This document shows positions 1 to 64,000 of a DNA stretch of 64,000 nt, piece by piece. A program made the translations under genes and the position numbers. Each line of letters begins with the position of its first letter. Positions within the stretch are counted from its first letter, which is position 1. The stretch is taken from contig NZ_CP034449.1 of assembly GCF_003952425.1 (NCBI RefSeq), positions 7,118,001 to 7,182,000 on the forward strand, given 5' to 3'. The notes under the pieces are model-generated. The model was not told the DNA's origin. It worked only from the letters and a program-made list of their open reading frames with translations, and searched no databases. Source of the DNA: Mesorhizobium sp. M2A.F.Ca.ET.046.03.2.1 (lineage in GTDB: Bacteria; Pseudomonadota; Alphaproteobacteria; Rhizobiales; Rhizobiaceae).

Positions 1-897
1 GGCCTCCTCCAGCTTCGGCCCCAGAATCTCCACCAGCCAATCGACAAACACCCTCACCCGAGGCGAAAGCTGGCGGCTGGGCGGATAGAGCACCGAGATC
101 GGCGTCGGCGTCGGGGGATTGTCGGGAAGCACCTCGACCAGCCGGCCGGCCTCGATGTCGTCGGCGTAGCGGAGTTTTGGCGCCTGGAACAGCCCGAAGC
201 CTAGCCGGACCAGCGCGGCACTTGTGTCTGAATTGGCGACTGTGACTCGCGACGGCAGGACCACTTCACGAACCTTGCCGTCGGCGATGAATTCCAGCGG
301 CATCACTTGCCTCGTGCGCGACGACACGAAACCGATCATCATATGGCCGGCAAGATCGTCCAACGTGCGCGGCACACCGTGGCGTTCGAGATAGGCGGGA
401 CTCGCGACGGTAATCTCGCGCGCGATGCCGAGACGCCGCACGATCATGTCGCTGTCGGGAAGTACGCCCGCCCGGATCACGCAGTCGACGCCTTCACGCA
501 CCAGATCGACGAGGCGGTCCCCCTCGCCGATATGCACCGACAGGCCCGGATATCTGGCAAGCAGTGCCGGCAGTTCCGGCAAGAGGAACGTGCGCGCCAT
601 GTGGCCATTGACGTCGACGCTGAGGCGCCCGCGCACGTCATGGGCGCCGAAGCCGCCTTCGGCGTCTTCGATGTCGGCGAGGATGCCAATACAGCGCTGG
701 TAATAGGCCTCGCCATCGGGCGTCGGGGTGACATGGCGCGTGGTGCGGCGGAACAATTGCACACCAAGCCGCTTCTCCAGCTGCTTGATTGCGGCGGTTG
801 CGCTGGAGCGCGGGAGGCCGAGATCGGCGGCTGCCGCGGTGAAACTGCGCCGCTCCACGACGCGGGTGAAGAGTCGCATGGTGTCAAAACGATCCAT
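1..897 (-). CDS. LysR-family transcriptional regulator (3' end beyond window)
   Basis: Reading the minus strand from the ATG at 897 gives 299 codons with no stop before base 1, so the C-terminus is cut by the window edge. The N-terminal 60 residues form a LysR winged helix-turn-helix (MDRFDTMRLFTRVVERRSF, then AAIKQLEKRLGVQLFRRTTR). The rest matches the LysR substrate-binding domain, with SVHIGEGD, VDCVIRAG and a final SPRVRVFVDWL helix of the kind seen in the many LysR proteins near NAD(P)-dependent reductases. It is divergent from the SDR gene that starts 107 bp away, which is therefore the likely target. Effector unknown. Confidence 0.9.
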   Translation of the reverse strand, partial: MDRFDTMRLFTRVVERRSFTAAAADLGLPRSSATAAIKQLEKRLGVQLFRRTTRHVTPTPDGEAYYQRCIGILADIEDAEGGFGAHDVRGRLSVDVNGHMARTFLLPELPALLARYPGLSVHIGEGDRLVDLVREGVDCVIRAGVLPDSDMIVRRLGIAREITVASPAYLERHGVPRTLDDLAGHMMIGFVSSRTRQVMPLEFIADGKVREVVLPSRVTVANSDTSAALVRLGFGLFQAPKLRYADDIEAGRLVEVLPDNPPTPTPISVLYPPSRQLSPRVRVFVDWLVEILGPKLEEA

Positions 898-1003
898 GGC
901 AGATTGTTCGCACAGGCTGAATAGTGTTGGCAATCCATGCCCGATTATATCGCCTGCATGGGCGAGTATATGCATCTCCATCCGAAGAGAAGGAGATTTC
1001 GCC

Positions 1004-1765
1004 ATGACCACCCGTCCCATTGCCCTCATCACCGGCGCCAGCCGCGGTCTCGGCCGCAACACAGCGCTGAACCTCGCCCGCAAAGGCGTCGACATCGTCC
1101 TCACCTATCGCTCGCGCGCCGATGAGGCGAAGGCGGCCGTCGCCGAGATCGAAGCGGCCGGCGGCCGGGCCGCGGCCCTGGAGCTCGACACCGGCGCCGT
1201 CGCCAGCTTCCCGGCTTTCGTCGAGACATTAAAGAAGACGCTGCGCGAGACCTGGCAGCGCGATCGCTTCAATTATCTCGTCAACAATGCCGGTACCGGG
1301 CTGCGCAAGCCGATCGCCGACACGACGCAAGAGGAATTCGACATGCTGATGAACATCCATCTCAAGGGCGTGTTCTTCCTCACCCAGGCGCTGCTGCCGC
1401 TGATCAACGACAGCGGCCGCATCATCAACGTGTCGAGCGGGCTGGCGCGCTTCTCGGTGCCGGGCTCGTCCGCCTATGCGATGATGAAAGGCGGCGTCGA
1501 GGTGTTCACCCGCTACCTCGCCAAGGAGCTTGCCGGACGCCGCATCACCGCCAACACCGTGGCGCCTGGCGCGATCGCGACCGACTTCAACGGCGGCCAT
1601 GTGCGCGACGACGCCGAGATCAACCGCGTCGTGGCCGGGATGACCGCGCTGGGCCGCGCCGGCGTCGCCGACGATGTCGGGCCGATGATCGCCTCGCTGC
1701 TCTCCGACGACAATCGCTGGGTCAACGCCCAGCGGATCGAAGTATCGGGCGGCATGAATATCTGA
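1004..1765 (+). CDS. SDR-family NAD(P)-dependent oxidoreductase
   Basis: A 253-residue classical short-chain dehydrogenase/reductase. It has the cofactor motif TGASRGLG at residues 10-17, NNAG at 94-97, the catalytic serine in NVSSG near 144 and YxxxK at Y158/K162, then a C-terminal EVSGGMNI end. The start is chosen because the ATG at 1004 follows GAAGGAGATTTCGCC, a good ribosome site, and the family core begins eight residues later. A longer open frame upstream is not coding-like. It is divergently transcribed from the LysR gene, so it is probably induced by that regulator. Substrate cannot be told from sequence; a 3-oxoacyl or sugar/quinone substrate is equally possible. Confidence 0.93.
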   Translation: MTTRPIALITGASRGLGRNTALNLARKGVDIVLTYRSRADEAKAAVAEIEAAGGRAAALELDTGAVASFPAFVETLKKTLRETWQRDRFNYLVNNAGTGLRKPIADTTQEEFDMLMNIHLKGVFFLTQALLPLINDSGRIINVSSGLARFSVPGSSAYAMMKGGVEVFTRYLAKELAGRRITANTVAPGAIATDFNGGHVRDDAEINRVVAGMTALGRAGVADDVGPMIASLLSDDNRWVNAQRIEVSGGMNI

Positions 1766-1772
1766 GGTTCGC

Positions 1773-2624
1773 CTAAGTTACCTGGCGGATCAGTCCTTCG
1801 AAGCCGTCGGCGAGATTTGAATTGCCGGCGGCGAGGAAGGCGGACAGGTTGCGGACGCGGCCGGGCGTCTTGTTGGCGTCAAGCAGAAGGGCCTTGCCTT
1901 CATGCATGACGAAATCGAATTTGCCGTAGTCGAAGCCGAGATCGCGCCGTAGCGCGCGAAGCTCGTCGGGAACCGGAACCGGCTCTCGTCGGATCGTATC
2001 TTCGCCTTTGACCAGGTTCTGCGGCGAGACATGCCGGGTACAACGCTCGCGTTCTCCGCAAAACAGCCAGAAGCGGGCGCCAAAGCCGTCAGGCTCGGGC
2101 TCGGGAACAAACTTTTCCACCACGAGATCCTTGCGGTCGAACACCGCCGGGGGAACTTCCGCAAGCGAGCCGTGGATGCGGTAGCGATCGAGCAGCCTGG
2201 CATCGGGAAACGGCTCCGGCCTGCCGGCGCGCCGCGATCGCCGATTGAGCGTCTGCTCCCGCGTTCCCAGATTGTTGAGGCTGCTCTTGACGATGACTGG
2301 GCCTCGCCAGCTGTGATCCCTGTCGATCACCGCGCCGCTGACGCGACGCTTCGAGATATCGGCGGCGCCGATGTTGAGGCAGAAGGGATAAGTGCGCGCG
2401 TATTCGACATATTCGGGTGGCGTCACGGTCGCGTCGACATGGAGTATCGCGATATCCGCCTCTGGCCTGGCCGACGTGCCCGCAACAATGCGAACGGAAT
2501 GTCCCCGGCGCTTCAACTCCTCCAGGAGATCGAAGAGCATGTAGGGGCTGTCGCGGCGCAGCAACGGCCCGCGACGGCGTTCAAACACGTCAAACTCATG
2601 CGTGATAACCGCAATACGTGCCAT
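1773..2624 (-). CDS. ATP-grasp-like protein (RimK-type fold suspected)
   Basis: A 283-residue protein starting MARIAVITHEF at 2624, preceded by a G-rich ribosome site; an upstream in-frame start would add 31 unconvincing residues. It has a Rossmann-like N-terminus, a central segment with GPVIVKSSLNN (a candidate ATP-binding lysine loop) and a C-terminal DFVMHEGKALLLDANKTPG, which resembles the metal-binding Asp/Asn end of ATP-grasp ligases. The family assignment is an inference; no substrate can be named. It diverges from the methyltransferase gene with only about 70 bp between them, so the two may share control. The downstream SDR gene converges on it with a 7-bp gap. Confidence 0.6.
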   Translation of the reverse strand: MARIAVITHEFDVFERRRGPLLRRDSPYMLFDLLEELKRRGHSVRIVAGTSARPEADIAILHVDATVTPPEYVEYARTYPFCLNIGAADISKRRVSGAVIDRDHSWRGPVIVKSSLNNLGTREQTLNRRSRRAGRPEPFPDARLLDRYRIHGSLAEVPPAVFDRKDLVVEKFVPEPEPDGFGARFWLFCGERERCTRHVSPQNLVKGEDTIRREPVPVPDELRALRRDLGFDYGKFDFVMHEGKALLLDANKTPGRVRNLSAFLAAGNSNLADGFEGLIRQVT

Positions 2625-2695
2625 CCGCCCCCCGGCTTGGTTTCTTAAGCGTCCTCGATTATGCGTTCTAACACAATCGTACGGGCGGGTTTGTG

Positions 2696-3496
2696 ATGAC
2701 AGAGCATTGGAATGCAATTCGCAGGCATTGGCAGTTGCTGGGGTCGCCGCTCAGGCCGCCGCCGGAAGTCGTCGAGGCCTATAACCGCGAACTCGACCTC
2801 GCTCGATCGCACGTCGTGATGTTCGGCGTGACGCCGGAGCTCGCCGGGCTTGGCGCCAGGATGACGGCGGTCGACGAGTCGGCCGACATGATCGCCGGCA
2901 TCTGGCCGGGCGATACCGAAAGGCGCAAGGCGGTACGCGGCGACTGGTTCGATCCGCCGATGTCTGACGCAAGCGTCGATGCGCTGATCGGCGACGGATG
3001 CCTCACTGTCATCGGCGGGGCGGATGCGAGGCAAGCGCTGTTTTCAGCCATCGCGCGCGTTCTGAAAGCAGACGGGCGCGCCGGCATCAGGCTGTACGCT
3101 TCCCCCGAGACACGCGACGATCCGCGGGATGTCCGCGCCCTCGCGTTGGCCGGCGGCGTCTCGACCTTTCACGACCTCAAATGGCGGGTGGCCATGACCG
3201 CGGTCGCCGGCGCGCCGGACTACGTCATACCGGTGACGGGAATTCTCGAGCAATTCGAAGCGATGTTTCCCGACCGCGACGAACTTTCGACACGCACGGG
3301 ATGGGAGTTGCCGGTGATCGGCACCGTCGACGTCTACCGTAACTCATCCGTCATCTACAATTTTGCGCCGGTAAGCGCGCTTGTCGAGGAAGCCAAGGTA
3401 TTTTTCGACGACGTCGACGTTGCCTCGACCGGCACATACGGGCTCGCCGAACGCTGCCCGCTGCTGGTGCTGCGAGCGCCGAAGCGCCGGGACTGA
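2696..3496 (+). CDS. class I SAM-dependent methyltransferase-like protein
   Basis: A 266-residue protein. The N-terminal part has the methyltransferase pattern: VVMFGVTPELAGLG takes the place of the glycine loop, TAVDES gives the acidic residue after strand 2, VDALIGDG is the strand-4 region, and an arm follows with LKADGRAGIRLY. The glycine loop is degenerate (FGVTPELAGLG instead of DxGxGxG), yet the same layout is seen in small methyltransferases lacking the full motif. The start can be GTG 2693 or ATG 2696, with GGGCGGG upstream. It is divergent from the ATP-grasp gene, and a ligase-methyltransferase pair could modify a small peptide or metabolite, but that is speculation. Confidence 0.6.
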   Translation: MTEHWNAIRRHWQLLGSPLRPPPEVVEAYNRELDLARSHVVMFGVTPELAGLGARMTAVDESADMIAGIWPGDTERRKAVRGDWFDPPMSDASVDALIGDGCLTVIGGADARQALFSAIARVLKADGRAGIRLYASPETRDDPRDVRALALAGGVSTFHDLKWRVAMTAVAGAPDYVIPVTGILEQFEAMFPDRDELSTRTGWELPVIGTVDVYRNSSVIYNFAPVSALVEEAKVFFDDVDVASTGTYGLAERCPLLVLRAPKRRD

Positions 3497-3594
3497 CGGG
3501 TGGGATTGCTCGTCGGTGTCCCGCGACAGCAGGCGCTTTTCATGGTGACGTTTCGCCTGAGAAAAATTTCGCGCCGCTTGCCCCTTTCGCGCGC

Positions 3595-3623
3595 CTTGAC
3601 TCTGGCAAGGCGCCGGCCTATCT
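3595..3623 (+). promoter_or_regulatory. groESL housekeeping promoter
   Basis: CTTGAC at 3595-3600 and CTATCT at 3618-3623 are separated by 17 bp, which matches the alphaproteobacterial RpoD consensus CTTGAC-N17-CTATAT. Transcription should begin near 3630, at the edge of the CIRCE operator. Confidence 0.8.
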
Positions 3624-3633
3624 CAGCGCCACG

Positions 3634-3660
3634 TTAGCACTCGCCTTTGGTGAGTGCTAA
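3634..3660 (+). promoter_or_regulatory. CIRCE operator (HrcA binding site)
   Basis: TTAGCACTC, a 9-bp spacer and GAGTGCTAA form the perfect consensus CIRCE inverted repeat, extended by one G/C pair on each side. It lies just downstream of the promoter in the groES leader, so HrcA is expected to repress groESL. The hrcA gene is not in this window. Confidence 0.97.
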
Positions 3661-3725
3661 CTCATATCCGGCGGCCTCGCCGGATGGAGGAACAGTTCTC
3701 ACCGTTCTCACTCGAGGAAGACAAC

Positions 3726-4022
3726 ATGGCAAAGTCCAAGTTCCGCCCGCTTCATGACCGCGTGGTCGTTCGCCGGGTCGAATCCGAATCCAAGACCGCC
3801 GGCGGGATCATCATCCCGGACACGGCTAAGGAGAAGCCGCAGGAAGGCGAGATCATCGCCGTCGGCTCCGGCGCCCGCGACGAGAGCGGCAAGCTGGTGC
3901 CCCTGGACGTCAAGGCCGGCGACCGCATCCTGTTCGGCAAGTGGTCGGGCACTGAAGTCAAGCTCAATGGCGAAGACCTTCTGATCATGAAGGAATCCGA
4001 CATCATGGGCATCATCGGCTGA
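3726..4022 (+). CDS. groES: co-chaperonin GroES (Cpn10)
   Basis: A 98-residue protein of exactly the usual length. It starts [17 protein letters not shown] and has the mobile-loop region [14 protein letters not shown] at about 19-32, the core [11 protein letters not shown] and the end [15 protein letters not shown] 3726 is chosen over an upstream in-frame start because GAGGAAGACAAC gives a ribosome site and the family begins here. It caps the GroEL cavity during ATP-driven folding in the cytoplasm. The 62-bp gap to groEL holds a small CGGGCTC/GAGCCC hairpin at 4051-4068 and the groEL ribosome site. Expression is under CIRCE/HrcA control. Confidence 0.98.
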
Positions 4023-4045
4023 ATTTCGGCCTCTCCATCAACTGA

Positions 4046-5968
<1,923 letters not shown>

Positions 5969-5995
5969 TCCAGGCTGCTTGGCTAATTCATACGG

Positions 5996-6023
5996 AAAGG
6001 GCGGCAGAGATGCCGCCCTTTTT
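5996..6023 (+). terminator. intrinsic terminator of groESL
   Basis: GGGCGGCA, loop GAGA, TGCCGCCC, then TTTTT: a canonical rho-independent terminator just beyond the triplicated hairpin units. It is likely the true end of the groESL transcript. Confidence 0.9.
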
Positions 6024-6049
6024 CGTTGCTCAAACGTCAACGCTGCGCC

Positions 6050-6586
6050 TCAGGCTGCTTCAGCGACAAGGCCATCGAGCAAAGCGCGGCCCTGCGGCCA
6101 GTCGCCCAATCCGCTTTGCGCGTTGATATGGCCGGCCGGCCCGATGATGGCGATGCCGCTGCCCCACCGCGCCGCCCTCGCCTCGGCATAGTCGCGCGAT
6201 CCGTAGGGATCGTCGGTGCTAGCGACCACCAGCGAAGCAAAGCGCAATCTGTCCTGGGGTATCCTGGCGAAGGCCATGCCGTAGACCGGGAACAGAGCCG
6301 CCATCGGGTCCGGAACCGCGACTAGCATGGCCGCGCGGACCGGACGCCGCGAAATTGTCTGCCAATGCGCGACCAGCAGGCACGACAGGCTGTGCGCCAC
6401 CAGAACGGGCGGCTCGGGCGCTTCGATCACGGCTGCCTCCAGAGCCGCCAGCCAGTCGGTGAAATCAGGCAGGTCCCAGCTTGATGGCTGGAAACGCCGC
6501 ATCGCCGGATCGGTGTCTTGCCAGCGCGATTGCCAATGCGTGGGCCCCGAGCCGCCGCTACCCGGCAGGATGATGAAATGCGTCAT
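6050..6586 (-). CDS. RBBP9/YdeN-family alpha/beta serine hydrolase
   Basis: A 178-residue small hydrolase. MTHFIILPGSGGSGPTHWQ is the typical N-terminus; the nucleophile elbow AHSLSC puts Ser66 in place, STDDPYG supplies Asp125/126 and GPAGHINAQSG gives His153. Length and motifs fit the RBBP9/YdeN family, whose bacterial members have unknown substrates. ATG at 6586 has GGAGCAAGGCGAC upstream. It is divergent from the Lrp/AsnC gene at 6720, an arrangement that hints at regulation by that protein. Confidence 0.9.
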   Translation of the reverse strand: MTHFIILPGSGGSGPTHWQSRWQDTDPAMRRFQPSSWDLPDFTDWLAALEAAVIEAPEPPVLVAHSLSCLLVAHWQTISRRPVRAAMLVAVPDPMAALFPVYGMAFARIPQDRLRFASLVVASTDDPYGSRDYAEARAARWGSGIAIIGPAGHINAQSGLGDWPQGRALLDGLVAEAA

Positions 6587-6719
6587 GTCGCCTTGCTCCT
6601 AAAGATCAACAGGAGCATGGTGGCGTCTTGCCGCAGGAGCAGGAATAGGAAATCATCGGAAAAAATGACTTCGAATCCGATGGATTCAAAGTGAAGATGA
6701 ATAACCCGATGAGCCAGTT

Positions 6720-7175
6720 ATGTTCGACCCCACCGACATTGCCATTGTCGAAGCCTTGCAGGAGAACGGCCGCATCGGCATGTCCGAGCTTGGCCGCCGC
6801 GTCGGCCTCTCGCAGCCGGCGACTTCGGAGCGGGTGAAACGCCTGGAGGAGCGCGGCGTCATTGCAGGCTACACCGCCGTGATTGACCCGGCCGCGCTCG
6901 GCCTGGGCATGATGGCCATCATCCGGGTGCGCACCACGCATGAGCATATCCGCCCCTGCCTCAAGCAGTTCGCCGAGATGCCACAGATCACCGAAGTGCA
7001 CCGGCTTACCGGCGAGGACTGCTTCATCCTCAAAGTGGTCGTCCCCTCGCCGGCGCAACTTGAAAGCATCGTCGACGCCGTGGCGCGCCACGGCTCCGTC
7101 ACGACGGCGCTGGTGCTGCGCAGCGAGACACCGAAGCCGATCGGCCGCGATCTGATCCGGCAATCGGCCCGCTAG
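6720..7175 (+). CDS. Lrp/AsnC-family transcriptional regulator
   Basis: A 151-residue Lrp-type protein. Residues 1-60 are the helix-turn-helix (DIAIVEALQENGRIGMSEL, then SQPATSERVKRLEERG); 65-145 are the RAM/AsnC effector domain (IRVRTTHEH and TGEDCFILKV). It probably binds an amino acid and acts in oligomers. Divergent neighbour: the RBBP9-like hydrolase. The gene is followed by a GCGTTTC/GAAACGC stem at about 7177-7208. Confidence 0.93.
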   Translation: MFDPTDIAIVEALQENGRIGMSELGRRVGLSQPATSERVKRLEERGVIAGYTAVIDPAALGLGMMAIIRVRTTHEHIRPCLKQFAEMPQITEVHRLTGEDCFILKVVVPSPAQLESIVDAVARHGSVTTALVLRSETPKPIGRDLIRQSAR

Positions 7176-7210
7176 CGCGTTTCACCGTTCAAAGGAAAGG
7201 CGAAACGCTC
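7174..7210. repeat. GCGTTTC-type rhizobial palindrome (short copy)
   Basis: GCGTTTCACCGTT and its near reverse complement AAGGCGAAACGC form a stem just after the asnC stop. The same left arm starts the longer repeat at 40624. It lacks a T-run, so its role as terminator is uncertain. Confidence 0.55.
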
Positions 7211-7261
7211 TGCCGGCGGGCCTTCATCGGCCGCGCGCGACCGAGTTGACCGCTCAAATGG

Positions 7262-7459
7262 TCAATGCGGCTCCGCAGTGGCCTGACCAGCAAGCACCGC
7301 CTGCTCGACCAGCGCGGCGACCTCGTCGGCAACGGCCTGGACCGGCGTGCGGTCGTTGGTGGCGCGGGCGATCACCATAAGGCCTTCCAGCGAAGATTCG
7401 ACCAGCAACGCCAGCGCTGCGCACGCCGCTCCGGCAAAATCGTCGAGGCGACGGGGCAT
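7262..7459 (-). pseudogene. C-terminal remnant of a TetR-family regulator
   Basis: The 65-residue frame reads ALLVESSLEGLMVIARA and later VADEVAALVEQAVLAG, which resembles the last helices of TetR regulators of the YbjK/YcdC sort (effector domain only). No helix-turn-helix can be found upstream before the OsmC gene at 7544, so the N-terminal two-thirds is missing. Possibly non-functional; an unrelated small protein is the alternative. Confidence 0.45.
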
Positions 7460-7501
7460 GTGAAAGGATAGGCCTGGCGCGGATAGCCGCGCTCAGGCCC
7501 A

Positions 7502-7537
7502 GCCCGGAACCTGCCCGCTAGGATCTCGGTTCCGGGC
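7502..7537 (-). terminator. hairpin downstream of osmC-like gene
   Basis: GCCCGGAACC and GGTTCCGGGC are perfect 10-bp arms with a 16-nt loop, 7 bp past the stop of the OsmC-like gene. No U-run follows on the minus strand, so it may stabilise the mRNA end and not act as a strict intrinsic terminator. Confidence 0.5.
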
Positions 7538-7543
7538 AAAGTG

Positions 7544-8059
7544 TCACGAGACCACCCTGTTGAGCTTCACGAGGGTCTTCGGACTGCGCTGGATGGTCTG
7601 GAAGATCACGCAGTAGCGATCGGTGAGCTCCATGAGTTGGGTCAGCCGGCTTTGCTCGACATCCGACTCGATGTCGAAGCGCAGGCGGATTTCCTTGAAG
7701 CCGACCGGCACCCCCTCGGTGACGCCGAGCGTGCCGCGAAGATCGACATCGCCCTCGGCGGAGATTTCCGCCGACTTGATCGGAATCTTGAGCACGGCCG
7801 CGGCCGCGCGCATCGAGACGCCGGCGCAGGCGATCAGCGCCTCCAGCAGCATGTCGCCGGAGCAAAGCTCCTGGCCGCTGCCGCCGGCCTTCGGATGAAT
7901 GCCGGCCAGCGCAAGCCCGCGCCCGGTTTCGACCTTGCAGGTCACCTTTGAGTCGTCGGCGCTGCCCTTCGCCTTCAAGGTAAGAAGCGCGGCCCGCGCA
8001 TCCTTGCGATAAAGATCCTTGATCGGCTCCTGCGTGGCGCGAAACGTCGCGATATCCAT
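7544..8059 (-). CDS. OsmC-family protein
   Basis: A 171-residue OsmC/Ohr-superfamily protein. The two redox cysteines appear in LIACAGVSMR and DRYCVIFQT, with the usual beta-rich N-terminus and SGDMLLEALI between. Family members reduce organic or fatty hydroperoxides, or act as redox sensors. ATG 8059 is chosen because AGGAGAACAGCA precedes it; the open frame extends much further upstream but that stretch is antisense to nothing and crosses the next gene. It follows a GFA-family gene on the same strand, 56 bp apart, and may be co-transcribed. Confidence 0.88.
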   Translation of the reverse strand: MDIATFRATQEPIKDLYRKDARAALLTLKAKGSADDSKVTCKVETGRGLALAGIHPKAGGSGQELCSGDMLLEALIACAGVSMRAAAAVLKIPIKSAEISAEGDVDLRGTLGVTEGVPVGFKEIRLRFDIESDVEQSRLTQLMELTDRYCVIFQTIQRSPKTLVKLNRVVS

Positions 8060-8115
8060 TGCTGTTCTCCTGTCGTGAATTGCGGTTGCTTGAAGTCGTC
8101 GACCATCGTCCGGAC

Positions 8116-8553
8116 CTATTCCGGGACCGCGATCCCGGAGCCGCCGAGCTCGGCGGGAAAGTCCTTCAGCTTCGGCAGCCCGTCCTTCATCGGCAGGACC
8201 GTCTCGGCGTAATTGACATGGACCCCCGGCGCGAATTCCACCGTCGGTATGGTGGCCGCATAGACGTCGACCAGTCCGAGCGGCGGATGGTCCGTCATCA
8301 AATGGCCGCCGCATTTCGTGCAGAACTGGCGGTCGCTCATCTCGGACTTCTTGAAACCTGAGAGAAACTCCGCCCCCTTGGTGACCTTGACGTTCTGAGG
8401 CTTCCACAGCGTGAAGGCGTTCACGGGAGACGCCGACCAGGAACGGCAGGAACTGCAATGGCAATAGCCCATTGCCTCCGCGTTTCCGTGGACTTCAATT
8501 TCCACGGCGCCGCAAAAACACCCGCCCTTATGTACCGTCTTATGTACCGTCAT
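8116..8553 (-). CDS. GFA/CENP-V family zinc protein
   Basis: A 145-residue glutathione-dependent formaldehyde-activating enzyme-like (GFA) protein. Zinc ligands are visible as CFCG at 12-15, CHCSSC near 31-36 and CTKCGG near 78-82. The start MTVHKTVHKGGCFCG follows AAGGACTAAAGTC. The first residues contain an exact four-residue repeat (TVHK TVHK) made by a 12-bp tandem duplication at about 8527-8550. GFA proteins are often misnamed; most have no proven formaldehyde activity. It is upstream of the OsmC-like gene. Confidence 0.88.
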   Translation of the reverse strand: MTVHKTVHKGGCFCGAVEIEVHGNAEAMGYCHCSSCRSWSASPVNAFTLWKPQNVKVTKGAEFLSGFKKSEMSDRQFCTKCGGHLMTDHPPLGLVDVYAATIPTVEFAPGVHVNYAETVLPMKDGLPKLKDFPAELGGSGIAVPE

Positions 8554-8729
8554 GACTTTAGTCCTTTTCTTTCGTTGCGTTCGATTGCGCAGAGCGTGCA
8601 ACAGAAGACAGCTCCTGACGCCGGTTGGGGTTTAAAGCTTCCCACCTGGGACGGAATGATGGGGCGTCCGCGTTAGTTGACAGCGCGTCCGGAACTCGAA
8701 TGGAAGTCGCGCAGCTGGCTTAGCGGGAC

Positions 8730-9764
8730 ATGGGTGAAATGGCCGGAGACGCTCTGTCTGACCTTTTGAAAACGGTGCGCCTCACCGGTGCGACGTTTTT
8801 CGACATCGAGGCCCAGGATCCGTGGGCGGTCTGCTCGCCGGCACCCGCCTCGATATTGCCGAGGATACTGCCGGGCGCGGACCACCTGATTTCCTATCAC
8901 GTGCTCACGGCGGGCCGCTGCTTTGCCCGCATTATCGGCCAGGAGGCGATCCCGGTGGAGGCCGGCGAGGTCGTGGTCTTCACCCACAGCGACCCGCATA
9001 TCATGTCGAGCACGCCCGATTTGAGGGCCGACCCGCCGACGGCGGACGTGCTGCAGATCGCGGCCGCAAGCCAAACGCCTTTCCCGATCAACTACGTCAA
9101 GGACGGATCGCTGTCGGCGAGGCTGGTCTGCGGCTATCTCGCCTGCCATGCCCTGCCCTTCAATCCACTGCTGGAGGCGCTGCCGCCCGTCATCAAGGCC
9201 GGCGACGTCAAAGGCGATGGCGGCTGGCTCGGCCAGTTCATCAGATTGGCGGTCTCGGAAGTGGCCGAGAAGCGGGCCGGCAGCGAAACGGTGCTTACCA
9301 AGCTCAGCGAACTGATGTTCGTTGACGTGTTGCGCCGCTATGTGGAATCGCTGCCGCCGCAGCAGACCGGCTGGCTGGCGGGCCTGCGCGATCCGCAGCT
9401 GTCGAAGGCGCTGGCGCTGATCCACGACCGGCCGGCCCACAATTGGACGGTGGAGGCGCTGGCCAAGGAGTCCGCTTTCTCGCGCACGGTGCTTGCGGAG
9501 CGCTTCACCAAAATCGTCGGCATGCCACCGATGCATTATCTCGCCAAATGGCGCATGCAGATCGCCTCGGAGCTGCTCAGCACCGGCAACAGCAACGTCG
9601 CCAGCATCGCGGCGGAGATAGGCTACGAATCCGAAGCGGCGTTCAGCCGGGCCTTCAAGAAGATGATCGGCGTACCGCCCTCGGCCTGGCGCCTGGGCGT
9701 TAGAGTTGCGGCGGGCTCCGGAAGCGACGAGGCTTCCGAAACGGCGAATGAATCAGGGAGCTAG
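8730..9764 (+). CDS. AraC-family transcriptional regulator (cupin sensor domain)
   Basis: A 344-residue regulator. Residues 10-190 form a cupin_6/AraC_binding-type domain (HLISYHVLTAGRCF, VEAGEVVVFTHSDPH); residues about 225-320 form the AraC double helix-turn-helix (WTVEALAKESAFSRTVLAERF and VASIAAEIGYESEAAFSRAFKK). A second start at 8739 is possible. Its stop overlaps the stop of the convergent lysE-like gene by 4 bp (CTAG). Target genes are not evident. Confidence 0.93.
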   Translation: MGEMAGDALSDLLKTVRLTGATFFDIEAQDPWAVCSPAPASILPRILPGADHLISYHVLTAGRCFARIIGQEAIPVEAGEVVVFTHSDPHIMSSTPDLRADPPTADVLQIAAASQTPFPINYVKDGSLSARLVCGYLACHALPFNPLLEALPPVIKAGDVKGDGGWLGQFIRLAVSEVAEKRAGSETVLTKLSELMFVDVLRRYVESLPPQQTGWLAGLRDPQLSKALALIHDRPAHNWTVEALAKESAFSRTVLAERFTKIVGMPPMHYLAKWRMQIASELLSTGNSNVASIAAEIGYESEAAFSRAFKKMIGVPPSAWRLGVRVAAGSGSDEASETANESGS

Positions 9765-10372
9765 CGATCCGCCACAGCCAGCTTGGCGCCAAGCATGACG
9801 AAGGCAGCGGCGAAGCTGCGGCGCATCCAGGTCAACACCTTCGGCCGCGACACGATGTGGCTGCGCACCGAGGCCGCGAAGACGCCATAGACGGCGAAGA
9901 CGACGAAGGTCATCAGCATGAAGACGCCGGAGAGCTCCAGCATTCTGGGCAGCGCATGCGGCTCGGTGGTGCTGACGAATTGCGGCAGGAAGGCGAAGAA
10001 GAAGATCGACAGTTTCGGGTTCAGCACGTTGACCAGGATGCCAGCGGTGATCGTCCTGGCGGTCGAGCGCGGCGCGGCGTCCTCATCGATGCTGAGGCCG
10101 CCTTTTTCCTTCAACGTGTTCCAGGCCATGTAGAGCAGGTAGGCGACGCCGAGATATTTCAGCGTCTCGAAGGCGACGGCGCTGGTGTGCAGCACAGCGG
10201 CGAGGCCAGTGATGGCGGCCGCCATATGCGGGATGATGCCCAACGTGCAGGCGAATGCGGCTACGACCGAGGCCCGCGCGCCGCGCGAGAGGCCGGCGCT
10301 CAGCGTGTAGAGGACGCCTGTGCCGGGCGAGGCCACGATGATCAGCGACGTCAACAGGAATTCGATGCTCAT
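9761..10372 (-). CDS. LysE-family amino-acid/metabolite exporter
   Basis: A 203-residue inner-membrane protein of the LysE/RhtB superfamily, with about six hydrophobic helices. SLIIVASPGTGVLY and GILVNVLNPKLSIFFFAFLPQFV are family signature regions (PxG near 16 and NPK near 115). It likely exports an amino acid or related compound by proton antiport. ATG 10372 has GAGGAAATCC upstream. Convergent with, and overlapping by 4 bp, the AraC regulator gene. Confidence 0.92.
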   Translation of the reverse strand: MSIEFLLTSLIIVASPGTGVLYTLSAGLSRGARASVVAAFACTLGIIPHMAAAITGLAAVLHTSAVAFETLKYLGVAYLLYMAWNTLKEKGGLSIDEDAAPRSTARTITAGILVNVLNPKLSIFFFAFLPQFVSTTEPHALPRMLELSGVFMLMTFVVFAVYGVFAASVRSHIVSRPKVLTWMRRSFAAAFVMLGAKLAVADR

Positions 10373-10441
10373 GGATTTCCTCCGCGGCCCTGCCCGGCCG
10401 GAAGGTACCGGGAGGTGTGGACTTCGGCAAGCGGGTGGAGA

Positions 10442-10786
10442 CTAGCTCACCGACAACCCATGCGCCGTCCTTGCCATCAGGCAGTCGTCGCCGCCGGGCA
10501 TGCAGGCGCGGCAGACATCCGGGCGGAGATCATAGATGCCGCAAGCCGTGTGCTTACCCACCTCCCCGGTGAGCGCAGAGCACCGCGCACCCTCGCAGCG
10601 CATTCCGGACTGGTCGGCGGCTACCAGTTCGAGCGGGATGCGGTCCAGTTGCTCATCCTCCTCGGTCGAGAAGCGCGGCCAGTCGGCCGAATAGGAGCAG
10701 CAGGCTCCGCAGCTCTGGCAGTCGAAGGCGACGCCTTGCGAAAGCGATACGGTGATGGCGGGGTCGAGCGGCAAGGCGATCCTCAT
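10442..10786 (-). CDS. YkgJ-family cysteine cluster protein
   Basis: A 114-residue protein with eight cysteines: CQSCGACCSY near 23-32, then CEGARCSAL, CGIYDLRPDVCRAC and CLMA. This is the zinc- or iron-sulphur-binding CxxCxxCC arrangement of the YkgJ (UPF0153) family. The ATG at 10786 (MRIALPLDPA) is preferred to a longer frame that adds 43 residues without family features. Function unknown. Confidence 0.85.
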   Translation of the reverse strand: MRIALPLDPAITVSLSQGVAFDCQSCGACCSYSADWPRFSTEEDEQLDRIPLELVAADQSGMRCEGARCSALTGEVGKHTACGIYDLRPDVCRACMPGGDDCLMARTAHGLSVS

Positions 10787-10948
10787 GCGTGCCTTGTCTT
10801 GGCGCAGGATTGCGGCGTTCGTCCATACTTCCACGCAATTTTTCCCGACAGCATGATTTTTTCGTTTTGCCGGGAACCCTTTCGCCGGCTGCCGGTTTAT
10901 CCCTGCTGTCAGCAATTCGAGAGCGATCGAGAAAGGTTGACGGCAAAG

Positions 10949-10985
10949 ACGCCTCCCGCGTGTAAAAAGCGCGAGAGGCGTTTTT
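10949..10985. terminator. stem-loop between the YkgJ-like and YciI-like genes
   Basis: ACGCCTC-C-CGCG and CGCG-A-GAGGCGT with a 9-nt loop, followed on the plus strand by TTTTT. On the minus strand it lies just past the YciI-like gene, with a weaker TCTTT tail. Probably the YciI transcript end, possibly bidirectional. Confidence 0.65.
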
Positions 10986-10993
10986 CATCAGGC

Positions 10994-11323
10994 CTACATG
11001 ATCACGCTCAACAGCGGCAGGATCTCATAGCGGAAGCCGCGGCCCGAACGCGCCACCGGGTCGGCGTCGGTCACGGCCCTCGCCTCCGCCTCGCTGCCGG
11101 CACGCAGGATCAGCAGCCCCCATGGGCCGGCCGGATCGGCGACCGGGCCTGCCATGATCATGATGCCTTCGCGGAGCTTCTCGCGCAGATAGTCGGCATG
11201 CCGGCCCATCAGCGCCCTTTCCTCCTCCGTCATAGTGAGGGCGAAATCCGGCCGCGGCGGGATCAACCGGCAATGGAAGATCGTTGACGCCGTGGCTTCA
11301 CGCGATGCTTCACTGCTGGCCAT
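10994..11323 (-). CDS. YciI-family protein
   Basis: A 109-residue YCII-domain protein. IFHCRLIPPRPDF, then RHADYLREKLREG, MAGPVADPAGPWGLLILRAGS and ARAVTDADPVARSG give the ferredoxin-like fold with the family's His and Asp (AxxDPxxxxG). These are small putative enzymes of unknown substrate. It stands alone with its own terminator-like stem. Confidence 0.88.
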   Translation of the reverse strand: MASSEASREATASTIFHCRLIPPRPDFALTMTEEERALMGRHADYLREKLREGIMIMAGPVADPAGPWGLLILRAGSEAEARAVTDADPVARSGRGFRYEILPLLSVIM

Positions 11324-11417
11324 CGCCGCCTCCCCGAAAGTCTATTGCCGCCGGCCGCCCACGAGGCGTATCCGCTGCGCAACCTCCACGAACGTTACAC
11401 CTTCTTCCGGAATAGCT

Positions 11418-12071
11418 CTATTCGTCCGGGCCGGGCTCCGGCCAGGGCTCCTTGGCAGCTTCCGCGTACCAGTGCCGCATCGCGGGCATCGCCAGCACCG
11501 CGTCGACATAGGCGCGGGTGACGGGCGCCAGCTCGCCGCCATAAGTGTCGAAGCGCGTGACCACCGGCGCATACATGGCATCGGCCGCAGTGAAATGACC
11601 GAACAGGAACGGGCCGCCCTGGCCATATTGCTCGCGGCACTGGCGCCAGATCGCCTCGATCCTCGCCCGCTGTGCCTCGCCCTCGGCATCGAGCGGCTTG
11701 TGCGATGTCGGCCGACGCAGGTTCATCGGCCAGCCGTAACGAACCTCGCGGAAGCCGGAGTGCATCTCGGTGGCAACCGAGCGCGCCAGCGCACGAGCGC
11801 CGAGGTCCTCCGGCCAGAGCCTTTTCTCAGGGTAGAGGTCAGCAAGATATTCAAGGATGGCAAGCGTTTCCCAGACGATGCTGCCATTGTGATTCAACAC
11901 CGGCACAAGGCCGGTCGGCGACACCTTGGCGAGGTTGGCGGCTGTCTGCGGCGTGCGTAGCCGCACGAAGCCCTCCTCGAAAGGTATTTCCAGGTGCCGC
12001 ATGGCCACCCAGGGCCTGAGCGACCAGGACGAAAAGCATTTGTTGCCGATATAGAGGGTGAACTCTGCCAA
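11418..12071 (-). CDS. glutathione S-transferase family protein
   Basis: A 217-residue GST. Residues 1-80 are the thioredoxin-like domain (LYIGNKCFSSWSLRPW, with a candidate active Ser/Cys at 13-16; SPTGLVPVL with the cis-Pro; WETLAILEYLADL as the SNAIL-like glutathione site). Residues 90-205 are the helical domain. Closest in feel to the zeta/beta-like bacterial GSTs. Substrate unknown. Confidence 0.92.
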   Translation of the reverse strand: MAEFTLYIGNKCFSSWSLRPWVAMRHLEIPFEEGFVRLRTPQTAANLAKVSPTGLVPVLNHNGSIVWETLAILEYLADLYPEKRLWPEDLGARALARSVATEMHSGFREVRYGWPMNLRRPTSHKPLDAEGEAQRARIEAIWRQCREQYGQGGPFLFGHFTAADAMYAPVVTRFDTYGGELAPVTRAYVDAVLAMPAMRHWYAEAAKEPWPEPGPDE

Positions 12072-12090
12072 GAACTGTCTCCTGATGATG

Positions 12091-13611
12091 TCAATTCGCT
12101 TCGGCCGTCGTGATCGCCGGCGGCCTCACGCCGGCGCGGGCCTGGATCGCAGCGACTGCCGTCTGTATGTCGGGATTAACCTCGAGCGCCCTGCGGCCGG
12201 CATCGATCGTGAGATCGACCTGGTCGACAGGCAGCCTGAGCCTGGTCGGAATCTCGTTCAGCTTCGCCTGCGTCGCCGGATCGAGATCGGCAAAGGAAAG
12301 GTGCTGGACCACAAGGCGGACACCACGGCAGTTCCACCCGGCCGACGAACCGCGATAGGCCGAAACGGTCGAGGCCGGGAGCCCGCAGCGATAGCGCACC
12401 AGCTCGCCCTTCCATTGCGAGACCGCAAGTTTCAGCGCATCGAACTCGTCGCGCACCGAGGCGGCGAGCGTGGTGCTGGTCACGGCGTCGAGGAGCTCGG
12501 CGGCCTTTGGCCCGTGCAGCGACTTCGCCCAGTTCACATCGCTGTCGCTCCCGGCGTCGGCGACGATGAAGATCAGCGTCGTCAGGCGGACCGCGGCCGA
12601 CGGCGACAGCGGCCCGTAAGGTGTGCCGGCGGCGGAGCGCTCAAGCGTGAAGCCGGTGACACCGATATTGTCCGTCAGCCCACCGTCGAGCAGCTTCACA
12701 TAGTCGAGCGGATCGTCGTTCTGATAGGAATCGAGCGCGCTGGCATAGGCCTTGAGCCGCAGCGAGGCGTTGCGGTCGGCAAGCGCCTCGCTCAGCCATT
12801 GCGGCCTGTGGTAACCGCAATGGGGGCTGGTCGCCGAGACCACGATCGGTGCGAAGACAATCGGCACGGCGGCAGATGCCGCGACAGCGTCGGCAATCCG
12901 CACTTGGTCGAGGTCACTGCACAGCGCCGCGAAGGTGTCGTGGGTGAAGAGGAACGGCGTGCGGTTGTATATGTCGGAGGCGTTGATCCAGACGATCGGA
13001 CCTTTCGGCCGGTGCAAGGCCTTGAAGGCCGCGCCGTCGAACAGATGGTCGTTCAGCCATCTGGCGAAACCGCTGCGGTCGTTGACGCCGCCATAATAGG
13101 CGCGGATGAAGTTGACCGGCGACAACGATGTCCTGAGATCGGCTTCGGCGTTCTGGGTCAGGAAGCGCTCACGAAAGTCCTGGTAGCCGTCCCTGCCCTT
13201 GTAGCCGAAATACGCGGCGGTGACCGCGCCGCCCGAGGCGCCCGAAACCATCCTGATGTCGTCGACCAGCGTGCGCTGTTTCGGGCGTTGATCGATGACG
13301 ACGTCGTCCAGCGCCCGCAACACGCCGTAGGAGAAAGCGGCGGCCCGCGTGCCGTCGCCGGAAAACGCAAGTCCCACGACGGTCGAGCCATCATCGGCCG
13401 GGTCGGGGATATAAGTGGGTGATGGGCGACCTGCTTTCCGGGTGAGCGTGTTGATCGGTCCGACGTCGTCGGCGATGCAGCCAGCCAGGGCCATCAGGAC
13501 AGCGACAAAAGCCACACGAAGACGCAAACCCGGTTCCCCCAGGGCTGCCCTCGCCGGCAGCCGCGGCGAGCCTAACCGGATTGCGTTGCCCGATGCAACC
13601 GCACCCCTCAA
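12091..13611 (-). CDS. patatin-like phospholipase lipoprotein
   Basis: Up to 506 residues. A lipoprotein signal (VAFVAVLMALAGC) puts the lipidated Cys near residue 45 of the longest frame. The patatin domain follows, with the oxyanion stretch SGDGTRAAAFSYG, nucleophile motif SGASGG and the catalytic Asp in LLDGGLTDN. A large C-terminal extension (after 330) is unassigned. The true start is unclear: the signal peptide would be of normal length if translation began at a TTG or GTG near 13525. Likely a membrane-attached lipid acylhydrolase. Confidence 0.85.
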   Translation of the reverse strand: MRGAVASGNAIRLGSPRLPARAALGEPGLRLRVAFVAVLMALAGCIADDVGPINTLTRKAGRPSPTYIPDPADDGSTVVGLAFSGDGTRAAAFSYGVLRALDDVVIDQRPKQRTLVDDIRMVSGASGGAVTAAYFGYKGRDGYQDFRERFLTQNAEADLRTSLSPVNFIRAYYGGVNDRSGFARWLNDHLFDGAAFKALHRPKGPIVWINASDIYNRTPFLFTHDTFAALCSDLDQVRIADAVAASAAVPIVFAPIVVSATSPHCGYHRPQWLSEALADRNASLRLKAYASALDSYQNDDPLDYVKLLDGGLTDNIGVTGFTLERSAAGTPYGPLSPSAAVRLTTLIFIVADAGSDSDVNWAKSLHGPKAAELLDAVTSTTLAASVRDEFDALKLAVSQWKGELVRYRCGLPASTVSAYRGSSAGWNCRGVRLVVQHLSFADLDPATQAKLNEIPTRLRLPVDQVDLTIDAGRRALEVNPDIQTAVAAIQARAGVRPPAITTAEAN

Positions 13612-13636
13612 GCATCAGGATGACAGGCACCATGGA

Positions 13637-13658
13637 GGCCGCCGCGGGGCGGCCTTTT
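13637..13658 (-). terminator. GC hairpin downstream of the metallophosphoesterase gene
   Basis: GGCCGCC and GGCGGCC arms with a 4-nt loop lie directly past the minus-strand stop at 13658. On the plus strand TTTT follows, so it may also work for that direction. Confidence 0.55.
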
Positions 13659-14806
13659 CATGCCTGGAATTGCTTGGCGAAAGCGTTGGTGAAGACGATC
13701 TCGCCATGGTCGCCAGCCGCCTCGCCCAGCACCACATCCATGTTGTCGGCCGTGATGCGCGCGAGTGCGAAGCCGCCCATATAGGCCGCCTTCGGCTTGA
13801 CGAGATCGAGGCCGTCGCGCTGGTAGATCATCGGCACTTCGTGCTGATGGCCGTGGAAGATCGCGATGACATTGTAGCCGCTGATCGCCGCCAGCAGAGC
13901 CTGGCGGTCGGCCTCGCCCCACCAGTGCGGGCGGCCTGAACCATCGTCGTCATAGGTGCGTTTCACCGGATCCCAGCGCTCGGTCGAGAAGGTGTCCCAA
14001 CCATAATGCTGGAAGATGACCACTGGACGGCCATCGCCGGCATAAGTGGCGAGGTCCTGCTTCAGCCAGGGCAGGCTGCTCGGCGCGCCATGTCCGGTGT
14101 CGCCGGCGAAGCGGTGCGTCTGGATGAGATGCAGGCCGCCCCAGTCCCAGGAATAGCAGTCAGTGTCGACGTCGTATTCGGTTGCCGGCACAGGCGGCTT
14201 GAAGAACACGCCGGGGCGATGGTTGACCTCGACATAATCTCGCAATTCGCGGCGATACCAATCTACATGCGGCGGCGAGCCGTTCTGGTCGAGATCGTGA
14301 TTGCCGAGCCCGACATAGACCGGGATGTGGACGCGATCCGGCCCGATGCCTTCCTGGTAGCGCTGGGAGAACTGCAGAAGCTGCGTGCCTTCGCTGGGCT
14401 CGGTGACCTGGCCGCCGCCATCATCAGTGATGTCGCCGCCGGTGACGAGGCCGAGCGGCGTGCCGATGCGGGTGCCGGCCGAATGCAGGCCGGTGGAGAC
14501 GCCGTCGATCTCGGCCGGCCACTTCTTGTCGGCAACGGCGTTCAGGGCCGCGACATTGCGAAGAAGTGCTGCATCGGTCTTGCCTTCCTGCAGGCAATTG
14601 GGGCTGAGGCCGCTTGCCATGCGGCAGGCATGGATATCGGCGACGAAGAGGAAGGTGGCGTCGATCGGCTGGATGCGCTTTCCGGTCTGGCCGAAGGCCA
14701 CGCGAGGAAGGGCGCAGGCGGCAGCGAAGAGTCCCGTCCGGGTGATGAGCAGACGGCGCGAGATGGTTGCTGGCGAGGGACGTTTCATCGTTACCCGATT
14801 AAACAT
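13658..14806 (-). CDS. exported calcineurin-like metallophosphoesterase
   Basis: A 382-residue protein with a Tat-like signal (SRRLLITR, then TGLFAAACALPRVAFGQ). The metallophosphoesterase motifs are in order: DIH near 57, GDITDDGG near 125, GNHDLD near 170, a conserved His in IFQHYG and GHQH near 320. These coordinate a di-metal centre for phosphoester hydrolysis in the periplasm. Translation may begin at the internal ATG (MKRPSPAT, 14788). The substrate is unknown. Confidence 0.88.
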   Translation of the reverse strand: MFNRVTMKRPSPATISRRLLITRTGLFAAACALPRVAFGQTGKRIQPIDATFLFVADIHACRMASGLSPNCLQEGKTDAALLRNVAALNAVADKKWPAEIDGVSTGLHSAGTRIGTPLGLVTGGDITDDGGGQVTEPSEGTQLLQFSQRYQEGIGPDRVHIPVYVGLGNHDLDQNGSPPHVDWYRRELRDYVEVNHRPGVFFKPPVPATEYDVDTDCYSWDWGGLHLIQTHRFAGDTGHGAPSSLPWLKQDLATYAGDGRPVVIFQHYGWDTFSTERWDPVKRTYDDDGSGRPHWWGEADRQALLAAISGYNVIAIFHGHQHEVPMIYQRDGLDLVKPKAAYMGGFALARITADNMDVVLGEAAGDHGEIVFTNAFAKQFQA

Positions 14807-14936
14807 TCTCGACCCGCCTCGTCCAGTTCAATGCCCAGCCGGGGAGACTATCCATGCCAAGGCATGAAAGCTCCTGGGTCGACAGAACAACGGCGGTCTG
14901 TCATTGCTCTGCTACATGCACCCAGGGGAGGAAGGC

Positions 14937-15530
14937 ATGAAGAGCCTTACAACCGGCATGGTGCTCGCCATGCTCGCCTTCGCCGGCGGCGCGCAGGCCG
15001 CAGACTGCGTCGACGCCAAATCCGCAAAAGCCGGCTTCGTGCTCGAAAAACCCGGCATTAGCAGCGAGTTCCGGCCGGCGCCCGGCGGCATGGTCGCGGT
15101 CGCCAACAAATATCAATCGGATTTGCCGCAGACGCAGTATCTCTATGCCGGGCTGATCGAGGTGTTCCGCGACAGCGATACCGGGCGGCTGTCGATGATC
15201 CCGCTCGGCGACCTGAAGAAGCTGTTCCCGCTGAAGGCGGGCGCCAAGAGCAAGACCGAATTCGTGCGGCTGTCTTCGAAAAAGGCGCCGCAGGGCACCG
15301 AGACGCTGGCGCTCAACGTCAAAGGCAAGGACACCTACAGGCTCGGCGACTGCAAGTATAATGTGCTCGTGGTCGGCGAAACGATCACCGGCAGCACGGG
15401 CAACGTCATCGATACCTTCACCGCGCTCTATTCACCGGACCTGCAGGCGGTGCTGGCGCGGCGGTATGATGAGGGGACGAGCGCGCAGAGCGAGGTGGGG
15501 TTCGAGAGGATCGAGCCGCTGAAGGAATAG
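14937..15530 (+). CDS. exported protein of unknown function
   Basis: A 197-residue protein with a clear signal peptide (MKSLTTGMVLAMLAF, cleavage after GGAQA). The mature part begins ADCVDAKS and has two cysteines (Cys after the signal and GDCKYNV near 140) that could pair. The ATG follows GGGGAGGAAGGC. No recognised domain. It stands alone between the divergent metallophosphoesterase and a decayed hydrolase. Confidence 0.75.
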   Translation: MKSLTTGMVLAMLAFAGGAQAADCVDAKSAKAGFVLEKPGISSEFRPAPGGMVAVANKYQSDLPQTQYLYAGLIEVFRDSDTGRLSMIPLGDLKKLFPLKAGAKSKTEFVRLSSKKAPQGTETLALNVKGKDTYRLGDCKYNVLVVGETITGSTGNVIDTFTALYSPDLQAVLARRYDEGTSAQSEVGFERIEPLKE

Positions 15531-15613
15531 TGGCAGTCGTTCTTGAATTTTCGAGCGAAGGCGATCCCCCCTTTTGTCCTGCCGGCGTCTATCGCAACAG
15601 GATTCTGCGGCAG

Positions 15614-16281
15614 TCACTCGGCTGACAGGACGCCGGCTATTGGCTTGGCGACAAAGGCCGGGTCTTCCCAATGCGGGTTGTGGCCGCAGTCCCGCGCCCA
15701 GACCAGACGCGATCCGGCAATTGCCTGGACCAGCGCCCGCTGGTGCGCTTCGCCGAAAAGCGGATCGCGCCCGCCGGCGATGATCAGCGTCGGGACCCGC
15801 ACGGCCGCGCCGCGGTGGTCAGATCGGTGCGGCGGATCTCTTCGAGAATGGCGCGCCAGCGCGCCGCCGGAATCGCGGAGGCGTCCTGCGCGAGACCGGC
15901 GAGAAATGCCTGCGGCACGCCCGGCTGGCAGGCATGCCACCAGTCATAGAACGGATCGGACGGCGAGATCGGGTCGCGCAGGGCCGCCACGCCGTCGATC
16001 AGTTGGTGATGCGATCCGAAATCGGGCTTCAGCGTGCTGGCCAGGATGACCAGCCCTCCGATCACGTTCAGATATTGTGCGGCCAGCGCGATCGACACCA
16101 TGCCGCCAAGCGAGTGTCCGACGACAACCGATCGGTCCAGCCGCAAGCGCCGGATCAGCCCGGCAATGTCGTCAGCGAAATCGGCGACGCTGCACCCCTC
16201 GCCCGCATTTGAGGCACCGTGGCCACGCAGAGCCGGCATGATCAGCCGGCGCCCGGAAAGATGCGGGGCCAGCAGCGCAGG
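15614..16281 (-). pseudogene. alpha/beta hydrolase, 5' truncated and frameshifted
   Basis: Two overlapping frames together make most of an alpha/beta hydrolase: PALRGHGAS, GHSLGGMVS (nucleophile Ser) and EEIRRTDLTT lie in one frame, while VPTLIIAGGRDPLF (Asp) and CGHNPHWEDP (His) lie in another. The switch is near 15800-15812 in a GC run and fits loss of one G. In addition the start and the first strands before APHLSGRR are absent: the homology stops at about 16281, exactly where a truncated TetR gene begins on the other strand. Confidence 0.8.
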
Positions 16282-16847
16282 CGGCGTTCGCCGTTCTGGA
16301 GCGCGAAGGCATCGCTGGCGCGACGCTGGAAAAGGTCGCGGCCCAGGCCGGCGCCTCGAAGGGCATCGTGCTGCACTATTTCCGCAACAAGCAGGAGCTG
16401 TTCGAGCACGCCATGCGCGAGGCCAACGCCGTGCTCTGTCACGCCGTCGTCGCCAGACTGCAGCGGGCGCGGTCTCCGATGGAACGGCTGGACGCCGTGA
16501 TCGAGGGCAATTTCGAGGAGCACCTGTTCCTGCCGCCACTCTGCCATGCCTGGCTGTCGCTCTGCGCCGAGGTGCCGCGCGACGAGAAGCTGGCACGCAT
16601 CCAGAAGGTGATCCACGCGCGGATGCGCTCGAACCTGTTGTCCGGTCCGCGCGGTCTCGCTTCGCCGCAACTGGCCGAGGAGATCGTGCTCGGCGTCACC
16701 GCCTTGATCGACGGGCTGTGGCTCAGGCTCGGCCTGCAGCCGGGCAGCGTCACGCGCGAACAGGCGGTGCGCCAGGTCAAGGACTTCGTCGCGGGGCGAC
16801 TGGCGCTACGACAGCCAGCGCCCGTTGGCCTGGCCTCGGCTGGATAA
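16272..16847 (+). pseudogene. TetR/BetI-like regulator lacking its N-terminus
   Basis: The frame AAFAVLEREGIAGATLEKV, then AGASKGIVLHYFRNKQELFEHAMR is the TetR helix-turn-helix without helix 1 and without any start codon: an in-frame stop lies at 16239-16241 and no ATG/GTG/TTG precedes the homology. The rest to 16847 resembles a BetI_C effector domain (PMERLDAVIEGNF, LSSLCAEV-like, ALIDGLWLRLGL). A later ATG at 16368 cannot rescue DNA binding. Probably inactive after the same deletion that cut the hydrolase. Confidence 0.75.
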
Positions 16848-16885
16848 AGTTCAGACCGAGCGACAGGCCGCCGGGTGGATGTCGG

Positions 16886-17863
16886 CTATATGGCGGGGCG
16901 AGGTTGACGGCTCAATGGGTGGTCCCAGTCCTTGAACCCAAGCCTTCCCACCTCGTCGAGGATCTGCTCGCGAATCCAGCGATGCGGCGGCTCATCATCG
17001 CGACGGGCGTGCCAGTACATTCTGACTGCCGCCGACGGTATCGGGATCGGCGTCCGATAGATGCCGATCGGCAGGGATTTTGCCGCCGCCACCGCGAACT
17101 GCGTCGGGACGGCGGCCAGATAAGGTCCGCCGGCCACGGCCAGCGCCACCGCCTGGAAGTGCGGCAAAGCGAGCGTGACGCGGCGCGCTCGGCCGATCCT
17201 GCCCAGCGCATCGTCGGTGAAGCCCGACATCGAGCCATCAATGGAGCGCAGCGCGTGCGGCAGCGCGCAAAAAAAGTCGAGCGGCACCTCCTCGCCCTCC
17301 GCGATGCCCGCCTGGCAGAGCGCGGCATTGTCCTTCGCGGCGATGATGGCGAAGGGCGAGCCGAACAGCGCCACGCTCGAGACCCATTCCGCCACCTCCA
17401 GCGGGCGCTCCAGTGCAAGGTCAATCCGATCCTCCTGCAGCAGCTTCGACACGTCGCCAATGGCGCTGTCGAGGAAGCGGAACGATACGCCGGGGGCCAC
17501 CGCCGCGATGCGGGCGGCAAAGGGCGGCATCAGGAGCATGGAGAAGAAATCGGCACCCATAAGCGTGAAGGTCCGTTCCAGCCTCGCCGGATCGAAATCG
17601 GTTGCCGGCTGAAAGGCGCGCTCGATCTCGCGCAATGCCGCGCGCACCGGCTCAGCCAGGCTCTCGGCGCGCGGCGTCGGCACCATGTCGTTGCCGCGGC
17701 GCACGAAGAGCTGGTCGTTGAGCGCGTGGCGCAGGCGGTTGAGCGCCGCGCTGACAGCCGGCTGGCTAAGGCCGATCTGCTCGCCGGCGCGCGTCACGCT
17801 CTTCTCGCGCAGAAGCGCGTCGAGCACCCTCACCAGATTAAGGTCGAGCGCATTCAAATTCAT
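16886..17863 (-). CDS. LysR-family transcriptional regulator (NodD-like layout)
   Basis: A 325-residue LysR protein: helix-turn-helix in residues 5-65 (LNLVRVLDALLREKSVTRAG, SQPAVSAALNRLR), then a substrate-binding domain (MLLMPPFAARI, RIDLALERPLE). The MNLNALDLNL start at 17863 is the common form of the NodD/PcpR-type subgroup; the longer frame adds 16 odd residues. It diverges from the cupin gene at 17970, the likely target. Not itself nodD on the evidence here. Confidence 0.92.
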   Translation of the reverse strand: MNLNALDLNLVRVLDALLREKSVTRAGEQIGLSQPAVSAALNRLRHALNDQLFVRRGNDMVPTPRAESLAEPVRAALREIERAFQPATDFDPARLERTFTLMGADFFSMLLMPPFAARIAAVAPGVSFRFLDSAIGDVSKLLQEDRIDLALERPLEVAEWVSSVALFGSPFAIIAAKDNAALCQAGIAEGEEVPLDFFCALPHALRSIDGSMSGFTDDALGRIGRARRVTLALPHFQAVALAVAGGPYLAAVPTQFAVAAAKSLPIGIYRTPIPIPSAAVRMYWHARRDDEPPHRWIREQILDEVGRLGFKDWDHPLSRQPRPAI

Positions 17864-17969
17864 CGCATCGATCCGCCCCATACGATCATTCGATTTCCGT
17901 CGGCCGCCCATCCCAGGTTAGGTCGCTGTCGAAGCCGTTTCGCCGGCGCGCAACAGAGAAAGAGCAATC

Positions 17970-18449
17970 ATGACAATGATCAACACCAGCATCGCAGGCA
18001 AGGAACTCCTTTGGTTCAACAACACGCTTGTCGCCATCCAGGTCTGTTCGGCCGACGGCGAGGATGGGATCTGCGTTATCGAACACCGCCAGCCCTATGG
18101 CGATTCCGCGCCGCTGCACGTGCACCGCAACGAGGACGAGGTGTTTCATATCCTTGAAGGGCGGATACGCTTCGTCATCAACGGCCGTGAGCGGATCGCC
18201 GGCGCCGGCGAGACGGTGCTCGCGCCGAAAGGCCTGCCGCACACCTACAGGGTCGAGTCTCCGGAAGGGGCGCATACGCTCACAGTGACGCGCGGTCCGG
18301 ATTTCGAGACGATGGTGCGCAAGGCAAGCCGCCCCGCTGAACGGCCCGACCTGCCGCCGGCGGCGACGCCGACGCCGCAGAAGATCGATATGCTGACCAG
18401 GCTGTGCGCCGAGAACGGCATCGACATTGTCGGGCCGCCGCTGGGGTGA
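17970..18449 (+). CDS. cupin-domain protein
   Basis: A 159-residue single cupin. Motif 1 is [15 protein letters not shown] near 50-64 with metal ligands His/His/Glu; motif 2 is [16 protein letters not shown] near 80-95. Such proteins are often quercetin-dioxygenase-like or sugar-isomerase-like, or sensors. Divergent from the LysR gene, suggesting LysR-controlled metabolism of an aromatic or similar compound. Confidence 0.88.
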
Positions 18450-18555
18450 GCCTTCCCTTCAACCGATTTGCATCTTGCTCGCCCGCAATCTCCGCTTGAT
18501 GCCGTTTGTGCAACGCGATACGCCCTTGCCCAAATCGACAGGCCGGAGAGTTCCC

Positions 18556-19953
18556 GTGAGCGCTGAAAAGACCAGAACCGAAACCGATACGTTCGGCCCC
18601 ATCGAGGTGGCGGCCGGCCGCTATTGGGGCGCGCAGGCGCAGCGCTCTCTGGGCAATTTCAAGATCGGCTGGGAGAAGCAGCCGGCCTCGATCGTGCGCG
18701 CGCTCGGCATCGTCAAGCGCGCCGCGGCCGAGGTAAACATGGAGATGAAGCGGCTCGATCCGGCGATCGGCAAGGCGATCCTGGAGGCCGCACAGGAAGT
18801 GATCGACGGCAAGCTCGACGAGCATTTCCCGCTGGTGGTGTGGCAGACCGGCTCGGGCACGCAGTCCAACATGAACGCCAACGAGGTGATCTCGAACCGG
18901 GCGATCGAGATGCTCGGCGGCGTCATGGGCTCGAAGAAGCCGGTGCACCCCAACGATCACGTCAACATGAGCCAGTCGTCCAACGACACCTATCCGACTG
19001 CCATGCACATCGCCTGCGCCGAGCGGGTCGTGCACCACCTGATCCCTGCCCTGCACCATCTGCACAAGGCGCTCGACGCCAAGGCGCGCGCCTTCAACCA
19101 CATCATCAAGATCGGCCGCACGCACACGCAGGACGCCACGCCGCTGACCCTTGGCCAGGAATTTTCCGGCTATGCAGCGCAGGTCGCCTCCTCGATCAAG
19201 CGCATCGAGCAGACACTGCCCGGCCTGCAGGAACTGGCGCAAGGCGGCACCGCCGTCGGCACCGGCCTCAACGCGCCGGTCGGCTTCGCGGAAAAGGTGG
19301 CAGACCGCATCGCCGCCATCACCGGCATCGCCTTCGTGACCGCGCCGAACAAGTTCGAGGCGCTCGCGGCGCATGATTCCATGGTGTTCTCGCATGGCGC
19401 GATCAACGCGGCGGCCGCGGCTCTCTTCAAGATCGCCAACGACATCCGCCTGCTCGGCTCCGGCCCGCGCTCGGGCCTCGGCGAGCTGTCGCTGCCGGAA
19501 AACGAGCCGGGCTCGTCGATCATGCCAGGCAAGGTCAACCCGACCCAGTGCGAGGCGTTGACGCAGGTCTGCGTGCAGGTGTTCGGCAACAATGCGGCGC
19601 TCACCTTCGCCGGCAGCCAGGGCCATTTCGAGCTCAATGTCTACAACCCACTGATGGCCTACAACTTCCTGCAGTCGGTGCAGCTGCTCGCCGACGCCTC
19701 CGTCTCCTTTACCGACAATTGCGTTGTCGGCATCGAGGCTCGCGAGGACAATATCAAGGCCGCGCTGGAGCGCTCGCTGATGCTGGTGACGGCGCTTGCC
19801 CCCACCATCGGCTACGACAACGCCGCCAAGATCGCCAAGACCGCGCACAAGAACGGCACGACCTTGCGTGAGGAGGCCCTGGCGACGGGGCTGGTCAGCG
19901 AGGCTGACTATGATCGGCTGGTGCGCCCCGAGGACATGACGCATCCGGGGTAG
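18556..19953 (+). CDS. fumC: class II fumarate hydratase (fumarase C)
   Basis: A 465-residue fumarase C; the family is usually about 463. It has [10 protein letters not shown] near 98-107, [21 protein letters not shown] with a catalytic His near 187, and the signature [10 protein letters not shown] near 315. It interconverts fumarate and malate in the TCA cycle, as an oxygen-stable tetramer. The start is GTG 18556 after GGAGAGTTCCC; no ATG lies nearby. Monocistronic as far as visible. Confidence 0.95.
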
Positions 19954-20048
19954 TTTTCGCGACGCGGAGCGAGGCTGTTACAGGCTGCTGCGGCCTCGCG
20001 ATGTCATTCCAGGGCGAAGTATCCCCGACCGCTTGCGGCTGCTTTGAG

Positions 20049-20118
20049 GTCACGGCATGGATCCTATGGGTCTGCGCGCGTCGCTTCGCTCCTTGCTCCG
20101 CTCGTGGATGAGGACGTG
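20049..20118. repeat. dispersed rhizobial repeat, copy A (right half)
   Basis: GTCACGGCATGGATCCTAT, then the TCTGCGCGCGTCGCTTCG arm shared with copies at 27908-28070 and 59568-59749. It lies within the roughly 400-bp gene-free gap between fumC and the first DoxX gene. The left half is diverged or absent. Confidence 0.8.
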
Positions 20119-20352
20119 ACGAGCGTCCCGGCAATCTCCGAAGCCAGCGCTCGCCAACTTCGGACCGAAGGTTCCGTTTTGCGGCAGCAGAATTTACCGG
20201 GATAGCCTAATCTCGCGACATGATTTTCGCACGCGGGCGCCAATTCCAAAAAACATATATCCTGTGAACAATGTGTCGCCGCATAGGTGGCTTTTTGTGA
20301 ACAGTCTACATCGTTTATCTGACGGGTCATTCAACCCGTTCGGAGAACCGCC

Positions 20353-20775
20353 ATGTCCATCAACTCTTCCGTCGCCGGCAACGGCACCGCATCCAACAGC
20401 TCCACCACGATCCTGCTCGGTCGCATACTGCTTTCCGTCATCTTCCTGCTTTCCGGCTTCGGCAAGCTCACCGCCATTTCTGGCACCGCCGGCTATTTCG
20501 GCGCTCTCGGCCTGCCGGTGCCGACCGTAACCGCCGTCCTGGTCGGCCTGATCGAACTGCTCGGCGGCCTTGCCGTCCTCATCGGCTTCCAGACCCGCAT
20601 CGTCGCCTGGGTGCTCGCCATCTTCACGATCGCCACCGGGCTGGTCGCTCACACCGGCTGGGCCGACCAGATGCAGATGATCCAGTTTCTCAAGAACCTC
20701 GCCATCACCGGCGGCTTCCTCCTGCTCGCCTCGTCCGGCGCCGGCGCCTATTCGATCGACGCCAAGCGCGGCTGA
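20353..20775 (+). CDS. DoxX-family membrane protein
   Basis: A 140-residue inner-membrane protein with four hydrophobic helices. LLGRILLSVIFLLSGFGKL, GLIELLGGLAVLIGFQTR and FLKNLAITGGFLLLA are DoxX signatures. The Gln/Thr/Arg after helix 2 (GFQTR) are conserved in the next gene too. DoxX proteins in other bacteria act in redox homeostasis, but the reaction is unclear. ATG 20353 follows GGAGAACCGCC. Followed by a strong terminator. Confidence 0.9.
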   Translation: MSINSSVAGNGTASNSSTTILLGRILLSVIFLLSGFGKLTAISGTAGYFGALGLPVPTVTAVLVGLIELLGGLAVLIGFQTRIVAWVLAIFTIATGLVAHTGWADQMQMIQFLKNLAITGGFLLLASSGAGAYSIDAKRG

Positions 20776-20802
20776 TCCTTCTTTCCTCCCAAGCCAAACT
20801 CG

Positions 20803-20835
20803 AAAGCGGCGCGGAATTTTCCGCGCCGCTTTTTC
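20803..20835 (+). terminator. intrinsic terminator after the first doxX gene
   Basis: AAAGCGGCGCGGAA and TTCCGCGCCGCTTT form a near-perfect long palindrome followed by TTTTTC, so the two DoxX genes are mostly separate transcripts. Confidence 0.9.
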
Positions 20836-20892
20836 GTTGCAGGCGTAGACTGCGCCGCAGCCGGCGTCATGCACCGGCAAGGGAGGTGGCCA

Positions 20893-21309
20893 ATGTCTCG
20901 CAATGCGTTGCTTCTGGTCTCGCGGCTGCTGCTCGCCGCGCTCTTCGTGCCGTCGGGGTTCCAGGCGCTCACCAACATCTCCGGCACAATCAATTATTTC
21001 GCCGGGCTCGGCCTGCCGTTGCCGACTTTAGCGGCCTGGGGCACCGGCTTGTTCGAACTGATTGCAGGGCTCTTGATCCTCGTCGGTTTCCAGACCCGGA
21101 TCGTAGCGCTTCTGCTTGCCGCCTTCTGCATCGTCGCGGGCTTCACCGGCCATTACGGCCAGGGCGGCGACGATGCCACGCTCGCCTTCCTGCACCAGCA
21201 GATGCTGATGAAGGACATCGCCATTGCCGGCGGCTTCCTGGCGCTCGCCATGGCCGGCGCCGGCGCATGGTCTGCTGACGGACGCGACTTTGGATCAGCG
21301 CCGAGGTGA
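20893..21309 (+). CDS. DoxX-family membrane protein (tandem paralogue)
   Basis: A 138-residue DoxX protein with the same plan as the gene 118 bp upstream: LVSRLLLAALFVPSGFQAL, GLFELIAGLLILVGFQTRIVA and MKDIAIAGGFLALAMAGAGAWS. The start MSRNALLL follows GGGAGGTGGCCA. The shared GFQTRIVA stretch points to an old tandem duplication. A third DoxX-like gene lies at 50191. Confidence 0.9.
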   Translation: MSRNALLLVSRLLLAALFVPSGFQALTNISGTINYFAGLGLPLPTLAAWGTGLFELIAGLLILVGFQTRIVALLLAAFCIVAGFTGHYGQGGDDATLAFLHQQMLMKDIAIAGGFLALAMAGAGAWSADGRDFGSAPR

Positions 21310-21339
21310 CCTGAGCCAGCCCTATTTCACCGAAACGTC

Positions 21340-22870
21340 CTATTTTACCGATACACTTGGCCCGCCCTCGACCGCCAGCACCAGGCGGCGGTTGGTGATG
21401 CGCGCCAGCTGCGCCAGCCGTCCAGCGGGGCGCTCGCCGTAGAGATCGGAGAGCGAGGCCGGCAGCACCAGCGCCAGCGCGCCGTTGCCGCGGCTTTCCC
21501 ATTTCAGCCTCGGCATGACGCCCGGCATCGCGGCGGTGAGCAGATAGACCACGCGCATCATCGCCGCCAGCACGCGGGCGCGTTCCAGAAGGCGCGGTGG
21601 CGCCAGCGCCTTGATCTCGGGCGCGATGCCGTCGTTGAAGATGCCGTCATGGCGGTAGGCGTTGGCCAGGGCCAGATAGGCGCGGCCGGGATGGTCGACG
21701 CCGATGAAGGAGGCATGCGCGATGATGTTGAGCGACTGCCTGCCGCGATATTCTGGATGCGCGCGCCAGCCGATATCGGCGAGCAGGCAGGCGGCATGGC
21801 GGTAGCGCGTTTCGTCTTCCGTCTCGTCGATGCCGAAGGCCTTGAATGCCTTGCCGGTCCATTCGACAAGGTCATGCGCGTGGTGCACCGAGCGCGAGCG
21901 CAACAGCGCCAGTTCCTCGGCCGCCGAGATCAGCGGGTCAGCCTTCTGCTCCTCGGGGTCGAGCAGCGAATAGAGAAAACCCTCGCGCACGCCTTGCGCC
22001 GAGACGATGATCTTCGAGGGCTGCATCGCCGCCATGATCTCCTGCAGCACGACGGCGCCGTAGGGCAGCAGCGAGCGGCGGTTCTTGGAGACGCCTTCGA
22101 TGCCCTCACCTTCTCGACCTCGCCCTTGGCCACCTGCCTGAGGAAGGTCTGCGCGCTGTCGGCCGAAATCTCGTAGTGATGCATGATGCCGAGCGGGTAG
22201 TTGGTCATCTCCATATGCAGCCTGGCAAGGTTTCGCCAGGTGCCGCCGACGGCATAAAAGACCCTGCCTTGCCCGCCCTTGAGCAGCTTTGCCCGCGCCA
22301 GTTCCTGACGCGCGATCTTCTGCGCCTGCACCAGCGAGTTCTTGGCCATATCCTGCAGGCGCAGGCCGCCGAGCGGTAGCGTGATGCCGTCGCCGATCGC
22401 GTCTCGGTTGATGTCGATCAGCTCGAGGCTGCCGCCGCCGAGGTCACCGGCGATGCCGTTGGCCGGATGGAAACCGGAAATGACGCCAAGCGCCGAATAA
22501 TAGGCTTCCTGGCGGCCGGTGAGCACGCGGATCTCGGTCTTCAGCACATCCTCGGCGCGGTGGATGAAATCGGGACCGTTGATGGCCTCGCGCGCGGCGG
22601 CGGTGGCCAGCACATACATGTGCTCGGCGCCCGCCTGATCCGACAGCGCGCGGAAGCGGCGGAACTCCTCCATCGAGCGCGTCACGGCCTCGGGATCGAG
22701 CTTGCCCGTCGAAACGATGCCGCGGCCGAGGCCGGCCAGCATCTTTTCGTTGAACAGCAGCGAGGGCGAGCGCGCCAGCCCTTCATAGACGACAAGGCGG
22801 ATCGAGTTCGACCCTATGTCGATGATCGACAGTGGCCGCCGGTCCTGAAGCCGGCCCTGGGAAACTGCAA

Positions 22871-22874
<4 letters not shown>
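21340..22874 (-). pseudogene. ppx: exopolyphosphatase Ppx/GppA, frameshifted
   Basis: The N-terminal frame (from GTG 22874) has SIIDIGSNSIRLVVYEG, the phosphate loops GLGRGIVSTGKL and GDLGGGSLELID, and runs in good homology to VAKGEVEKV. There it breaks; the remainder (LQEIMAAMQPSKIIVSAQGVREGF to the end) is in another frame. Adding one base to the GGTGAGGG run near 22105-22110 restores a full protein of about 510 residues. So it is either a recent null mutation or a sequence error. Ppx hydrolyses polyphosphate from chain ends. Its GTG start overlaps the ppk stop by 4 bp (GTGA), hence an operon. Confidence 0.88.
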
Positions 22875-25066
<2,192 letters not shown>

Positions 25067-25140
25067 GTTTCCCGCTCTTGCCCGCAACCGCCCCAGGGAG
25101 CGCCGCATCTTGCCGTCCGGCGACGCTCTAACATCTCTTT

Positions 25141-25158
25141 GTGACGCATGATCGTCAC
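25141..25158. promoter_or_regulatory. 18-bp inverted repeat upstream of ppk
   Basis: GTGACG, CATGAT, CGTCAC: perfect 6-bp arms in the region between ppk and the divergent zinc-finger gene. It does not match the Pho box well (CTGTCAT direct repeats), so a different regulator is more likely. Role inferred only from position. Confidence 0.4.
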
Positions 25159-25315
25159 GGAATCGCTCCGTGCCAGCCTCACGCGCTTAACCGGCTCAAC
25201 TTATCCTCTGCCAGCCTTTTGCGACAGTTTGATTTCATCGATCTTGCAAACTGGCATGTTATGCTCCAGATGCAGGCGGGTCACACCCACTGGCCGAACC
25301 CGATTGGAGACGACG

Positions 25316-25561
25316 ATGGCAGGCGGTAGCATTCCCCATTTCCAGAACGACGCGGGCCATCCGGTCATCGAGATCGGCGTCAAGGAATTCATGTGCACCG
25401 GCGCCAACCCGCCTTTCGATCACCCGCACGTGTTCCTCGACATGGGTGACGACAATGAAAAGGTCTGCCCCTACTGCTCGACGCTTTATCGCTATTCGCC
25501 GTCGCTGAAGGCGACAGAAACGCAGCCAGCCGGCTGCCTCTATGTCGACCAGGCCGCCTGA
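25316..25561 (+). CDS. zinc-finger (zf-CHCC/NDUFS6-like) protein
   Basis: An 81-residue protein. EFMCTGANPPFDHPHVFLDMGDDN, then KVCPYCSTLY has the Cys-x8-His and CxxC spacing of the CHCC zinc domain found in mitochondrial complex I NDUFS6 and its alphaproteobacterial homologues. It is likely a complex I assembly or accessory factor. ATG 25316 is chosen since the family starts just before; the open frame extends further without features. The downstream FAD monooxygenase starts 8 bp after its stop, so they are probably co-transcribed. Confidence 0.88.
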   Translation: MAGGSIPHFQNDAGHPVIEIGVKEFMCTGANPPFDHPHVFLDMGDDNEKVCPYCSTLYRYSPSLKATETQPAGCLYVDQAA

Positions 25562-25568
25562 GCCGACC

Positions 25569-26804
25569 ATGATTGAAGCACGGTCCCGGCAAGTCGTCAT
25601 AGCCGGGGCCGGCATCGCCGGATTGACGGCAGCACTTGCCTTCGCTGAGCGCGGCTTGCCGGTCAAATTGTTCGAGCAGGCCAAGCAGCTCCAAGCGGCC
25701 GGGTCCGGCCTCCAGCTGGCTCCCAACGCAACCCGCATCCTGCGCCGGCTTGGCGTGCTCGACCGTCTGTTGCCCAACGCGGTCCGGCCCGAAGCGGTGG
25801 TGCTGAAGGATGCGAAAAGCCTGCGTGAGCTGGCCCGCGTGCCGCTTGGACAGGCGGCCGAGAAGCGCTGGGGCGCGCCCTATCTGGTGGCGCACCGCGC
25901 CGACCTGCAGGCGGCCATGGCGGAGGAAATGGCAGGGCGGTCGGATATCGAGCTCGTTACCGGTGCGCGGGTGACAGGCATCGCCGCCGACCAGCGAAGC
26001 GTGACCGCGACGGTAGAGGCCGACGGCAAAACCACGTCGATTGCAGCCGGCCTGCTGGTTGGAGCCGATGGCGTCTGGTCGACGGTTCGCGCGCAGCTTG
26101 CGGCCCGGGACTCCGCCTTCGCGAGAAGCCGCTTCTCGGGCCGACTGGCCTGGCGCACCACCGTGGCGGTCGACAGCCCCGCCGGGCAGGCATTTGCCGA
26201 GATCGGGGTGGCGGGCTGCGTCACAACCTTCCTGCATCCCGGCTTCCATTTGGTCGCCTATCCCGTGAGCAAGGGCCGCACCGTCAACCTCGCCGCTTTC
26301 ACCAGAGGCGAACGCATCGCGGAAGGCTGGTCGGGCCATGCCGACCCGGCCATCCTGTCCAATGCCATGCGTGGCACCGCACCGATGCTCGCAAAGCTCA
26401 TCGCGCTGGCGGGGTCGTGGACGGCGTTTCCAATGCACACTGTCCGGCAACAGCGCTGGGCCGTCCCGCAAGGCATCGCGCTGATCGGCGACGCCGCGCA
26501 TGCGATGACGCCGTTCGCGGCCCAGGGCGCGGCCATGGGAATCGAGGACGCCTCAGTGCTCGCCAATCTCGTTGCCGATTTTCCCGGCGATCCGGCCCAC
26601 AGCCTCGCCGTCTGGGAAAATCTCAGGCGGCCGCGCGTCGAAAGGGTGCTCAAACGCGGCGCGTTCAATCGGCTGACCTGGCACGCCTGGGGACCGGTGG
26701 CAGTCGCCCGCAATCTGGTGCTGGCGACGCGGCCGCCGGAGAAGCTCGCCGCGGACTTGGACTGGCTTTATGGCTGGGAGGAACGGAAGGTGGTGCAGGG
26801 GTAG
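25569..26804 (+). CDS. FAD-dependent monooxygenase (salicylate hydroxylase/UbiH-like)
   Basis: A 411-residue flavoprotein monooxygenase: GxGxxG in VIAGAGIAGLTAAL near 9-22, GSGLQLAPNATRILRRLG near 45, the DG motif LVGADGVWSTVR near 160 and the GD motif ALIGDAAHAMTPFAAQGAAMGIED near 300. These are the FAD/NADH sites of the class A hydroxylases. The next gene upstream, a probable complex I accessory factor, and the frequent pairing of these two genes in alphaproteobacteria make a quinone- or aromatic-ring hydroxylation role possible but unproven. ATG 25569 or GTG 25542 could be the start. Confidence 0.88.
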   Translation: MIEARSRQVVIAGAGIAGLTAALAFAERGLPVKLFEQAKQLQAAGSGLQLAPNATRILRRLGVLDRLLPNAVRPEAVVLKDAKSLRELARVPLGQAAEKRWGAPYLVAHRADLQAAMAEEMAGRSDIELVTGARVTGIAADQRSVTATVEADGKTTSIAAGLLVGADGVWSTVRAQLAARDSAFARSRFSGRLAWRTTVAVDSPAGQAFAEIGVAGCVTTFLHPGFHLVAYPVSKGRTVNLAAFTRGERIAEGWSGHADPAILSNAMRGTAPMLAKLIALAGSWTAFPMHTVRQQRWAVPQGIALIGDAAHAMTPFAAQGAAMGIEDASVLANLVADFPGDPAHSLAVWENLRRPRVERVLKRGAFNRLTWHAWGPVAVARNLVLATRPPEKLAADLDWLYGWEERKVVQG

Positions 26805-26819
26805 GACGTTGAAGACGTT

Positions 26820-27143
26820 ATGAACAAAACCGTTCGATATAAATTCGATCCAACAAATCCACCGCCTCTGACGGAAGCTCAGAAGGCTGAAATCGCTGCC
26901 CTGAAAGCGCGACGGGAAGATGATATCGATACCAGCGATATTCCGGAATTGACGGAAGAGTTCTGGCGGACGGCTGTCCGAAATCCGTATTTCAAACCGA
27001 TCAAGCAGCAGCTGACTCTTCGTCTCGATTCAGATGTCGTCGCTTGGTTCAAGAGGCATACACGTGACGGTCGCGGTTACCAGAGCGCAATCAACAAGGT
27101 GTTGCGTGAATATGTGACGAAGCAAGATCGCAAGGCCGGCTGA
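26820..27143 (+). CDS. BrnA-like antitoxin without visible toxin partner
   Basis: A 107-residue protein. DIDTSDIPELTEEFWRTAVRNP is the BrnA/DUF4415 hallmark; QLTLRLDSDVVAWFKRH and YQSAINKVLREYV are the ribbon-helix-helix part. In brnTA operons a roughly 90-residue BrnT RNase precedes BrnA, but here an FAD monooxygenase ends 16 bp upstream and no BrnT frame is seen on either strand. So it may be an orphan antitoxin or a plain repressor. The base composition is visibly more AT-rich than its neighbours, which suggests transfer. Confidence 0.82.
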   Translation: MNKTVRYKFDPTNPPPLTEAQKAEIAALKARREDDIDTSDIPELTEEFWRTAVRNPYFKPIKQQLTLRLDSDVVAWFKRHTRDGRGYQSAINKVLREYVTKQDRKAG

Positions 27144-27156
27144 CGGGCAAAACCAC

Positions 27157-27825
27157 CTAGTTATACAACCCCATCGACCACCACAGCGACACTGGTAGCG
27201 GGTTCCACCAGCCCGTGCGCACGCCGGCGATGCGTAATCCGGCCGCCGTCCAGGTGTTGCAGCCGACCAGCGCGTTGAAATGGCCATTGGCTTCGTAGAA
27301 ACGGTCGTAGGCCGAGTAGCCGGCATCCTCGACGGCCACAGGCCCGCCCTTGCCCTGCCGGAAACTCGCGGTGATGTAGTCCAGCAACGCCGCGAAATGC
27401 GCCTCGTCGATGTCGAAGCCGGCGACATTCGGATGCAGCTCCTTGATCGTGCCGGCGACATCGACATGCATCACCGAGACATCGAGCGTCAGCGCCTTCA
27501 ACACCGGCGCGGCATTCAATTGCGACCATGTCGGCGTCTCCAGATAGAAGGCGCGGCCGCCCCAGCCGAAGACGATGTAGCGTGCATCCGGGGCATCCAT
27601 CGGCAGACCGGCATCGGCGAGGAAAGCAAACCGCCGGCGAACGCCGTCATCCAGAGGGATAGCGATGTCGGTGTGGATCGGGTTCTTCAGCACCAATATG
27701 CGCCGTGTCCCCTCGCCTTCGGCCTTCGCCGCGGGCCAGAGCGGGCGCGGCACCAGCGCGCCGAGCGCGGCGGCAAGAAGCACCGCCGCGACGAGCATTG
27801 CCAGATATCGCAGGATTGTTCTCAT
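27157..27825 (-). CDS. TIGR02117/DUF2459 family protein
   Basis: A 222-residue protein with one N-terminal membrane helix (LRYLAMLVAAVLLAAALGALV). The body carries HTDIAIPLDD, IVFGWGGRAFYLETPTW, VMHVDVAGTI and GCNTWTAAGLRIAGV, which match the TIGR02117 family. The conserved Cys and His suggest a papain-like or NlpC-like fold, unproven. Periplasmic by topology. Convergent with the BrnA-like gene. Confidence 0.85.
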   Translation of the reverse strand: MRTILRYLAMLVAAVLLAAALGALVPRPLWPAAKAEGEGTRRILVLKNPIHTDIAIPLDDGVRRRFAFLADAGLPMDAPDARYIVFGWGGRAFYLETPTWSQLNAAPVLKALTLDVSVMHVDVAGTIKELHPNVAGFDIDEAHFAALLDYITASFRQGKGGPVAVEDAGYSAYDRFYEANGHFNALVGCNTWTAAGLRIAGVRTGWWNPLPVSLWWSMGLYN

Positions 27826-27907
27826 CGGGCGCGGTAGGTCCGGACGAGAAAAAAGAAATCCGAAGCTTTCATCGGTGTTTTCCGAGATAAGCCGAAGTCT
27901 TTCATGA

Positions 27908-28070
27908 CTTCGTCATCCTCGGGCTTGACCCGAGGATCCATGCCGTGACCTTTGATGTAGAGCGCGGCGGAGCAGAATTCTGCAACCGTCGCAACGCCTT
28001 AGCGTCACGGCATGGATCCTAGGGTCTGCGCGCGTCGCTTCGCTCCTTGCTCCGCCCTAGGATGACGAAG
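27908..28070. repeat. dispersed rhizobial repeat, copy B (complete, 163 bp)
   Basis: The ends are perfect 12-bp inverted repeats (CTTCGTCATCCT and AGGATGACGAAG). Inside are perfect 14-bp arms ATCCATGCCGTGAC and GTCACGGCATGGAT. The right side carries the same TCTGCGCGCGTCGCTTCG arm as copies A and C. No open frame; the form is that of a miniature inverted-repeat element. Confidence 0.88.
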
Positions 28071-28108
28071 GCACGGGCACGAGCCACCTCCCAGGAAACT
28101 GTTCCCGC

Positions 28109-28912
28109 TCAGTGCAGGATCTGCGACAGGAACAGTTTCGTCCGCTCATGGCGCGGATGGTCGAAGAACTCGGCCGGCGTGTTCTGCTCGACGATCTGGC
28201 CCTGATCCATGAAGATCACCCGGTTGGCGACCTTGCGGGCAAAGCCCATCTCGTGGGTGACGCACAGCATCGTCATGCCCTCTTCCGCCAGGCCCACCAT
28301 CGTCTCCAGCACTTCCTTGATCATCTCGGGATCGAGCGCCGAGGTCGGCTCGTCGAACAGCATGATGCGCGGGTTCATGCACAGCGAGCGCGCGATCGCC
28401 ACACGCTGCTGCTGGCCGCCGGAGAGCTGTCCGGGATATTTGTTGGCCTGTTCGGGGATCTTGACGCGCTTGAGGAAATGCATGGCGATTTCCTCGGCCT
28501 GCTTCTTCGGCATCTTGCGCACCCAGATGGGCGCCAGCGTGCAGTTCTCCAGGATGGTCAGATGCGGGAACAGGTTGAAGTGCTGGAACACCATGCCGAC
28601 CTCGCGGCGCACCTCGTCGATCTTCTTCAGATCGTTGGTGAGTTCCTTGCCGTCGACGATGATCTTGCCCTTCTGATGCTCTTCCAGCCGGTTGATGCAG
28701 CGGATCATGGTCGACTTGCCGGAGCCGGACGGACCGCAAATGACGATGCGCTCGCCGCGCATCACCTTGAGATTGATGTCCTTGAGCACATGGAACTCGC
28801 CATACCATTTGTGCATACCGACAATGTCGATGGCGACGTCGGTGGTCGAGACATGCATCTTTCCGGCATTGACCTTGAGGTCTTCCGCGCTGACGGCGTT
28901 TTCGGTGGACAT
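28109..28912 (-). CDS. aapP: general L-amino acid ABC transporter, ATP-binding protein
   Basis: A 267-residue ABC ATPase. Walker [10 protein letters not shown] at 60-68, the Q-loop in [12 protein letters not shown], signature LSGGQQQR near 165 and Walker [10 protein letters not shown] are intact, with the switch His in CVTHEMG. Strongly of the GlnQ/AapP polar amino acid type. It powers import by AapQM. ATG 28912 follows AAGGGGAA. Last gene of aapJQMP, separated from aapM by a 13-bp-arm hairpin. Confidence 0.95.
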
Positions 28913-28941
28913 GGCCAATTCCCCTTATCGTTGTGTTTGAT

Positions 28942-28978
28942 GCATGTCCCAAAATCGCTCCACAGTTTTGGGACATGC
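28942..28978 (-). repeat. GCATGTCCC palindrome between aapM and aapP
   Basis: GCATGTCCCAAAA and TTTTGGGACATGC are perfect 13-bp arms with an 11-nt loop. Similar GCATGTC...GACATGC units are recalled as common in Mesorhizobium intergenic DNA. In the transcript it would form a stable stem ahead of aapP and could lower ATPase expression. Confidence 0.75.
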
Positions 28979-28979
28979 C

Positions 28980-30137
28980 TCAGCGTTTGTAGCCGGTGTC
29001 GAGCCGGCGTTCGGTGTACATTGAATAGCGCGACATGCCGAAGCACAACAGCCAGAAAACAAAGGCGGCAAAGATCAGGCCGGATTTCGGGGTCTGCGGC
29101 GTCGCCCAGTTGGGGTCGGCGAAGTTCTGCTTCACCACGCCGAGCAGGTCGAACATCGAGATGATCAGGACCAGGCTGGTGTCCTTGAGCATGCCGATGA
29201 AGGTGTTGACGATACCTGGGATGACCAGCTTCAGCGCCTGCGGCAGCACGATCAGACCCATCTTCTGCCAGTAGCCGAGGCCGAGCGAATCGGCGCCTTC
29301 ATACTGGCCCTTCGGGATCGCCTGCAGGCCGCCGCGGATCACTTCCGCCATATAGGCGGCGGCAAACAGCGAGACACCGATCAGGGCCCGCAGGTATTTG
29401 TCGAAGCTGACGCCTTCCGGCAGGAACAGCGGCAGCATGACGCTGGCGAAGAACAGCACCGTGATCAGCGGAATGCCGCGCACCGTCTCAATGAAGACGA
29501 CGCAGAGCCATTTGATGATCGGCATCTTCGAACGCCGACCGAGCGCCAGCACGATGCCCATCGGCAGCGACACGGCAATGCCGACGAAGGACAGGCTGAG
29601 CGTGACCAGCAGCCCGCCCCAGCGCGGGGTCTCGACATGCGGCAGACCGAACACGCCGCCTACCAGCAGGACGAAGGCGACGACCGGCAGCGCCACGAAG
29701 AGCAGAAGCGCGTTCAACCCCTTGCGCGGCACGCGCGGGATCAGCATCGGCACCAGCAGCGCCACGAACAGGATGGCGACCAGAATCGGCCGCCAGCGCT
29801 CCTCGATTGGATAGGTGCCGAACATGAACTGGCCGAACTTGGCGTTGACGAAGGCCCAGCAGGCGCCGGTCCAGCCATCGGGCTGGATGCCGCCTTGCGA
29901 GGCGGTCGTGCATACCGTGCGGTCAGGGCCAGTCCAGACGGCGTTTATGAAGGCCCAGTTGATGATTTGCGGCAACACCCACACCACGATGGCAATGGCC
30001 AGCACCGTGAGGATGGTGTCGCCGACCGAACCGATCAGGTTTTTGCGCACCCAGGCATAGGCGCCGCGTTCGGTAGGCGGCGCCGGCTGCGCCAGCGCCA
30101 TCTCGGTGCGCACCCAGGACATGTCGTGTTCCTGCAT
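28980..30137 (-). CDS. aapM: general L-amino acid ABC transporter, permease AapM
   Basis: A 385-residue permease with N-terminal cytoplasmic tail, about eight hydrophobic helices and the BPD_transp_1 region near 170-375. The EAA-type loop reads [24 protein letters not shown]. The extended central periplasmic segment (VCTTASQGG) is typical of AapM compared with shorter HisM-type permeases. It pairs with AapQ in the inner membrane. Start is 4 bp after the aapQ stop, so translation is coupled. Confidence 0.95.
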
Positions 30138-30141
30138 GGCC

Positions 30142-31329
30142 TTACCTCTCCACCAGCGCCATTCTGGCGTTGACGATGTTCATGACGAAGGACGTCACGA
30201 GACTCAGCACCAGATAGGCGACCATCATGATGAACACGCCCTCCACCGCCTGCCCGGTCTGGTTCAGCACGGTGCCGGCGGTGGCTGTCAGATCGGGGTA
30301 GCCGATGGCAATGGCCAGGGATGAGTTCTTGGTCAGGTTGAGATACTGGCTGGTGAGCGGCGGGATGACGATGCGCATTGCCTGCGGGATCACTACCAAC
30401 CGCAGGATCGGACCGGAGCGAAGGCCGAGTGCCGCTGCCGCCTCGGTCTGGCCCCTGCTGACGCCCCTGATGCCGGCGCGCACGATTTCGGCGATGAAGG
30501 CCGCCGTGTAGAAGGATAGCGCCAACAGCAGCGACAGGAACTCCGGCTTGATCCAGAAGCCGCCGGTCAGGTTGAAGGTCGACTGCTTCGGGAAATCGAA
30601 GGTGAGCGGCATGCCGCTGAGCAGGAAAGCAAGCACCGGCAGGCCGATGATGAGAGCGACCGACGTCCAGAACACCGGGAATTGCTGGCCGGTTGCCCGC
30701 TGCCGCTGCCGCGCCCTGTGGGCGACGAACCATGCCATCGCGATGGCGAGCAGCAATGCGACGCCGATCAGCCAGGAGCCATCCCCCCAGACGGCCCGCG
30801 GTAGATAGAAACCACGCTGGTTGAGAAAGGAGCCGAGGGGCAGATGGATGCTCTCGCGCGGCGGCGGCAGCACGGCGAGCACGCCGGAATACCAGAAGAA
30901 GATGACCAGCAGCGGCGGGATGTTGCGGAAGATCTCGACATAAACCGTGCAGATCTTGCGGATCAGCCAGTTCTGCGACAGGCGTCCTATGCCGATGAGG
31001 AAGCCGACGATGGTGGCAAGCACGATGCCGGCGACGGCAATGATGATCGTGTTGAGCAGACCGACGACCAGCGCACGGAAATAGGTCGAGTCAGACGTGT
31101 AGGCGATCGGCGTGTCGGAGATGTCGAAGCCGGCCCTGCTCTTCAGGAAGCCGAAGCCTGATGCAATGTGCAGGCGCTGGAGGTTTTCGATGACGTTGTG
31201 GACGATCCACCAGATCGAGATGAACAGCAGGATCACGACCAGCGTCTGAAAGAACAGGCTGCGTATTCTCGGGTCATTGATGAAGGAGCCGCGGGTCGGC
31301 TCCTCGCGAAGGATTTCCTGCGAAGCCAT
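30142..31329 (-). CDS. aapQ: general L-amino acid ABC transporter, permease AapQ
   Basis: A 395-residue permease. The N-terminus ([18 protein letters not shown]) and long insertion before the C-terminal helices match AapQ. The EAA loop is [24 protein letters not shown]. It forms the channel with AapM for uptake of many L-amino acids, important in bean and pea rhizobia for nodule amino-acid cycling. Preceded by aapJ with a strong hairpin between. Confidence 0.95.
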
Positions 31330-31352
31330 GGACCGTCCCCTGGAAAGAGAAA

Positions 31353-31379
31353 CCGGGAGGCAGACGACCTGCCTCCCGG
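31353..31379 (-). promoter_or_regulatory. hairpin in aapJ-aapQ intergenic region
   Basis: CCGGGAGGCAG and CTGCCTCCCGG, perfect 11-bp arms with a 5-nt loop, directly after the aapJ stop; TTTCTCTTT follows on the minus strand. Placed to stabilise or partly terminate after aapJ so that the binding protein is made in excess over the membrane parts. Confidence 0.7.
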
Positions 31380-31391
31380 ATCACGTTTCGA

Positions 31392-32420
31392 TCAGCGGAT
31401 CGGCGGGCCGTATTGCAGGCCGCCCTTGGTCCACAGCGCGTTGATCCCTCGCGCGATCTTGAGCGGGCTGCCCGAGCCGACATTTCGCTCGAACATTTCG
31501 CCGTAGTTGCCGACAGCCTTGACGATGTTGACGACAAAGTCGTTGGAGAGGCCGAGATCGGCGCCATACTTGCCATCTGGCTCTGTGCCGAGCAGGCGCT
31601 GGATGTTCGGGTCGGTCGACGTCTTCATCTCCTCGACATTCGCCTGCGTGACGCCGGCTTCCTCGGCGTTCAAAAGCGCGAAATAGGTCCAGCGCGCGAT
31701 ATGCGCCCACTGGTCGTCGCCCTGGCGCACGGCCGGGCCAAGCGGCTCCTTGGAGATGATCTCGGGCAGCACGACATGGTCGGCCGGCGATGACAGCGTC
31801 AGGCGGATGCCATAGAGGCCGGACTGGTCGGTGGTGTAAGCGTCGCAGCGGCCGGCGTCATAGGCGGCGTTGACCTCTTCGAGCTTCTCGAACACGACGG
31901 GATTGTATTCCATCTTGTTCTTCTTGAAGTAGTCGGCGAGGTTGAGCTCGGTCGTGGTGCCGCTCTGCACGCAGACGGCGGCGCCCGAAAGCTGCAGCGC
32001 GGAATTCACGCCCGGCAGCTTCTTGGCGTTGATCATGAAGCCCTGGCCGTCATAGTAGGTGACGCCGACGAAATCGAGACCGAGCGCGCTGTCGCGGTTG
32101 CTGGTCCAGGTGGTGTTGCGCGACAGGAGGTCGATCTCGCCCGACTGCAGCGCGGTGAAACGCTCCTTGGCGCTGAGCGGCGTGAACTTGACCTTGGAGG
32201 CGTCACCGAAAACGGCGGCCGCAACGGCGCGGCAGAAGTCCGCGTCGATGCCTTTCCAGTCACCCTTGTCGTCCGGCGCCGAAAAGCCGGCGAGGCCGGT
32301 CGAGACGCCGCACTGAAGAAAGCCCTTCTGCTTCACGGTATCGAGCGTGCCTGCCGAAGCGGCGGACGCCATGAACCCGAGCGCGGCGGCGCCAAGAATG
32401 CCGATTGCAATGTGTTTCAT
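31392..32420 (-). CDS. aapJ: general L-amino acid-binding periplasmic protein AapJ
   Basis: A 342-residue solute-binding protein. The signal peptide (MKHIAIGILGAAALGFMASAASA) is cleaved near 23. GTLDTVKQKGFLQCGVSTGLAGFS, DFCRAVAAAVFGD, RFTALQSGEIDLLSRNTTW and DAYTTDQSGL are the family 3 binding-protein features. It captures L-amino acids in the periplasm and delivers them to AapQM. First gene of the operon; the 480-bp gap upstream to metC should hold the promoter. Confidence 0.95.
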   Translation of the reverse strand: MKHIAIGILGAAALGFMASAASAGTLDTVKQKGFLQCGVSTGLAGFSAPDDKGDWKGIDADFCRAVAAAVFGDASKVKFTPLSAKERFTALQSGEIDLLSRNTTWTSNRDSALGLDFVGVTYYDGQGFMINAKKLPGVNSALQLSGAAVCVQSGTTTELNLADYFKKNKMEYNPVVFEKLEEVNAAYDAGRCDAYTTDQSGLYGIRLTLSSPADHVVLPEIISKEPLGPAVRQGDDQWAHIARWTYFALLNAEEAGVTQANVEEMKTSTDPNIQRLLGTEPDGKYGADLGLSNDFVVNIVKAVGNYGEMFERNVGSGSPLKIARGINALWTKGGLQYGPPIR

Positions 32421-32901
32421 GACCCACATACCCTTTTCTGTTACAGGCGCCCCTGCTGTCAGGCGACGCTTGATCTTTTTTCGTTTGTGAATGCAGCTCC
32501 CACTTCAGGCCCACTCCCGGACCCGCATCAGTTGCCGATGCGCTGCCTCCCATTCACGAAACGCATCGAAGGCGATTATTCCTGTGAGGTCAAGGGAAAT
32601 GACCGAAACCCCAAAGGTTTGAAAAGCAATTGCCGCAAATGCCTGAATTGCGGACAAGAGCCCATGAAATCGGCAGTCCATGCGAACAAATCAGTCAAGT
32701 TGCAACGGTGCGAATCCATGAGCCGGCGGCCGAATCCGCTTCGGCAATAGCGGTGCTTTGTTGGGCGCGGGCGGGCTTGGATTGGCCTAGCCGAAGACGG
32801 GCTTTTGGCGGGCCTGGCGCGGTTGCGCGGGCTTGGCCGCCGCTTTATGGCTGTCCCCTGACATCATTCGACCCCTTACATGAAATGGCTGGCGACGAAC
32901 C
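32421..32901. other. gene-free gap between aapJ and metC
   Basis: About 480 bp between divergent genes. It must hold both promoters. No open frame has coding features, and I found no riboswitch motif that I could support. The left part is relatively AT-rich. Confidence 0.5.
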
Positions 32902-34080
32902 ATGGGTAAAGGTAAAGACGGCATCGAAATGCGCACCAACACGCTGCTTGCCCATTCCGGCAACAACCCGCGCGACTATTTCGGCTTCGTCAACCCGCCG
33001 GTCGTGCACGCCTCCACGGTGCTTTACGCCGATGCCGCTTCGATGGCCGGACGCAGCCAGAAATACACATACGGCACGCGCGGCACGCCAACGATGGATG
33101 CGCTGACGCTCGCCGTCGACGCGCTTGAAGGCTCGGCCGGCACCATCGCGGTGCCTTCGGGACTGGCGGCGGTGACGGTACCGCTGCTCGCCTTCCTCGC
33201 CGCCGGCGACCATCTCTTGATCGTCGACAGCGTCTATCACCCGACGCGCCACTTCGCCGATACGATGCTGAAGCGACTCGGCGTCGAGGTCGAATATTAC
33301 GAGCCGCGCATCGGGGCCGGCATTTCTTCGCTGATCAGGCCCAACACCAAGGTGGTGTTCACCGAATCGCCGGGATCGAACACCTATGAGGTGCAGGACA
33401 TCCCGGCCATCGCCAAGGCTGCGCATGAAGCGGGCGCCATCGTGATGATGGACAACACCTGGGCGACGCCGCTCTATTTCAAGCCACTCGACCATGGCGT
33501 CGACATCTCGATCCAGGCGGCGACGAAATATCCGGCCGGACATTCCGACGTGCTGCTCGGCCTGGTTTCGGCCAACGAGACATATTGGAAGCAGCTCTAT
33601 GATGGCTTCTGCACCCTCGGATGCTGTTCGGGACCCGACGACATCTACCAGGTGCTGCGCGGCCTGCGCACGATGGGGGTGCGGCTCGAACATCACCGCA
33701 AGTCCGCGCTCGATATCGCGCGCTGGCTGGAGGAGCAGGCCGCGGTCGCGCAGGTGCTGCATCCGGCACTCGAAAGCCATCCCGACCATGCGCTCTGGAA
33801 GCGCGATTTCTGCGGCTCGAGCGGCGTCTTCTCGATCGTGCTCGACGGCGGCGGCCAGAAGGCCCAGCACGCCTTCCTCGACGCGCTCAAGATCTTCGGT
33901 CTCGGCTATTCCTGGGGCGGCTATGAGAGCCTCGCCGTTCCGGTCTTCCTCGGCGACCGCACGCTTGCCAAGGGCTCGTATGCCGGTTCGCTGATCCGCT
34001 TGCAGATCGGGCTTGAGGATGTCGAAGACCTCAAGGCCGACATCGCGCGTGGGCTGGCGGCGGCGGCTGCCGTCGAGTGA
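32902..34080 (+). CDS. metC: cystathionine beta-lyase / Cys-Met metabolism PLP enzyme
   Basis: A 392-residue Cys/Met metabolism PLP-dependent enzyme. YTYGTRGTPTMDAL, SGLAAVTVPLLAF, FTESPGSNTYEVQDI, VMMDNTWATPLYF and the PLP lysine region QAATKYPAGHSD are in order. The Trp in DNTWATPL and the YSWGGYESL stretch favour cystathionine beta-lyase over gamma-synthase. It converts cystathionine to homocysteine, pyruvate and ammonia. Start 32902 lacks a strong ribosome site; ATG 32929 (MRTNTLL) is an alternative. Confidence 0.9.
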   Translation: MGKGKDGIEMRTNTLLAHSGNNPRDYFGFVNPPVVHASTVLYADAASMAGRSQKYTYGTRGTPTMDALTLAVDALEGSAGTIAVPSGLAAVTVPLLAFLAAGDHLLIVDSVYHPTRHFADTMLKRLGVEVEYYEPRIGAGISSLIRPNTKVVFTESPGSNTYEVQDIPAIAKAAHEAGAIVMMDNTWATPLYFKPLDHGVDISIQAATKYPAGHSDVLLGLVSANETYWKQLYDGFCTLGCCSGPDDIYQVLRGLRTMGVRLEHHRKSALDIARWLEEQAAVAQVLHPALESHPDHALWKRDFCGSSGVFSIVLDGGGQKAQHAFLDALKIFGLGYSWGGYESLAVPVFLGDRTLAKGSYAGSLIRLQIGLEDVEDLKADIARGLAAAAAVE

Positions 34081-34230
34081 CGAGCTGATCAGTAGGCGCC
34101 GGCCGCCACATTTGCAGCCGCAGACATGCCTGGGCCGAAGCGATAGCATAGCCCGCGCAATCAACTCGGGAACCTTTTGCCGGCAGGCGCATCCAATTGC
34201 GGATGCAAAACTGCCGGGGGATCGAGCGAG

Positions 34231-34914
34231 ATGAGAAGGCCCGCTATTGAAGCCGCCGGGATCGGCGCGGCAGCGGCCGGCGACATGGCGCTGGTGCGCC
34301 GGGCGCTGGCGCGCGATCCGGATGCGTGCCGTGCCATCATCAAGACGCACAATCAGCGGCTCTACCGCATCGCGCGCGGCGTGGTGCGCAACGATGCTGA
34401 GGCCGAGGACATCGTGCAGGAGGCCTATATGCGCGCCTTCGCCAGTCTCGGCGCCTTTCGCGGCGAGGCCTCTTTGTCGACCTGGCTGTCGCGCATCGTC
34501 ATCAACGAGGCGCTCGGCCGGCTGCGCAAGCGCAAGCGCATGGTGGCGATGCCCGAAATCCCGGAGGCGCGGGTCATCCCGTTTCCCCTCAATCCAAGCG
34601 ACGATCCGGAGCGGACAATGGCGCAGCGACAAATCCTCGGGCTTGTCGAACGGGCGACCGACAGCCTTCCCGATGTCTATCGCAGCGTTTTCGTCGCCCG
34701 TGTCATCGAGGGCCTCAGCATCGTGGAAACGGCCGACCTTCTGGGCGTGCGGCCTGAGACAGTTAAGACACGGCTGCACCGGGCGCGCGCCCTGGTGCGC
34801 AAGGCGCTGGACGACGAGATCGGTCCGGTGCTGCTCGACGCCTTCCCCTTCGCCGGCCGGCGCTGCGAGCGGCTGACGCAGGCGGTGATGAAGCGCTTGG
34901 GTTTCGAAGGCTGA
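34231..34914 (+). CDS. ECF-type RNA polymerase sigma factor
   Basis: A 227-residue sigma-70 family ECF protein. Region 2 lies near 30-100 (RLYRIARGVVRNDAEAEDIVQEAYMRAFASLGAFRG) and region 4 near 140-195 (LPDVYRSVFVARVIEGLSIVETADLLGVRPETVKTRLHRAR). ATG 34231 follows GGGGGATCGAGCG. No anti-sigma gene is adjacent: the next genes encode a DUF4142 protein and a cupredoxin. It also lacks the PhyR/NepR context of EcfG, so it is a separate stress sigma. Confidence 0.92.
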   Translation: MRRPAIEAAGIGAAAAGDMALVRRALARDPDACRAIIKTHNQRLYRIARGVVRNDAEAEDIVQEAYMRAFASLGAFRGEASLSTWLSRIVINEALGRLRKRKRMVAMPEIPEARVIPFPLNPSDDPERTMAQRQILGLVERATDSLPDVYRSVFVARVIEGLSIVETADLLGVRPETVKTRLHRARALVRKALDDEIGPVLLDAFPFAGRRCERLTQAVMKRLGFEG

Positions 34915-35007
34915 CTTTCCCGGGGAACGTTTCTCGCTTCCCGGCATCCAATGGCCGTCAACCCTCAGATGAAGCCCGAAGCCGATGCGCCGGGCGAAGG
35001 AGATGCC

Positions 35008-35532
35008 ATGTTCATGCGACCGACCGCCGCCCTCGCCGCCCTTTTCCTGATGAGCAACGCGCCGCTGGCGCTGGCCGCCGACAAGCCCACCGACCCGCAG
35101 ATCGCCCACATCGCCTATACAGCCGGCTCGATCGACATCGAGGCGGCCAAGCTGGCGATCAAGACGTCCAAGAACAAGGAGATCGTCGCCTTCGCCAAGG
35201 ACATGGAGCGCGACCATGAGGCGGTGAACAGCCAAGCGCTCGACCTGGTGAAGAAGCTGAAGGTCACGCCCGAGGACAATGACACCAGCAAGGCGCTGGC
35301 CAAGGCTGCCAAGGAGGAGCGCGCCAAGCTGGCGAAGCTCAAGGGCTCCGAGTTCGACAAAGCCTATATCGAGAACGAAGTGGCCTATCACAAGCAGGTC
35401 AACGGTGCGCTCGAAACGCTGCTCATCCCCTCGGCCAGCAATGCCGAGTTGAAGAGCCTGCTGGAGACCGGGCTCAAGATCTTCCAGGGACATGAGCAGC
35501 ATGCCGAACATGTCGCCGGCATGCTGAAATGA
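35008..35532 (+). CDS. DUF4142 exported protein
   Basis: A 174-residue protein with a signal peptide (PTAALAALFLMSNAPLALA) followed by the helical, ferritin-like DUF4142 core: AKLAIKTSKNKEIVAFAKDMERDHEAVNSQAL and AYIENEVAYHKQVNGALE. His residues in ERDH, VAYH and HEQH could bind metal. The internal ATG 35008 with GGAGATGCC is preferred. The stop overlaps the cupredoxin start (ATGA), so they are coupled, likely under the upstream sigma. Confidence 0.88.
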   Translation: MFMRPTAALAALFLMSNAPLALAADKPTDPQIAHIAYTAGSIDIEAAKLAIKTSKNKEIVAFAKDMERDHEAVNSQALDLVKKLKVTPEDNDTSKALAKAAKEERAKLAKLKGSEFDKAYIENEVAYHKQVNGALETLLIPSASNAELKSLLETGLKIFQGHEQHAEHVAGMLK

Positions 35533-35837
35533 GGCCGCTGCTTCTTGCGTCGATGCTGGTGACGGTGCTCATGGCACCGCCAGCCTTCGCGGCGACCATC
35601 GAGGTGACGATCGACAAGCTGGTGTTCTCGCCGGCGAGCGTTAAGGCCAAAGTTGGCGACACGATTGAGTGGACAAACAAGGATATTCTCGCCCACACCG
35701 CCACGGTCAAAGGCGGCTGGGATGTGATGATCCCGGCAAAGTCGAAGGGCAAGGTCACGCTGAAGGCGGCGGGAGAGGTCGACTATTTCTGCCGCTTCCA
35801 TCCCAACATGAAGGGCCATATCGGGGTGGCCCCCTAA
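35529..35837 (+). CDS. periplasmic cupredoxin (amicyanin/pseudoazurin-like)
   Basis: A 102-residue type 1 copper protein with a signal peptide (LLLASMLVTVLMAPPAFA). Copper ligands are His56 in ILAHTATV, Cys88, His91 and Met94 in DYFCRFHPNMKG. Length and the short Cys-x2-His-x2-Met loop fit amicyanin or a plastocyanin-like electron carrier. It is translated with the DUF4142 gene. The partner protein of electron transfer is not visible here. Confidence 0.9.
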   Translation: MRPLLLASMLVTVLMAPPAFAATIEVTIDKLVFSPASVKAKVGDTIEWTNKDILAHTATVKGGWDVMIPAKSKGKVTLKAAGEVDYFCRFHPNMKGHIGVAP

Positions 35838-35867
35838 ACCCGCCGCCCCCTGGCCCGGCGCTGGGAG

Positions 35868-35892
35868 AGCGAGGCGCGCACGGCGCCTCGCT
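35868..35892 (+). terminator. hairpin after the sigma-DUF4142-cupredoxin operon
   Basis: AGCGAGGCGC and GCGCCTCGCT with a 5-nt loop, 30 bp past the cupredoxin stop. The T-run is weak (TTGCTT). The next 300 bp to the HPP gene show no other gene. Confidence 0.65.
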
Positions 35893-36201
35893 TGCTTGGC
35901 GGCAATCTTCCGAATGCCGGCGCGCAACCCACCCTGCCCGGCCGCGGCCCGCCGCTATACTGCGCCAACGCACCCTTAGCCGAAGCGGGGACTTCCGGCG
36001 AGTTGCCCAGCGGATACTGCTAACCATCAACGCCTTGACGCGATTGACAAAGCCTGGGCCGCTGGCGGCATGTCCTCCGCAGCGTGCCGCGCAATAATAT
36101 TCCCTCCGGCCGCGAATATACGGATTGGTTTGGCTTCCAAATCCGTGACTTCAGCGGCATTGCGTGCAGCGCAATTCCACCCATTCGATCCAGGGCCTGC
36201 C

Positions 36202-37287
36202 ATGGCGTTTCGCCTCTTTGTTCCAATCCTCGCCGGAGCGACGCTTCGCGAGCGGCTGCTCGCCTGCATCGGCGCGACCATCGGCATCGCGCTCACCGGC
36301 ATGATCAGCGGGCTTGCCATGGGCAGCGGCCCGCTTGTGGCGATGCTGGTGGCGCCGATGGGCGCTTCCGCCGTGCTGCTCTTTGCCGTTCCCTCGAGCC
36401 CGCTGGCGCAGCCCTGGTCCATCATCGGAGGCAACACGATTTCGGCGCTGGTCGGGGTGACGGTGGCGCATTTTGTGCATGACACGGTGATCGCCTCCGG
36501 CCTTGCGGTGGCGCTGGCGATCGCCGCCATGTCGTTCACGCGATCATTGCATCCGCCGGGCGGCGCGGCGGCGCTTACCGGCGTGCTCGGCGGGCCGGCG
36601 GTTGCGGCGGCCGGCTTCCTGTTTCCGTTTGTGCCGGTGGCGCTGAACTCAACCGTCCTGGTCGCGCTCGGCTTCCTCTTCCACAAGCTGTCGCGCCGCA
36701 ACTATCCCCATGTTCATGTGCCGGCCAACAGCAGTCACGGCACAGCCGACCGGCCGCCGGCCGAGCGCGTCGGGTTTCGGCCCGAGGATGTCGATGCGGC
36801 GCTCTCGGCGCTCGACGAAACCTTCGACATCGACCGCGATGACCTGGAGCGGCTGCTGCGCCAGGTCGAGCTGCAGGCGATGGTGCGCTCGCAGCGCACG
36901 CTGCTTTGCCGGGACATCATGTCCCGCGATGTGATCTCGGTGCCGGAGACGGCTTCAGCCGACGAGGCGCGCAACCTTTTGATCGACCACAACATCCGCA
37001 CCTTGCCGGTCGTCGACGCGGAAGGACGGCTCACCGGCGCAATCGGCCTGCGCGAGCTGACGAGAGCGACCGACACGGTGGGAGGGGTGATGTCGAAAGC
37101 AAGCACCGCTTTGCCCGACATGCCGGCGATGAGCCTGCTGCCGACACTGACCGACGGGCGCAGTCATGCGGTGGTGATCGTCGATGGCGGCCGGCATATA
37201 CTTGGGCTGATCACGCAGACCGATCTGCTGGCTGCGGCTGCGCGCGTGCAGCAGGCAGGCAAGGCGCCGTTGAAAGCGGTGGCCTAG
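36202..37287 (+). CDS. HPP-family membrane protein with CBS domain pair
   Basis: A 361-residue protein. Residues 1-165 form the HPP domain of four membrane helices with the eponymous SLHPPGGAAALTG at 117-122. Residues about 235-350 form two CBS domains (DIMSRDVISVPETASADEARNLLIDHNIRTLPVV; GVMSKAS to LGLITQTDLLAAA) that would bind adenosine nucleotides. HPP proteins are linked to nitrite or related anion transport in some organisms. ATG 36202 is chosen because the helix follows directly; an upstream frame adds 44 non-membrane residues. Confidence 0.88.
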   Translation: MAFRLFVPILAGATLRERLLACIGATIGIALTGMISGLAMGSGPLVAMLVAPMGASAVLLFAVPSSPLAQPWSIIGGNTISALVGVTVAHFVHDTVIASGLAVALAIAAMSFTRSLHPPGGAAALTGVLGGPAVAAAGFLFPFVPVALNSTVLVALGFLFHKLSRRNYPHVHVPANSSHGTADRPPAERVGFRPEDVDAALSALDETFDIDRDDLERLLRQVELQAMVRSQRTLLCRDIMSRDVISVPETASADEARNLLIDHNIRTLPVVDAEGRLTGAIGLRELTRATDTVGGVMSKASTALPDMPAMSLLPTLTDGRSHAVVIVDGGRHILGLITQTDLLAAAARVQQAGKAPLKAVA

Positions 37288-37389
37288 GAGCAATTCGAGG
37301 ACCATGGTCACGGTCTTCCGCCTGAAAGTGCATGGAACCTGAAGCGGTTCAGCGCTTCAGTGAAAAGCCGAGCCGCTTCAGACAGGGCG

Positions 37390-38256
37390 TCAGCCAGGCA
37401 AGTGGACCGCCCGGTCGAGACGCCGCGTGGCGCCAGTGGCCTTGTCCGGCCGGGCGACATGCGCCCATGAGCCGTCATAGACCGCCTGCCGCCGCTCGAT
37501 CCAGGCGTTCACGCCCTCGCGCAGGTCTGCTGTCGGGGCCACGCGGGCGAATTGCTCGGCCTCCACCAGCAAGCCTTCCGCTATGCTCGAGTTGATGCCA
37601 CGCGCCACCGCTGTGAGGATGCTGGCGACCGCCGTCTGCGAATGACTGACGATGCGGCGGGCAAGGTCAAGGGCCGCCCGCATCAGCTCTTCGTGCGGCA
37701 CGACCTGGTTGACCAGGCCAAGCTCGGCGGCACGAGCGGCGGAGAATGTCTCACCGGTTAACAGCAGCTCCAGCGCGCGCTTGCGGCCGGCAAGCCGCGG
37801 CAGCCGCTGCGTGCCCCCGAAAGTCGGCGGCATGGCAAGCTTGATCTCCGGCTTGGCGAACAAGGCACGGTCGCTGGCGACGGCCAGCGGCACCGCTTCG
37901 GTGATCTCGCAGCCGCCGCCAAAGGCTAGGCCGTTGACGGCGGCGATCACCGGCTTGCGGAACGCCTCCAGCCGCGCCGTCAGACGCTGGCCGCGCATGA
38001 CGAAATCGCGCAGCGCCGCATCGGTGCCCTCGGCCACGCTCAACGAGAATTCGTGGATATCGCCGCCGGCGGAAAAGGCGCGCTCCCCTGCCCCTGTGAG
38101 GATGACGGCGCGCACGTCATTATCCGTCTCGATCAAGTCGAGACGCGACAGCAGCCGGTCGATCAGCGCGTAATTCAGCGCATTCAGCTTGTCGGGGCGG
38201 TTGAGGGTGAGGATCGCGACGCGGTCGCGCGTCTCGCTCAGCACAAGGTCGGTCAT
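37390..38256 (-). CDS. enoyl-CoA hydratase/isomerase family protein
   Basis: A 288-residue crotonase. RPDKLNALNYALI, FSAGGDIHEF (oxyanion hole), NGLAFGGGCEI and FAKPEIKLAMPPTFGGTQRLPRL are the expected motifs. The Glu in GGCEITEA and ALA-type segment support CoA-linked double-bond hydration or isomerisation in beta-oxidation or phenylacetate degradation. Start MTDLVLSE at 38256 follows AAAGGAAAAAGCC. It is divergent from the TetR gene at 38341, its probable repressor, with a palindrome between. Confidence 0.9.
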   Translation of the reverse strand: MTDLVLSETRDRVAILTLNRPDKLNALNYALIDRLLSRLDLIETDNDVRAVILTGAGERAFSAGGDIHEFSLSVAEGTDAALRDFVMRGQRLTARLEAFRKPVIAAVNGLAFGGGCEITEAVPLAVASDRALFAKPEIKLAMPPTFGGTQRLPRLAGRKRALELLLTGETFSAARAAELGLVNQVVPHEELMRAALDLARRIVSHSQTAVASILTAVARGINSSIAEGLLVEAEQFARVAPTADLREGVNAWIERRQAVYDGSWAHVARPDKATGATRRLDRAVHLPG

Positions 38257-38311
38257 GGCTTTTTCCTTTTCCGGTGGTTCGGCGGGATAAGGAGCAGGCT
38301 TTCGATTGCTT

Positions 38312-38333
38312 GTATATTCACTAGTCGGTATAC
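38312..38333. promoter_or_regulatory. candidate TetR operator
   Basis: GTATA, ACTAGT core, TATAC: a 22-bp interrupted palindrome in the 84-bp divergent gap, 8 bp before the TetR start codon. Binding here would repress both genes. Confidence 0.5.
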
Positions 38334-38340
38334 TTACACG

Positions 38341-38931
38341 ATGAGCGAAAAGACCAATCCTACGCGAAAACGCCTGGTCGATGCGGCGACCAAGCTCTTC
38401 TATGCCGAAGGCATCGGCCGCGTCAGCGTCGACGCCGTGGCCGAGAAGGCAGGACTTACCAAGCGCACGCTCTACTATCATTTCAAGAGCAAGGACGATC
38501 TGATCGCGGCCTATCTCGATGGACGCGACCAGCCTAATCTCGAGCAGATGGCGGGCTGGTTCGATGCGGCGGAGGGCGGCGCGGACAAAAAGGTCGAGGC
38601 GATCTTCACCAACTTAGCGCGGGTTGCCCGCCATCCCAAATGGAAGGGCTGCGGCTTCCTGCGCACGGCGGCCGAGCTGGCGGCGATGCCGGGGCATCCG
38701 GCGGTGAAGGCGGGAGCACGCCACAAGACCAATTTCGAGAAATGGCTGGCCGGCGCGCTTTCAAGCCACGATGTCGCCCAGGCGAAGATGCTGGCGCGCG
38801 AGATCGTGCTTTTGATGGACGGCGCCTTTTCCAGCATGCTGATCCATCACAATCCCGACTACGTCAACGCCGCCGGCCATGCCGCCGCGACGCTGATACG
38901 GGCGCGGATGGCAGGCAAACACGCAGCTTAG
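38341..38931 (+). CDS. TetR-family transcriptional regulator
   Basis: A 196-residue TetR. Helix-turn-helix residues 8-55: KRLVDAATKLFYAEGIGRVSVDAVAEKAGLTKRTLYYHFKSKDDLIAAYL. The C-terminal domain includes HPKWKGCGFLRTAAEL, where a Cys might sense a CoA-linked or electrophilic ligand. ATG 38341 begins 8 bp after the palindrome. Divergent from an enoyl-CoA hydratase, so autoregulation and control of that gene are likely. Confidence 0.92.
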   Translation: MSEKTNPTRKRLVDAATKLFYAEGIGRVSVDAVAEKAGLTKRTLYYHFKSKDDLIAAYLDGRDQPNLEQMAGWFDAAEGGADKKVEAIFTNLARVARHPKWKGCGFLRTAAELAAMPGHPAVKAGARHKTNFEKWLAGALSSHDVAQAKMLAREIVLLMDGAFSSMLIHHNPDYVNAAGHAAATLIRARMAGKHAA

Positions 38932-38981
38932 ATCGTGGACGCTCGCGGCGCGTCGATTGAGGCGTTCGAGGGGCGGCCTCT

Positions 38982-40204
38982 TCAGGACAAGGCCAGCCAG
39001 GCGGTGCCGGCGAGAAGCGTCACCAGCGTCAGCGGCAGGCCGACCTTGAAAAAAGCGGAAAAGGAAAGCTGCTTGCCGGCAGCCTTGGCCTGCTCGGCGA
39101 CGATCAGGTTGGCGACCGAGCCGAGCAGCGTGAAATTGCCGGCAAGCGTCGAGCTCATCGCCACGACCAGCCAGGCGCGCTCCGGGTTCTCCAGCCCGGG
39201 AATGAACGGCCGCAGCGCCAGCACCGCCGGCACATTGCTCATGATGTTGGAGAGCACCGCGTGAAGCCCGAAAGGCGCCAGACATCGTCGAGGCCGATGT
39301 TCTTCGCCCAGGCGATCATGTCGGGCGTGAGCAGCGTGCGCTCGGCGCCTGCCACCACCACGAACAGGCCGGCGAACATGAAGAGCAGCGGCCCGTCGAT
39401 CTCGCGATAGATGCGCCGAGGCTTGATTGCCCGGGTGACCAACAGGAAAGCGCCGGCAATCAGCGCCGCCTTGGCGACGGGAACGCCGGCGAAGAAGGCG
39501 AGCGCCAGCAGCACGCAGACGATGGTGGCCTTCAGCACCTGTCCGGGCAGCATGCGGCCCCGATACACTTCCGGGCTGAGCTCGGCGGGGCGGGAGAATT
39601 CCGCGCGGTAGACGATGCGTATGATGACGATGACGCAGAGCAGGCCGAATAGCGCCACCGGCGCGAGCGCCACCGTGAAGGCCGGATAGGAAATGCCGGA
39701 CAGCGCGCCGATCACCATGTTCTGCGGATTGCCGGTGATGGTGGCGACGCTGCCGCAGTTCGAGGCGGTGCAGGTGGCGATGAGGTAAGGCACCGGGTTG
39801 CGGTTGATGACGCGGGTGACATGAACGACGATCGGCGCCATCACCAGGCAGATCGCGTCATTGACCAGGAAGGCCGAGAGCACGCCGGTCAACAGCGTCA
39901 CCATGACCAGGAGCATGAAGGGCGCATGGGCGTGTTCGATGGCAAAGCCGCCAAGCGCCCGAAACGCGCCCGAAACCTTCAGATGCGCGACCACGATCAT
40001 CATGCCGAGCAGCAGCGTGATGGTATCGAAATTGATGGCCTTGTAGGCATCCTCGATGCTGATCGCGCCGATGGCGATCATAAAGGCACCGCCAAGCAGC
40101 GCGATTCCGGCGCGGTCGAGGCGCAGCCCGGGAATGCGGCCGACGGCGACGCCGGCATAGGTGAGCACGAGGATGAAGAGCGCGCCCGCGCCGGTCCATG
40201 TCAT
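38982..40204 (-). pseudogene. ArsB/NhaD-type ion transporter, frameshifted
   Basis: A 12-helix anion or Na+/H+ transporter of the ion-transporter (CitMHS/ArsB) superfamily. The first 310 residues (LVNDAICLVMAPIVVHVTR, CTASNCGSVATITGNPQNMVIG) are in frame 1; MLSNIMSNVPAVLALRPF to the end is in a second frame. Loss of one G in ACGGCGGTG (now ACGCGGTG) near 39262 explains the break. With that base restored it would give about 407 residues. So it is either a recent pseudogene or an error. Confidence 0.85.
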
Positions 40205-40415
40205 TGCAAGAAGGTTCCCGTTGCCTGCCCTGTCCGCCAGAATCGGCCGGAGGACGGGTCGGCCTCACATTTAACAAGGGCGGCGGAAAGGGAAAGCGTG
40301 CAAGCGCAGCAAAGCGTGATGACGCTTTCATGGCTTTCACATTCATAAACCCTAATGTAAAGAACGGTGAATTAACATATCTGACCGAAAATCCAGGCGT
40401 TGGGGGACGAAACGG

Positions 40416-40628
40416 ATGAACACGGTCGTTGAAGCGGAACATCGCGTCCTATCGCGGGAGGAATTGATGCGTCCGCAGGAATGTCCCCGCTGTCAGGGAG
40501 CCAAAAAAGTCTTCGTTTGCGCGCGCTGGCTGAGCTCGAACGGCCATTGCTGTCCGGAGGGCACCCACCGGATTAACTGCCCAGGACACAGCGTCGCCTG
40601 TCTCGAATGCAGCGGGCGCGGCAGCTAG
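40416..40628 (+). CDS. small Cys-rich protein (zinc-ribbon type)
   Basis: A 70-residue protein with CPRCQGAKK and CLECSGRG, both CxxC(x)G knuckles as in DnaJ zinc domains, plus a middle CC and C. Four to six cysteines could hold one or two zinc ions. The ATG follows GGGGGACGAAACGG. No family recognised; it is followed by the 105-bp repeat at 40624. Confidence 0.65.
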   Translation: MNTVVEAEHRVLSREELMRPQECPRCQGAKKVFVCARWLSSNGHCCPEGTHRINCPGHSVACLECSGRGS

Positions 40629-40730
40629 AGCGTTTCACCGTTTCACGGAAACGGCGAACCACTCTATCTCCTTGTTATTACGCAATTCCGGACGGAAAAC
40701 CGCTCACACTTTTCCTGGAATTGCTCTAGC
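40624..40730. repeat. GCTAGAGC-type rhizobial repeat (107 bp)
   Basis: The outermost 8 bp (GCTAGAGC and GCTCTAGC) are perfect inverted repeats. Inside are a GAGCGTTTC-type hairpin and a GCAATTCC...GGAATTGC pair. The left arm resembles 7174-7210 and the right arm resembles 62439-62467. It starts within the preceding stop region. Confidence 0.8.
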
Positions 40731-40941
40731 GGTACCCGACAGCCTCCGATCGACCACAGCGTCGCCGTGGCTCAATCCTGTACTCTGCATTGGCCGAAGG
40801 CCGCCGTCATTAAAGTTTGACATAGGCAGGTTCCGCCGGGGCTGTTGCGATCAACGCCCGCTGGACTTGGCTATTGCTTTGCGCTTCAGCGCCGCCTACC
40901 ACTTGGCGAATTTCACGATTTCCTCAGGCCCCCGCAAAGCA

Positions 40942-42801
40942 ATGATCGTCCGACTGCGACGCGCCCTGCGATGGCAAGCGCTTCCGCTTCTTGCCGGCTT
41001 TGCCGTTGTCGCGCTGATCATAACCGCGCGCGCCATTCTCGCCGAAGCGCAGATCGCCGACCGCGACGCCAGCCGTGAAGCAATTGAAGCCCAGCAAACG
41101 CTCTCGAGCCTGCTTTCGCTCGCCCAGGACGCCGAGACCGGCCAGCGCGGCTATCTGCTGACCGGCGAGAAAAACTATCTGCTGCCATACCAGCATGCGG
41201 TCGAGGCGCTGCCGGCGCTGCTCAAGCGCGTCGATGAGATGTTTCCGGTCGGCAGCGATCGGGCGCAGCAGGTGGCCGGCATCAAGGACGCGCTTGCCCG
41301 CAAGCAAGCGGAACTCGCTGAGACGATCAGGCTCTACGACACGGGCAACACGGCGAAAGCGCTGGACATCGTGCGCGGCGGCAGGGGCAAGCTGGACATG
41401 GACCAGATCCGCGCCAACATCGATGCGATCCGGCGCATCGACGGTGCGAACCTCGCTGCCCGTGCGGAGCGGATGGAACAGATCGAAGGCTGGCTGCGCA
41501 TCGGCTCGTTCGCGGCGCTGCTGGGCATCTTTCTGCTCGGCATCTATACGATCCGCCAGTCCAGCCGCCGCTTCCGAGAGGTGGCTGACGCGCAGGACGC
41601 ATTGAGCGCCAAGAACGCGGCGCTGCTCAACGAGATCTACACGCGTGAGAAGGCGGAGTCGCAGCTTCGCCAGGTGCAGAAGATGGAGGCGGTGGGCCAG
41701 CTCACGGGCGGCATCGCGCATGATTTCAACAATATGCTGGCTGTCATCACCAGCGCCATGAACCTCGCGCAGCGCAAGCTCGCTCGCGGCGAGCATGACG
41801 TGCAGAGCTTCGTTGAGGCGGCGGCCGATGCCGCGGCACGCGCCGCCAACCTCACCGCCAGGCTGCTTGCCTTTTCCAGGCAGCAGCCGCTGGCGCCGCA
41901 GATCATCGATGCCAATCGCCTCGTCACCGGCATGTCGAACCTTTTACGGCGCACGCTCGGCCATGCGATCGAGATCGAAACGGTGCTGGCGGGCGGACTT
42001 TGGAAAACGCATGCCGACCCGAGCCAGGTCGAGAACGCCATCATCAACCTGGCGGTCAACGCACGCGACGCCATGGATGAAGAAGGCAAGCTCACCATCG
42101 AGACCGCCAACTGCCATCTCGACGAGGCCTATGCGGCGGCGCATCCCGAAGTGAAGGCCGGTCAGTATGTCATGATCGCGGTAACGGACACCGGCGCGGG
42201 TATGGCGGCGGACATCATGGCCAAGGCTTTCGAGCCATTCTTCACCACGAAGCCCGCGACCAAGGGAACCGGGCTCGGTCTCAGCCAGGTGTTCGGCTTC
42301 GTCAAGCAATCCGGCGGACACGTCAAGATCTATTCGGAGCCCGGCGAGGGCACGACAATCAGGATCTATCTTTCGCGCTTCACCGGTCCGGAGGAAGCGG
42401 CTCCGCCGGTAAAGACCGGCGGCAGGAGCGATGTTCCGGCAACCGAAACCGTGCTGCTCGTCGAGGACGATGCCCGCGTGCGTGCTTCGACGGCCGCCGC
42501 CTTGCTGGAGCTCGGCTATACCGTCATCGAAGCCGCGGGTGGTGACGAAGCCTTGGAGAAACTCGGTCAGAACGCCGCCATCGCGCTGATGCTGACGGAT
42601 ATTGTAATGCCGGGTATGAATGGCCGGCAACTCGCCGAACAGGCTCGCAAGCAGTCCCCCTCCCTGAAAGTGGTGTTCATGACCGGCTTCACGCGCAACG
42701 CCGTCGTGCACAATGGCGTGCTTGACCACGATGTGCACTTCATCGCCAAGCCGTTCACGCTGGAACAACTGGCGGCGAAGCTCCGGGACGCGCTCGCTTG
42801 A
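40942..42801 (+). CDS. CHASE3 hybrid sensor histidine kinase/response regulator
   Basis: A 619-residue protein. A membrane helix (15-33), a CHASE3-like sensor (45-180, with ETGQRGYLLTGE), a second helix (187-205), a HisKA domain with phospho-acceptor His260 in GGIAHDFNNML, a HATPase with NLAVNARDAM and GTGLGLSQVFGF, and a receiver domain with VEDD near 505, acceptor Asp553 and Lys603. Sensor type suggests an extracytoplasmic signal. The phosphate could pass from His260 to Asp553, but no separate partner regulator lies here. ATG 40942 follows the repeat region. Confidence 0.93.
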   Translation: MIVRLRRALRWQALPLLAGFAVVALIITARAILAEAQIADRDASREAIEAQQTLSSLLSLAQDAETGQRGYLLTGEKNYLLPYQHAVEALPALLKRVDEMFPVGSDRAQQVAGIKDALARKQAELAETIRLYDTGNTAKALDIVRGGRGKLDMDQIRANIDAIRRIDGANLAARAERMEQIEGWLRIGSFAALLGIFLLGIYTIRQSSRRFREVADAQDALSAKNAALLNEIYTREKAESQLRQVQKMEAVGQLTGGIAHDFNNMLAVITSAMNLAQRKLARGEHDVQSFVEAAADAAARAANLTARLLAFSRQQPLAPQIIDANRLVTGMSNLLRRTLGHAIEIETVLAGGLWKTHADPSQVENAIINLAVNARDAMDEEGKLTIETANCHLDEAYAAAHPEVKAGQYVMIAVTDTGAGMAADIMAKAFEPFFTTKPATKGTGLGLSQVFGFVKQSGGHVKIYSEPGEGTTIRIYLSRFTGPEEAAPPVKTGGRSDVPATETVLLVEDDARVRASTAAALLELGYTVIEAAGGDEALEKLGQNAAIALMLTDIVMPGMNGRQLAEQARKQSPSLKVVFMTGFTRNAVVHNGVLDHDVHFIAKPFTLEQLAAKLRDALA

Positions 42802-42816
42802 TTTGTCTGACCGTTC

Positions 42817-42981
42817 TTAGATCCGTCCGAGCACGACCAGAATAATGACGATGACAAGAACCAACCCGAGACCGCCGCCGCCATAATAGCCCGTGCCGTA
42901 GAACGGCCCGCCGCCCAGGCCGCTGAAACCGCCAAGCAAGGCCAGAATGAGAATAATGATAAGAATTGTGCCGAGACCCAT
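42817..42981 (-). CDS. DUF3309-family small membrane protein
   Basis: A 54-residue protein read on the minus strand: MGLGTILIIILILALLGG, a Gly/Tyr linker (GPFYGTGYYGGGG) and LGLVLVIVIILVVLGRI. Two hydrophobic helices and the length fit DUF3309, a common stress-linked alphaproteobacterial family. GAGAGAGGAAAAGAAC precedes the ATG. An EcfG-like site (GGAAC-N16-AGTT) lies 50-75 bp upstream. Confidence 0.85.
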   Translation of the reverse strand: MGLGTILIIILILALLGGFSGLGGGPFYGTGYYGGGGLGLVLVIVIILVVLGRI

Positions 42982-43030
42982 GTTCTTTTCCTCTCTCTGA
43001 GCGCAAGCCGGCGCTTTTCATCACGAAATC

Positions 43031-43055
43031 AACTCGCAAGGGGCGCGCATGTTCC
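43031..43055 (-). promoter_or_regulatory. EcfG-like promoter for the DUF3309 gene
   Basis: On the minus strand GGAAC (43055-43051), 16 bp, AGTT (43034-43031), close to the GGAAC-N16-CGTT consensus with one mismatch in the -10. About 50 bp upstream of the start codon. Confidence 0.6.
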
Positions 43056-43073
43056 ACCCGGCTCCGGGCAATG

Positions 43074-43211
43074 CTATTCGGCCTTGGCCGAGTGGGATGA
43101 CACGATCGGCGGCCCGGGATTGGCTTCAAGTCTGATCGGCACCAAAAACATGAGCGCAATCGCAATCGCGATCGACACAATGATGGCCGCGGTGCTGAAG
43201 ATGTCCTTCAT
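43074..43211 (-). CDS. 45-residue single-helix membrane protein
   Basis: MKDIFSTAAIIVSIAIAIA then LMFLVPIRLEANPGPP: one membrane helix and a short tail. An upstream ribosome site is not strong. It is transcribed divergently from the 43356 gene and has an exact EcfG promoter (minus strand). No family known. Confidence 0.7.
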   Translation of the reverse strand: MKDIFSTAAIIVSIAIAIALMFLVPIRLEANPGPPIVSSHSAKAE

Positions 43212-43243
43212 GTTCGCATCCTGAATATTCAAAGGTGCTGAAC

Positions 43244-43268
43244 AACGCTGCGCGATACTTCCCGTTCC
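43244..43268 (-). promoter_or_regulatory. EcfG-type promoter for the 43211 gene
   Basis: Minus strand GGAAC (43268-43264), 16-bp spacer, CGTT (43247-43244): exact consensus, 33 bp from the start codon. Confidence 0.78.
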
Positions 43269-43281
43269 ACTTCGCCCTAGC

Positions 43282-43307
43282 GGAACCTTTTTCAGACGCG
43301 CAACGTT
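43282..43307 (+). promoter_or_regulatory. EcfG-type promoter for the 43356 gene
   Basis: Plus strand GGAAC (43282-43286), 17-bp spacer, CGTT (43304-43307), 49 bp ahead of the start. Back-to-back with the promoter at 43244-43268. Confidence 0.78.
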
Positions 43308-43355
43308 TGGGGGCGGCCCAGTTTGGGCAATCCTGGCGATAACGGAGGCTCCCTT

Positions 43356-43523
43356 ATGGGCGCGTCGGTACTCATCGGCATCCTGATCACCTTCCTGGTG
43401 GTGATCCTGGTGCTCTATCTCGTGCAGCGCTTGCCACTCGATGCCCGCACGCGACAGATCGCGCAGATCATCGTCATCATCATCGGAATCATATCGTTGC
43501 TCAAATATCTTGCGGTCTTTTAG
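43356..43523 (+). CDS. Thivi_2564-family small membrane protein
   Basis: A 55-residue protein: GASVLIGILITFLVVILVLYLVQ, then RLPLDARTRQIAQIIVIIIGIISLLKYL. Two helices flanking a cationic stretch match the Thivi_2564 membrane family. ATG 43356 follows GGAGGCTCCCTT. Driven by an EcfG-type promoter, so stress-induced. Confidence 0.85.
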   Translation: MGASVLIGILITFLVVILVLYLVQRLPLDARTRQIAQIIVIIIGIISLLKYLAVF

Positions 43524-43567
43524 CCGCGGTCCATATTCGGCACGGAAAACCCCGAAGCCCGGTGTCC

Positions 43568-43876
43568 ATGAGAACCCTGTCGATCGCACGCCTCGCCGGC
43601 AACTTGTTGAGCGCCGCCACGCTGCTGTGCGCCGCGAGCGCCGCCCAAGCCCGGCCGGATACTCGCGCCATGACCTGCGCGCAGACGCAGGCGCTGATCA
43701 AAAGCGACCATGCGGTGGTTTTGACCACCGGTCCGGATACTTATCACCGCTTCGTGCGGCAATTCGGCAATGAGTGCGACTGGCCGGAAGTGCCAATATC
43801 AACAACCGTTCCCGCCAAGGACGGCGAGTGCCGCGTCTATCGGTGCGAGGAGCCGGTCGACCTTCCCGACCGATAG
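43568..43876 (+). CDS. small exported Cys-containing protein
   Basis: A 102-residue protein with a signal peptide (LAGNLLSAATLLCAASAAQA) and mature part with four cysteines (MTCAQTQALI, NECDWPEV, ECRVYRCEEP) that could make two disulphides. Start may also be GTG 43562. No domain recognised, but the MTCAQxQ start of the mature chain is common in small rhizobial secreted proteins. Confidence 0.65.
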   Translation: MRTLSIARLAGNLLSAATLLCAASAAQARPDTRAMTCAQTQALIKSDHAVVLTTGPDTYHRFVRQFGNECDWPEVPISTTVPAKDGECRVYRCEEPVDLPDR

Positions 43877-43897
43877 CCGCCTCTTGCGGTCCCGCGC

Positions 43898-43923
43898 GGA
43901 ACCATAGCAACCCCATACGGGTT
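43898..43923 (+). promoter_or_regulatory. weak EcfG-like site upstream of the second GFA gene
   Basis: GGAAC, 17 bp, GGTT. One mismatch from consensus and 69 bp ahead of the start at 43992. Listed as a candidate only. Confidence 0.35.
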
Positions 43924-43991
43924 GTACGGGCCAGCGGCAGAACTGGCCGGCCGCGACTTTGTTCTGCGTGTAACAGCGGGAGGAACGGCAA

Positions 43992-44432
43992 ATGCCTGAA
44001 ATCGCGCGCACCGGCAGTTGCTTGTGCGGCGGCGTGCAGTTCCGCGTGGCCGGCGAGCCACGCCGGGTAGGCCTCTGCCACTGCAAGGATTGCCGCAAGA
44101 CAAGCGGATCGGCTTTCCATGCCTATGCCGTATGGCCGCTTCAAGCGTTCGAAGCCAGCGGGATCACCAGCACCTATGGCGCTCGAAGTTTTTGCCCCAC
44201 CTGCGGAAGCCGCGTTCCATTCGTTGGAGAAGAGGAAGTCGAGGTCACGATCGGCAGCCTTGACGTCGCGCCGACCGAGGGGCTGGTGCCGGACTATGAG
44301 CTCTGGATCGGGCGGCGCGAATCCTGGCTGCAGGCCCTCCCCGCGGCGCATCAGTTCGAGCATGACCGGGTCGCCGCTGATTCGGCCGCCGGCAATGAAA
44401 CGGACCCGGAGCCGCGGCAGGAGTCGGCCTAG
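43992..44432 (+). CDS. GFA/CENP-V family zinc protein
   Basis: A 146-residue GFA protein: CLCGGVQF near 10-17, CHCKDCRKTSGS near 29-40 and CPTCGSRV near 68-75 are the zinc ligands, as in the gene at 8116 but without close similarity beyond the motifs. GGGAGGAACGGCAA precedes the ATG. Activity unknown. Confidence 0.88.
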   Translation: MPEIARTGSCLCGGVQFRVAGEPRRVGLCHCKDCRKTSGSAFHAYAVWPLQAFEASGITSTYGARSFCPTCGSRVPFVGEEEVEVTIGSLDVAPTEGLVPDYELWIGRRESWLQALPAAHQFEHDRVAADSAAGNETDPEPRQESA

Positions 44433-44966
44433 GTTGGATCACTGTCGGACTTAAGCCTGAACGGCAATGACCTCCGGTCCAGGGAACCCTTCGGCGCCAC
44501 CCGGAAAGGCCCGGGTGCAGATTTAGATGCCAGGCTTTTCTCCAAGCTCACTCTGTTTCAACCACCGGTAGGTTTGCCGGTCAATCAGCCGCCGGTAGCA
44601 TTCAGGGTGAGTCGTCACCTGCACGTTTCAGGCAGCGACATTCATGGCGTTTTATCCGCTTTGCGGAACGCAAGAATTTTTAGCCATCCCTCTTTCGCAA
44701 TACAACCTTTTGGTTTGCTCTCCTGCCGACCGCTTGTGTTCAGCGCGTGAAATACCAAGCTGCAGTTGCAATATCGAAGTCAAAATTCTTTAAGCTTAAG
44801 AAATTTTTTAGACCATTGCTTTCTGGTAGTATCAAAATATGACGCTCGGACTTGCCACAGGCAGTAGGCCTTATGATTTCGAACCTTGTACAAAAGGCCA
44901 CCTTTGTTTCTTTCATTTTTTGCTACATAGTGCTGCCGAATCTTGAAACCGGACGGGGCGGTTTTC
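44433..44966. other. AT-rich gene-poor stretch
   Basis: About 530 bp between the GFA gene and the PAS protein. From about 44640 to 44950 it is strikingly AT-rich relative to the window. An 88-codon frame on the minus strand overlaps the next gene and has odd composition, so I do not call it. May hold the PAS-gene promoter or a remnant of inserted DNA. Confidence 0.5.
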
Positions 44967-45512
44967 ATGACGTCGGCGCCTGAACACGACCAAAACATGC
45001 ATTTGCGGTATCCACCGATTGACGGGTTTTGGACCTGGGACGTCAAGCGTGACCGCGTCTATGGCGACGCCAACCTTTCAGATTATTTCGGGCTGACCCT
45101 CGACGAATTCTCGCATGGCGCGTCGCTGGAACGATGCATGCAAAGCATCGATGTGGATGACCGGCCCAGGGTCCGATTGGCGATCCGCAAGGCGATAGAA
45201 CGCAAATCTGGCTTCAGGGAAGTCTACAGGGTCCGGTCGGAAAAGATGGGGCTGCGCAAGATCCTGGCTGTGGGCCAATGCTGCGTAGACGGTGTGGGCG
45301 AGGCAGCGCTCTACCCTGGCTGGTTCGTCGATCTGACGAAGGATGCCACCTGCGAGGAACAGTCGCTGCGCGAGATGCACAATCACGTCGAACAGGCCAG
45401 GGACATCGCGCGATCGATCGGACACGACCTGTTGTCCTATCTTCTGGACAACGTCGAGGAAGAGGTCGAGCAACGGCTTGACGGAAGGCTGAGGAGGCGA
45501 AGATCGTCCTGA
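44967..45512 (+). CDS. single PAS-domain protein
   Basis: A 181-residue protein. Residues 15-120 form a PAS/PAC domain: PIDGFWTWDVKRDRVYGDANLSDYFGLTLDE and the PAC part YRVRSEKMGLRKIL, WFVDLTKD. A C-terminal helix follows (RDIARSIGHDLLSYLLDNVEEEVEQRL). No kinase, GGDEF or HTH is attached, so it may be a sensor that acts through a partner. The TTG at 44943 is another possible start. Confidence 0.75.
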   Translation: MTSAPEHDQNMHLRYPPIDGFWTWDVKRDRVYGDANLSDYFGLTLDEFSHGASLERCMQSIDVDDRPRVRLAIRKAIERKSGFREVYRVRSEKMGLRKILAVGQCCVDGVGEAALYPGWFVDLTKDATCEEQSLREMHNHVEQARDIARSIGHDLLSYLLDNVEEEVEQRLDGRLRRRRSS

Positions 45513-45538
45513 GGCAGCTTTCGCCGATCGTTTGCGGG

Positions 45539-45799
45539 TCAGCTTCGCTTGCCGCGTCTGCCGACCTCAGCCGTGACCATGCGCGCGAAATGCGATTGGG
45601 GCGATCGGTGCTCGATAAGCTTGGCGCGCTCAAGCGCCGCGTCGCCGTAAAATTCGATCAGCACCCCGGCTGCCCGGGCGGCATCGGCTTTCAAGCGGCC
45701 GAAATCGACTTGCCCGTTCTCGAACGAAGGCTCGCTCCTGGCAATCGCGTCAAGCATGGCTTGCAACTTGTCAGAAGTGCTGCCCTCGTCTTCGTTCAT
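45539..45799 (-). CDS. small hypothetical protein
   Basis: An 86-residue protein: MNEDEGSTSDKLQAMLDAI, then a helical part ending RMVTAEVGRRGKRS. No domain recognised. Longer starts at 45835 or 45880 are possible. Convergent with the PAS gene. Confidence 0.5.
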   Translation of the reverse strand: MNEDEGSTSDKLQAMLDAIARSEPSFENGQVDFGRLKADAARAAGVLIEFYGDAALERAKLIEHRSPQSHFARMVTAEVGRRGKRS

Positions 45800-45968
45800 G
45801 CTCGCTATCCGATTGGGCGCGTAAAATATCGACATTTCCGCACGATGTCCAACAGGTTCGTTGGGCGGGCGTCGGTGCAACCCCGTGCAGCCGCACCGCG
45901 CACGGTGTCACAACTTTCATGCAAGCATAGTGATCCAGACTTACCGCGCAGACATTTGGGGGGCACCC

Positions 45969-46163
45969 ATGGACCAGCCTAGCAAAATGGAAAACCTGCA
46001 GTTTGCGCAGGGGATATTGCGGGAACTTCGCCAGAAGGCCGAAGCCGACGGCGAAAAACTCCTGACCTATCTCATCGACATGGCTTATCTCGAGGCCAGC
46101 GACCGCATCCGCGCCCACTGGATCGGCAACCACGAACATGAAAGCCGCCGCGCTAAGGGCTGA
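45969..46163 (+). CDS. small helical hypothetical protein
   Basis: A 64-residue protein: QFAQGILRELRQKAEADGEKLLTYLIDMAYLEASDRI. Mostly helix. The start codon lies after GGGGGGCACCC. Unknown, though similar small helical proteins are frequent in rhizobia. Confidence 0.55.
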   Translation: MDQPSKMENLQFAQGILRELRQKAEADGEKLLTYLIDMAYLEASDRIRAHWIGNHEHESRRAKG

Positions 46164-46295
46164 GCCGCCCAAGGCAATTTGATGCTCGCCGCGGTTTTCC
46201 GTGCGGAATTGCCGGGATCGATAGCTGGAGCGGTTCAGCGTTTGCGCCAGAGGCTGAGTAGCGCAAGCCCAGCGCAGCACATCCTGAACGCAAGA

Positions 46296-46328
46296 AAGCC
46301 CGCCATGCCTCTTCGGCATGGCGGGCTT
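46296..46328 (-). terminator. intrinsic terminator of msrA
   Basis: AAGCCCGCCATGCC and GGCATGGCGGGCTT: perfect 14-bp arms, 5-nt loop, then TTCTTG on the minus strand, about 40 bp past the msrA stop. Confidence 0.85.
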
Positions 46329-46370
46329 ACTTGGATGAGCAAGGCTAAATGCGATAGCCTCGCCGCCGAT

Positions 46371-46892
46371 CTACGATGCGGCAGCCTTCTGGCGGACCGG
46401 AAGCTTCCACCCCGGCCGCGCGAAGTGGCAGGTGTAGCCGTTGGGATAGCGTTCCAGATAGTCCTGATGCTCGGGCTCGGCTTCCCAGAAGGCGCCTACC
46501 GGAGCAAGCTCGGTGACGACCTTGCCGGGCCACAGGCCGGACGCATCGACGTCGGCGATCGTATCCTCGGCGATCCGCTTCTGCTCGTCGCTCGTGTAGT
46601 AGATTGCCGAGCGATAGCTCATGCCGATGTCGTTGCCCTGGCGGTTCTTCGTCGTCGGATCGTGGATCTGGAAGAAGAATTCGAGCAGCGTGCGGAAACT
46701 GGTCCTGGCCGGATCGAAGATGATTTCGATTGCCTCGGCGTGAGTGCCGTGATTGCGATAGGTCGCGTTGGCGACATCGCCGCCGCTGTAGCCGACCCGG
46801 GTTGAAACCACGCCGGGCAAGCGCCGGATCAGATCCTGCATGCCCCAGAAGCAGCCGCCGGCAAGGACTGCGCGCTCGGTGGAAGAAGCCAT
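46371..46892 (-). CDS. msrA: peptide-methionine (S)-S-oxide reductase MsrA
   Basis: A 173-residue MsrA. The catalytic motif GGCFWG places the reactive Cys at 14. [26 protein letters not shown] and MSYRSAIYY are conserved. It repairs methionine S-sulphoxide with thioredoxin. ATG 46892 is used, as the family begins just before the motif; an upstream frame adds 58 unlikely residues. Followed by its own terminator. Confidence 0.95.
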
Positions 46893-46989
46893 GTCAAACC
46901 TCCTTTGGATTGCTCCATAGATAGGCGTTGTGGCCGGGTTCTTCCAGCGCCCCGGGGAACATGCCGGCCACGATTTCGAACCTGCGCGA

Positions 46990-47313
46990 TCAGGGGTCCG
47001 AAGTCGGCCTGAACCGTCGGATTGCCAGCTCGAAGACGATGTCCGAAATCCACATGGCCGAGACCCCAATCAGGAAGGCGGCGGCGAGCGTGGTAGTGTC
47101 GTCGGCGCCGTCGGGCATCGGCAGGCCGCTTGCCTGAACCCAGGCGACGGCAGGCAATGTCAGATAGGCGGCGGCCAGGGCGCCGCAGATGGGCGAGGCG
47201 ATCATCTCCCGCAGCTTGTAGCGATGGCGCGACAGCGACCGCAACACGCCGCCGGCGAGCCCCGCCGCCACGACCTGGCCCTTGATGCCCAGCAGATCGA
47301 AAATGTCATGCAT
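46990..47313 (-). CDS. three-helix phage-holin-like membrane protein
   Basis: A 107-residue protein with three hydrophobic segments ([60 protein letters not shown]) and charged ends ([14 protein letters not shown]). Length and topology fit a class I holin. The ATG at 47313 overlaps the preceding stop by one base (TGATG) after GGAGGCCG, so the genes are coupled. Fourth and last of a cassette with spanin-like genes. Confidence 0.65.
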
Positions 47314-47507
47314 CACGGCCTCCAGCCACAGAGCTTCTCGCCCTTGCGATTGTGCGCAAGCAGCGCCCTCGCCTCCTGATCCGACAGCGTTTCGACGGCC
47401 CTGGCGGAGAGGCGCATCGGCGCGGCGGCGGCGCAGAAACCGCCCCTAGCCGTCGTGCAGCCGGCAAGCGCGGCGACGGTGGCTGCGAGGATCAATCCCT
47501 TGCCCAT
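47313..47507 (-). CDS. Rz1-like outer-membrane spanin lipoprotein
   Basis: A 64-residue lipoprotein: signal LILAATVAALAGC with the lipidated Cys near 16. The tail SDQEARALLAHNRKGEKLCGWRP has the LCGW end seen in phage Rz1-type lipoproteins. It overlaps the Rz-like gene by 16 bp in another frame, the classical Rz/Rz1 arrangement. Confidence 0.65.
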   Translation of the reverse strand: MGKGLILAATVAALAGCTTARGGFCAAAAPMRLSARAVETLSDQEARALLAHNRKGEKLCGWRP

Positions 47508-47731
47508 GACTTCAGCTCCTTCCTGACCGCTTCAGGCGGCAAGGCGCCGACGTCGTTGTCGACCTGGTCGGCGATATTGCGGGCCGCGGCCTCGGCTTCT
47601 GCCTGCTTGCCGCGTTCGGCCCTTGCGCCCGCAAGGCGCTGGTGAAAGCCCCAGCCGAGCGCGCCGACAACGCCGGCGCCGATGGCCAGGATCGTCGGAT
47701 TGGTGAGAAGCCATGCCAGCAGAGCGCTCAT
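47492..47731 (-). CDS. Rz-like inner-membrane spanin
   Basis: A 79-residue protein with an N-terminal helix (LLTNPTILAIGAGVVGALGWGF) and a charged, probably coiled tail (AGARAERGKQAEAEAAAR) ending in DVGALPPEAVRKELKSWARD. This layout is that of an i-spanin. Starts with ATGA overlap with the upstream gene. Confidence 0.65.
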   Translation of the reverse strand: MSALLAWLLTNPTILAIGAGVVGALGWGFHQRLAGARAERGKQAEAEAAARNIADQVDNDVGALPPEAVRKELKSWARD

Positions 47732-47940
47732 AGCAGCACTCCGATGAGAAGACCGGCGATGAAACAGGCGGCGCCTACGATTGCATACGGCCTGGCGGCT
47801 TCAATGCCGATGCGCACGCCCGGCGCGACCTGCTCGACGCGCCCGGTGCGGCGCGGCGGGTCCGCGCCCTCGAACGCGCCGATGGCGCTGACGATCTCGG
47901 CGCCGTCATCGGCGGTGATGATGGTGGCGTAGCGTGGCAT
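47728..47940 (-). CDS. small C-tail-anchored protein at head of the lysis-like cassette
   Basis: A 70-residue protein: soluble N-terminal part (MPRYATIITADDGAEIVSA, then GRVEQVAPGVRIGIEAA) and a C-terminal helix (IVGAACFIAGLLIGVLL). It shares ATGA with the Rz-like gene. Such a gene at the front of a lysis cassette could regulate or aid the holin, but its family is unknown. Confidence 0.55.
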   Translation of the reverse strand: MPRYATIITADDGAEIVSAIGAFEGADPPRRTGRVEQVAPGVRIGIEAARPYAIVGAACFIAGLLIGVLL

Positions 47941-48215
47941 GGAGCCTCGGGGCGGAATAGTGGGGCCGCGCTCAATCGCGCCAGCGCTCGAAGGAAATGG
48001 ATGACCGAAAAACAAAACCCGCCTCGCGGCGGGTCGTTGGCGCAAATCAGCACCATGGACAAAATAGTAGCATAGCTGCCCACACCGGGCAAGAGGTTGC
48101 AGGCATATTTTCCTATCCTCCTGAAACCAGCCTTTGTCCCAGACCTGCTGGCAAAAAACCCGATGCGCCACAGCCAGGGATTGAACCGCAGGCAAAAGCC
48201 GCGCGAGTTTTTGTC

Positions 48216-48240
48216 GGAACCAACCGTGGTCCGACGGGTT
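48216..48240 (+). promoter_or_regulatory. EcfG-like promoter for the 48309 gene
   Basis: GGAAC, 16 bp, GGTT. One mismatch in the -10 element, 69 bp before the start. Confidence 0.55.
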
Positions 48241-48308
48241 CCACCCTCAGTCGCAGACGCGACAGACCCTGCAACAGACGAATCGTCTCGAAACAGAGGA
48301 GAAGAATC

Positions 48309-48626
48309 ATGCTTACGAAGATTCTCGCGGCTTCGGCCCTGACAATCGGCCTCGCCACGGCGGCGATGGCCCAGACCGCGAACTCGCCCGATAACTCGGC
48401 CGGCAGCGGCCAAAGCATCACAGTCGAGCCGAGGACGCCGGCCACCCCGCCGCCTGACCAGATGGCGCCCGACACCGGCACGACCGGCAGCGTCACCGGC
48501 GGCGATATGAATTCCAACGCCGACAAGAACTGCCCGAACAGCCCACAGGGGGCGCAGGGCGATGCCAACAACACCGCTGCCACGACGGTGCAGCCGAACG
48601 TCAACGATAACAATTGCGGCAAGTAG
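48309..48626 (+). CDS. Asn/Pro-rich small secreted protein
   Basis: A 105-residue protein with a signal peptide (LTKILAASALTIGLATAAMAQ). The mature chain is low-complexity and rich in N, P, T, G, with two Cys (DKNCPNSP and DNNCGK). GAGGAGAAGAATC precedes the start. EcfG-like promoter upstream. Probably a periplasmic stress protein; no family assigned. Confidence 0.7.
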   Translation: MLTKILAASALTIGLATAAMAQTANSPDNSAGSGQSITVEPRTPATPPPDQMAPDTGTTGSVTGGDMNSNADKNCPNSPQGAQGDANNTAATTVQPNVNDNNCGK

Positions 48627-48712
48627 GCCTGCCACTCGCGCTCGCAAAGGCCGTGGAGCAGCTCCACGTCCTTTGTGTTGGAGCCAGCTTCACCGGCTCG
48701 GCAAGGGCGGTC

Positions 48713-48737
48713 GGAACCATGCGGCCTTCCGACCGTT
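48713..48737 (+). promoter_or_regulatory. EcfG-type promoter for the 48762 gene
   Basis: GGAAC, 16-bp spacer, CGTT: exact consensus, 25 bp before the start codon. Confidence 0.8.
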
Positions 48738-48761
48738 GCAAGGGGCACAAAGGAGAAACCC

Positions 48762-49295
48762 ATGGCAGACAATGAAAGCAGCAGCGGTGGCGCAGCAAAC
48801 GGCGCCGGCACCTCGAGCACTAGCCCAGCCAGCGAAGCGCGTCCCCGTAACGCCGCTTCGCGCAGCAGCGGCGCGTCGCGCAGTGGCGCCGCATCGCGCG
48901 GCAACGCCAGGGCATCCGAAGCGGCGATGAAGAAGCAGATCGCGGAGTTGAAGCGCGAGGTAAACCGCCTGAACCGCGCCCTTTCCGAGCAGGCCGAGGA
49001 AGCGTCCGAGACCGCGCAGGGCTGGTACCAGAGCGCAGCCGACAGCGCGTCGAACCTATATAGCGGCGCGGCGGATCGCGCATCGAACCTCTACAGCGGT
49101 GCCTCCGGCCGCGCGTCGCGCGCGGCAAGCCAATTACGCAGCCAGGCGCAGAGCGTTTCGGAAACCGTGCAGCAGAACCCGGGCACCTTCTCGACGGCCA
49201 TGCTGATCGGCGGCCTCGTCGGGCTGCTGGCCGGCATGGCGATCAGCCGGAACCCGGACCCAGAGCCGGACTGGCTGCATCGCTGGCGCAGATAG
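48762..49295 (+). CDS. DUF883/ElaB-like membrane-anchored protein
   Basis: A 177-residue protein: low-complexity Ser/Ala/Arg N-terminus (1-50), coiled-coil (AAMKKQIAELKREVNRLNRAL), repeats of SASNLYSGAADRASNLYSGAS and a C-terminal helix (FSTAMLIGGLVGLLAGMAI). The coiled-coil plus GLxGxxxG tail helix is the ElaB/YqjD (DUF883) plan; such proteins bind ribosomes at the membrane in stationary phase. The EcfG-type promoter is consistent with that. Confidence 0.82.
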   Translation: MADNESSSGGAANGAGTSSTSPASEARPRNAASRSSGASRSGAASRGNARASEAAMKKQIAELKREVNRLNRALSEQAEEASETAQGWYQSAADSASNLYSGAADRASNLYSGASGRASRAASQLRSQAQSVSETVQQNPGTFSTAMLIGGLVGLLAGMAISRNPDPEPDWLHRWRR

Positions 49296-49370
49296 GCATT
49301 TCCGGTCCGGCTCGCGCTGCCGGGCCGATCAACGGTAGTAAGCGAAGGCTGCCTTGCGGCGGCCGCGCGG

Positions 49371-49407
49371 AGAGAAGGCCGGGCCGGCGCGCCCGGCCTT
49401 CTCTTTT
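49371..49407 (+). terminator. intrinsic terminator after the DUF883-like gene
   Basis: AGAGAAGGCCGGG, an 8-nt loop, CCCGGCCTTCTCT and TTTT. Confidence 0.88.
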
Positions 49408-49530
49408 GGATGCCGGGCTTTTTCATTTCAAGGTTGTGTCGTCCCCATCCTTTTGCTGTGGCCGGTTGTCCCGGGCTGGTCATTAGCAGGAGCTTATGGG
49501 ATCATCCCCCGGGGAATCGCGGAGAGCGGC

Positions 49531-49800
49531 ATGGACAGACCTGCCATGGCATCCGTCTTTCGGATGCGGCATGTGCCTGCAAGCATTTCGGGCGTTCGCA
49601 GCCTTGGCAGAGGCCAGGCCGATCCGTTCTTTCATTCGAGACCACTCGGCGAGGCGATCCGCTTCATCGCCCAGGCCGACGGCCAGTACGACCTCAGCGC
49701 CGTCGCCATCTTCTACGGCGACCGCCAGACGCCGCCGCTCGGCAACCGCGAGATCAGGCAGCTCTGGAGCGAGTATGGCGAGCGGCTGATGGAGGCGTAG
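49531..49800 (+). CDS. small hypothetical protein
   Basis: An 89-residue protein: the C-terminal half (EAIRFIAQADGQYDLSAVAIFY, PPLGNREIRQLWSEYG) reads as a compact fold. GAGAGCGGC precedes ATG 49531; ATG 49546 is possible. No family recognised. Confidence 0.55.
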   Translation: MDRPAMASVFRMRHVPASISGVRSLGRGQADPFFHSRPLGEAIRFIAQADGQYDLSAVAIFYGDRQTPPLGNREIRQLWSEYGERLMEA

Positions 49801-49875
49801 AGCCGCGCAAGCCTTCCCGCCGGATCGGAAACGCCGCTCATGCGTTCTTGTGGCGAGGTCAATGGGAGGAACGCC

Positions 49876-50181
49876 ATGAACGTCGCCAATCTCCAACTCG
49901 AGGGCCTGCTGATGGCCGTCGCAGCGATCAACCACGTGCTGGTCAAGAAAGGTGTGCTCACCGTCGAGGAAATCGACATCGCGCTGCGCAAGGCCGAGGC
50001 CGGTGAGACCGGCGAGGAGCGCTCGGAGGCGATCTCGGCCTCGAACCGCGACGCCATCAATTTCCCGATCCGCCTGCTCGAGCTCGCCAACCAGTGCCAG
50101 CCCGAGGCGGACATGCCGTCCTTCTCGAAGCTGGCCCGCATGGTCGGCCAGATGAAGGAGCCATATAACGACCAGATGTGA
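49876..50181 (+). CDS. conserved hypothetical protein
   Basis: A 101-residue mainly helical protein: QLEGLLMAVAAINHVLVKKGVLTVEEIDIALRKAEAG. Similar leader sequence (LLMAVAAxNxxLVxKGxLxxxEI) occurs in rhizobial proteins of unknown use, as I recall. GGGAGGAACGCC is a good ribosome site. The divergent DoxX gene ends close by. Confidence 0.65.
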   Translation: MNVANLQLEGLLMAVAAINHVLVKKGVLTVEEIDIALRKAEAGETGEERSEAISASNRDAINFPIRLLELANQCQPEADMPSFSKLARMVGQMKEPYNDQM

Positions 50182-50190
50182 GGGGAAAGG

Positions 50191-50610
50191 TCATGCCCTC
50201 CCCGGCCAGCCGTGGCGCAGGGCCAGCACAGTGCCCGGGCCGTGCGCCGCGGCGTAGAGCAGGCCGGCGGCGAAGGGGAAGTGCGACATGAAGGCGCCGA
50301 ACTCGGCCTGGTTTCCGGGCCAGTGCGACGGGCCGTGGAAGGCAAAGCCGAGGAAGACGACATAGACCGCGCCGATCAGCGCCAACGGCGACAGATAAGC
50401 GCCGGTAAGGAAAGCGATCACCAGCAGCGTCTCGAGGATCGCCGCGCACCAGGCCAGGAACAGCGGGAACGGGAAGCCGGCGGCGGCGATGTAGCCGGCG
50501 GTGGCGCCCATATCCATCAGCTTGAAGGCGACGCCCATCGCGAACATAGCAGCGAAGATCAGGCGAGCGATGAGAATGGCGGCGGTCTGCCAGGTCGATT
50601 GGGTTTCCAC
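50191..50610 (-). CDS. DoxX-family membrane protein
   Basis: A 139-residue DoxX: IARLIFAAMFAMGVAFKLMDM, LFLAWCAAILETLLVIAFLTG and HFPFAAGLLYAAAHGPG. Start is GTG 50610 after GGAGGACACTC. Shorter and more diverged than the two DoxX at 20 kb. Convergent with the 49876 gene. Confidence 0.85.
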   Translation of the reverse strand: METQSTWQTAAILIARLIFAAMFAMGVAFKLMDMGATAGYIAAAGFPFPLFLAWCAAILETLLVIAFLTGAYLSPLALIGAVYVVFLGFAFHGPSHWPGNQAEFGAFMSHFPFAAGLLYAAAHGPGTVLALRHGWPGRA

Positions 50611-50696
50611 GAGTGTCCTCCGGGTTGTCTGTTGATGCCCCAAGGACGGACGAAGGGCGCTGGTTCCGACAGGGGGTAGGAAAATTGTTGGAGCGC

Positions 50697-50935
50697 CCTC
50701 TTCCTCGCCCCCGCAACGCGGGGGAGAGGTGGCCGCGAAGCGGTCGGAGAGGGGGCAGCGCCGGCGACAGAGGAAGAAGCACGGTGTGGCGCGCCCGAGG
50801 TTCTAAATCGCGACACGATCTCTCGGGTTCGCTCCATGCGCTTTAGCGAGACATGCTTTAGCTCTACGAAGGCCCCTCTCCGTCGCGGCTTCGCCGCGCC
50901 ACCTCTCCCCCCGCTTCGCGCGGGGCGAGGAAGAA
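50697..50935. repeat. pair of diverged ~60-bp inverted repeats
   Basis: The left arm (50697-50757) begins CCTCTTCCTCGCCCC and contains GGGGGAGAGGTGG. The right arm (50873-50935) is its diverged reverse complement (CCACCTCTCCCCCCGC, ends GAGGAAG). This is the rhizobial GGGGAGAGGTGG palindrome. Located in the 328-bp gap between the DoxX and kynA-like genes. Confidence 0.7.
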
Positions 50936-50938
50936 GGC

Positions 50939-51694
50939 TCAGCCGGCCTTCACCTGCGCCGGATGGCTGATCGAGTCCCGCACGGTGCCGTATTCGGCGC
51001 CCCAGCGGTCGGTCATGTCGCAACGGATATCCCACAGCTCGGGGAAGAAGCGGTGGCGGGCGCCGCCTTCCAGCATCTCCACCGGGCGGCCCTTCAGCGA
51101 CTTCGAGCCCAGCCCGATCGAGCGGTGGATCAGATAGAGGTGGTTGGCGCGAAATTTCTGGAACAGCTCGTCGAACTCGATCAGCGCCTCGGCCACGACA
51201 TAGGCGTCGCCGTGGTCGTAATGCTCGTCATAGATATCCGCCACGGTCAGCCCGCGGCCATCGAGATAGGCATGCCTGAAGGCCCGCCAAAGGTCCGGCG
51301 GCAGGCGCAGCAGGAACTTGAAGCCGGGCGATTCCTGGCCGCTGCCATTGCCGAGCTGCAGGCGGATCTGCTGATACTCCTTGGGCGACATGGTCTCCAG
51401 CAGATCGAGCTGCGCCGTCATCATACGCATCAGCCGGTGCACGCGGCCCATCAGCGTGACGATGCGATGGGTGTCCTGTTTCTCCAGGTAGTCGAGCACA
51501 TCGACCAGCGTGTAGGCGATGAGCTTCATCCACAGCTCCTCGACCTGGTGCACGATCTGGAACTGCAATTCGTCGGCGTTGACCATCTCGGCCAGCGGCT
51601 TCTGGCAGGCGAGCAGCTGGTCGCATTTCAGATATACGCCGTAGTCGCGCATCTCGGGCGCCTCGATCCGGGCGTGATAGTCCGTCTTGTCCAT
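50939..51694 (-). CDS. tryptophan 2,3-dioxygenase-family protein (divergent)
   Basis: A 251-residue protein of the heme-dependent TDO fold: LKCDQLLACQKPL, LQFQIVHQVEELWMKL (His49, active site), LDLLETMSPKEYQQIR, GNGSGQESPGFK and FRANHLYLIHRSIG, where His185 should be the heme ligand, then FFPELWDIRCDM. The GTGGSxG substrate loop of true TDOs is replaced by GSKSLKGRPVEML, and the protein is about 30 residues short, so the substrate may differ from tryptophan. Divergent from an Lrp-type gene. Confidence 0.85.
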   Translation of the reverse strand: MDKTDYHARIEAPEMRDYGVYLKCDQLLACQKPLAEMVNADELQFQIVHQVEELWMKLIAYTLVDVLDYLEKQDTHRIVTLMGRVHRLMRMMTAQLDLLETMSPKEYQQIRLQLGNGSGQESPGFKFLLRLPPDLWRAFRHAYLDGRGLTVADIYDEHYDHGDAYVVAEALIEFDELFQKFRANHLYLIHRSIGLGSKSLKGRPVEMLEGGARHRFFPELWDIRCDMTDRWGAEYGTVRDSISHPAQVKAG

Positions 51695-51827
51695 GGCTCA
51701 TCCTCCTCGGGCATGACCGCGCCACAAGGATAGCGCTTCCGGCTTGAACATTGTTCCTTTCTGTTATCCAAATGGCATGAAATGAAGGACGATTATCGCT
51801 CCTTCCCGCATCAATGGAGAACGAACT

Positions 51828-52298
51828 GTGCTGGATGCCCTGGACCGCAAAATAGTCGCCGCGCTCGAGCGCGATGCGCGGATCTCCTTCGGCGAGCTGG
51901 CAGAGGAGGTCGGCTTGAGCAAGACGCCGTGCTGGAAGCGCGTGAAGGCGCTGGAAGAGGCAGGCGTCATCCGTGGATATTCGACCCGCATCGACCCGGC
52001 CAGGATCGGCTTCGGCATCGAGGCCTTCATCCAGGTGTCGATCGACTTCGAGGTGTCCGACGCCTTCGAGGCGGCGGTGAAGACGCACCCGCTGATCCGC
52101 CGCTGCTACGCCACCACGGGCGAAGCCGACTATCTCCTGCAGATCGTTACCGTCGATATGATGGCGCTCGACCGCATGCTGCGCGAGGAGCTCAGCCGCC
52201 TGCCCGGCGTGCGCCGCACGGTGACCTCGATGGCGATGCGCGAGATCAAGGGCGACATCTCCTTTGCCGAGGCGGCGGCGCGTGCGCTGAGGGGATAA
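51828..52298 (+). CDS. Lrp/AsnC-family transcriptional regulator
   Basis: A 156-residue Lrp: helix-turn-helix 1-60 (DRKIVAALERDARISFGEL, SKTPCWKRVKALEEAG) and RAM domain (ISIQVSIDFEV-like, TGEADYLLQIVT). GTG start after ATGGAGAACGAACT. Divergent from the TDO-family gene 133 bp away, an arrangement like kynR-kynA in other proteobacteria, so it likely controls the dioxygenase. Confidence 0.9.
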   Translation: MLDALDRKIVAALERDARISFGELAEEVGLSKTPCWKRVKALEEAGVIRGYSTRIDPARIGFGIEAFIQVSIDFEVSDAFEAAVKTHPLIRRCYATTGEADYLLQIVTVDMMALDRMLREELSRLPGVRRTVTSMAMREIKGDISFAEAAARALRG

Positions 52299-52346
52299 GG
52301 CGAGCACACCGAATGGCCTGAGCGCGCCGGCCGTGGAGGCGCGCGA

Positions 52347-52434
52347 AGCCCTGACTTTTTCTGGGATGATCGAGAACGGGCATCGAACCTGTCTATAGTC
52401 GCGACGGGGGTACGGCGGTGGCGGGTTCATCTCA
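52347..52434 (+). repeat. shared promoter/leader module, copy 1
   Basis: AGCCCTGACTTTTTCTGGGA, then TGATCGAG, GTCTATAGTCGCGACGG and GGTGGCGGG align nearly base for base with 55745-55827 on the minus strand. Contains a 6-codon GTG-started mini-frame (52418-52438) that overlaps the next ATG as ATGA. Compared with copy 2 it lacks one base before CATCTCAAT. Confidence 0.85.
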
Positions 52435-53169
52435 ATGAAGATCAGGGCGCAGGCTGCCCGGCGATGGCCGGCGCGAGGCTTACGGATTCTCGAATTCGCC
52501 TCGACGGCCGATTTCGCGCGCCTTTCCCTTCCGAGAAATACGCTGGCCACGGCGCTTCTGGCATCGGCCATGCTGCTGCCGGCGGCCACTTCGAGCCATG
52601 CCGCGTCGGTCCTCCCAGAGCCGCGAGACGAGCTCCACCAGCCGGATGCGAAAGCCATGCTGCAGGACGCCAAGCGCGCGCTTCTGGCGGCCAATGGCGG
52701 CAACGGTGGCGGAAATGGCGGTGGCAACGGTGGCGGGAACGGCGGCAATGGCGGGAACGGCGGCAACGGAGGGAACGGAGGGAACGGCGGCAATGGAGGG
52801 AATGGCGGTAACGGTGGCAACGGCGGAAACGGTGGCAATGGAGGGAACGGCGGCAACGGAGGGAATGGCGGCAACGGAGGGAATGGCGGCAACGGAGGGA
52901 ATGGCGGCGGAAACGGTGGCGGCAATGGCGGCGGCACCGGAAACGGCGGCGGCAATGGCGGGGGCGCCGGAAACGGTGGCGGCAACGGCGGTAGCGCCGG
53001 AAACGGCGGGAGCAATGGCGGCGGCACCGGAAACAGTGGCGGCAATGGTGGTAACGCTGGAAACGGCGGCAGCAATGGCGGCCATGGCGGCGGCCATCAC
53101 GACTCCAATGTCGGCCATTCGGATGGCGGGCCCCGCTCCTGCGGATCATCCCCGCGAGTGTCTTGCTGA
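52435..53169 (+). CDS. secreted Gly-Gly-Asn repeat protein
   Basis: A 244-residue protein. Residues 1-57 include a signal-like segment (LATALLASAMLLPAATSSHA), then a short helical stretch (LPEPRDELHQPDAKAMLQDAKRALLAA). Residues about 86-222 are nearly pure NGG/NGGG repeats. The tail has a His-rich part (HGGGHHDSN). It should be a disordered or polyglycine-II-like surface or matrix protein. Its first 20 codons and leader resemble those of the gene starting at 55755. Confidence 0.8.
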   Translation: MKIRAQAARRWPARGLRILEFASTADFARLSLPRNTLATALLASAMLLPAATSSHAASVLPEPRDELHQPDAKAMLQDAKRALLAANGGNGGGNGGGNGGGNGGNGGNGGNGGNGGNGGNGGNGGNGGNGGNGGNGGNGGNGGNGGNGGNGGNGGNGGGNGGGNGGGTGNGGGNGGGAGNGGGNGGSAGNGGSNGGGTGNSGGNGGNAGNGGSNGGHGGGHHDSNVGHSDGGPRSCGSSPRVSC

Positions 53170-53272
53170 CGCCGCCGCTTGACCTCGAAGCGCCGCGCGC
53201 CGGAGCGGCAGAAAGCAACGTCCTTCCAGTTTCCTGTTCCGGCTCGCCGCTCCGGCGGCGCGATGAACCGCC

Positions 53273-54439
53273 CTATGGGCCGGTGCGGTAGGCGAAATCG
53301 TCGATAGCGGCCTGCCAGTAGTGCTGCGTGCGGATCTCGAGCCGCGTGATGCGCCTGTAGTCGGCCGCGAAATAGACCAGACCGTTGGCGGACAGCGTCA
53401 GTCGATCCTCATAGGCTGGCTCATCGCCCCGCCAGGCCTTGAGGATGAGCGTCTCGCCCTCAGCGTCGTCCCAGCCGGCGCCGAAATAGGCGCCGGTGAA
53501 ATCGAACGGTTTGTCGCTGAACACCTGCGCGGGATGGCCTGAGCTGTTGTAGGCGATGAATTCGCCCGACATGGTGGTGTTGACGTAGCCCGGGCCGTCG
53601 GTGAAGCGCTGGTGCATGGCAACGAGATTGTACCAGTTGAGCCCGCCATAGCCTGACGGGACCTCGAACACGCCGGGCGACGTCATCAGGTCGTCGAAGC
53701 CGACGACATGCTCCTGGGGCAGCGGCGCCTCGGCCGGTCCGCCCTTGCCGGAGAACGTCGAGAGCACCACCGGCGCCGCGCCGACCACGACATGCCGCCG
53801 CTCGGTCGCCCCGGCGGCCGAGAAATCGACCAGCCATTCGCCGGGCGCCACGGCTGCGCTGAAGCGCCCGTCCGGACCGACCTTGGCGGCGATGCCGACG
53901 CCATCCGGCCCTGTCAGCGAAACGCGCGCCCCGGCGGCGACCGCGCCGCTGATCGTCAGATCCGCCGCAAGCCCGACGGGGTGGGTCGTGGTCTTTGCAA
54001 TCAAGTCGCCCGGCGATCCGGGCGAAACGACATAGTCGCTTTCCTGCGAGGCGTTGCCGGTGGTGACCGAATAGACTGGCGGCGGCACCACGCGGAACGC
54101 ATAGTGCCCGGGATCGACGACTTCGAAATCGCGGTGCATGGCCGACATGCGGAAGTTGGCGAAGCCGCCGGCATTGGTCAGTCGCATGATGGTGCCGGCG
54201 TTCGGCCTGTCGAGCTCGACAGCCACGCGCGACATCGGCCGGTCGCCCAGATCGTAGACGCCGTTCCTGTTGAGGTCGCGGAACACCAGCAGCGATGTGT
54301 TCATCTGGCCGCCTGCGAAGGAATCCCATGTCCGCCTGGGATAATAGTCATTCGCATCGCCGGCACGGGCCACGCCGCAGACCATGGCCAAGCCGGCGGC
54401 GGCGACGACCGCGCCCGGGAACAACGAACCACGCTTCAC
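53273..54439 (-). CDS. secreted SdrD-B-like domain protein
   Basis: A 388-residue protein. Signal peptide (SLFPGAVVAAAGLAMVCGVARA), then an SdrD-B/Cna-B-like segment (LLVFRDLNRNGVYDLGDRPMSRVAVEL) with Ca-binding DxNxNGxYD, further Ig-like stretches (LTISGAVAAGARVSLTGPDG) and a C-terminal lectin/PEP-like domain (GFDDLMTSPGVFEVPSGYGGLNWYN; AIDDFAYRTGP). GTG 54439 follows GGAGGGGAAATTTC and overlaps the HTTM stop (GTGA). Third in the operon. Converges on the GGN-repeat gene. Confidence 0.78.
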   Translation of the reverse strand: MKRGSLFPGAVVAAAGLAMVCGVARAGDANDYYPRRTWDSFAGGQMNTSLLVFRDLNRNGVYDLGDRPMSRVAVELDRPNAGTIMRLTNAGGFANFRMSAMHRDFEVVDPGHYAFRVVPPPVYSVTTGNASQESDYVVSPGSPGDLIAKTTTHPVGLAADLTISGAVAAGARVSLTGPDGVGIAAKVGPDGRFSAAVAPGEWLVDFSAAGATERRHVVVGAAPVVLSTFSGKGGPAEAPLPQEHVVGFDDLMTSPGVFEVPSGYGGLNWYNLVAMHQRFTDGPGYVNTTMSGEFIAYNSSGHPAQVFSDKPFDFTGAYFGAGWDDAEGETLILKAWRGDEPAYEDRLTLSANGLVYFAADYRRITRLEIRTQHYWQAAIDDFAYRTGP

Positions 54440-55341
54440 GAAATTTCCCCTCCGGCGGTCGCCGCCGATCCGATCCCCTGGAGACGCGCGATCACCCTGT
54501 CCACGGCATCGGCATCGAAATAAGCGAGATAGAGCAACGCCATGGTGGCGCTGAACGTGTAGACCGGCAGCGTCACATAGATGATGGCGTGGAAGGCCAG
54601 GCCCGGCAGGACCAGATAGCGCCTCGTGGCGCGAAACGGCAGGCCGAAGGCAAGGCCATATTCGAGCACGACCACGGCGACGGACACGATGGTGGCAAGC
54701 CAGGCAAGGCCGGACGGATAGTCCGAACCGGCGTAAAACCAGAGGAATATCTGCTCGAGCCGCGCGCCGCTCAGAAAAGCGTGGTTCGACTTGTCGAAGG
54801 CGGCGAAGAAATAGAGCACCGAGAGCTGCACCACGATCAGCCGCAGCCCCCACAGATTGCCGCGCTCCGCCGGCGGCGGAACGCCCAAGCGCTCGGCCCG
54901 CGTCACCGCCAAATAGCGGTCCAGCGAATAGGAGCGGTCGCAAGGGGTGAGCGCGATCAGGAGCGCCGCGACGGCAAGCAGATAGGCATGGTGGTGGGTC
55001 CAGGGCTCGCGGCCGAGATCAAAGCCGAAGTAGTAATACATCGCCAGCCCGACCGAGCCGGTCCAGACGGCGGCGAGACGGCTGTGATAGCCGACGAAGA
55101 GCAGGATCGTGGCGAGGAAGAAGTTGGCGGCGAGAAACAGGCCGGCCGGCGACTGGTCCCTATAGAGCAGCAGCTCGCCCGCCCAGCGCGACCAGAACAG
55201 CATCGCCAGGCCGATGCGGATCAGCGCGGACGAACGCGACGAGCCTTTCGTGCCGGCCGCCCAGGCGGCGAAGCGCGCCGCCATGGCCGGCGTCGGACGC
55301 CAGTCGGCGATGGCGTCAGTCGGCGCAGGCATTTTCGGCAT
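54436..55341 (-). CDS. HTTM-domain membrane protein (vitamin K-dependent carboxylase-like)
   Basis: A roughly 301-residue multi-helix protein with about seven helices. LIRIGLAMLFWSRWAGELL, HHHAYLLAVAALLIALTPCDRSYSLD, LSVLYFFAAFDKSNHAFLSG and HAIIYVTLPVYTFSATM follow the HTTM pattern (horizontally transferred transmembrane domain, related to gamma-glutamyl carboxylase). No C-terminal carboxylase catalytic half is obvious, so its activity is open. ATG 55341 or 55332; overlaps the gene before it. Confidence 0.82.
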   Translation of the reverse strand: MPKMPAPTDAIADWRPTPAMAARFAAWAAGTKGSSRSSALIRIGLAMLFWSRWAGELLLYRDQSPAGLFLAANFFLATILLFVGYHSRLAAVWTGSVGLAMYYYFGFDLGREPWTHHHAYLLAVAALLIALTPCDRSYSLDRYLAVTRAERLGVPPPAERGNLWGLRLIVVQLSVLYFFAAFDKSNHAFLSGARLEQIFLWFYAGSDYPSGLAWLATIVSVAVVVLEYGLAFGLPFRATRRYLVLPGLAFHAIIYVTLPVYTFSATMALLYLAYFDADAVDRVIARLQGIGSAATAGGEIS

Positions 55342-55755
55342 CGGTATGGATCGTCTGCCAGCCGCCGCGCGTGCCCAGCCGGGCGCGGACACGGATGTCG
55401 GCGCCCTGCCCTGCGACCGTGCAGAGCCGCTTGATGACGGAAGCCAGGTCCTCTCGGTTCTGGATCCACTTCAGCCCGCCGTTGCGGGGCGCGCCGAGCA
55501 TCCCGAAACGGTCGAGCGGGACAAGCGCGCCGTCGGGCCGCGGATTTCGAAGGAAGCGTCGATGACGTCCAGCCCGATCGCGCTGAACATGGTCCAGGAA
55601 CGCAGCCACGGCGATTGTACCCCGAAGACCTGCTCCGCGGCCGGGCCGGCGATCATGAAGCCCGCGATCGCCATGAAAGCGCAAAGCCGCAAGCGTGCCG
55701 CCGAAAGCCGACCGGCAGGCCGCGCACCTATCCTGATTGAGATGATATCCGCCAC
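55316..55755 (-). pseudogene. HTTM-operon leader gene, exported protein with a frameshift
   Basis: Frame 1 (GTG 55755, after GACGGAGGTGCGCGG) gives MADIISIRIG, a helix (LRLCAFMAIAGFMIAGPAAEQVFG) and SPWLRSWTMFSAIGLDVIDASFEIRGP. The sense then continues in frame 2 as DGALVPLDRFGMLGAPRNGG, KWIQNREDLASVI and ends VRARLGTRGGWQTIHTDAENACAD. One lost G or C in CGCGGCCCGACGG near 55533 accounts for it. Restored, it would be about 146 residues with an N-terminal helix. Stop overlaps the HTTM start region. Confidence 0.75.
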
Positions 55756-55827
55756 CCGCGCACCTCCGTCGCGATCATAGACCGGTTCAACGCCCGGTCC
55801 TCGATCGTCCCAGAAAAAGTCAGGGCT
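55745..55827 (-). repeat. shared promoter/leader module, copy 2
   Basis: On the minus strand, AGCCCTGACTTTTTCTGGGA, CGATCGAGGACC, GGTCTATGATCGCGACGGAGG and GGTGGCGGATATC align with 52347-52434 in the same order. Extends into the first codons of the operon. See finding. Confidence 0.85.
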
Positions 55828-56075
55828 ATGCGTAGGTCGGAAAGGCCAACAAGCAGGCGACATGGGCCGCCTTTTGGGTCAGACCACCTTGGCCCGTCGC
55901 AGCAGCCTGCGGTCCGCGCAACGGGCCAAGTGGCCTGCCTTTTGCCCGCCAGCTAAAGGCTGGCTCCTCCCATCCTCCGCTTCAGGGCAGCGGAGAGCTC
56001 GAACAATGACCGGGCTGTGCGAGGCTTGGCGATAACTTTTGTTAGTCCCAACTAAAATAAGCAACCCGGCGCTGG
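55828..56075. other. gene-free stretch
   Basis: About 250 bp between the HTTM operon promoter and the DUF6894-like gene. No good frame. Contains a run GTTAGTCCCAACTAAAATAAG that might be regulatory. Confidence 0.4.
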
Positions 56076-56330
56076 CTAGCGACCGACGTGGTGGATCGCT
56101 GGCAGCGTCTGGGAGACGCTAAGCGTAGCAGAATAGACAGGCCTGCCGACTTCATCATGGACGGCCACGGTCACCGTTTCATCCAAGTCGCTTGAAGCCA
56201 TTTCGTCGACGGCGATGTCGTGCAGAGCCTTGAGCGCTTCTCGTCGCATCTCGCTCAAACTGCCGAGATCGACCCAGGCATCACCCAGGCACTGCCCGTT
56301 TCGGATGACCTCGAACCTGTAATTCGACAT
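56076..56330 (-). CDS. DUF6894-family small protein
   Basis: An 84-residue protein: YRFEVIRNGQCLGDAWVDLGSLSEMRREALKAL and TVTVAVHDEVGRPVYSATLSVS. The antiparallel strand-helix-strand layout and the DEAxGxxL..F-type end are typical of a large Rhizobiales family of unknown role. Confidence 0.72.
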   Translation of the reverse strand: MSNYRFEVIRNGQCLGDAWVDLGSLSEMRREALKALHDIAVDEMASSDLDETVTVAVHDEVGRPVYSATLSVSQTLPAIHHVGR

Positions 56331-56625
56331 GTGCCATTGTGAGACGAAGGGATAGCAGCCGCATTAAAATTTGAGAGCCGGCTTGCTAACAAGGTTCGGC
56401 GATCGTCGATGGCGACCGATAACCCTTCACTAAAGACCGCCCGCCGATCTGGCCAGCGGCCCTGAACGTCACTTAAAAAAGATGCAGCAACGCTAAAATA
56501 AGCCTGTGCACTGGCAGAATTTGCGGTCGCGGAGCCCGCCCAGACAGCTCACTTTGATGGTGCGGCGAACTTCGATTCGCCGGGCCGGCGCCGGGAAATC
56601 CACCCCAACAGGCAACGGGCGCCGG

Positions 56626-56814
56626 TCACTTACGTTGGGGCGGGGGGCTGCCATAGCGCCCGCTGGCGAGCGGAGGCTTGGAGCTGGCCACCCGCGCCGC
56701 CTCTTCCTTCTCGGCGTCGGCCTTGCGCTTCGGGCATTCTTCGAAATCATGGTCGCGGCCGCCGCAATAGGAGCAGCATTTGGCGGGGATATCGGGGTGG
56801 AGCATCGAGACCAT
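56626..56814 (-). CDS. CCHC zinc-knuckle small protein
   Basis: A roughly 62-residue protein containing CSYCGGRDHDFEEC, an exact Cx2Cx4Hx4C zinc knuckle near residues 13-26, then a Lys/Glu/Ala-rich helix and a basic tail (GRYGSPPPQRK). ATG 56814 or 56805. The knuckle type is common in retroviral and eukaryotic RNA-binding proteins and unusual in bacteria, so it may bind RNA or ssDNA. Confidence 0.65.
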   Translation of the reverse strand: MVSMLHPDIPAKCCSYCGGRDHDFEECPKRKADAEKEEAARVASSKPPLASGRYGSPPPQRK

Positions 56815-56950
56815 TCCCAAGAATGCACGAAAAGGTTTCCGGTTGCAGCAATTGCGTGAAGCCGCAACACCGCCGCCTTACCCCATGCCCGAGAAGATCA
56901 AAATTCGAGGAGCTCGCCGCTCGCGCGGCGGGCTCCCGACCGATCACCGC

Positions 56951-57304
56951 TCACGCATGCGCGTGAGGATGACGGAAGTCCCAGACGGCCCAGGCCGATG
57001 CCACGACCACCAGCACGCCGAGGACGACATGCGTGGTCATGACATTCGTGTCAGCCGCAAAGCCCAGGAGCCAGGGCGACACGATCAGCCAGAGCCCGAG
57101 GACCGCGCTGACCCATTCTTCCCACTCGGCGAACACCGAAAGCGACGCCAGCGCCAGCGCGCCGAGCAGAACGCCGACGATCCAGGCGTTCCACGCGGGC
57201 ACCATCGCCGCGGTGAATCCGATAACCCAGGGTGAGATGAAGAGGCAGATCGCGAGGACCAGAGTAATCCAGTCCAGGCTCTTTCTTGTTTCCATCATTG
57301 CCAT
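56951..57304 (-). CDS. SPW-repeat membrane protein
   Basis: A 117-residue protein with four helices and two SPW motifs (LAICLFISPWVIGF and LGLWLIVSPWLLGF), the signature of the SPW-repeat family. ATG 57304 follows GGAGGTTGTC. Role unknown. The Ca. 190-bp gap upstream separates it from the HWE kinase. Confidence 0.9.
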   Translation of the reverse strand: MAMMETRKSLDWITLVLAICLFISPWVIGFTAAMVPAWNAWIVGVLLGALALASLSVFAEWEEWVSAVLGLWLIVSPWLLGFAADTNVMTTHVVLGVLVVVASAWAVWDFRHPHAHA

Positions 57305-57495
57305 GACAACCTCCATGGAGCTTGACCAAAGCAACTGTATCCGCGTGGACATTGCACGCTCACGATTGATATAATTACGCTTTTGCAGCGCTGCAAGGAG
57401 GGCCTGAGCGGCCGCGGCCCGCCCAGACCGATCTCATCCGCCAGACGGCAAGGTGCAAATCACGCTGGCGCCGGCCGCCGCGATCGATCCGACGC

Positions 57496-58575
57496 TCAAA
57501 CGGCGATGTCGCCGTCGGTATCGGCGCCGAGCTGCGGAACGATGATTGCCTCGAGCGGCGCGTCGAGCGCCCATTTCAAACTGCCGTCCGAGCGTTCGAG
57601 GCTGGAAGAACCGCTCAGCGACTGCGGAGCCACCCGCTGCAGCACCACCGTGCCGAACCCTTTTCGTTCGGCGACCCCCTTCTCCTTGCCATTCCTCTCA
57701 GCGACCCCAATTCCTGCCGCGCCGGACGTCTCCTGCCACAGAAGATGAAACCGCCGCCGCGCGTCCGGACCCATCTCGACCTTCCAGGTGATTTCCACAT
57801 GGCCCCCGTCGACGGCAAGGGCGCCATATTTGGAGGAGTTGGTGCCGAGCTCATGGAAGGCCATGCCGAGATTCTGCACCGCATTCGACTGCAGCGTCAG
57901 CAGCGGCCCGGACAGCGAGATGCGTTCCTCATGGCCGAAGGGCTTCAGATGCTCCTGAACTAGGTCGAACAGGCTGGCGCCGGCCCATTCCGAGGTCACC
58001 AGAAGGTCGTGCGAGCGCGACAGCGCCATGATGCGCGCGCGGATCATCTGCTCGAACTCAGCCGGATCGGTCGAGCGCTTGCTGGTTTCCCTGACCATCG
58101 ACAGGATCACCGCGAACTGGTTCTTCACGCGGTGATTGACCTCGCGCATCAGCAGCCGGATGCGGCGCTCGCTTTCCTTGGCGGACGTGATGTCGCGGGC
58201 GATCTGCGAGGCGCCGACGATCTCGCCTGCGTTGTTCCTGATGGGAGAGACGGTGATCGACACGGCGATCAACGAGCCGTCCTTGCGCTTGCGCGTCGTC
58301 TCAAGGCTGCCTACGCCCTCGCCCCGGCGGATACGGCCGATGATCTCGGTTTCCTCGCTGTGCATGTGATCGGGGATCAAGATCAGAATCGACTTGCCGA
58401 TCACCTCCTCCGCGCTGTAGCCGAACATGCGCTCGGCCGCGTAGTTCCAATCGGTGATGACGCTGTTGAGGTCCTTGCCGATGATGGCGTCATAGGAAGA
58501 GTCGACGATCGCCGCGAGGCGAGCATCGGCATTGGCGTTCGGACGAAAGATCCCCCCTGTACCGGTCATGCGCAT
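57496..58575 (-). CDS. PAS-domain HWE-type histidine kinase
   Basis: A 359-residue soluble kinase. Residues 15-135 are a PAS domain (DSSYDAIIGKDLNSVITDWNYAAERMFGYSAEEVIG). The phospho-acceptor is His148 in MREVNHRVKNQF, followed by the HWE ATPase (AFHELGTNSSKYGAL; LLWQETSG gives the WxE). HWE kinases in alphaproteobacteria feed PhyR to release EcfG. That makes it a candidate upstream sensor of the EcfG-type promoters nearby, but phyR/nepR are not in the window. Confidence 0.9.
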   Translation of the reverse strand: MRMTGTGGIFRPNANADARLAAIVDSSYDAIIGKDLNSVITDWNYAAERMFGYSAEEVIGKSILILIPDHMHSEETEIIGRIRRGEGVGSLETTRKRKDGSLIAVSITVSPIRNNAGEIVGASQIARDITSAKESERRIRLLMREVNHRVKNQFAVILSMVRETSKRSTDPAEFEQMIRARIMALSRSHDLLVTSEWAGASLFDLVQEHLKPFGHEERISLSGPLLTLQSNAVQNLGMAFHELGTNSSKYGALAVDGGHVEITWKVEMGPDARRRFHLLWQETSGAAGIGVAERNGKEKGVAERKGFGTVVLQRVAPQSLSGSSSLERSDGSLKWALDAPLEAIIVPQLGADTDGDIAV

Positions 58576-58626
58576 CAAATAGGGCCGCCCGCAATCAAGG
58601 CAACATATCCGCTGGATCGCATCCGC

Positions 58627-58872
58627 TTACGGCTTGCTGTCGCCGGGGCTATCGCCGGCCGGCCTGTCCGCAGATATCACGCCGAAATCCTGCGATTTCA
58701 CGCCCGCATTCGCCGTGAGGAACCCATCCGACGCCAGCCCTCGACGCAAAAGTTCGCGGACCGCGGCCGAACGGCTCGGCATGCGCTTTTCGAAACGCCA
58801 GTTCTCCAGCGCCGCCAGTTCCTCTTCGGTCAGCATGATCTGCAACCTTTGCGGCCGTTCCAGCTCAGCCAT
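58627..58872 (-). CDS. ribbon-helix-helix-like small protein
   Basis: An 81-residue protein: MAELERPQRLQIMLTEEELAALENWRFEKRMPSRSAAVRELLRRGL is an Arc/MetJ-type ribbon-helix-helix. The rest is a flexible tail. GGAGGCAGGC precedes the ATG. Likely a DNA-binding dimer, possibly autoregulatory. No toxin gene is adjacent. Confidence 0.78.
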   Translation of the reverse strand: MAELERPQRLQIMLTEEELAALENWRFEKRMPSRSAAVRELLRRGLASDGFLTANAGVKSQDFGVISADRPAGDSPGDSKP

Positions 58873-59140
58873 GCCTGCCTCCATCACAGACAAAAACGCT
58901 GCGAATGAGTAAATGCCTCATTGTGAGTAGAAGTAGGGTTTGTGGCATAGGACGTCAAGAATGACCAAGCTGTGAAAGACGGCACAGGCTAACGATACCA
59001 ACGATGGGCCGAAACCACATTTGTTGTTCTATGCTAACTTATTGATTTTCTTATAGCTTTTTGAATTTTTTGCTTGCATTCCGTGACCGTCTGGCGCATG
59101 GTGGAAATCGAGGGATAACCTCCAGGGAAGGAGGCAGTCC

Positions 59141-59479
59141 ATGTTCCGACGATTTTCAATCCGCTTGCGCGACGACGCCCACCACAAGGTGCAACAGGCC
59201 TTGTGGACCAAGGGTATCGTCAACATCATCCGAATTTCCGAAGAAATCAGGCTGGATCATCTGGCCGAGAACATCGCCCGCGAGGACATCGAAAGCCTGG
59301 TGATGGAGGTATCACAGCTCTACGGGGCGCCGATCGAGTTCGACGACGAGGCCCTGACGGCGCTCGACCTGCCGGAGGTCCTTAAGCCCGACAATCGCAA
59401 CGACCTCGAAAAGGTGCTGGATGGGCGCATGTCCGGCGGTGAGATCAGCATCGACGTGCTGCATATGAAACGGTGCTAG
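59141..59479 (+). CDS. hypothetical protein
   Basis: A 112-residue protein: MFRRFSIRLRDDAHHKVQQALWTKGIVNI, then IAREDIESLVMEVSQLYGAPIEFDDEAL. AAGGAGGCAGTCC precedes it. No domain recognised; helical. The 260 bp upstream include an AT-rich stretch (59030-59070). Confidence 0.6.
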   Translation: MFRRFSIRLRDDAHHKVQQALWTKGIVNIIRISEEIRLDHLAENIAREDIESLVMEVSQLYGAPIEFDDEALTALDLPEVLKPDNRNDLEKVLDGRMSGGEISIDVLHMKRC

Positions 59480-59567
59480 GCGCGTCGCGTCTGGACGACC
59501 CCAATCGACCGCGCCCCTCGGAACGGATGCCACCGCCTTGGCGATTGGCCGAGACGCCTGTCGCGAT

Positions 59568-59749
59568 CGTCATCCACGGGCGGAGCAAGGAGCGAAGCGA
59601 CGCGCGCAGACCCGAGGATCCATGCCGTGACTTGGAAGCGCCGCGGCGGTCCACAAATTCTGCACCGTTGCACACTTCGGTCCAGGTAACGGAATGGATT
59701 CCAGGGTCTGCGCGCGTCGCTTCGCTCCTTGCTCCGCCATAGAATGACG
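59568..59749. repeat. dispersed rhizobial repeat, copy C (182 bp, long arms)
   Basis: Bounded by CGTCAT and ATGACG. Contains 35-bp perfect inverted arms at 59579-59613 and 59704-59738 (GGCGGAGCAAGGAGCGAAGC is the start of the left arm). Inner ATCCATGCCGTGAC pair is diverged. Same family as 20049 and 27908. Confidence 0.88.
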
Positions 59750-59857
59750 AGGTTCAGAAGCGTCCAGCTCATCGCCAGCGTTTGCGCTGACTACCCAGCG
59801 GACCTTGATAGCCTTGCCCTCGAAGCCTGCAATGTTCAACATCACTGTGTTGAGGAA

Positions 59858-60079
59858 CTAGCCCTTCTTCGGGCGCTTCGGAGCGGCTTTCCTTGGCAGC
59901 GCCACTGGCGCTTCGGCTTCCTGCGCCAGCCTGGCCGCGCGCAAGCGCTCGGTCTTGGCCGCCCTTTCCTTGGCTTCCAGGTCCTGAATCTGCCGAGCGA
60001 CACGAGAGGTCGTGTCGGTCTTGGCTTCCGTGCGGGATGGGACCGGCTTGAACAGGCCGGTATCCGGTAGCGACTTCAT
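59858..60079 (-). CDS. small basic hypothetical protein
   Basis: A 73-residue protein: MKSLPDTGLFKPVPSRTEAK then coiled, Ala/Lys/Arg-rich (DLEAKERAAKTERLRAARLAQEAEA). GGAGATGACA precedes the start. Common rhizobial low-complexity type. Right next to the cspA terminator. Confidence 0.55.
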   Translation of the reverse strand: MKSLPDTGLFKPVPSRTEAKTDTTSRVARQIQDLEAKERAAKTERLRAARLAQEAEAPVALPRKAAPKRPKKG

Positions 60080-60095
60080 TGTCATCTCCTTAATC

Positions 60096-60121
60096 AAAAA
60101 AGGCCGGGCAAAGCCCGACCT
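60096..60121 (-). terminator. intrinsic terminator of the cold-shock gene
   Basis: On the minus strand GGTCGGGC, loop TTT, GCCCGGCC, TTTTTT, about 65 bp past the stop at 60186. Confidence 0.88.
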
Positions 60122-60185
60122 TCTCCAACGCGCCTCCGCGGCCTATGCCAGTACATCCGTGGTCAACGACCGCGAGGCGCTGTGA

Positions 60186-60395
60186 TCAGGAGGCTTGCAG
60201 ATTCTCGGCCGCGCTTTTGCCGCTGCGGGCATCCTTCACGACGTCGAAGCTGACCTTCTGGCCTTCGACGAGGGAACGCAGCCCTGCGCGCTCGACGGCC
60301 GAGATGTGAACGAACACGTCCGGCTGACCGCCGCCCTGCTCGATAAAGCCGAAACCCTTGGTAGAATTGAAAAACTTCACCGTTCCAGTAGTCAT
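60186..60395 (-). CDS. cold-shock protein (CspA family)
   Basis: A 69-residue CSD protein: [18 protein letters not shown] (RNP1) and [13 protein letters not shown] (RNP2), with [19 protein letters not shown] chaperone. The long 5' gap upstream (60396-60685) is usual for csp mRNA thermosensing leaders. ATG 60395 follows GGAGATCGCA. Confidence 0.92.
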
Positions 60396-60685
60396 TGCGA
60401 TCTCCTTACAAATCGACGCAAAATTGTACCCGCCCGGCAACCGCCAAGCGACGAATTCTTCGAAATTGAGAGGGAAGATCGCAGGGGCGCATTTTGCGCG
60501 AAAACAACGTTCTTTCAGCAAGATCGATTTATCCTATATAGCTATTAATTTCCTCAGCGGCAAGGGCCCCGGGCATAATACTTCAAGCCGCGGTCCGTCC
60601 AAACCAAAGCAGTTCCCGCCGGAGCGGTCGATCCGACAGAGCGTTGGTCCTGATTCGACGAGCGCGGTTCCTGAATGGGGCAGCA

Positions 60686-60853
60686 ATGGCCAAAAGGGAC
60701 AACAATCCACCCTCTCGCGACGTGGTGAAGCGACTGGTGCGGGAGACGGGCATCAGCGAGGCATAGGCACGCGATCTCGTCCGCCTTATCGGCCTGCACT
60801 GGAGTTCTCTTGTCCGCGAGGCCAAGCTGATCGCTTCCTCACCCCGGGATTAA
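60686..60853 (+). pseudogene. small conserved-looking protein interrupted by TAG
   Basis: MAKRDNNPPSRDVVKRLVRE, TGISEA, then TAG at 60764-60766, then ARDLVRLIGL, WSSLVREAKLIASSPRD and TAA. The whole reads as one 55-residue protein if the TAG were CAG (Gln), a single C-to-T change. GAATGGGGCAGCA precedes the ATG. Either a recent nonsense mutant or two short peptides. Confidence 0.55.
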
Positions 60854-60860
60854 GCCGGGT

Positions 60861-61274
60861 TCAGCCCCTGGAATCCAGATGGTCGAGGATGGCAAGGCCG
60901 GTTTCGTACTTCTCGGGCGCGACGCCCGCCTGGTGGGCCTGCCAGAGATTGTCGCGCAGATCGGCTATCTTCACCGGCAATGCCAGCCCGTTCGAGGCGG
61001 CGCGGTAGAGAAAACCTTCCTCGCTCTCGTCCATGCGCCGCGTCAGCGCATCGACCGCGGCCACCACCGGCAGGCCGAAACCAGCGCCCTGCAGCCTCTC
61101 AAAGGTCCAGCCGTCGCCTTTCTCGACAATGTCGTGCAGGTAGGCGACGGTCTTTTCGTCCAACGTCTCGACGGCATCGGCAACGCGCCTCAGATGTTCG
61201 ATATAGGGCCGACCGGTCTTGTCCTTCTGGCCTCGATGAGCCTGCTCGGCGATCTTTGCTGCCTCGTGAAGCAT
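60861..61274 (-). CDS. HD-domain phosphohydrolase (RelA/SpoT-like HD)
   Basis: A 137-residue HD protein. Metal motifs: HRGQKDKTGRPYIEHLRRVA (H...H), TVAYLHDIVEK (HD) and LPVKIADLRDN (D). This matches the small MESH1/SpoT hydrolase-like subgroup. ATG 61274 follows GGAAGGATC. Could degrade (p)ppGpp-like or other nucleotides. Confidence 0.85.
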   Translation of the reverse strand: MLHEAAKIAEQAHRGQKDKTGRPYIEHLRRVADAVETLDEKTVAYLHDIVEKGDGWTFERLQGAGFGLPVVAAVDALTRRMDESEEGFLYRAASNGLALPVKIADLRDNLWQAHQAGVAPEKYETGLAILDHLDSRG

Positions 61275-61406
61275 GATCCTTCCAATCTCGTCACAACAGA
61301 GCCCGCCCCGGCGAGGGACGGCCGAGGCGGGCTTGCTCGGGCTGAACCCGGTCGGTGGCGCGCCTCTCGCGGGGGGAGCGGGGCTGCGCGCCATCCTGCC
61401 TTCCAG

Positions 61407-61431
61407 AACAGCGGCGCCTGGCGAATGTTCC
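61407..61431 (-). promoter_or_regulatory. EcfG-like site, minus strand
   Basis: Minus strand GGAAC (61431-61427), 16 bp, TGTT (61410-61407). One mismatch. 133 bp before the HD gene, so a weak candidate. Confidence 0.35.
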
Positions 61432-61457
61432 CGCCCGGAGAAAAAGACTGGTATGCA

Positions 61458-61482
61458 GGAACTTCGCGACCGCGCTGCCGTT
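61458..61482 (+). promoter_or_regulatory. EcfG-type promoter of csbD
   Basis: GGAAC, 16-bp spacer, CGTT: exact consensus, 32 bp before the start. Confidence 0.82.
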
Positions 61483-61513
61483 AGCCCTGCATGTCCAACA
61501 GGAGGTACGGCAA

Positions 61514-61717
61514 ATGGATTGGAACCGCGTCGAAGGCAATTGGAAGCAGGTGAAGGGCAAGGTCAAGGAACAGTGGGGCAAGCTCACCGACGACGATCTC
61601 GATCGCATCGCCGGAAAGCGCGACCAGCTCGAAGGCAAGATCCAGGAACGCTACGGCATCGAGAAGGATCGCGTGCGCCGCGACATCGATGACTGGTACG
61701 GCCGCCAAGGCTGGTGA
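61514..61717 (+). CDS. CsbD-family stress protein
   Basis: A 67-residue CsbD: MDWNRVEGNWKQVKGKVKEQ then WGKLTDDDLDRIAGKRDQLEGKIQERYG. The exact family length and Asn-Trp-Lys start. Small stress protein of unknown mechanism, in many alphaproteobacteria under EcfG. AGGAGGTACGGCAA precedes the ATG; strong terminator after it. Confidence 0.95.
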   Translation: MDWNRVEGNWKQVKGKVKEQWGKLTDDDLDRIAGKRDQLEGKIQERYGIEKDRVRRDIDDWYGRQGW

Positions 61718-61735
61718 CAGCCGACTGCCCGAAGC

Positions 61736-61767
61736 AAAGGGCGCTGCCGCGCGGCAGCGCCCTTTTT
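61736..61767 (+). terminator. intrinsic terminator of csbD
   Basis: AAAGGGCGCTGCC, GCGC loop, GGCAGCGCCCTTT, then TT. Confidence 0.92.
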
Positions 61768-61970
61768 GCTGAGCCGTTCAGGATTGGGCGAGGCGGCCGC
61801 TCTATCTCGCCGGCGCCGCTGAAACCGCCCTGCCCACTTGGGCGCCGATTGCGTTGTCCACCTTGGCCGAGGCGCCAGGCGCATCCCGCCATGCGGCGGC
61901 CGGGGCTGAAATTCGACTTTGCCGTTGTCCGGGCTGGAACCTTCATTCGCGATCCGCATTTGTTGTCGCC

Positions 61971-62189
61971 ATGGATATTTTCGACGCAAATTCTCTGGTC
62001 ATCGCACGGGCAAAGGCCCTGCGCTCCGAAAACAGCCGCATGCGGGAACTGGCTTGGGCGCATGTGGAGCAATCCAGGGCCCTCGCCCAGCAGTTGGCAG
62101 CGATTCGGAACCAATCAAACCGGGCATTGCCGATGACGGGCAACTTGACTGAGATCGAACGAGCCCTAGATTGTCCAGATCGCTGGTAA
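61971..62189 (+). CDS. small helical hypothetical protein
   Basis: A 72-residue protein: MDIFDANSLVIARAKALRSE then helical (RMRELAWAHVEQSRALAQQL). A GGAAC at 61936-61940 lies upstream but the -10 (CATT) is poor. No family recognised. Confidence 0.5.
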   Translation: MDIFDANSLVIARAKALRSENSRMRELAWAHVEQSRALAQQLAAIRNQSNRALPMTGNLTEIERALDCPDRW

Positions 62190-62257
62190 CCCCCAATGGA
62201 CACCATTAGCGGCTGAGAGACGACGAACGCGCTCCCGTCTGAAAACGGGAGAGCGCT

Positions 62258-62437
62258 ATGCGCCAAGCCAGAACTGCGTTGCCCCGGGCACGCGAACCCT
62301 TCCAGGATCAACTCGTCCAGGGCAGCAAAGACGCGATCAAGCGCTCCCGGGAATTGCTGCGCCGCACCGAGCGTCTGGTGCGCTCGAAACTGCCGATTGT
62401 CTCGGAACCGCCTTCCGACGAACCCCCTAATCTTTAG
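62258..62437 (+). CDS. small basic hypothetical protein
   Basis: A 59-residue protein: MRQARTALPRAREPFQDQLV then QGSKDAIKRSRELLRRTERLVR. Helical and basic. Ends with TAG directly before the GGCAATTCC repeat arm. Preceded by a CTCCCGT/ACGGGAG hairpin (about 62232-62252) that could be its leader. Confidence 0.5.
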   Translation: MRQARTALPRAREPFQDQLVQGSKDAIKRSRELLRRTERLVRSKLPIVSEPPSDEPPNL

Positions 62438-62438
62438 G

Positions 62439-62467
62439 GCAATTCCAGGAAAATGTGGGCGGTTTTT
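62439..62467. repeat. partial GGAATTGC-type repeat
   Basis: GGCAATTCCAGGAAAA, then GTGGGCGGTTTTT matches, in reverse complement, the right half of the repeat at 40624-40730. Confidence 0.65.
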
Positions 62468-62496
62468 ACCCGCCGCGCTTTTCCGGCCGACGCCCA

Positions 62497-62739
62497 TCAA
62501 TCGCCGCGTCGTTTCCGGTGCGGAGACTCCTGATTCTCGCCGCGCAGCATCTGCCTGTCGTCAGGATCGATCAGATCGCGCTCGCCAGCTTTCAACCCGC
62601 TTCCTTTCTCGCGGGTGGCCCGCTCCTGGCTCGGCCGCTTCAGCTCTTCCCTGGCGTTGAAATCCTTTCCGGCGTTCTTGGTGTTGACGCGCTCCTCGAT
62701 GATGCGTTGCTGCTGGTCGTGCGTTGTCTTGCCTGCCAT
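62497..62739 (-). CDS. small charged hypothetical protein
   Basis: An 80-residue hydrophilic protein: MAGKTTHDQQQRIIEERVNT, FNAREELKRPSQERATREK and DLIDPDDRQMLRGENQESPH. GGAGAGACAGTC precedes the ATG. Similar disordered proteins are widespread in Mesorhizobium, as I recall. Confidence 0.6.
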   Translation of the reverse strand: MAGKTTHDQQQRIIEERVNTKNAGKDFNAREELKRPSQERATREKGSGLKAGERDLIDPDDRQMLRGENQESPHRKRRGD

Positions 62740-62780
62740 GACTGTCTCTCCTGTGCTGAAGCCAATCTCTCAAAATGGAG

Positions 62781-62810
62781 AAGCCCGCCCGGAGGGGAGC
62801 GGGCGGGCTT
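62781..62810. terminator. GC-rich hairpin
   Basis: AAGCCCGCCC and GGGCGGGCTT with a 10-nt loop, 42 bp from the start of the 62739 gene. No clear gene runs into it. Could be a leader structure. Confidence 0.45.
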
Positions 62811-62990
62811 CTATCGGGAGGATTGGAACCCCGATGGCGGCGGGCTGGGGGGATGCCGCCGCGGACCAAACCGGCGAGCGGCGCTTATGTTCCTTCAGGA
62901 AGCGATGCTCTCTGAGTTCAATTGAGCTCATCGCGCCACAACCCGCTCACGGGCGACCGCCGCTGCGATGACAAATCACGATTGCGCAGC

Positions 62991-63015
62991 GGAACAAGTC
63001 CAGTCGCTTCCGGTT
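62991..63015 (+). promoter_or_regulatory. EcfG-like site upstream of 63040
   Basis: GGAAC, 16 bp, GGTT. One mismatch. Ahead of a weakly supported frame. Confidence 0.35.
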
Positions 63016-63039
63016 TCGCAGTGATCAGGACTGCGTGAA

Positions 63040-63273
63040 ATGGCCCAGGATCGACGTCACAACGAAGCTCTCGCCAGGTTGCTGAGACGGCAGTTTTCCA
63101 GCGAGGTTTTGCGACGGCACCTGCGCGCGTGGCCACTTTTTCGGGTGACCGTCAGCTTCCCGAGCGCCTTCGAGCCCTGCTTGAAAGGCTCGGGCGAAGG
63201 AACGGTCGAAATCACAAAGGAGATGACAACCGCTGAGAGGCCAAGTTCGGGCAACCAGGAGAGACGCCGTTAA
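63040..63273 (+). CDS. possible small protein
   Basis: A 77-residue frame: MAQDRRHNEALARLLRRQFS then LRRHLRAWPLFRVTVSFPSA. AGGACTGCGTGAA is a passable ribosome site. It is the better of the frames in the 650-bp gap before the 24-codon gene, but coding character is modest. Confidence 0.3.
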   Translation: MAQDRRHNEALARLLRRQFSSEVLRRHLRAWPLFRVTVSFPSAFEPCLKGSGEGTVEITKEMTTAERPSSGNQERRR

Positions 63274-63313
63274 GACTTCGGTCCGGACCGCGCGGGACCG
63301 TGGGCCCACACCG

Positions 63314-63338
63314 GGAACGGAAGCCACTTGCTCCCGTT
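63314..63338 (+). promoter_or_regulatory. EcfG-type promoter of the 24-codon gene
   Basis: GGAAC, 16-bp spacer, CGTT: exact consensus, 56 bp before the ATG at 63394. Confidence 0.8.
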
Positions 63339-63393
63339 GGTCGAAGGCGAAAGCTGCACAGGCAGCGCCTCATCAAGGATTGAGAGAGAAGAC

Positions 63394-63468
63394 ATGAACA
63401 ACATCATCTGGCTCGTAGGAGCAATCGTCATCGTCCTTGCCATCCTTGGATTCCTCGGCATCCGGTGA
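63394..63468 (+). CDS. 24-residue hydrophobic membrane peptide
   Basis: The complete peptide is MNNIIWLVGA IVIVLAILGF LGIR: a short polar N-terminus, one membrane helix, Arg end. ATG 63394 follows GAGAGAGAAGAC. The exact EcfG-type promoter upstream and a good ribosome site argue that it is real. Resembles DUF3309-like single helices. Confidence 0.7.
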   Translation: MNNIIWLVGAIVIVLAILGFLGIR

Positions 63469-63484
63469 CGCTGGCGGGCGTCAC

Positions 63485-63682
63485 TTAATCGAGAAGCCGC
63501 TCCCGGTGGGCAATGTGCAGCGCCTGCGTGACTCGGAATAAATCGAGCAGTTCCAATGCCTGCTCGGCTGGCGCGCCCAGCTCGATGAGGCGATCGATAA
63601 TCTCTCGCTGGCGGGAGATATGACGCGCTCCCGTGCGGATATGACGATTGAGCATCTGAAGCTCGGTTTCGGGGCTAACCAT
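63485..63682 (-). CDS. small helical hypothetical protein
   Basis: A 65-residue protein: MVSPETELQMLNRHIRTGAR then HISRQREIIDRLIELGAPAE. Two helices around 8-30 and 40-60. Longer upstream frames have no clear start. Divergent from the next gene with an FNR-type box between. Confidence 0.6.
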   Translation of the reverse strand: MVSPETELQMLNRHIRTGARHISRQREIIDRLIELGAPAEQALELLDLFRVTQALHIAHRERLLD

Positions 63683-63751
63683 CTGGTCCCAACGCGAGGG
63701 TGAGGATCGTATCGCAACACAGTATTGTGCGCCCGCGATCGTGCGCCGGCT

Positions 63752-63765
63752 TTGATCTTCATCAA
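63752..63765. promoter_or_regulatory. FNR/FixK-type anaerobox
   Basis: TTGAT-CTTC-ATCAA is the perfect consensus 14-bp palindrome bound by FNR/FixK-type regulators. It lies 70 bp upstream of the 63682 gene on one side and 86 bp upstream of the 63851 start on the other. Confidence 0.7.
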
Positions 63766-63850
63766 TTTCCGGAGGGGCCTGGTCGTCATGGCGCGCCTCG
63801 ACTCCTATCTGCCACGGGGATATGATTTCAAAGCTCGGAGGGCGAGCCTG

Positions 63851-64000
63851 ATGGACCGCTTTATCGCCAGGGAGAACATCAAGCACTTCGTGGACCGCCT
63901 TCAAACGGAGACGGACGACGGCACCAGAGCGACGGTCCAAAGGCTGCTGATTGCTGAAGATGACAAATTCGCGAGTGTCCGAACGGCTGGATATGGTGGA
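63851..64000 (+). CDS. small helical rhizobial protein (runs off window)
   Basis: 50 codons in frame to the last base: MDRFIARENIKHFVDRLQTE then DDGTRATVQRLLIAEDDKF. The start resembles the short Rhizobiales proteins beginning M-x-F-I-A-R-x-N-I, as I recall. CGGAGGGCGAGCCTG precedes the ATG. An in-frame ATG at 63788 would add 21 residues. Downstream of an FNR-type box. Confidence 0.65.
   Translation, partial: MDRFIARENIKHFVDRLQTETDDGTRATVQRLLIAEDDKFASVRTAGYGG

Follow-up and report, generated by a model that had tools for sequence, protein, structure and literature searches.

Bacterial HTTM membrane proteins are, to our knowledge, mostly without a known client. One point of comparison is the human vitamin K carboxylase (gamma-glutamyl carboxylase, GGCX), and another is the polyproline-II bundle proteins of the springtail antifreeze type, which carry GG-X triplet repeats. 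In Bacillus, the sdpABC locus has the paralogue yitPOM, and the C-terminal domain of the precursors SdpC and YitM is hydrophobic (PMC6818787). In Corynebacterium lactis, a linaridin locus encodes the HTTM protein CrdG, which is assumed to have a role in the maturation of a secreted peptide (PMC9927463). HTTM is thereby associated with peptide maturation in the linaridin locus and, presumably, in the sdp loci (PMC9927463, PMC6818787). A limited literature search found no paper naming both SdpB and HTTM, and nothing joining HTTM with a glycine-rich surface protein in Mesorhizobium; where HTTM and Mesorhizobium did occur together, the subject was apparently a different one. Bacillus subtilis has matches to PF05090, which are presumably SdpB and YitO, and we take SdpB to be assigned to HTTM.

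Here, we analysed a 64,000 nt stretch of a Mesorhizobium genome (the window; positions 7118001-7182000 of a 7.37-Mb contig) with a convergent module of four genes: GGN, which encodes a Gly-Gly-X repeat protein, and facing it an operon of exp, HTTM and an SdrB-like gene. The module resembles GGCX in the predicted membrane-domain fold of HTTM, in the invariant equivalents of Lys218 and His160, and in having a secreted protein as the probable client; it differs from GGCX in that HTTM is 301 aa long and has a small partner protein, exp, and in that the candidate client GGN has few Glu. Like SdpA-SdpB-SdpC and YitP-YitO-YitM, it combines a small protein, an HTTM protein and a secreted precursor in one locus; in contrast to them, it consists of convergent units with a duplicated leader, its GGN precursor is a Gly-Asn repeat with a Cys tail, and exp matches no named family. 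The CrdG locus has another precursor and other partner enzymes. Unlike the springtail proteins, GGN is bacterial and has a signal-like stretch, a long n-region and a Cys tail.

A convergent four-gene module

The features of the module are as follows.

52347..52434, + strand: leader copy A, with upstream block, -10-like element and a 5′ UTR with GGGGGT
52351-52371, + strand: copy A upstream block, CTGACTTTTTCTGGGATGATC
52394-52399, + strand: copy A -10-like element, TATAGT
52435..53169, + strand: GGN, Gly-Gly-X repeat protein, X mostly Asn; by eye, its N-terminal region is a long n-region and then a signal-like stretch
53140..53166, + strand: Cys-X7-Cys C-terminal tail of GGN, which ends ...RSCGSSPRVSC-stop
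53194..53262, no strand: 20-pair, GC-rich hairpin separating the convergent ends (fold prediction)
53273..54439, - strand: SdrB-like secreted protein, with SdrD_B and CarboxypepD_reg matches just under the cut-offs
54436..55341, - strand: HTTM membrane protein (PF05090), 301 aa
55316..55755, - strand: exp, gene for a small membrane-anchored protein, before HTTM
55755-55753, - strand: exp GTG start, in frame
55735..55827, - strand: leader copy B, with upstream block, -10-like element, exp GTG start and first codons
55823-55803, - strand: copy B upstream block
55779-55774, - strand: copy B -10-like element, TATGAT (by eye; absent from the promoter scan list)

Most relatives start GGN with GTG; in this genome and in L051, a 1-bp deletion has shifted that GTG out of frame, and an ATG is used instead. 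The GGN tail is rich in Gly, Ser, His and Cys and hydrophilic by eye, and its Cys-X7-Cys spacing is the same in 20 of 24 Mesorhizobium loci, with variants in two more, and in 3 of 3 outgroups. The number of Glu in GGN is low, 2-5 with the fused L055 set aside, and among possible clients this one protein was found to lack a Glu-rich stretch of the kind modified by the human carboxylase.

A sequence-only reading of the window named an exported small protein alongside the HTTM membrane protein. A gene of this kind, exp, is the first of the operon, but in this genome it is split over two frames, with a break near 55534-55542; of the 23 other loci read, 22 have it as a single frame, and in one a deletion truncates it. 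In most relatives, exp has 146 aa, with two invariant Cys. It has no Pfam match and belongs to no known family, its search against PDB sequences gave nothing meaningful (best E 0.13), and a fold search returned no match under E 0.001 (model pLDDT 66). In NCBIfam, exp and HTTM are without a match, save one chance match with E 0.18 (exp of L051 and L091). On a Sulfitobacter plasmid, a relative of exp (E 7.5e-19 among 7 sequences) stands in line with HTTM and a DCC1-like thiol-disulfide oxidoreductase.

The SdrB-like gene shares 4 nt with the end of HTTM. The hairpin between the convergent ends has no T-run and is absent from the terminator scan list; from its predicted fold, it is a possible bidirectional terminator.

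An inverted, duplicated start region

The two leaders can be aligned in inverted orientation (52347-52445, +; 55827-55735, -), flanking the convergent module with one copy before GGN and the other before the exp-HTTM-SdrB operon. The duplication covers about 93 bp of promoter and leader and then about 30 N-terminal codons, with 82-84% identity (E 4e-23). All sequence blocks cited earlier for a nearly base-for-base similarity were recovered in the alignment, and its reported continuation into the coding part holds in frame, through the start codon and the N-terminal codons. A blastn search of the whole 7.37-Mb genome (one contig) with a 116-bp query found two copies only (100% and 82%, E 4.2e-23); the next match is an 18-mer with E 0.06, beyond which there are only short matches. 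In the window, CTGACTTTTTCTGGGA occurs three times at up to three mismatches, compared to an expectation of 0.30 (two exact, and one with 3 mismatches at 34911); 0 of 100 shuffles reached three occurrences.

Across relatives, the identity between copies A and B rises from 0.42 to 0.81-0.94 at the CCTGAC block. At the other end, local protein alignments between GGN and the exp of the same genome stop at residue 19-35 in 10 of 20 pairs, at residue 52 in one and at 72-92 in nine, and we take the duplicated coding part to be about 30 codons. In the pairs ending at 72-92, the aligner continues through hydrophobic stretches.

The blocks conserved in both copies are CTGACTTTTTCTGGGA, GTCTATA (-10), GGGGGT (the likely ribosome site) and the start. 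In copy A, the promoter scan reports a 9-of-12 promoter-like pair ending at the -10, whose -35 matches 4 of 6 positions; at copy B, it listed no promoter-like pair. These scan results make it likely that an activator acts at the upstream block. Elsewhere in the genome, near-copies of this block lie at 1288438 (2 mismatches; the rest of the leader is missing there) and at two more sites with 3 mismatches, compared to 0 for a control pattern. Separately, copy A of the window contains a direct repeat, GAAC-N7-GAAC, between upstream block and -10, which may be a LexA-like motif but carries no weight in our reading. It is exact in 10/25 A and 2/24 B copies, which are related to each other, and within one mismatch in 20/25 A and 11/24 B copies, with 2-3 mismatches in the others.

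The four genes had been proposed to be under the same control. Conservation is what supports this proposal: both copies, with their promoter and start blocks, are kept in 24 genomes. Shared control of the two convergent units, with GGN and the operon made together, is likely on these grounds.

Distribution and neighbourhood

A genus search, in which six candidates were scored per genome, found the leader in 25 of 146 Mesorhizobium genomes, with 47 matches, all of which sit within the module or its relic. A more sensitive search of the fetched loci found two copies in 24 of these 25 genomes, on one contig and facing each other in 22 and on two separate contigs in G111 and G122; G056 has a single leader relic, with the module cargo gone. 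The exp gene occurs in exactly 24 of the 146 genomes, which are the leader genomes minus G056. An Lrp gene adjoins the GGN side of the module in 24/25 genomes (the G105 contig ends there), and, of the loci with a long enough flank on the opposite side, most have an SPW gene there. Co-occurrence, which the sequence-only reading had made a touchstone of its proposal, is complete: GGN adjoins the operon in 24/24 Mesorhizobium genomes with exp and in 3/3 outgroup genomes. An HTTM search of the species collection returned 18 loci: one from Aestuariivirga, two from metagenome bins (labelled Hyphomicrobiales and Alphaproteobacteria bacterium) and the others from Mesorhizobium records.

The module is missing from 122 of 146 Mesorhizobium genomes and decayed in 4 of 24 carriers, through the exp frameshift in this genome, a broken HTTM (L053), a broken SdrB (L067) and a deletion (L055) that takes out the GGN tail, SdrB, HTTM and the end of exp. 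Absence and decay together indicate that the module is dispensable.

Origin of the duplication

The outgroups are an Aestuariivirga locus (L091/L154) and two genomes of its family (L152, L153), 3 of 69 searched. All three keep the gene order exp-HTTM-SdrB with GGN convergent behind, and their stretches have no Mesorhizobium neighbours and no leader match. The first 45 residues were compared, counting z ≥3; the GGN set was without L051 and this genome, where the GTG is out of frame, and the exp set without L091 and this genome. Mesorhizobium exp reached this threshold against outgroup exp in 69/69 pairs, and Mesorhizobium GGN did so against the exp of the same genome in 20/20 and against outgroup exp in 44/66, compared to 2/66 against outgroup GGN; outgroup GGN against outgroup exp gave 0/3. 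These comparisons indicate that the coding part of the duplicated piece comes from exp, and that, in Mesorhizobium, GGN has evidently acquired the start of exp.

The upstream block points, as a hint, the other way. Its profile has its best matches at -99 to -109 before outgroup GGN (p 0.001, 0.010 and 0.039, with 6000 segments as background; two of these three outgroups are close relatives) and is not significant in the outgroup exp upstream regions (p 0.15 to 0.79); the profile of the -10 region is significant in 0 of 6 outgroup upstream regions (12 tests over both profiles). Because the block scores upstream of outgroup GGN and not of exp, the leader may be composite.

When the promoter parts are compared, the closest match of an A copy is another A copy in 22/25 cases and that of a B copy another B copy in 22/24; by this measure the two copies evolve as separate lines. 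Copies A and B of one genome have an identity of 0.766 (22 pairs), the same as copies from different genomes (0.763), which gives no support to ongoing gene conversion between the arms. The pattern fits one old duplication before the species split, both copies being held by selection on the same blocks.

HTTM and the carboxylase link

HTTM matches PF05090 with 48.6 bits (Pfam gathering cut-off 27.7), compared to 48.5 for the Aestuariivirga member. Its predicted fold is the membrane-domain fold of GGCX, with an alignment that covers GGCX residues 41-331 or fewer. K184 and H118, the equivalents of GGCX Lys218 and His160, are invariant in 31 HTTM rows; they were aligned to GGCX through L144 (hhalign probability 51%), with the numbering set by an offset of 31 between two GGCX rows. 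A profile search of PDB sequences with HTTM found none, so the link rests on the intermediate and the fold. The earlier suggestion that HTTM relates to a protein-modifying carboxylase agrees with the predicted fold and the two catalytic residues, and a relationship to the human vitamin K carboxylase is supported by these models.

In 14 other HTTM stretches from the same order and class, no SdrB match and no exp match above the HMMER inclusion threshold was found among the matches listed; by eye, DCC-like frames lie near HTTM in at least four of them (L134, L145, L146 and L147). Neither these stretches nor the Sulfitobacter stretch contain a frame with more than 27% Gly in 60 residues. That HTTM elsewhere is not accompanied by Gly-rich proteins counts against GGN as its client, as do the few Glu against GGN as a carboxylase client.

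Discussion

We propose that the exp start region, from promoter to about codon 30, was copied in inverted orientation before GGN in an ancestor of a group of Mesorhizobium species, and that the two units would share promoter, ribosome site and start region because this copy landed there. The matched promoters would keep the secreted, Gly-rich GGN co-expressed with a membrane processing pair, exp and HTTM. Like the human carboxylase, the pair would use a quinone-type redox chemistry, here on the periplasmic side of the membrane. It would mature either GGN, with the conserved Cys-X7-Cys tail as the most likely site or route, or the SdrB-like protein, and would yield a periplasmic or surface protein of the Gly-Gly-X (polyproline-II) type. 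That this is a four-gene module with matched promoters, in which exp and HTTM mature GGN or the SdrB-like protein, has in our judgement about an even chance of being right. The earlier reading as a modification/export module for a cell-surface polymer is speculative: the module contains no export machinery, and it may at most modify a surface protein.

It is doubtful, though a serious contender, that HTTM and exp act on the SdrB-like protein of their own operon, with GGN a structural partner that needs only the same timing. The 4 nt overlap with HTTM and the retention of SdrB in three outgroups favour it, but SdrB paralogues or distant homologues stand without an HTTM or exp match in 10 stretches (the Gly-rich frames in two of these, L119 and L120, are not GGN-like), so that an SdrB-type protein does not need the pair, and GGN is kept beside the operon in every one of the 24 genomes. 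With GGN as the client, a fuller version of our proposal has HTTM and exp performing quinone-linked chemistry on the Cys-X7-Cys tail to give an anchored or cross-linked envelope matrix, enzyme and client being locked together by the copied start region; we regard it as speculative and unlikely.

It is improbable that exp and HTTM work like SdpA and SdpB of the Bacillus sdpABC locus and convert a secreted precursor into a small antibacterial peptide, which in this case would be the Cys hairpin at the GGN C-terminus. Both loci have a small protein, an HTTM protein and a secreted precursor in the same arrangement, PF05090 matches in B. subtilis, used as a control, and GGN has a conserved C-terminal Cys pair; however, its tail is conserved rather than diversified, the NCBIfam search gave exp and HTTM nothing beyond the chance match, and no immunity gene was recognised among the genes read. 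The GGN C-terminus is also hydrophilic, whereas SdpC and YitM have a hydrophobic one (PMC6818787).

Finally, it is very improbable that the leaders mark the two ends of a mobile element as its terminal inverted repeats, or belong to a dispersed repeat, with a similarity that is uninformative on regulation: they are inverted and bound cargo on both sides, and G056 retains one leader with its cargo gone, but the Lrp neighbour is constant, no transposase gene lies between them, the similarity runs in frame into the coding part, the genome and genus searches gave no further whole-leader copies, and the case named beforehand as fatal, a known mobile repeat beside unrelated genes, did not arise, with two copies in this genome and none at unrelated sites. 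A dispersed repeat or mobile element was rejected on the two-copy genome search and the genus-wide confinement of matches to the module or its relic. In a plasmid search with the whole region, the best 20 of 268 records matched solely where the repeat lies.

Overall, the matched-promoter module appears to be a variant among HTTM maturation loci, which are of a known kind. It brings together a single-copy HTTM, its small partner and one candidate client whose C-terminal motif is constant, tied by synteny and by a copied promoter, and the outgroups show how a start region moved between facing genes and was then kept. The link between HTTM and its client is here open to a direct test by gene deletion and mass spectrometry in non-pathogenic soil bacteria.

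Leader sequences within and beyond the module

The inverted leaders before GGN, the Gly-Gly-X repeat secreted protein gene (copy A), and before exp (copy B) each carry an upstream block, and likenesses to this block occur elsewhere. In L153, an outgroup genome from Aestuariivirga's family, GTGACTTTTTTTGGGTGG lies ~107 nt 5′ of the GGN gene and resembles the Mesorhizobium block (p 0.001 against 6000 background segments, one of 12 tests overall). Other features are:

Window 52374-52388: GAAC-N7-GAAC in copy A, located after the upstream block and before the -10
Own genome 1288438-1288458: upstream block again, as a third near-copy with 2 mismatches
L058 (Mesorhizobium genome G056) 5675-5773: single-leader relic beside the Lrp gene
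Own genome 7226428-7227489: distant SdrB paralogue, 44 kb past the window
L151 (Sulfitobacter indolifex plasmid) 5480-7100: exp relative, HTTM and DCC1-like thiol-disulfide oxidoreductase genes, consecutive

The GAAC-N7-GAAC element, which has the form of the alphaproteobacterial LexA-like repeat, is exact in 10 of 25 A copies versus 2 of 24 B copies, counted across leaders. The relic keeps ~27 codons, the remainder of the module being lost.

Module genes and their relatives

Some SdrB match is present in 76 of 146 genus genomes, the majority of the 76 having such a distant paralogue only; near the one in the own genome, neither HTTM, exp nor GGN was found. In the own genome's module, exp carries a one-base frameshift (window 55534-55542), either a mutation of the strain or a sequencing error, and the gene is a single frame in 22 of the 23 other loci read.

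A possible further target

The third near-copy lies ~40 nt 5′ of a small frame's ATG and is possibly another target of the module's putative regulator, or a chance match.
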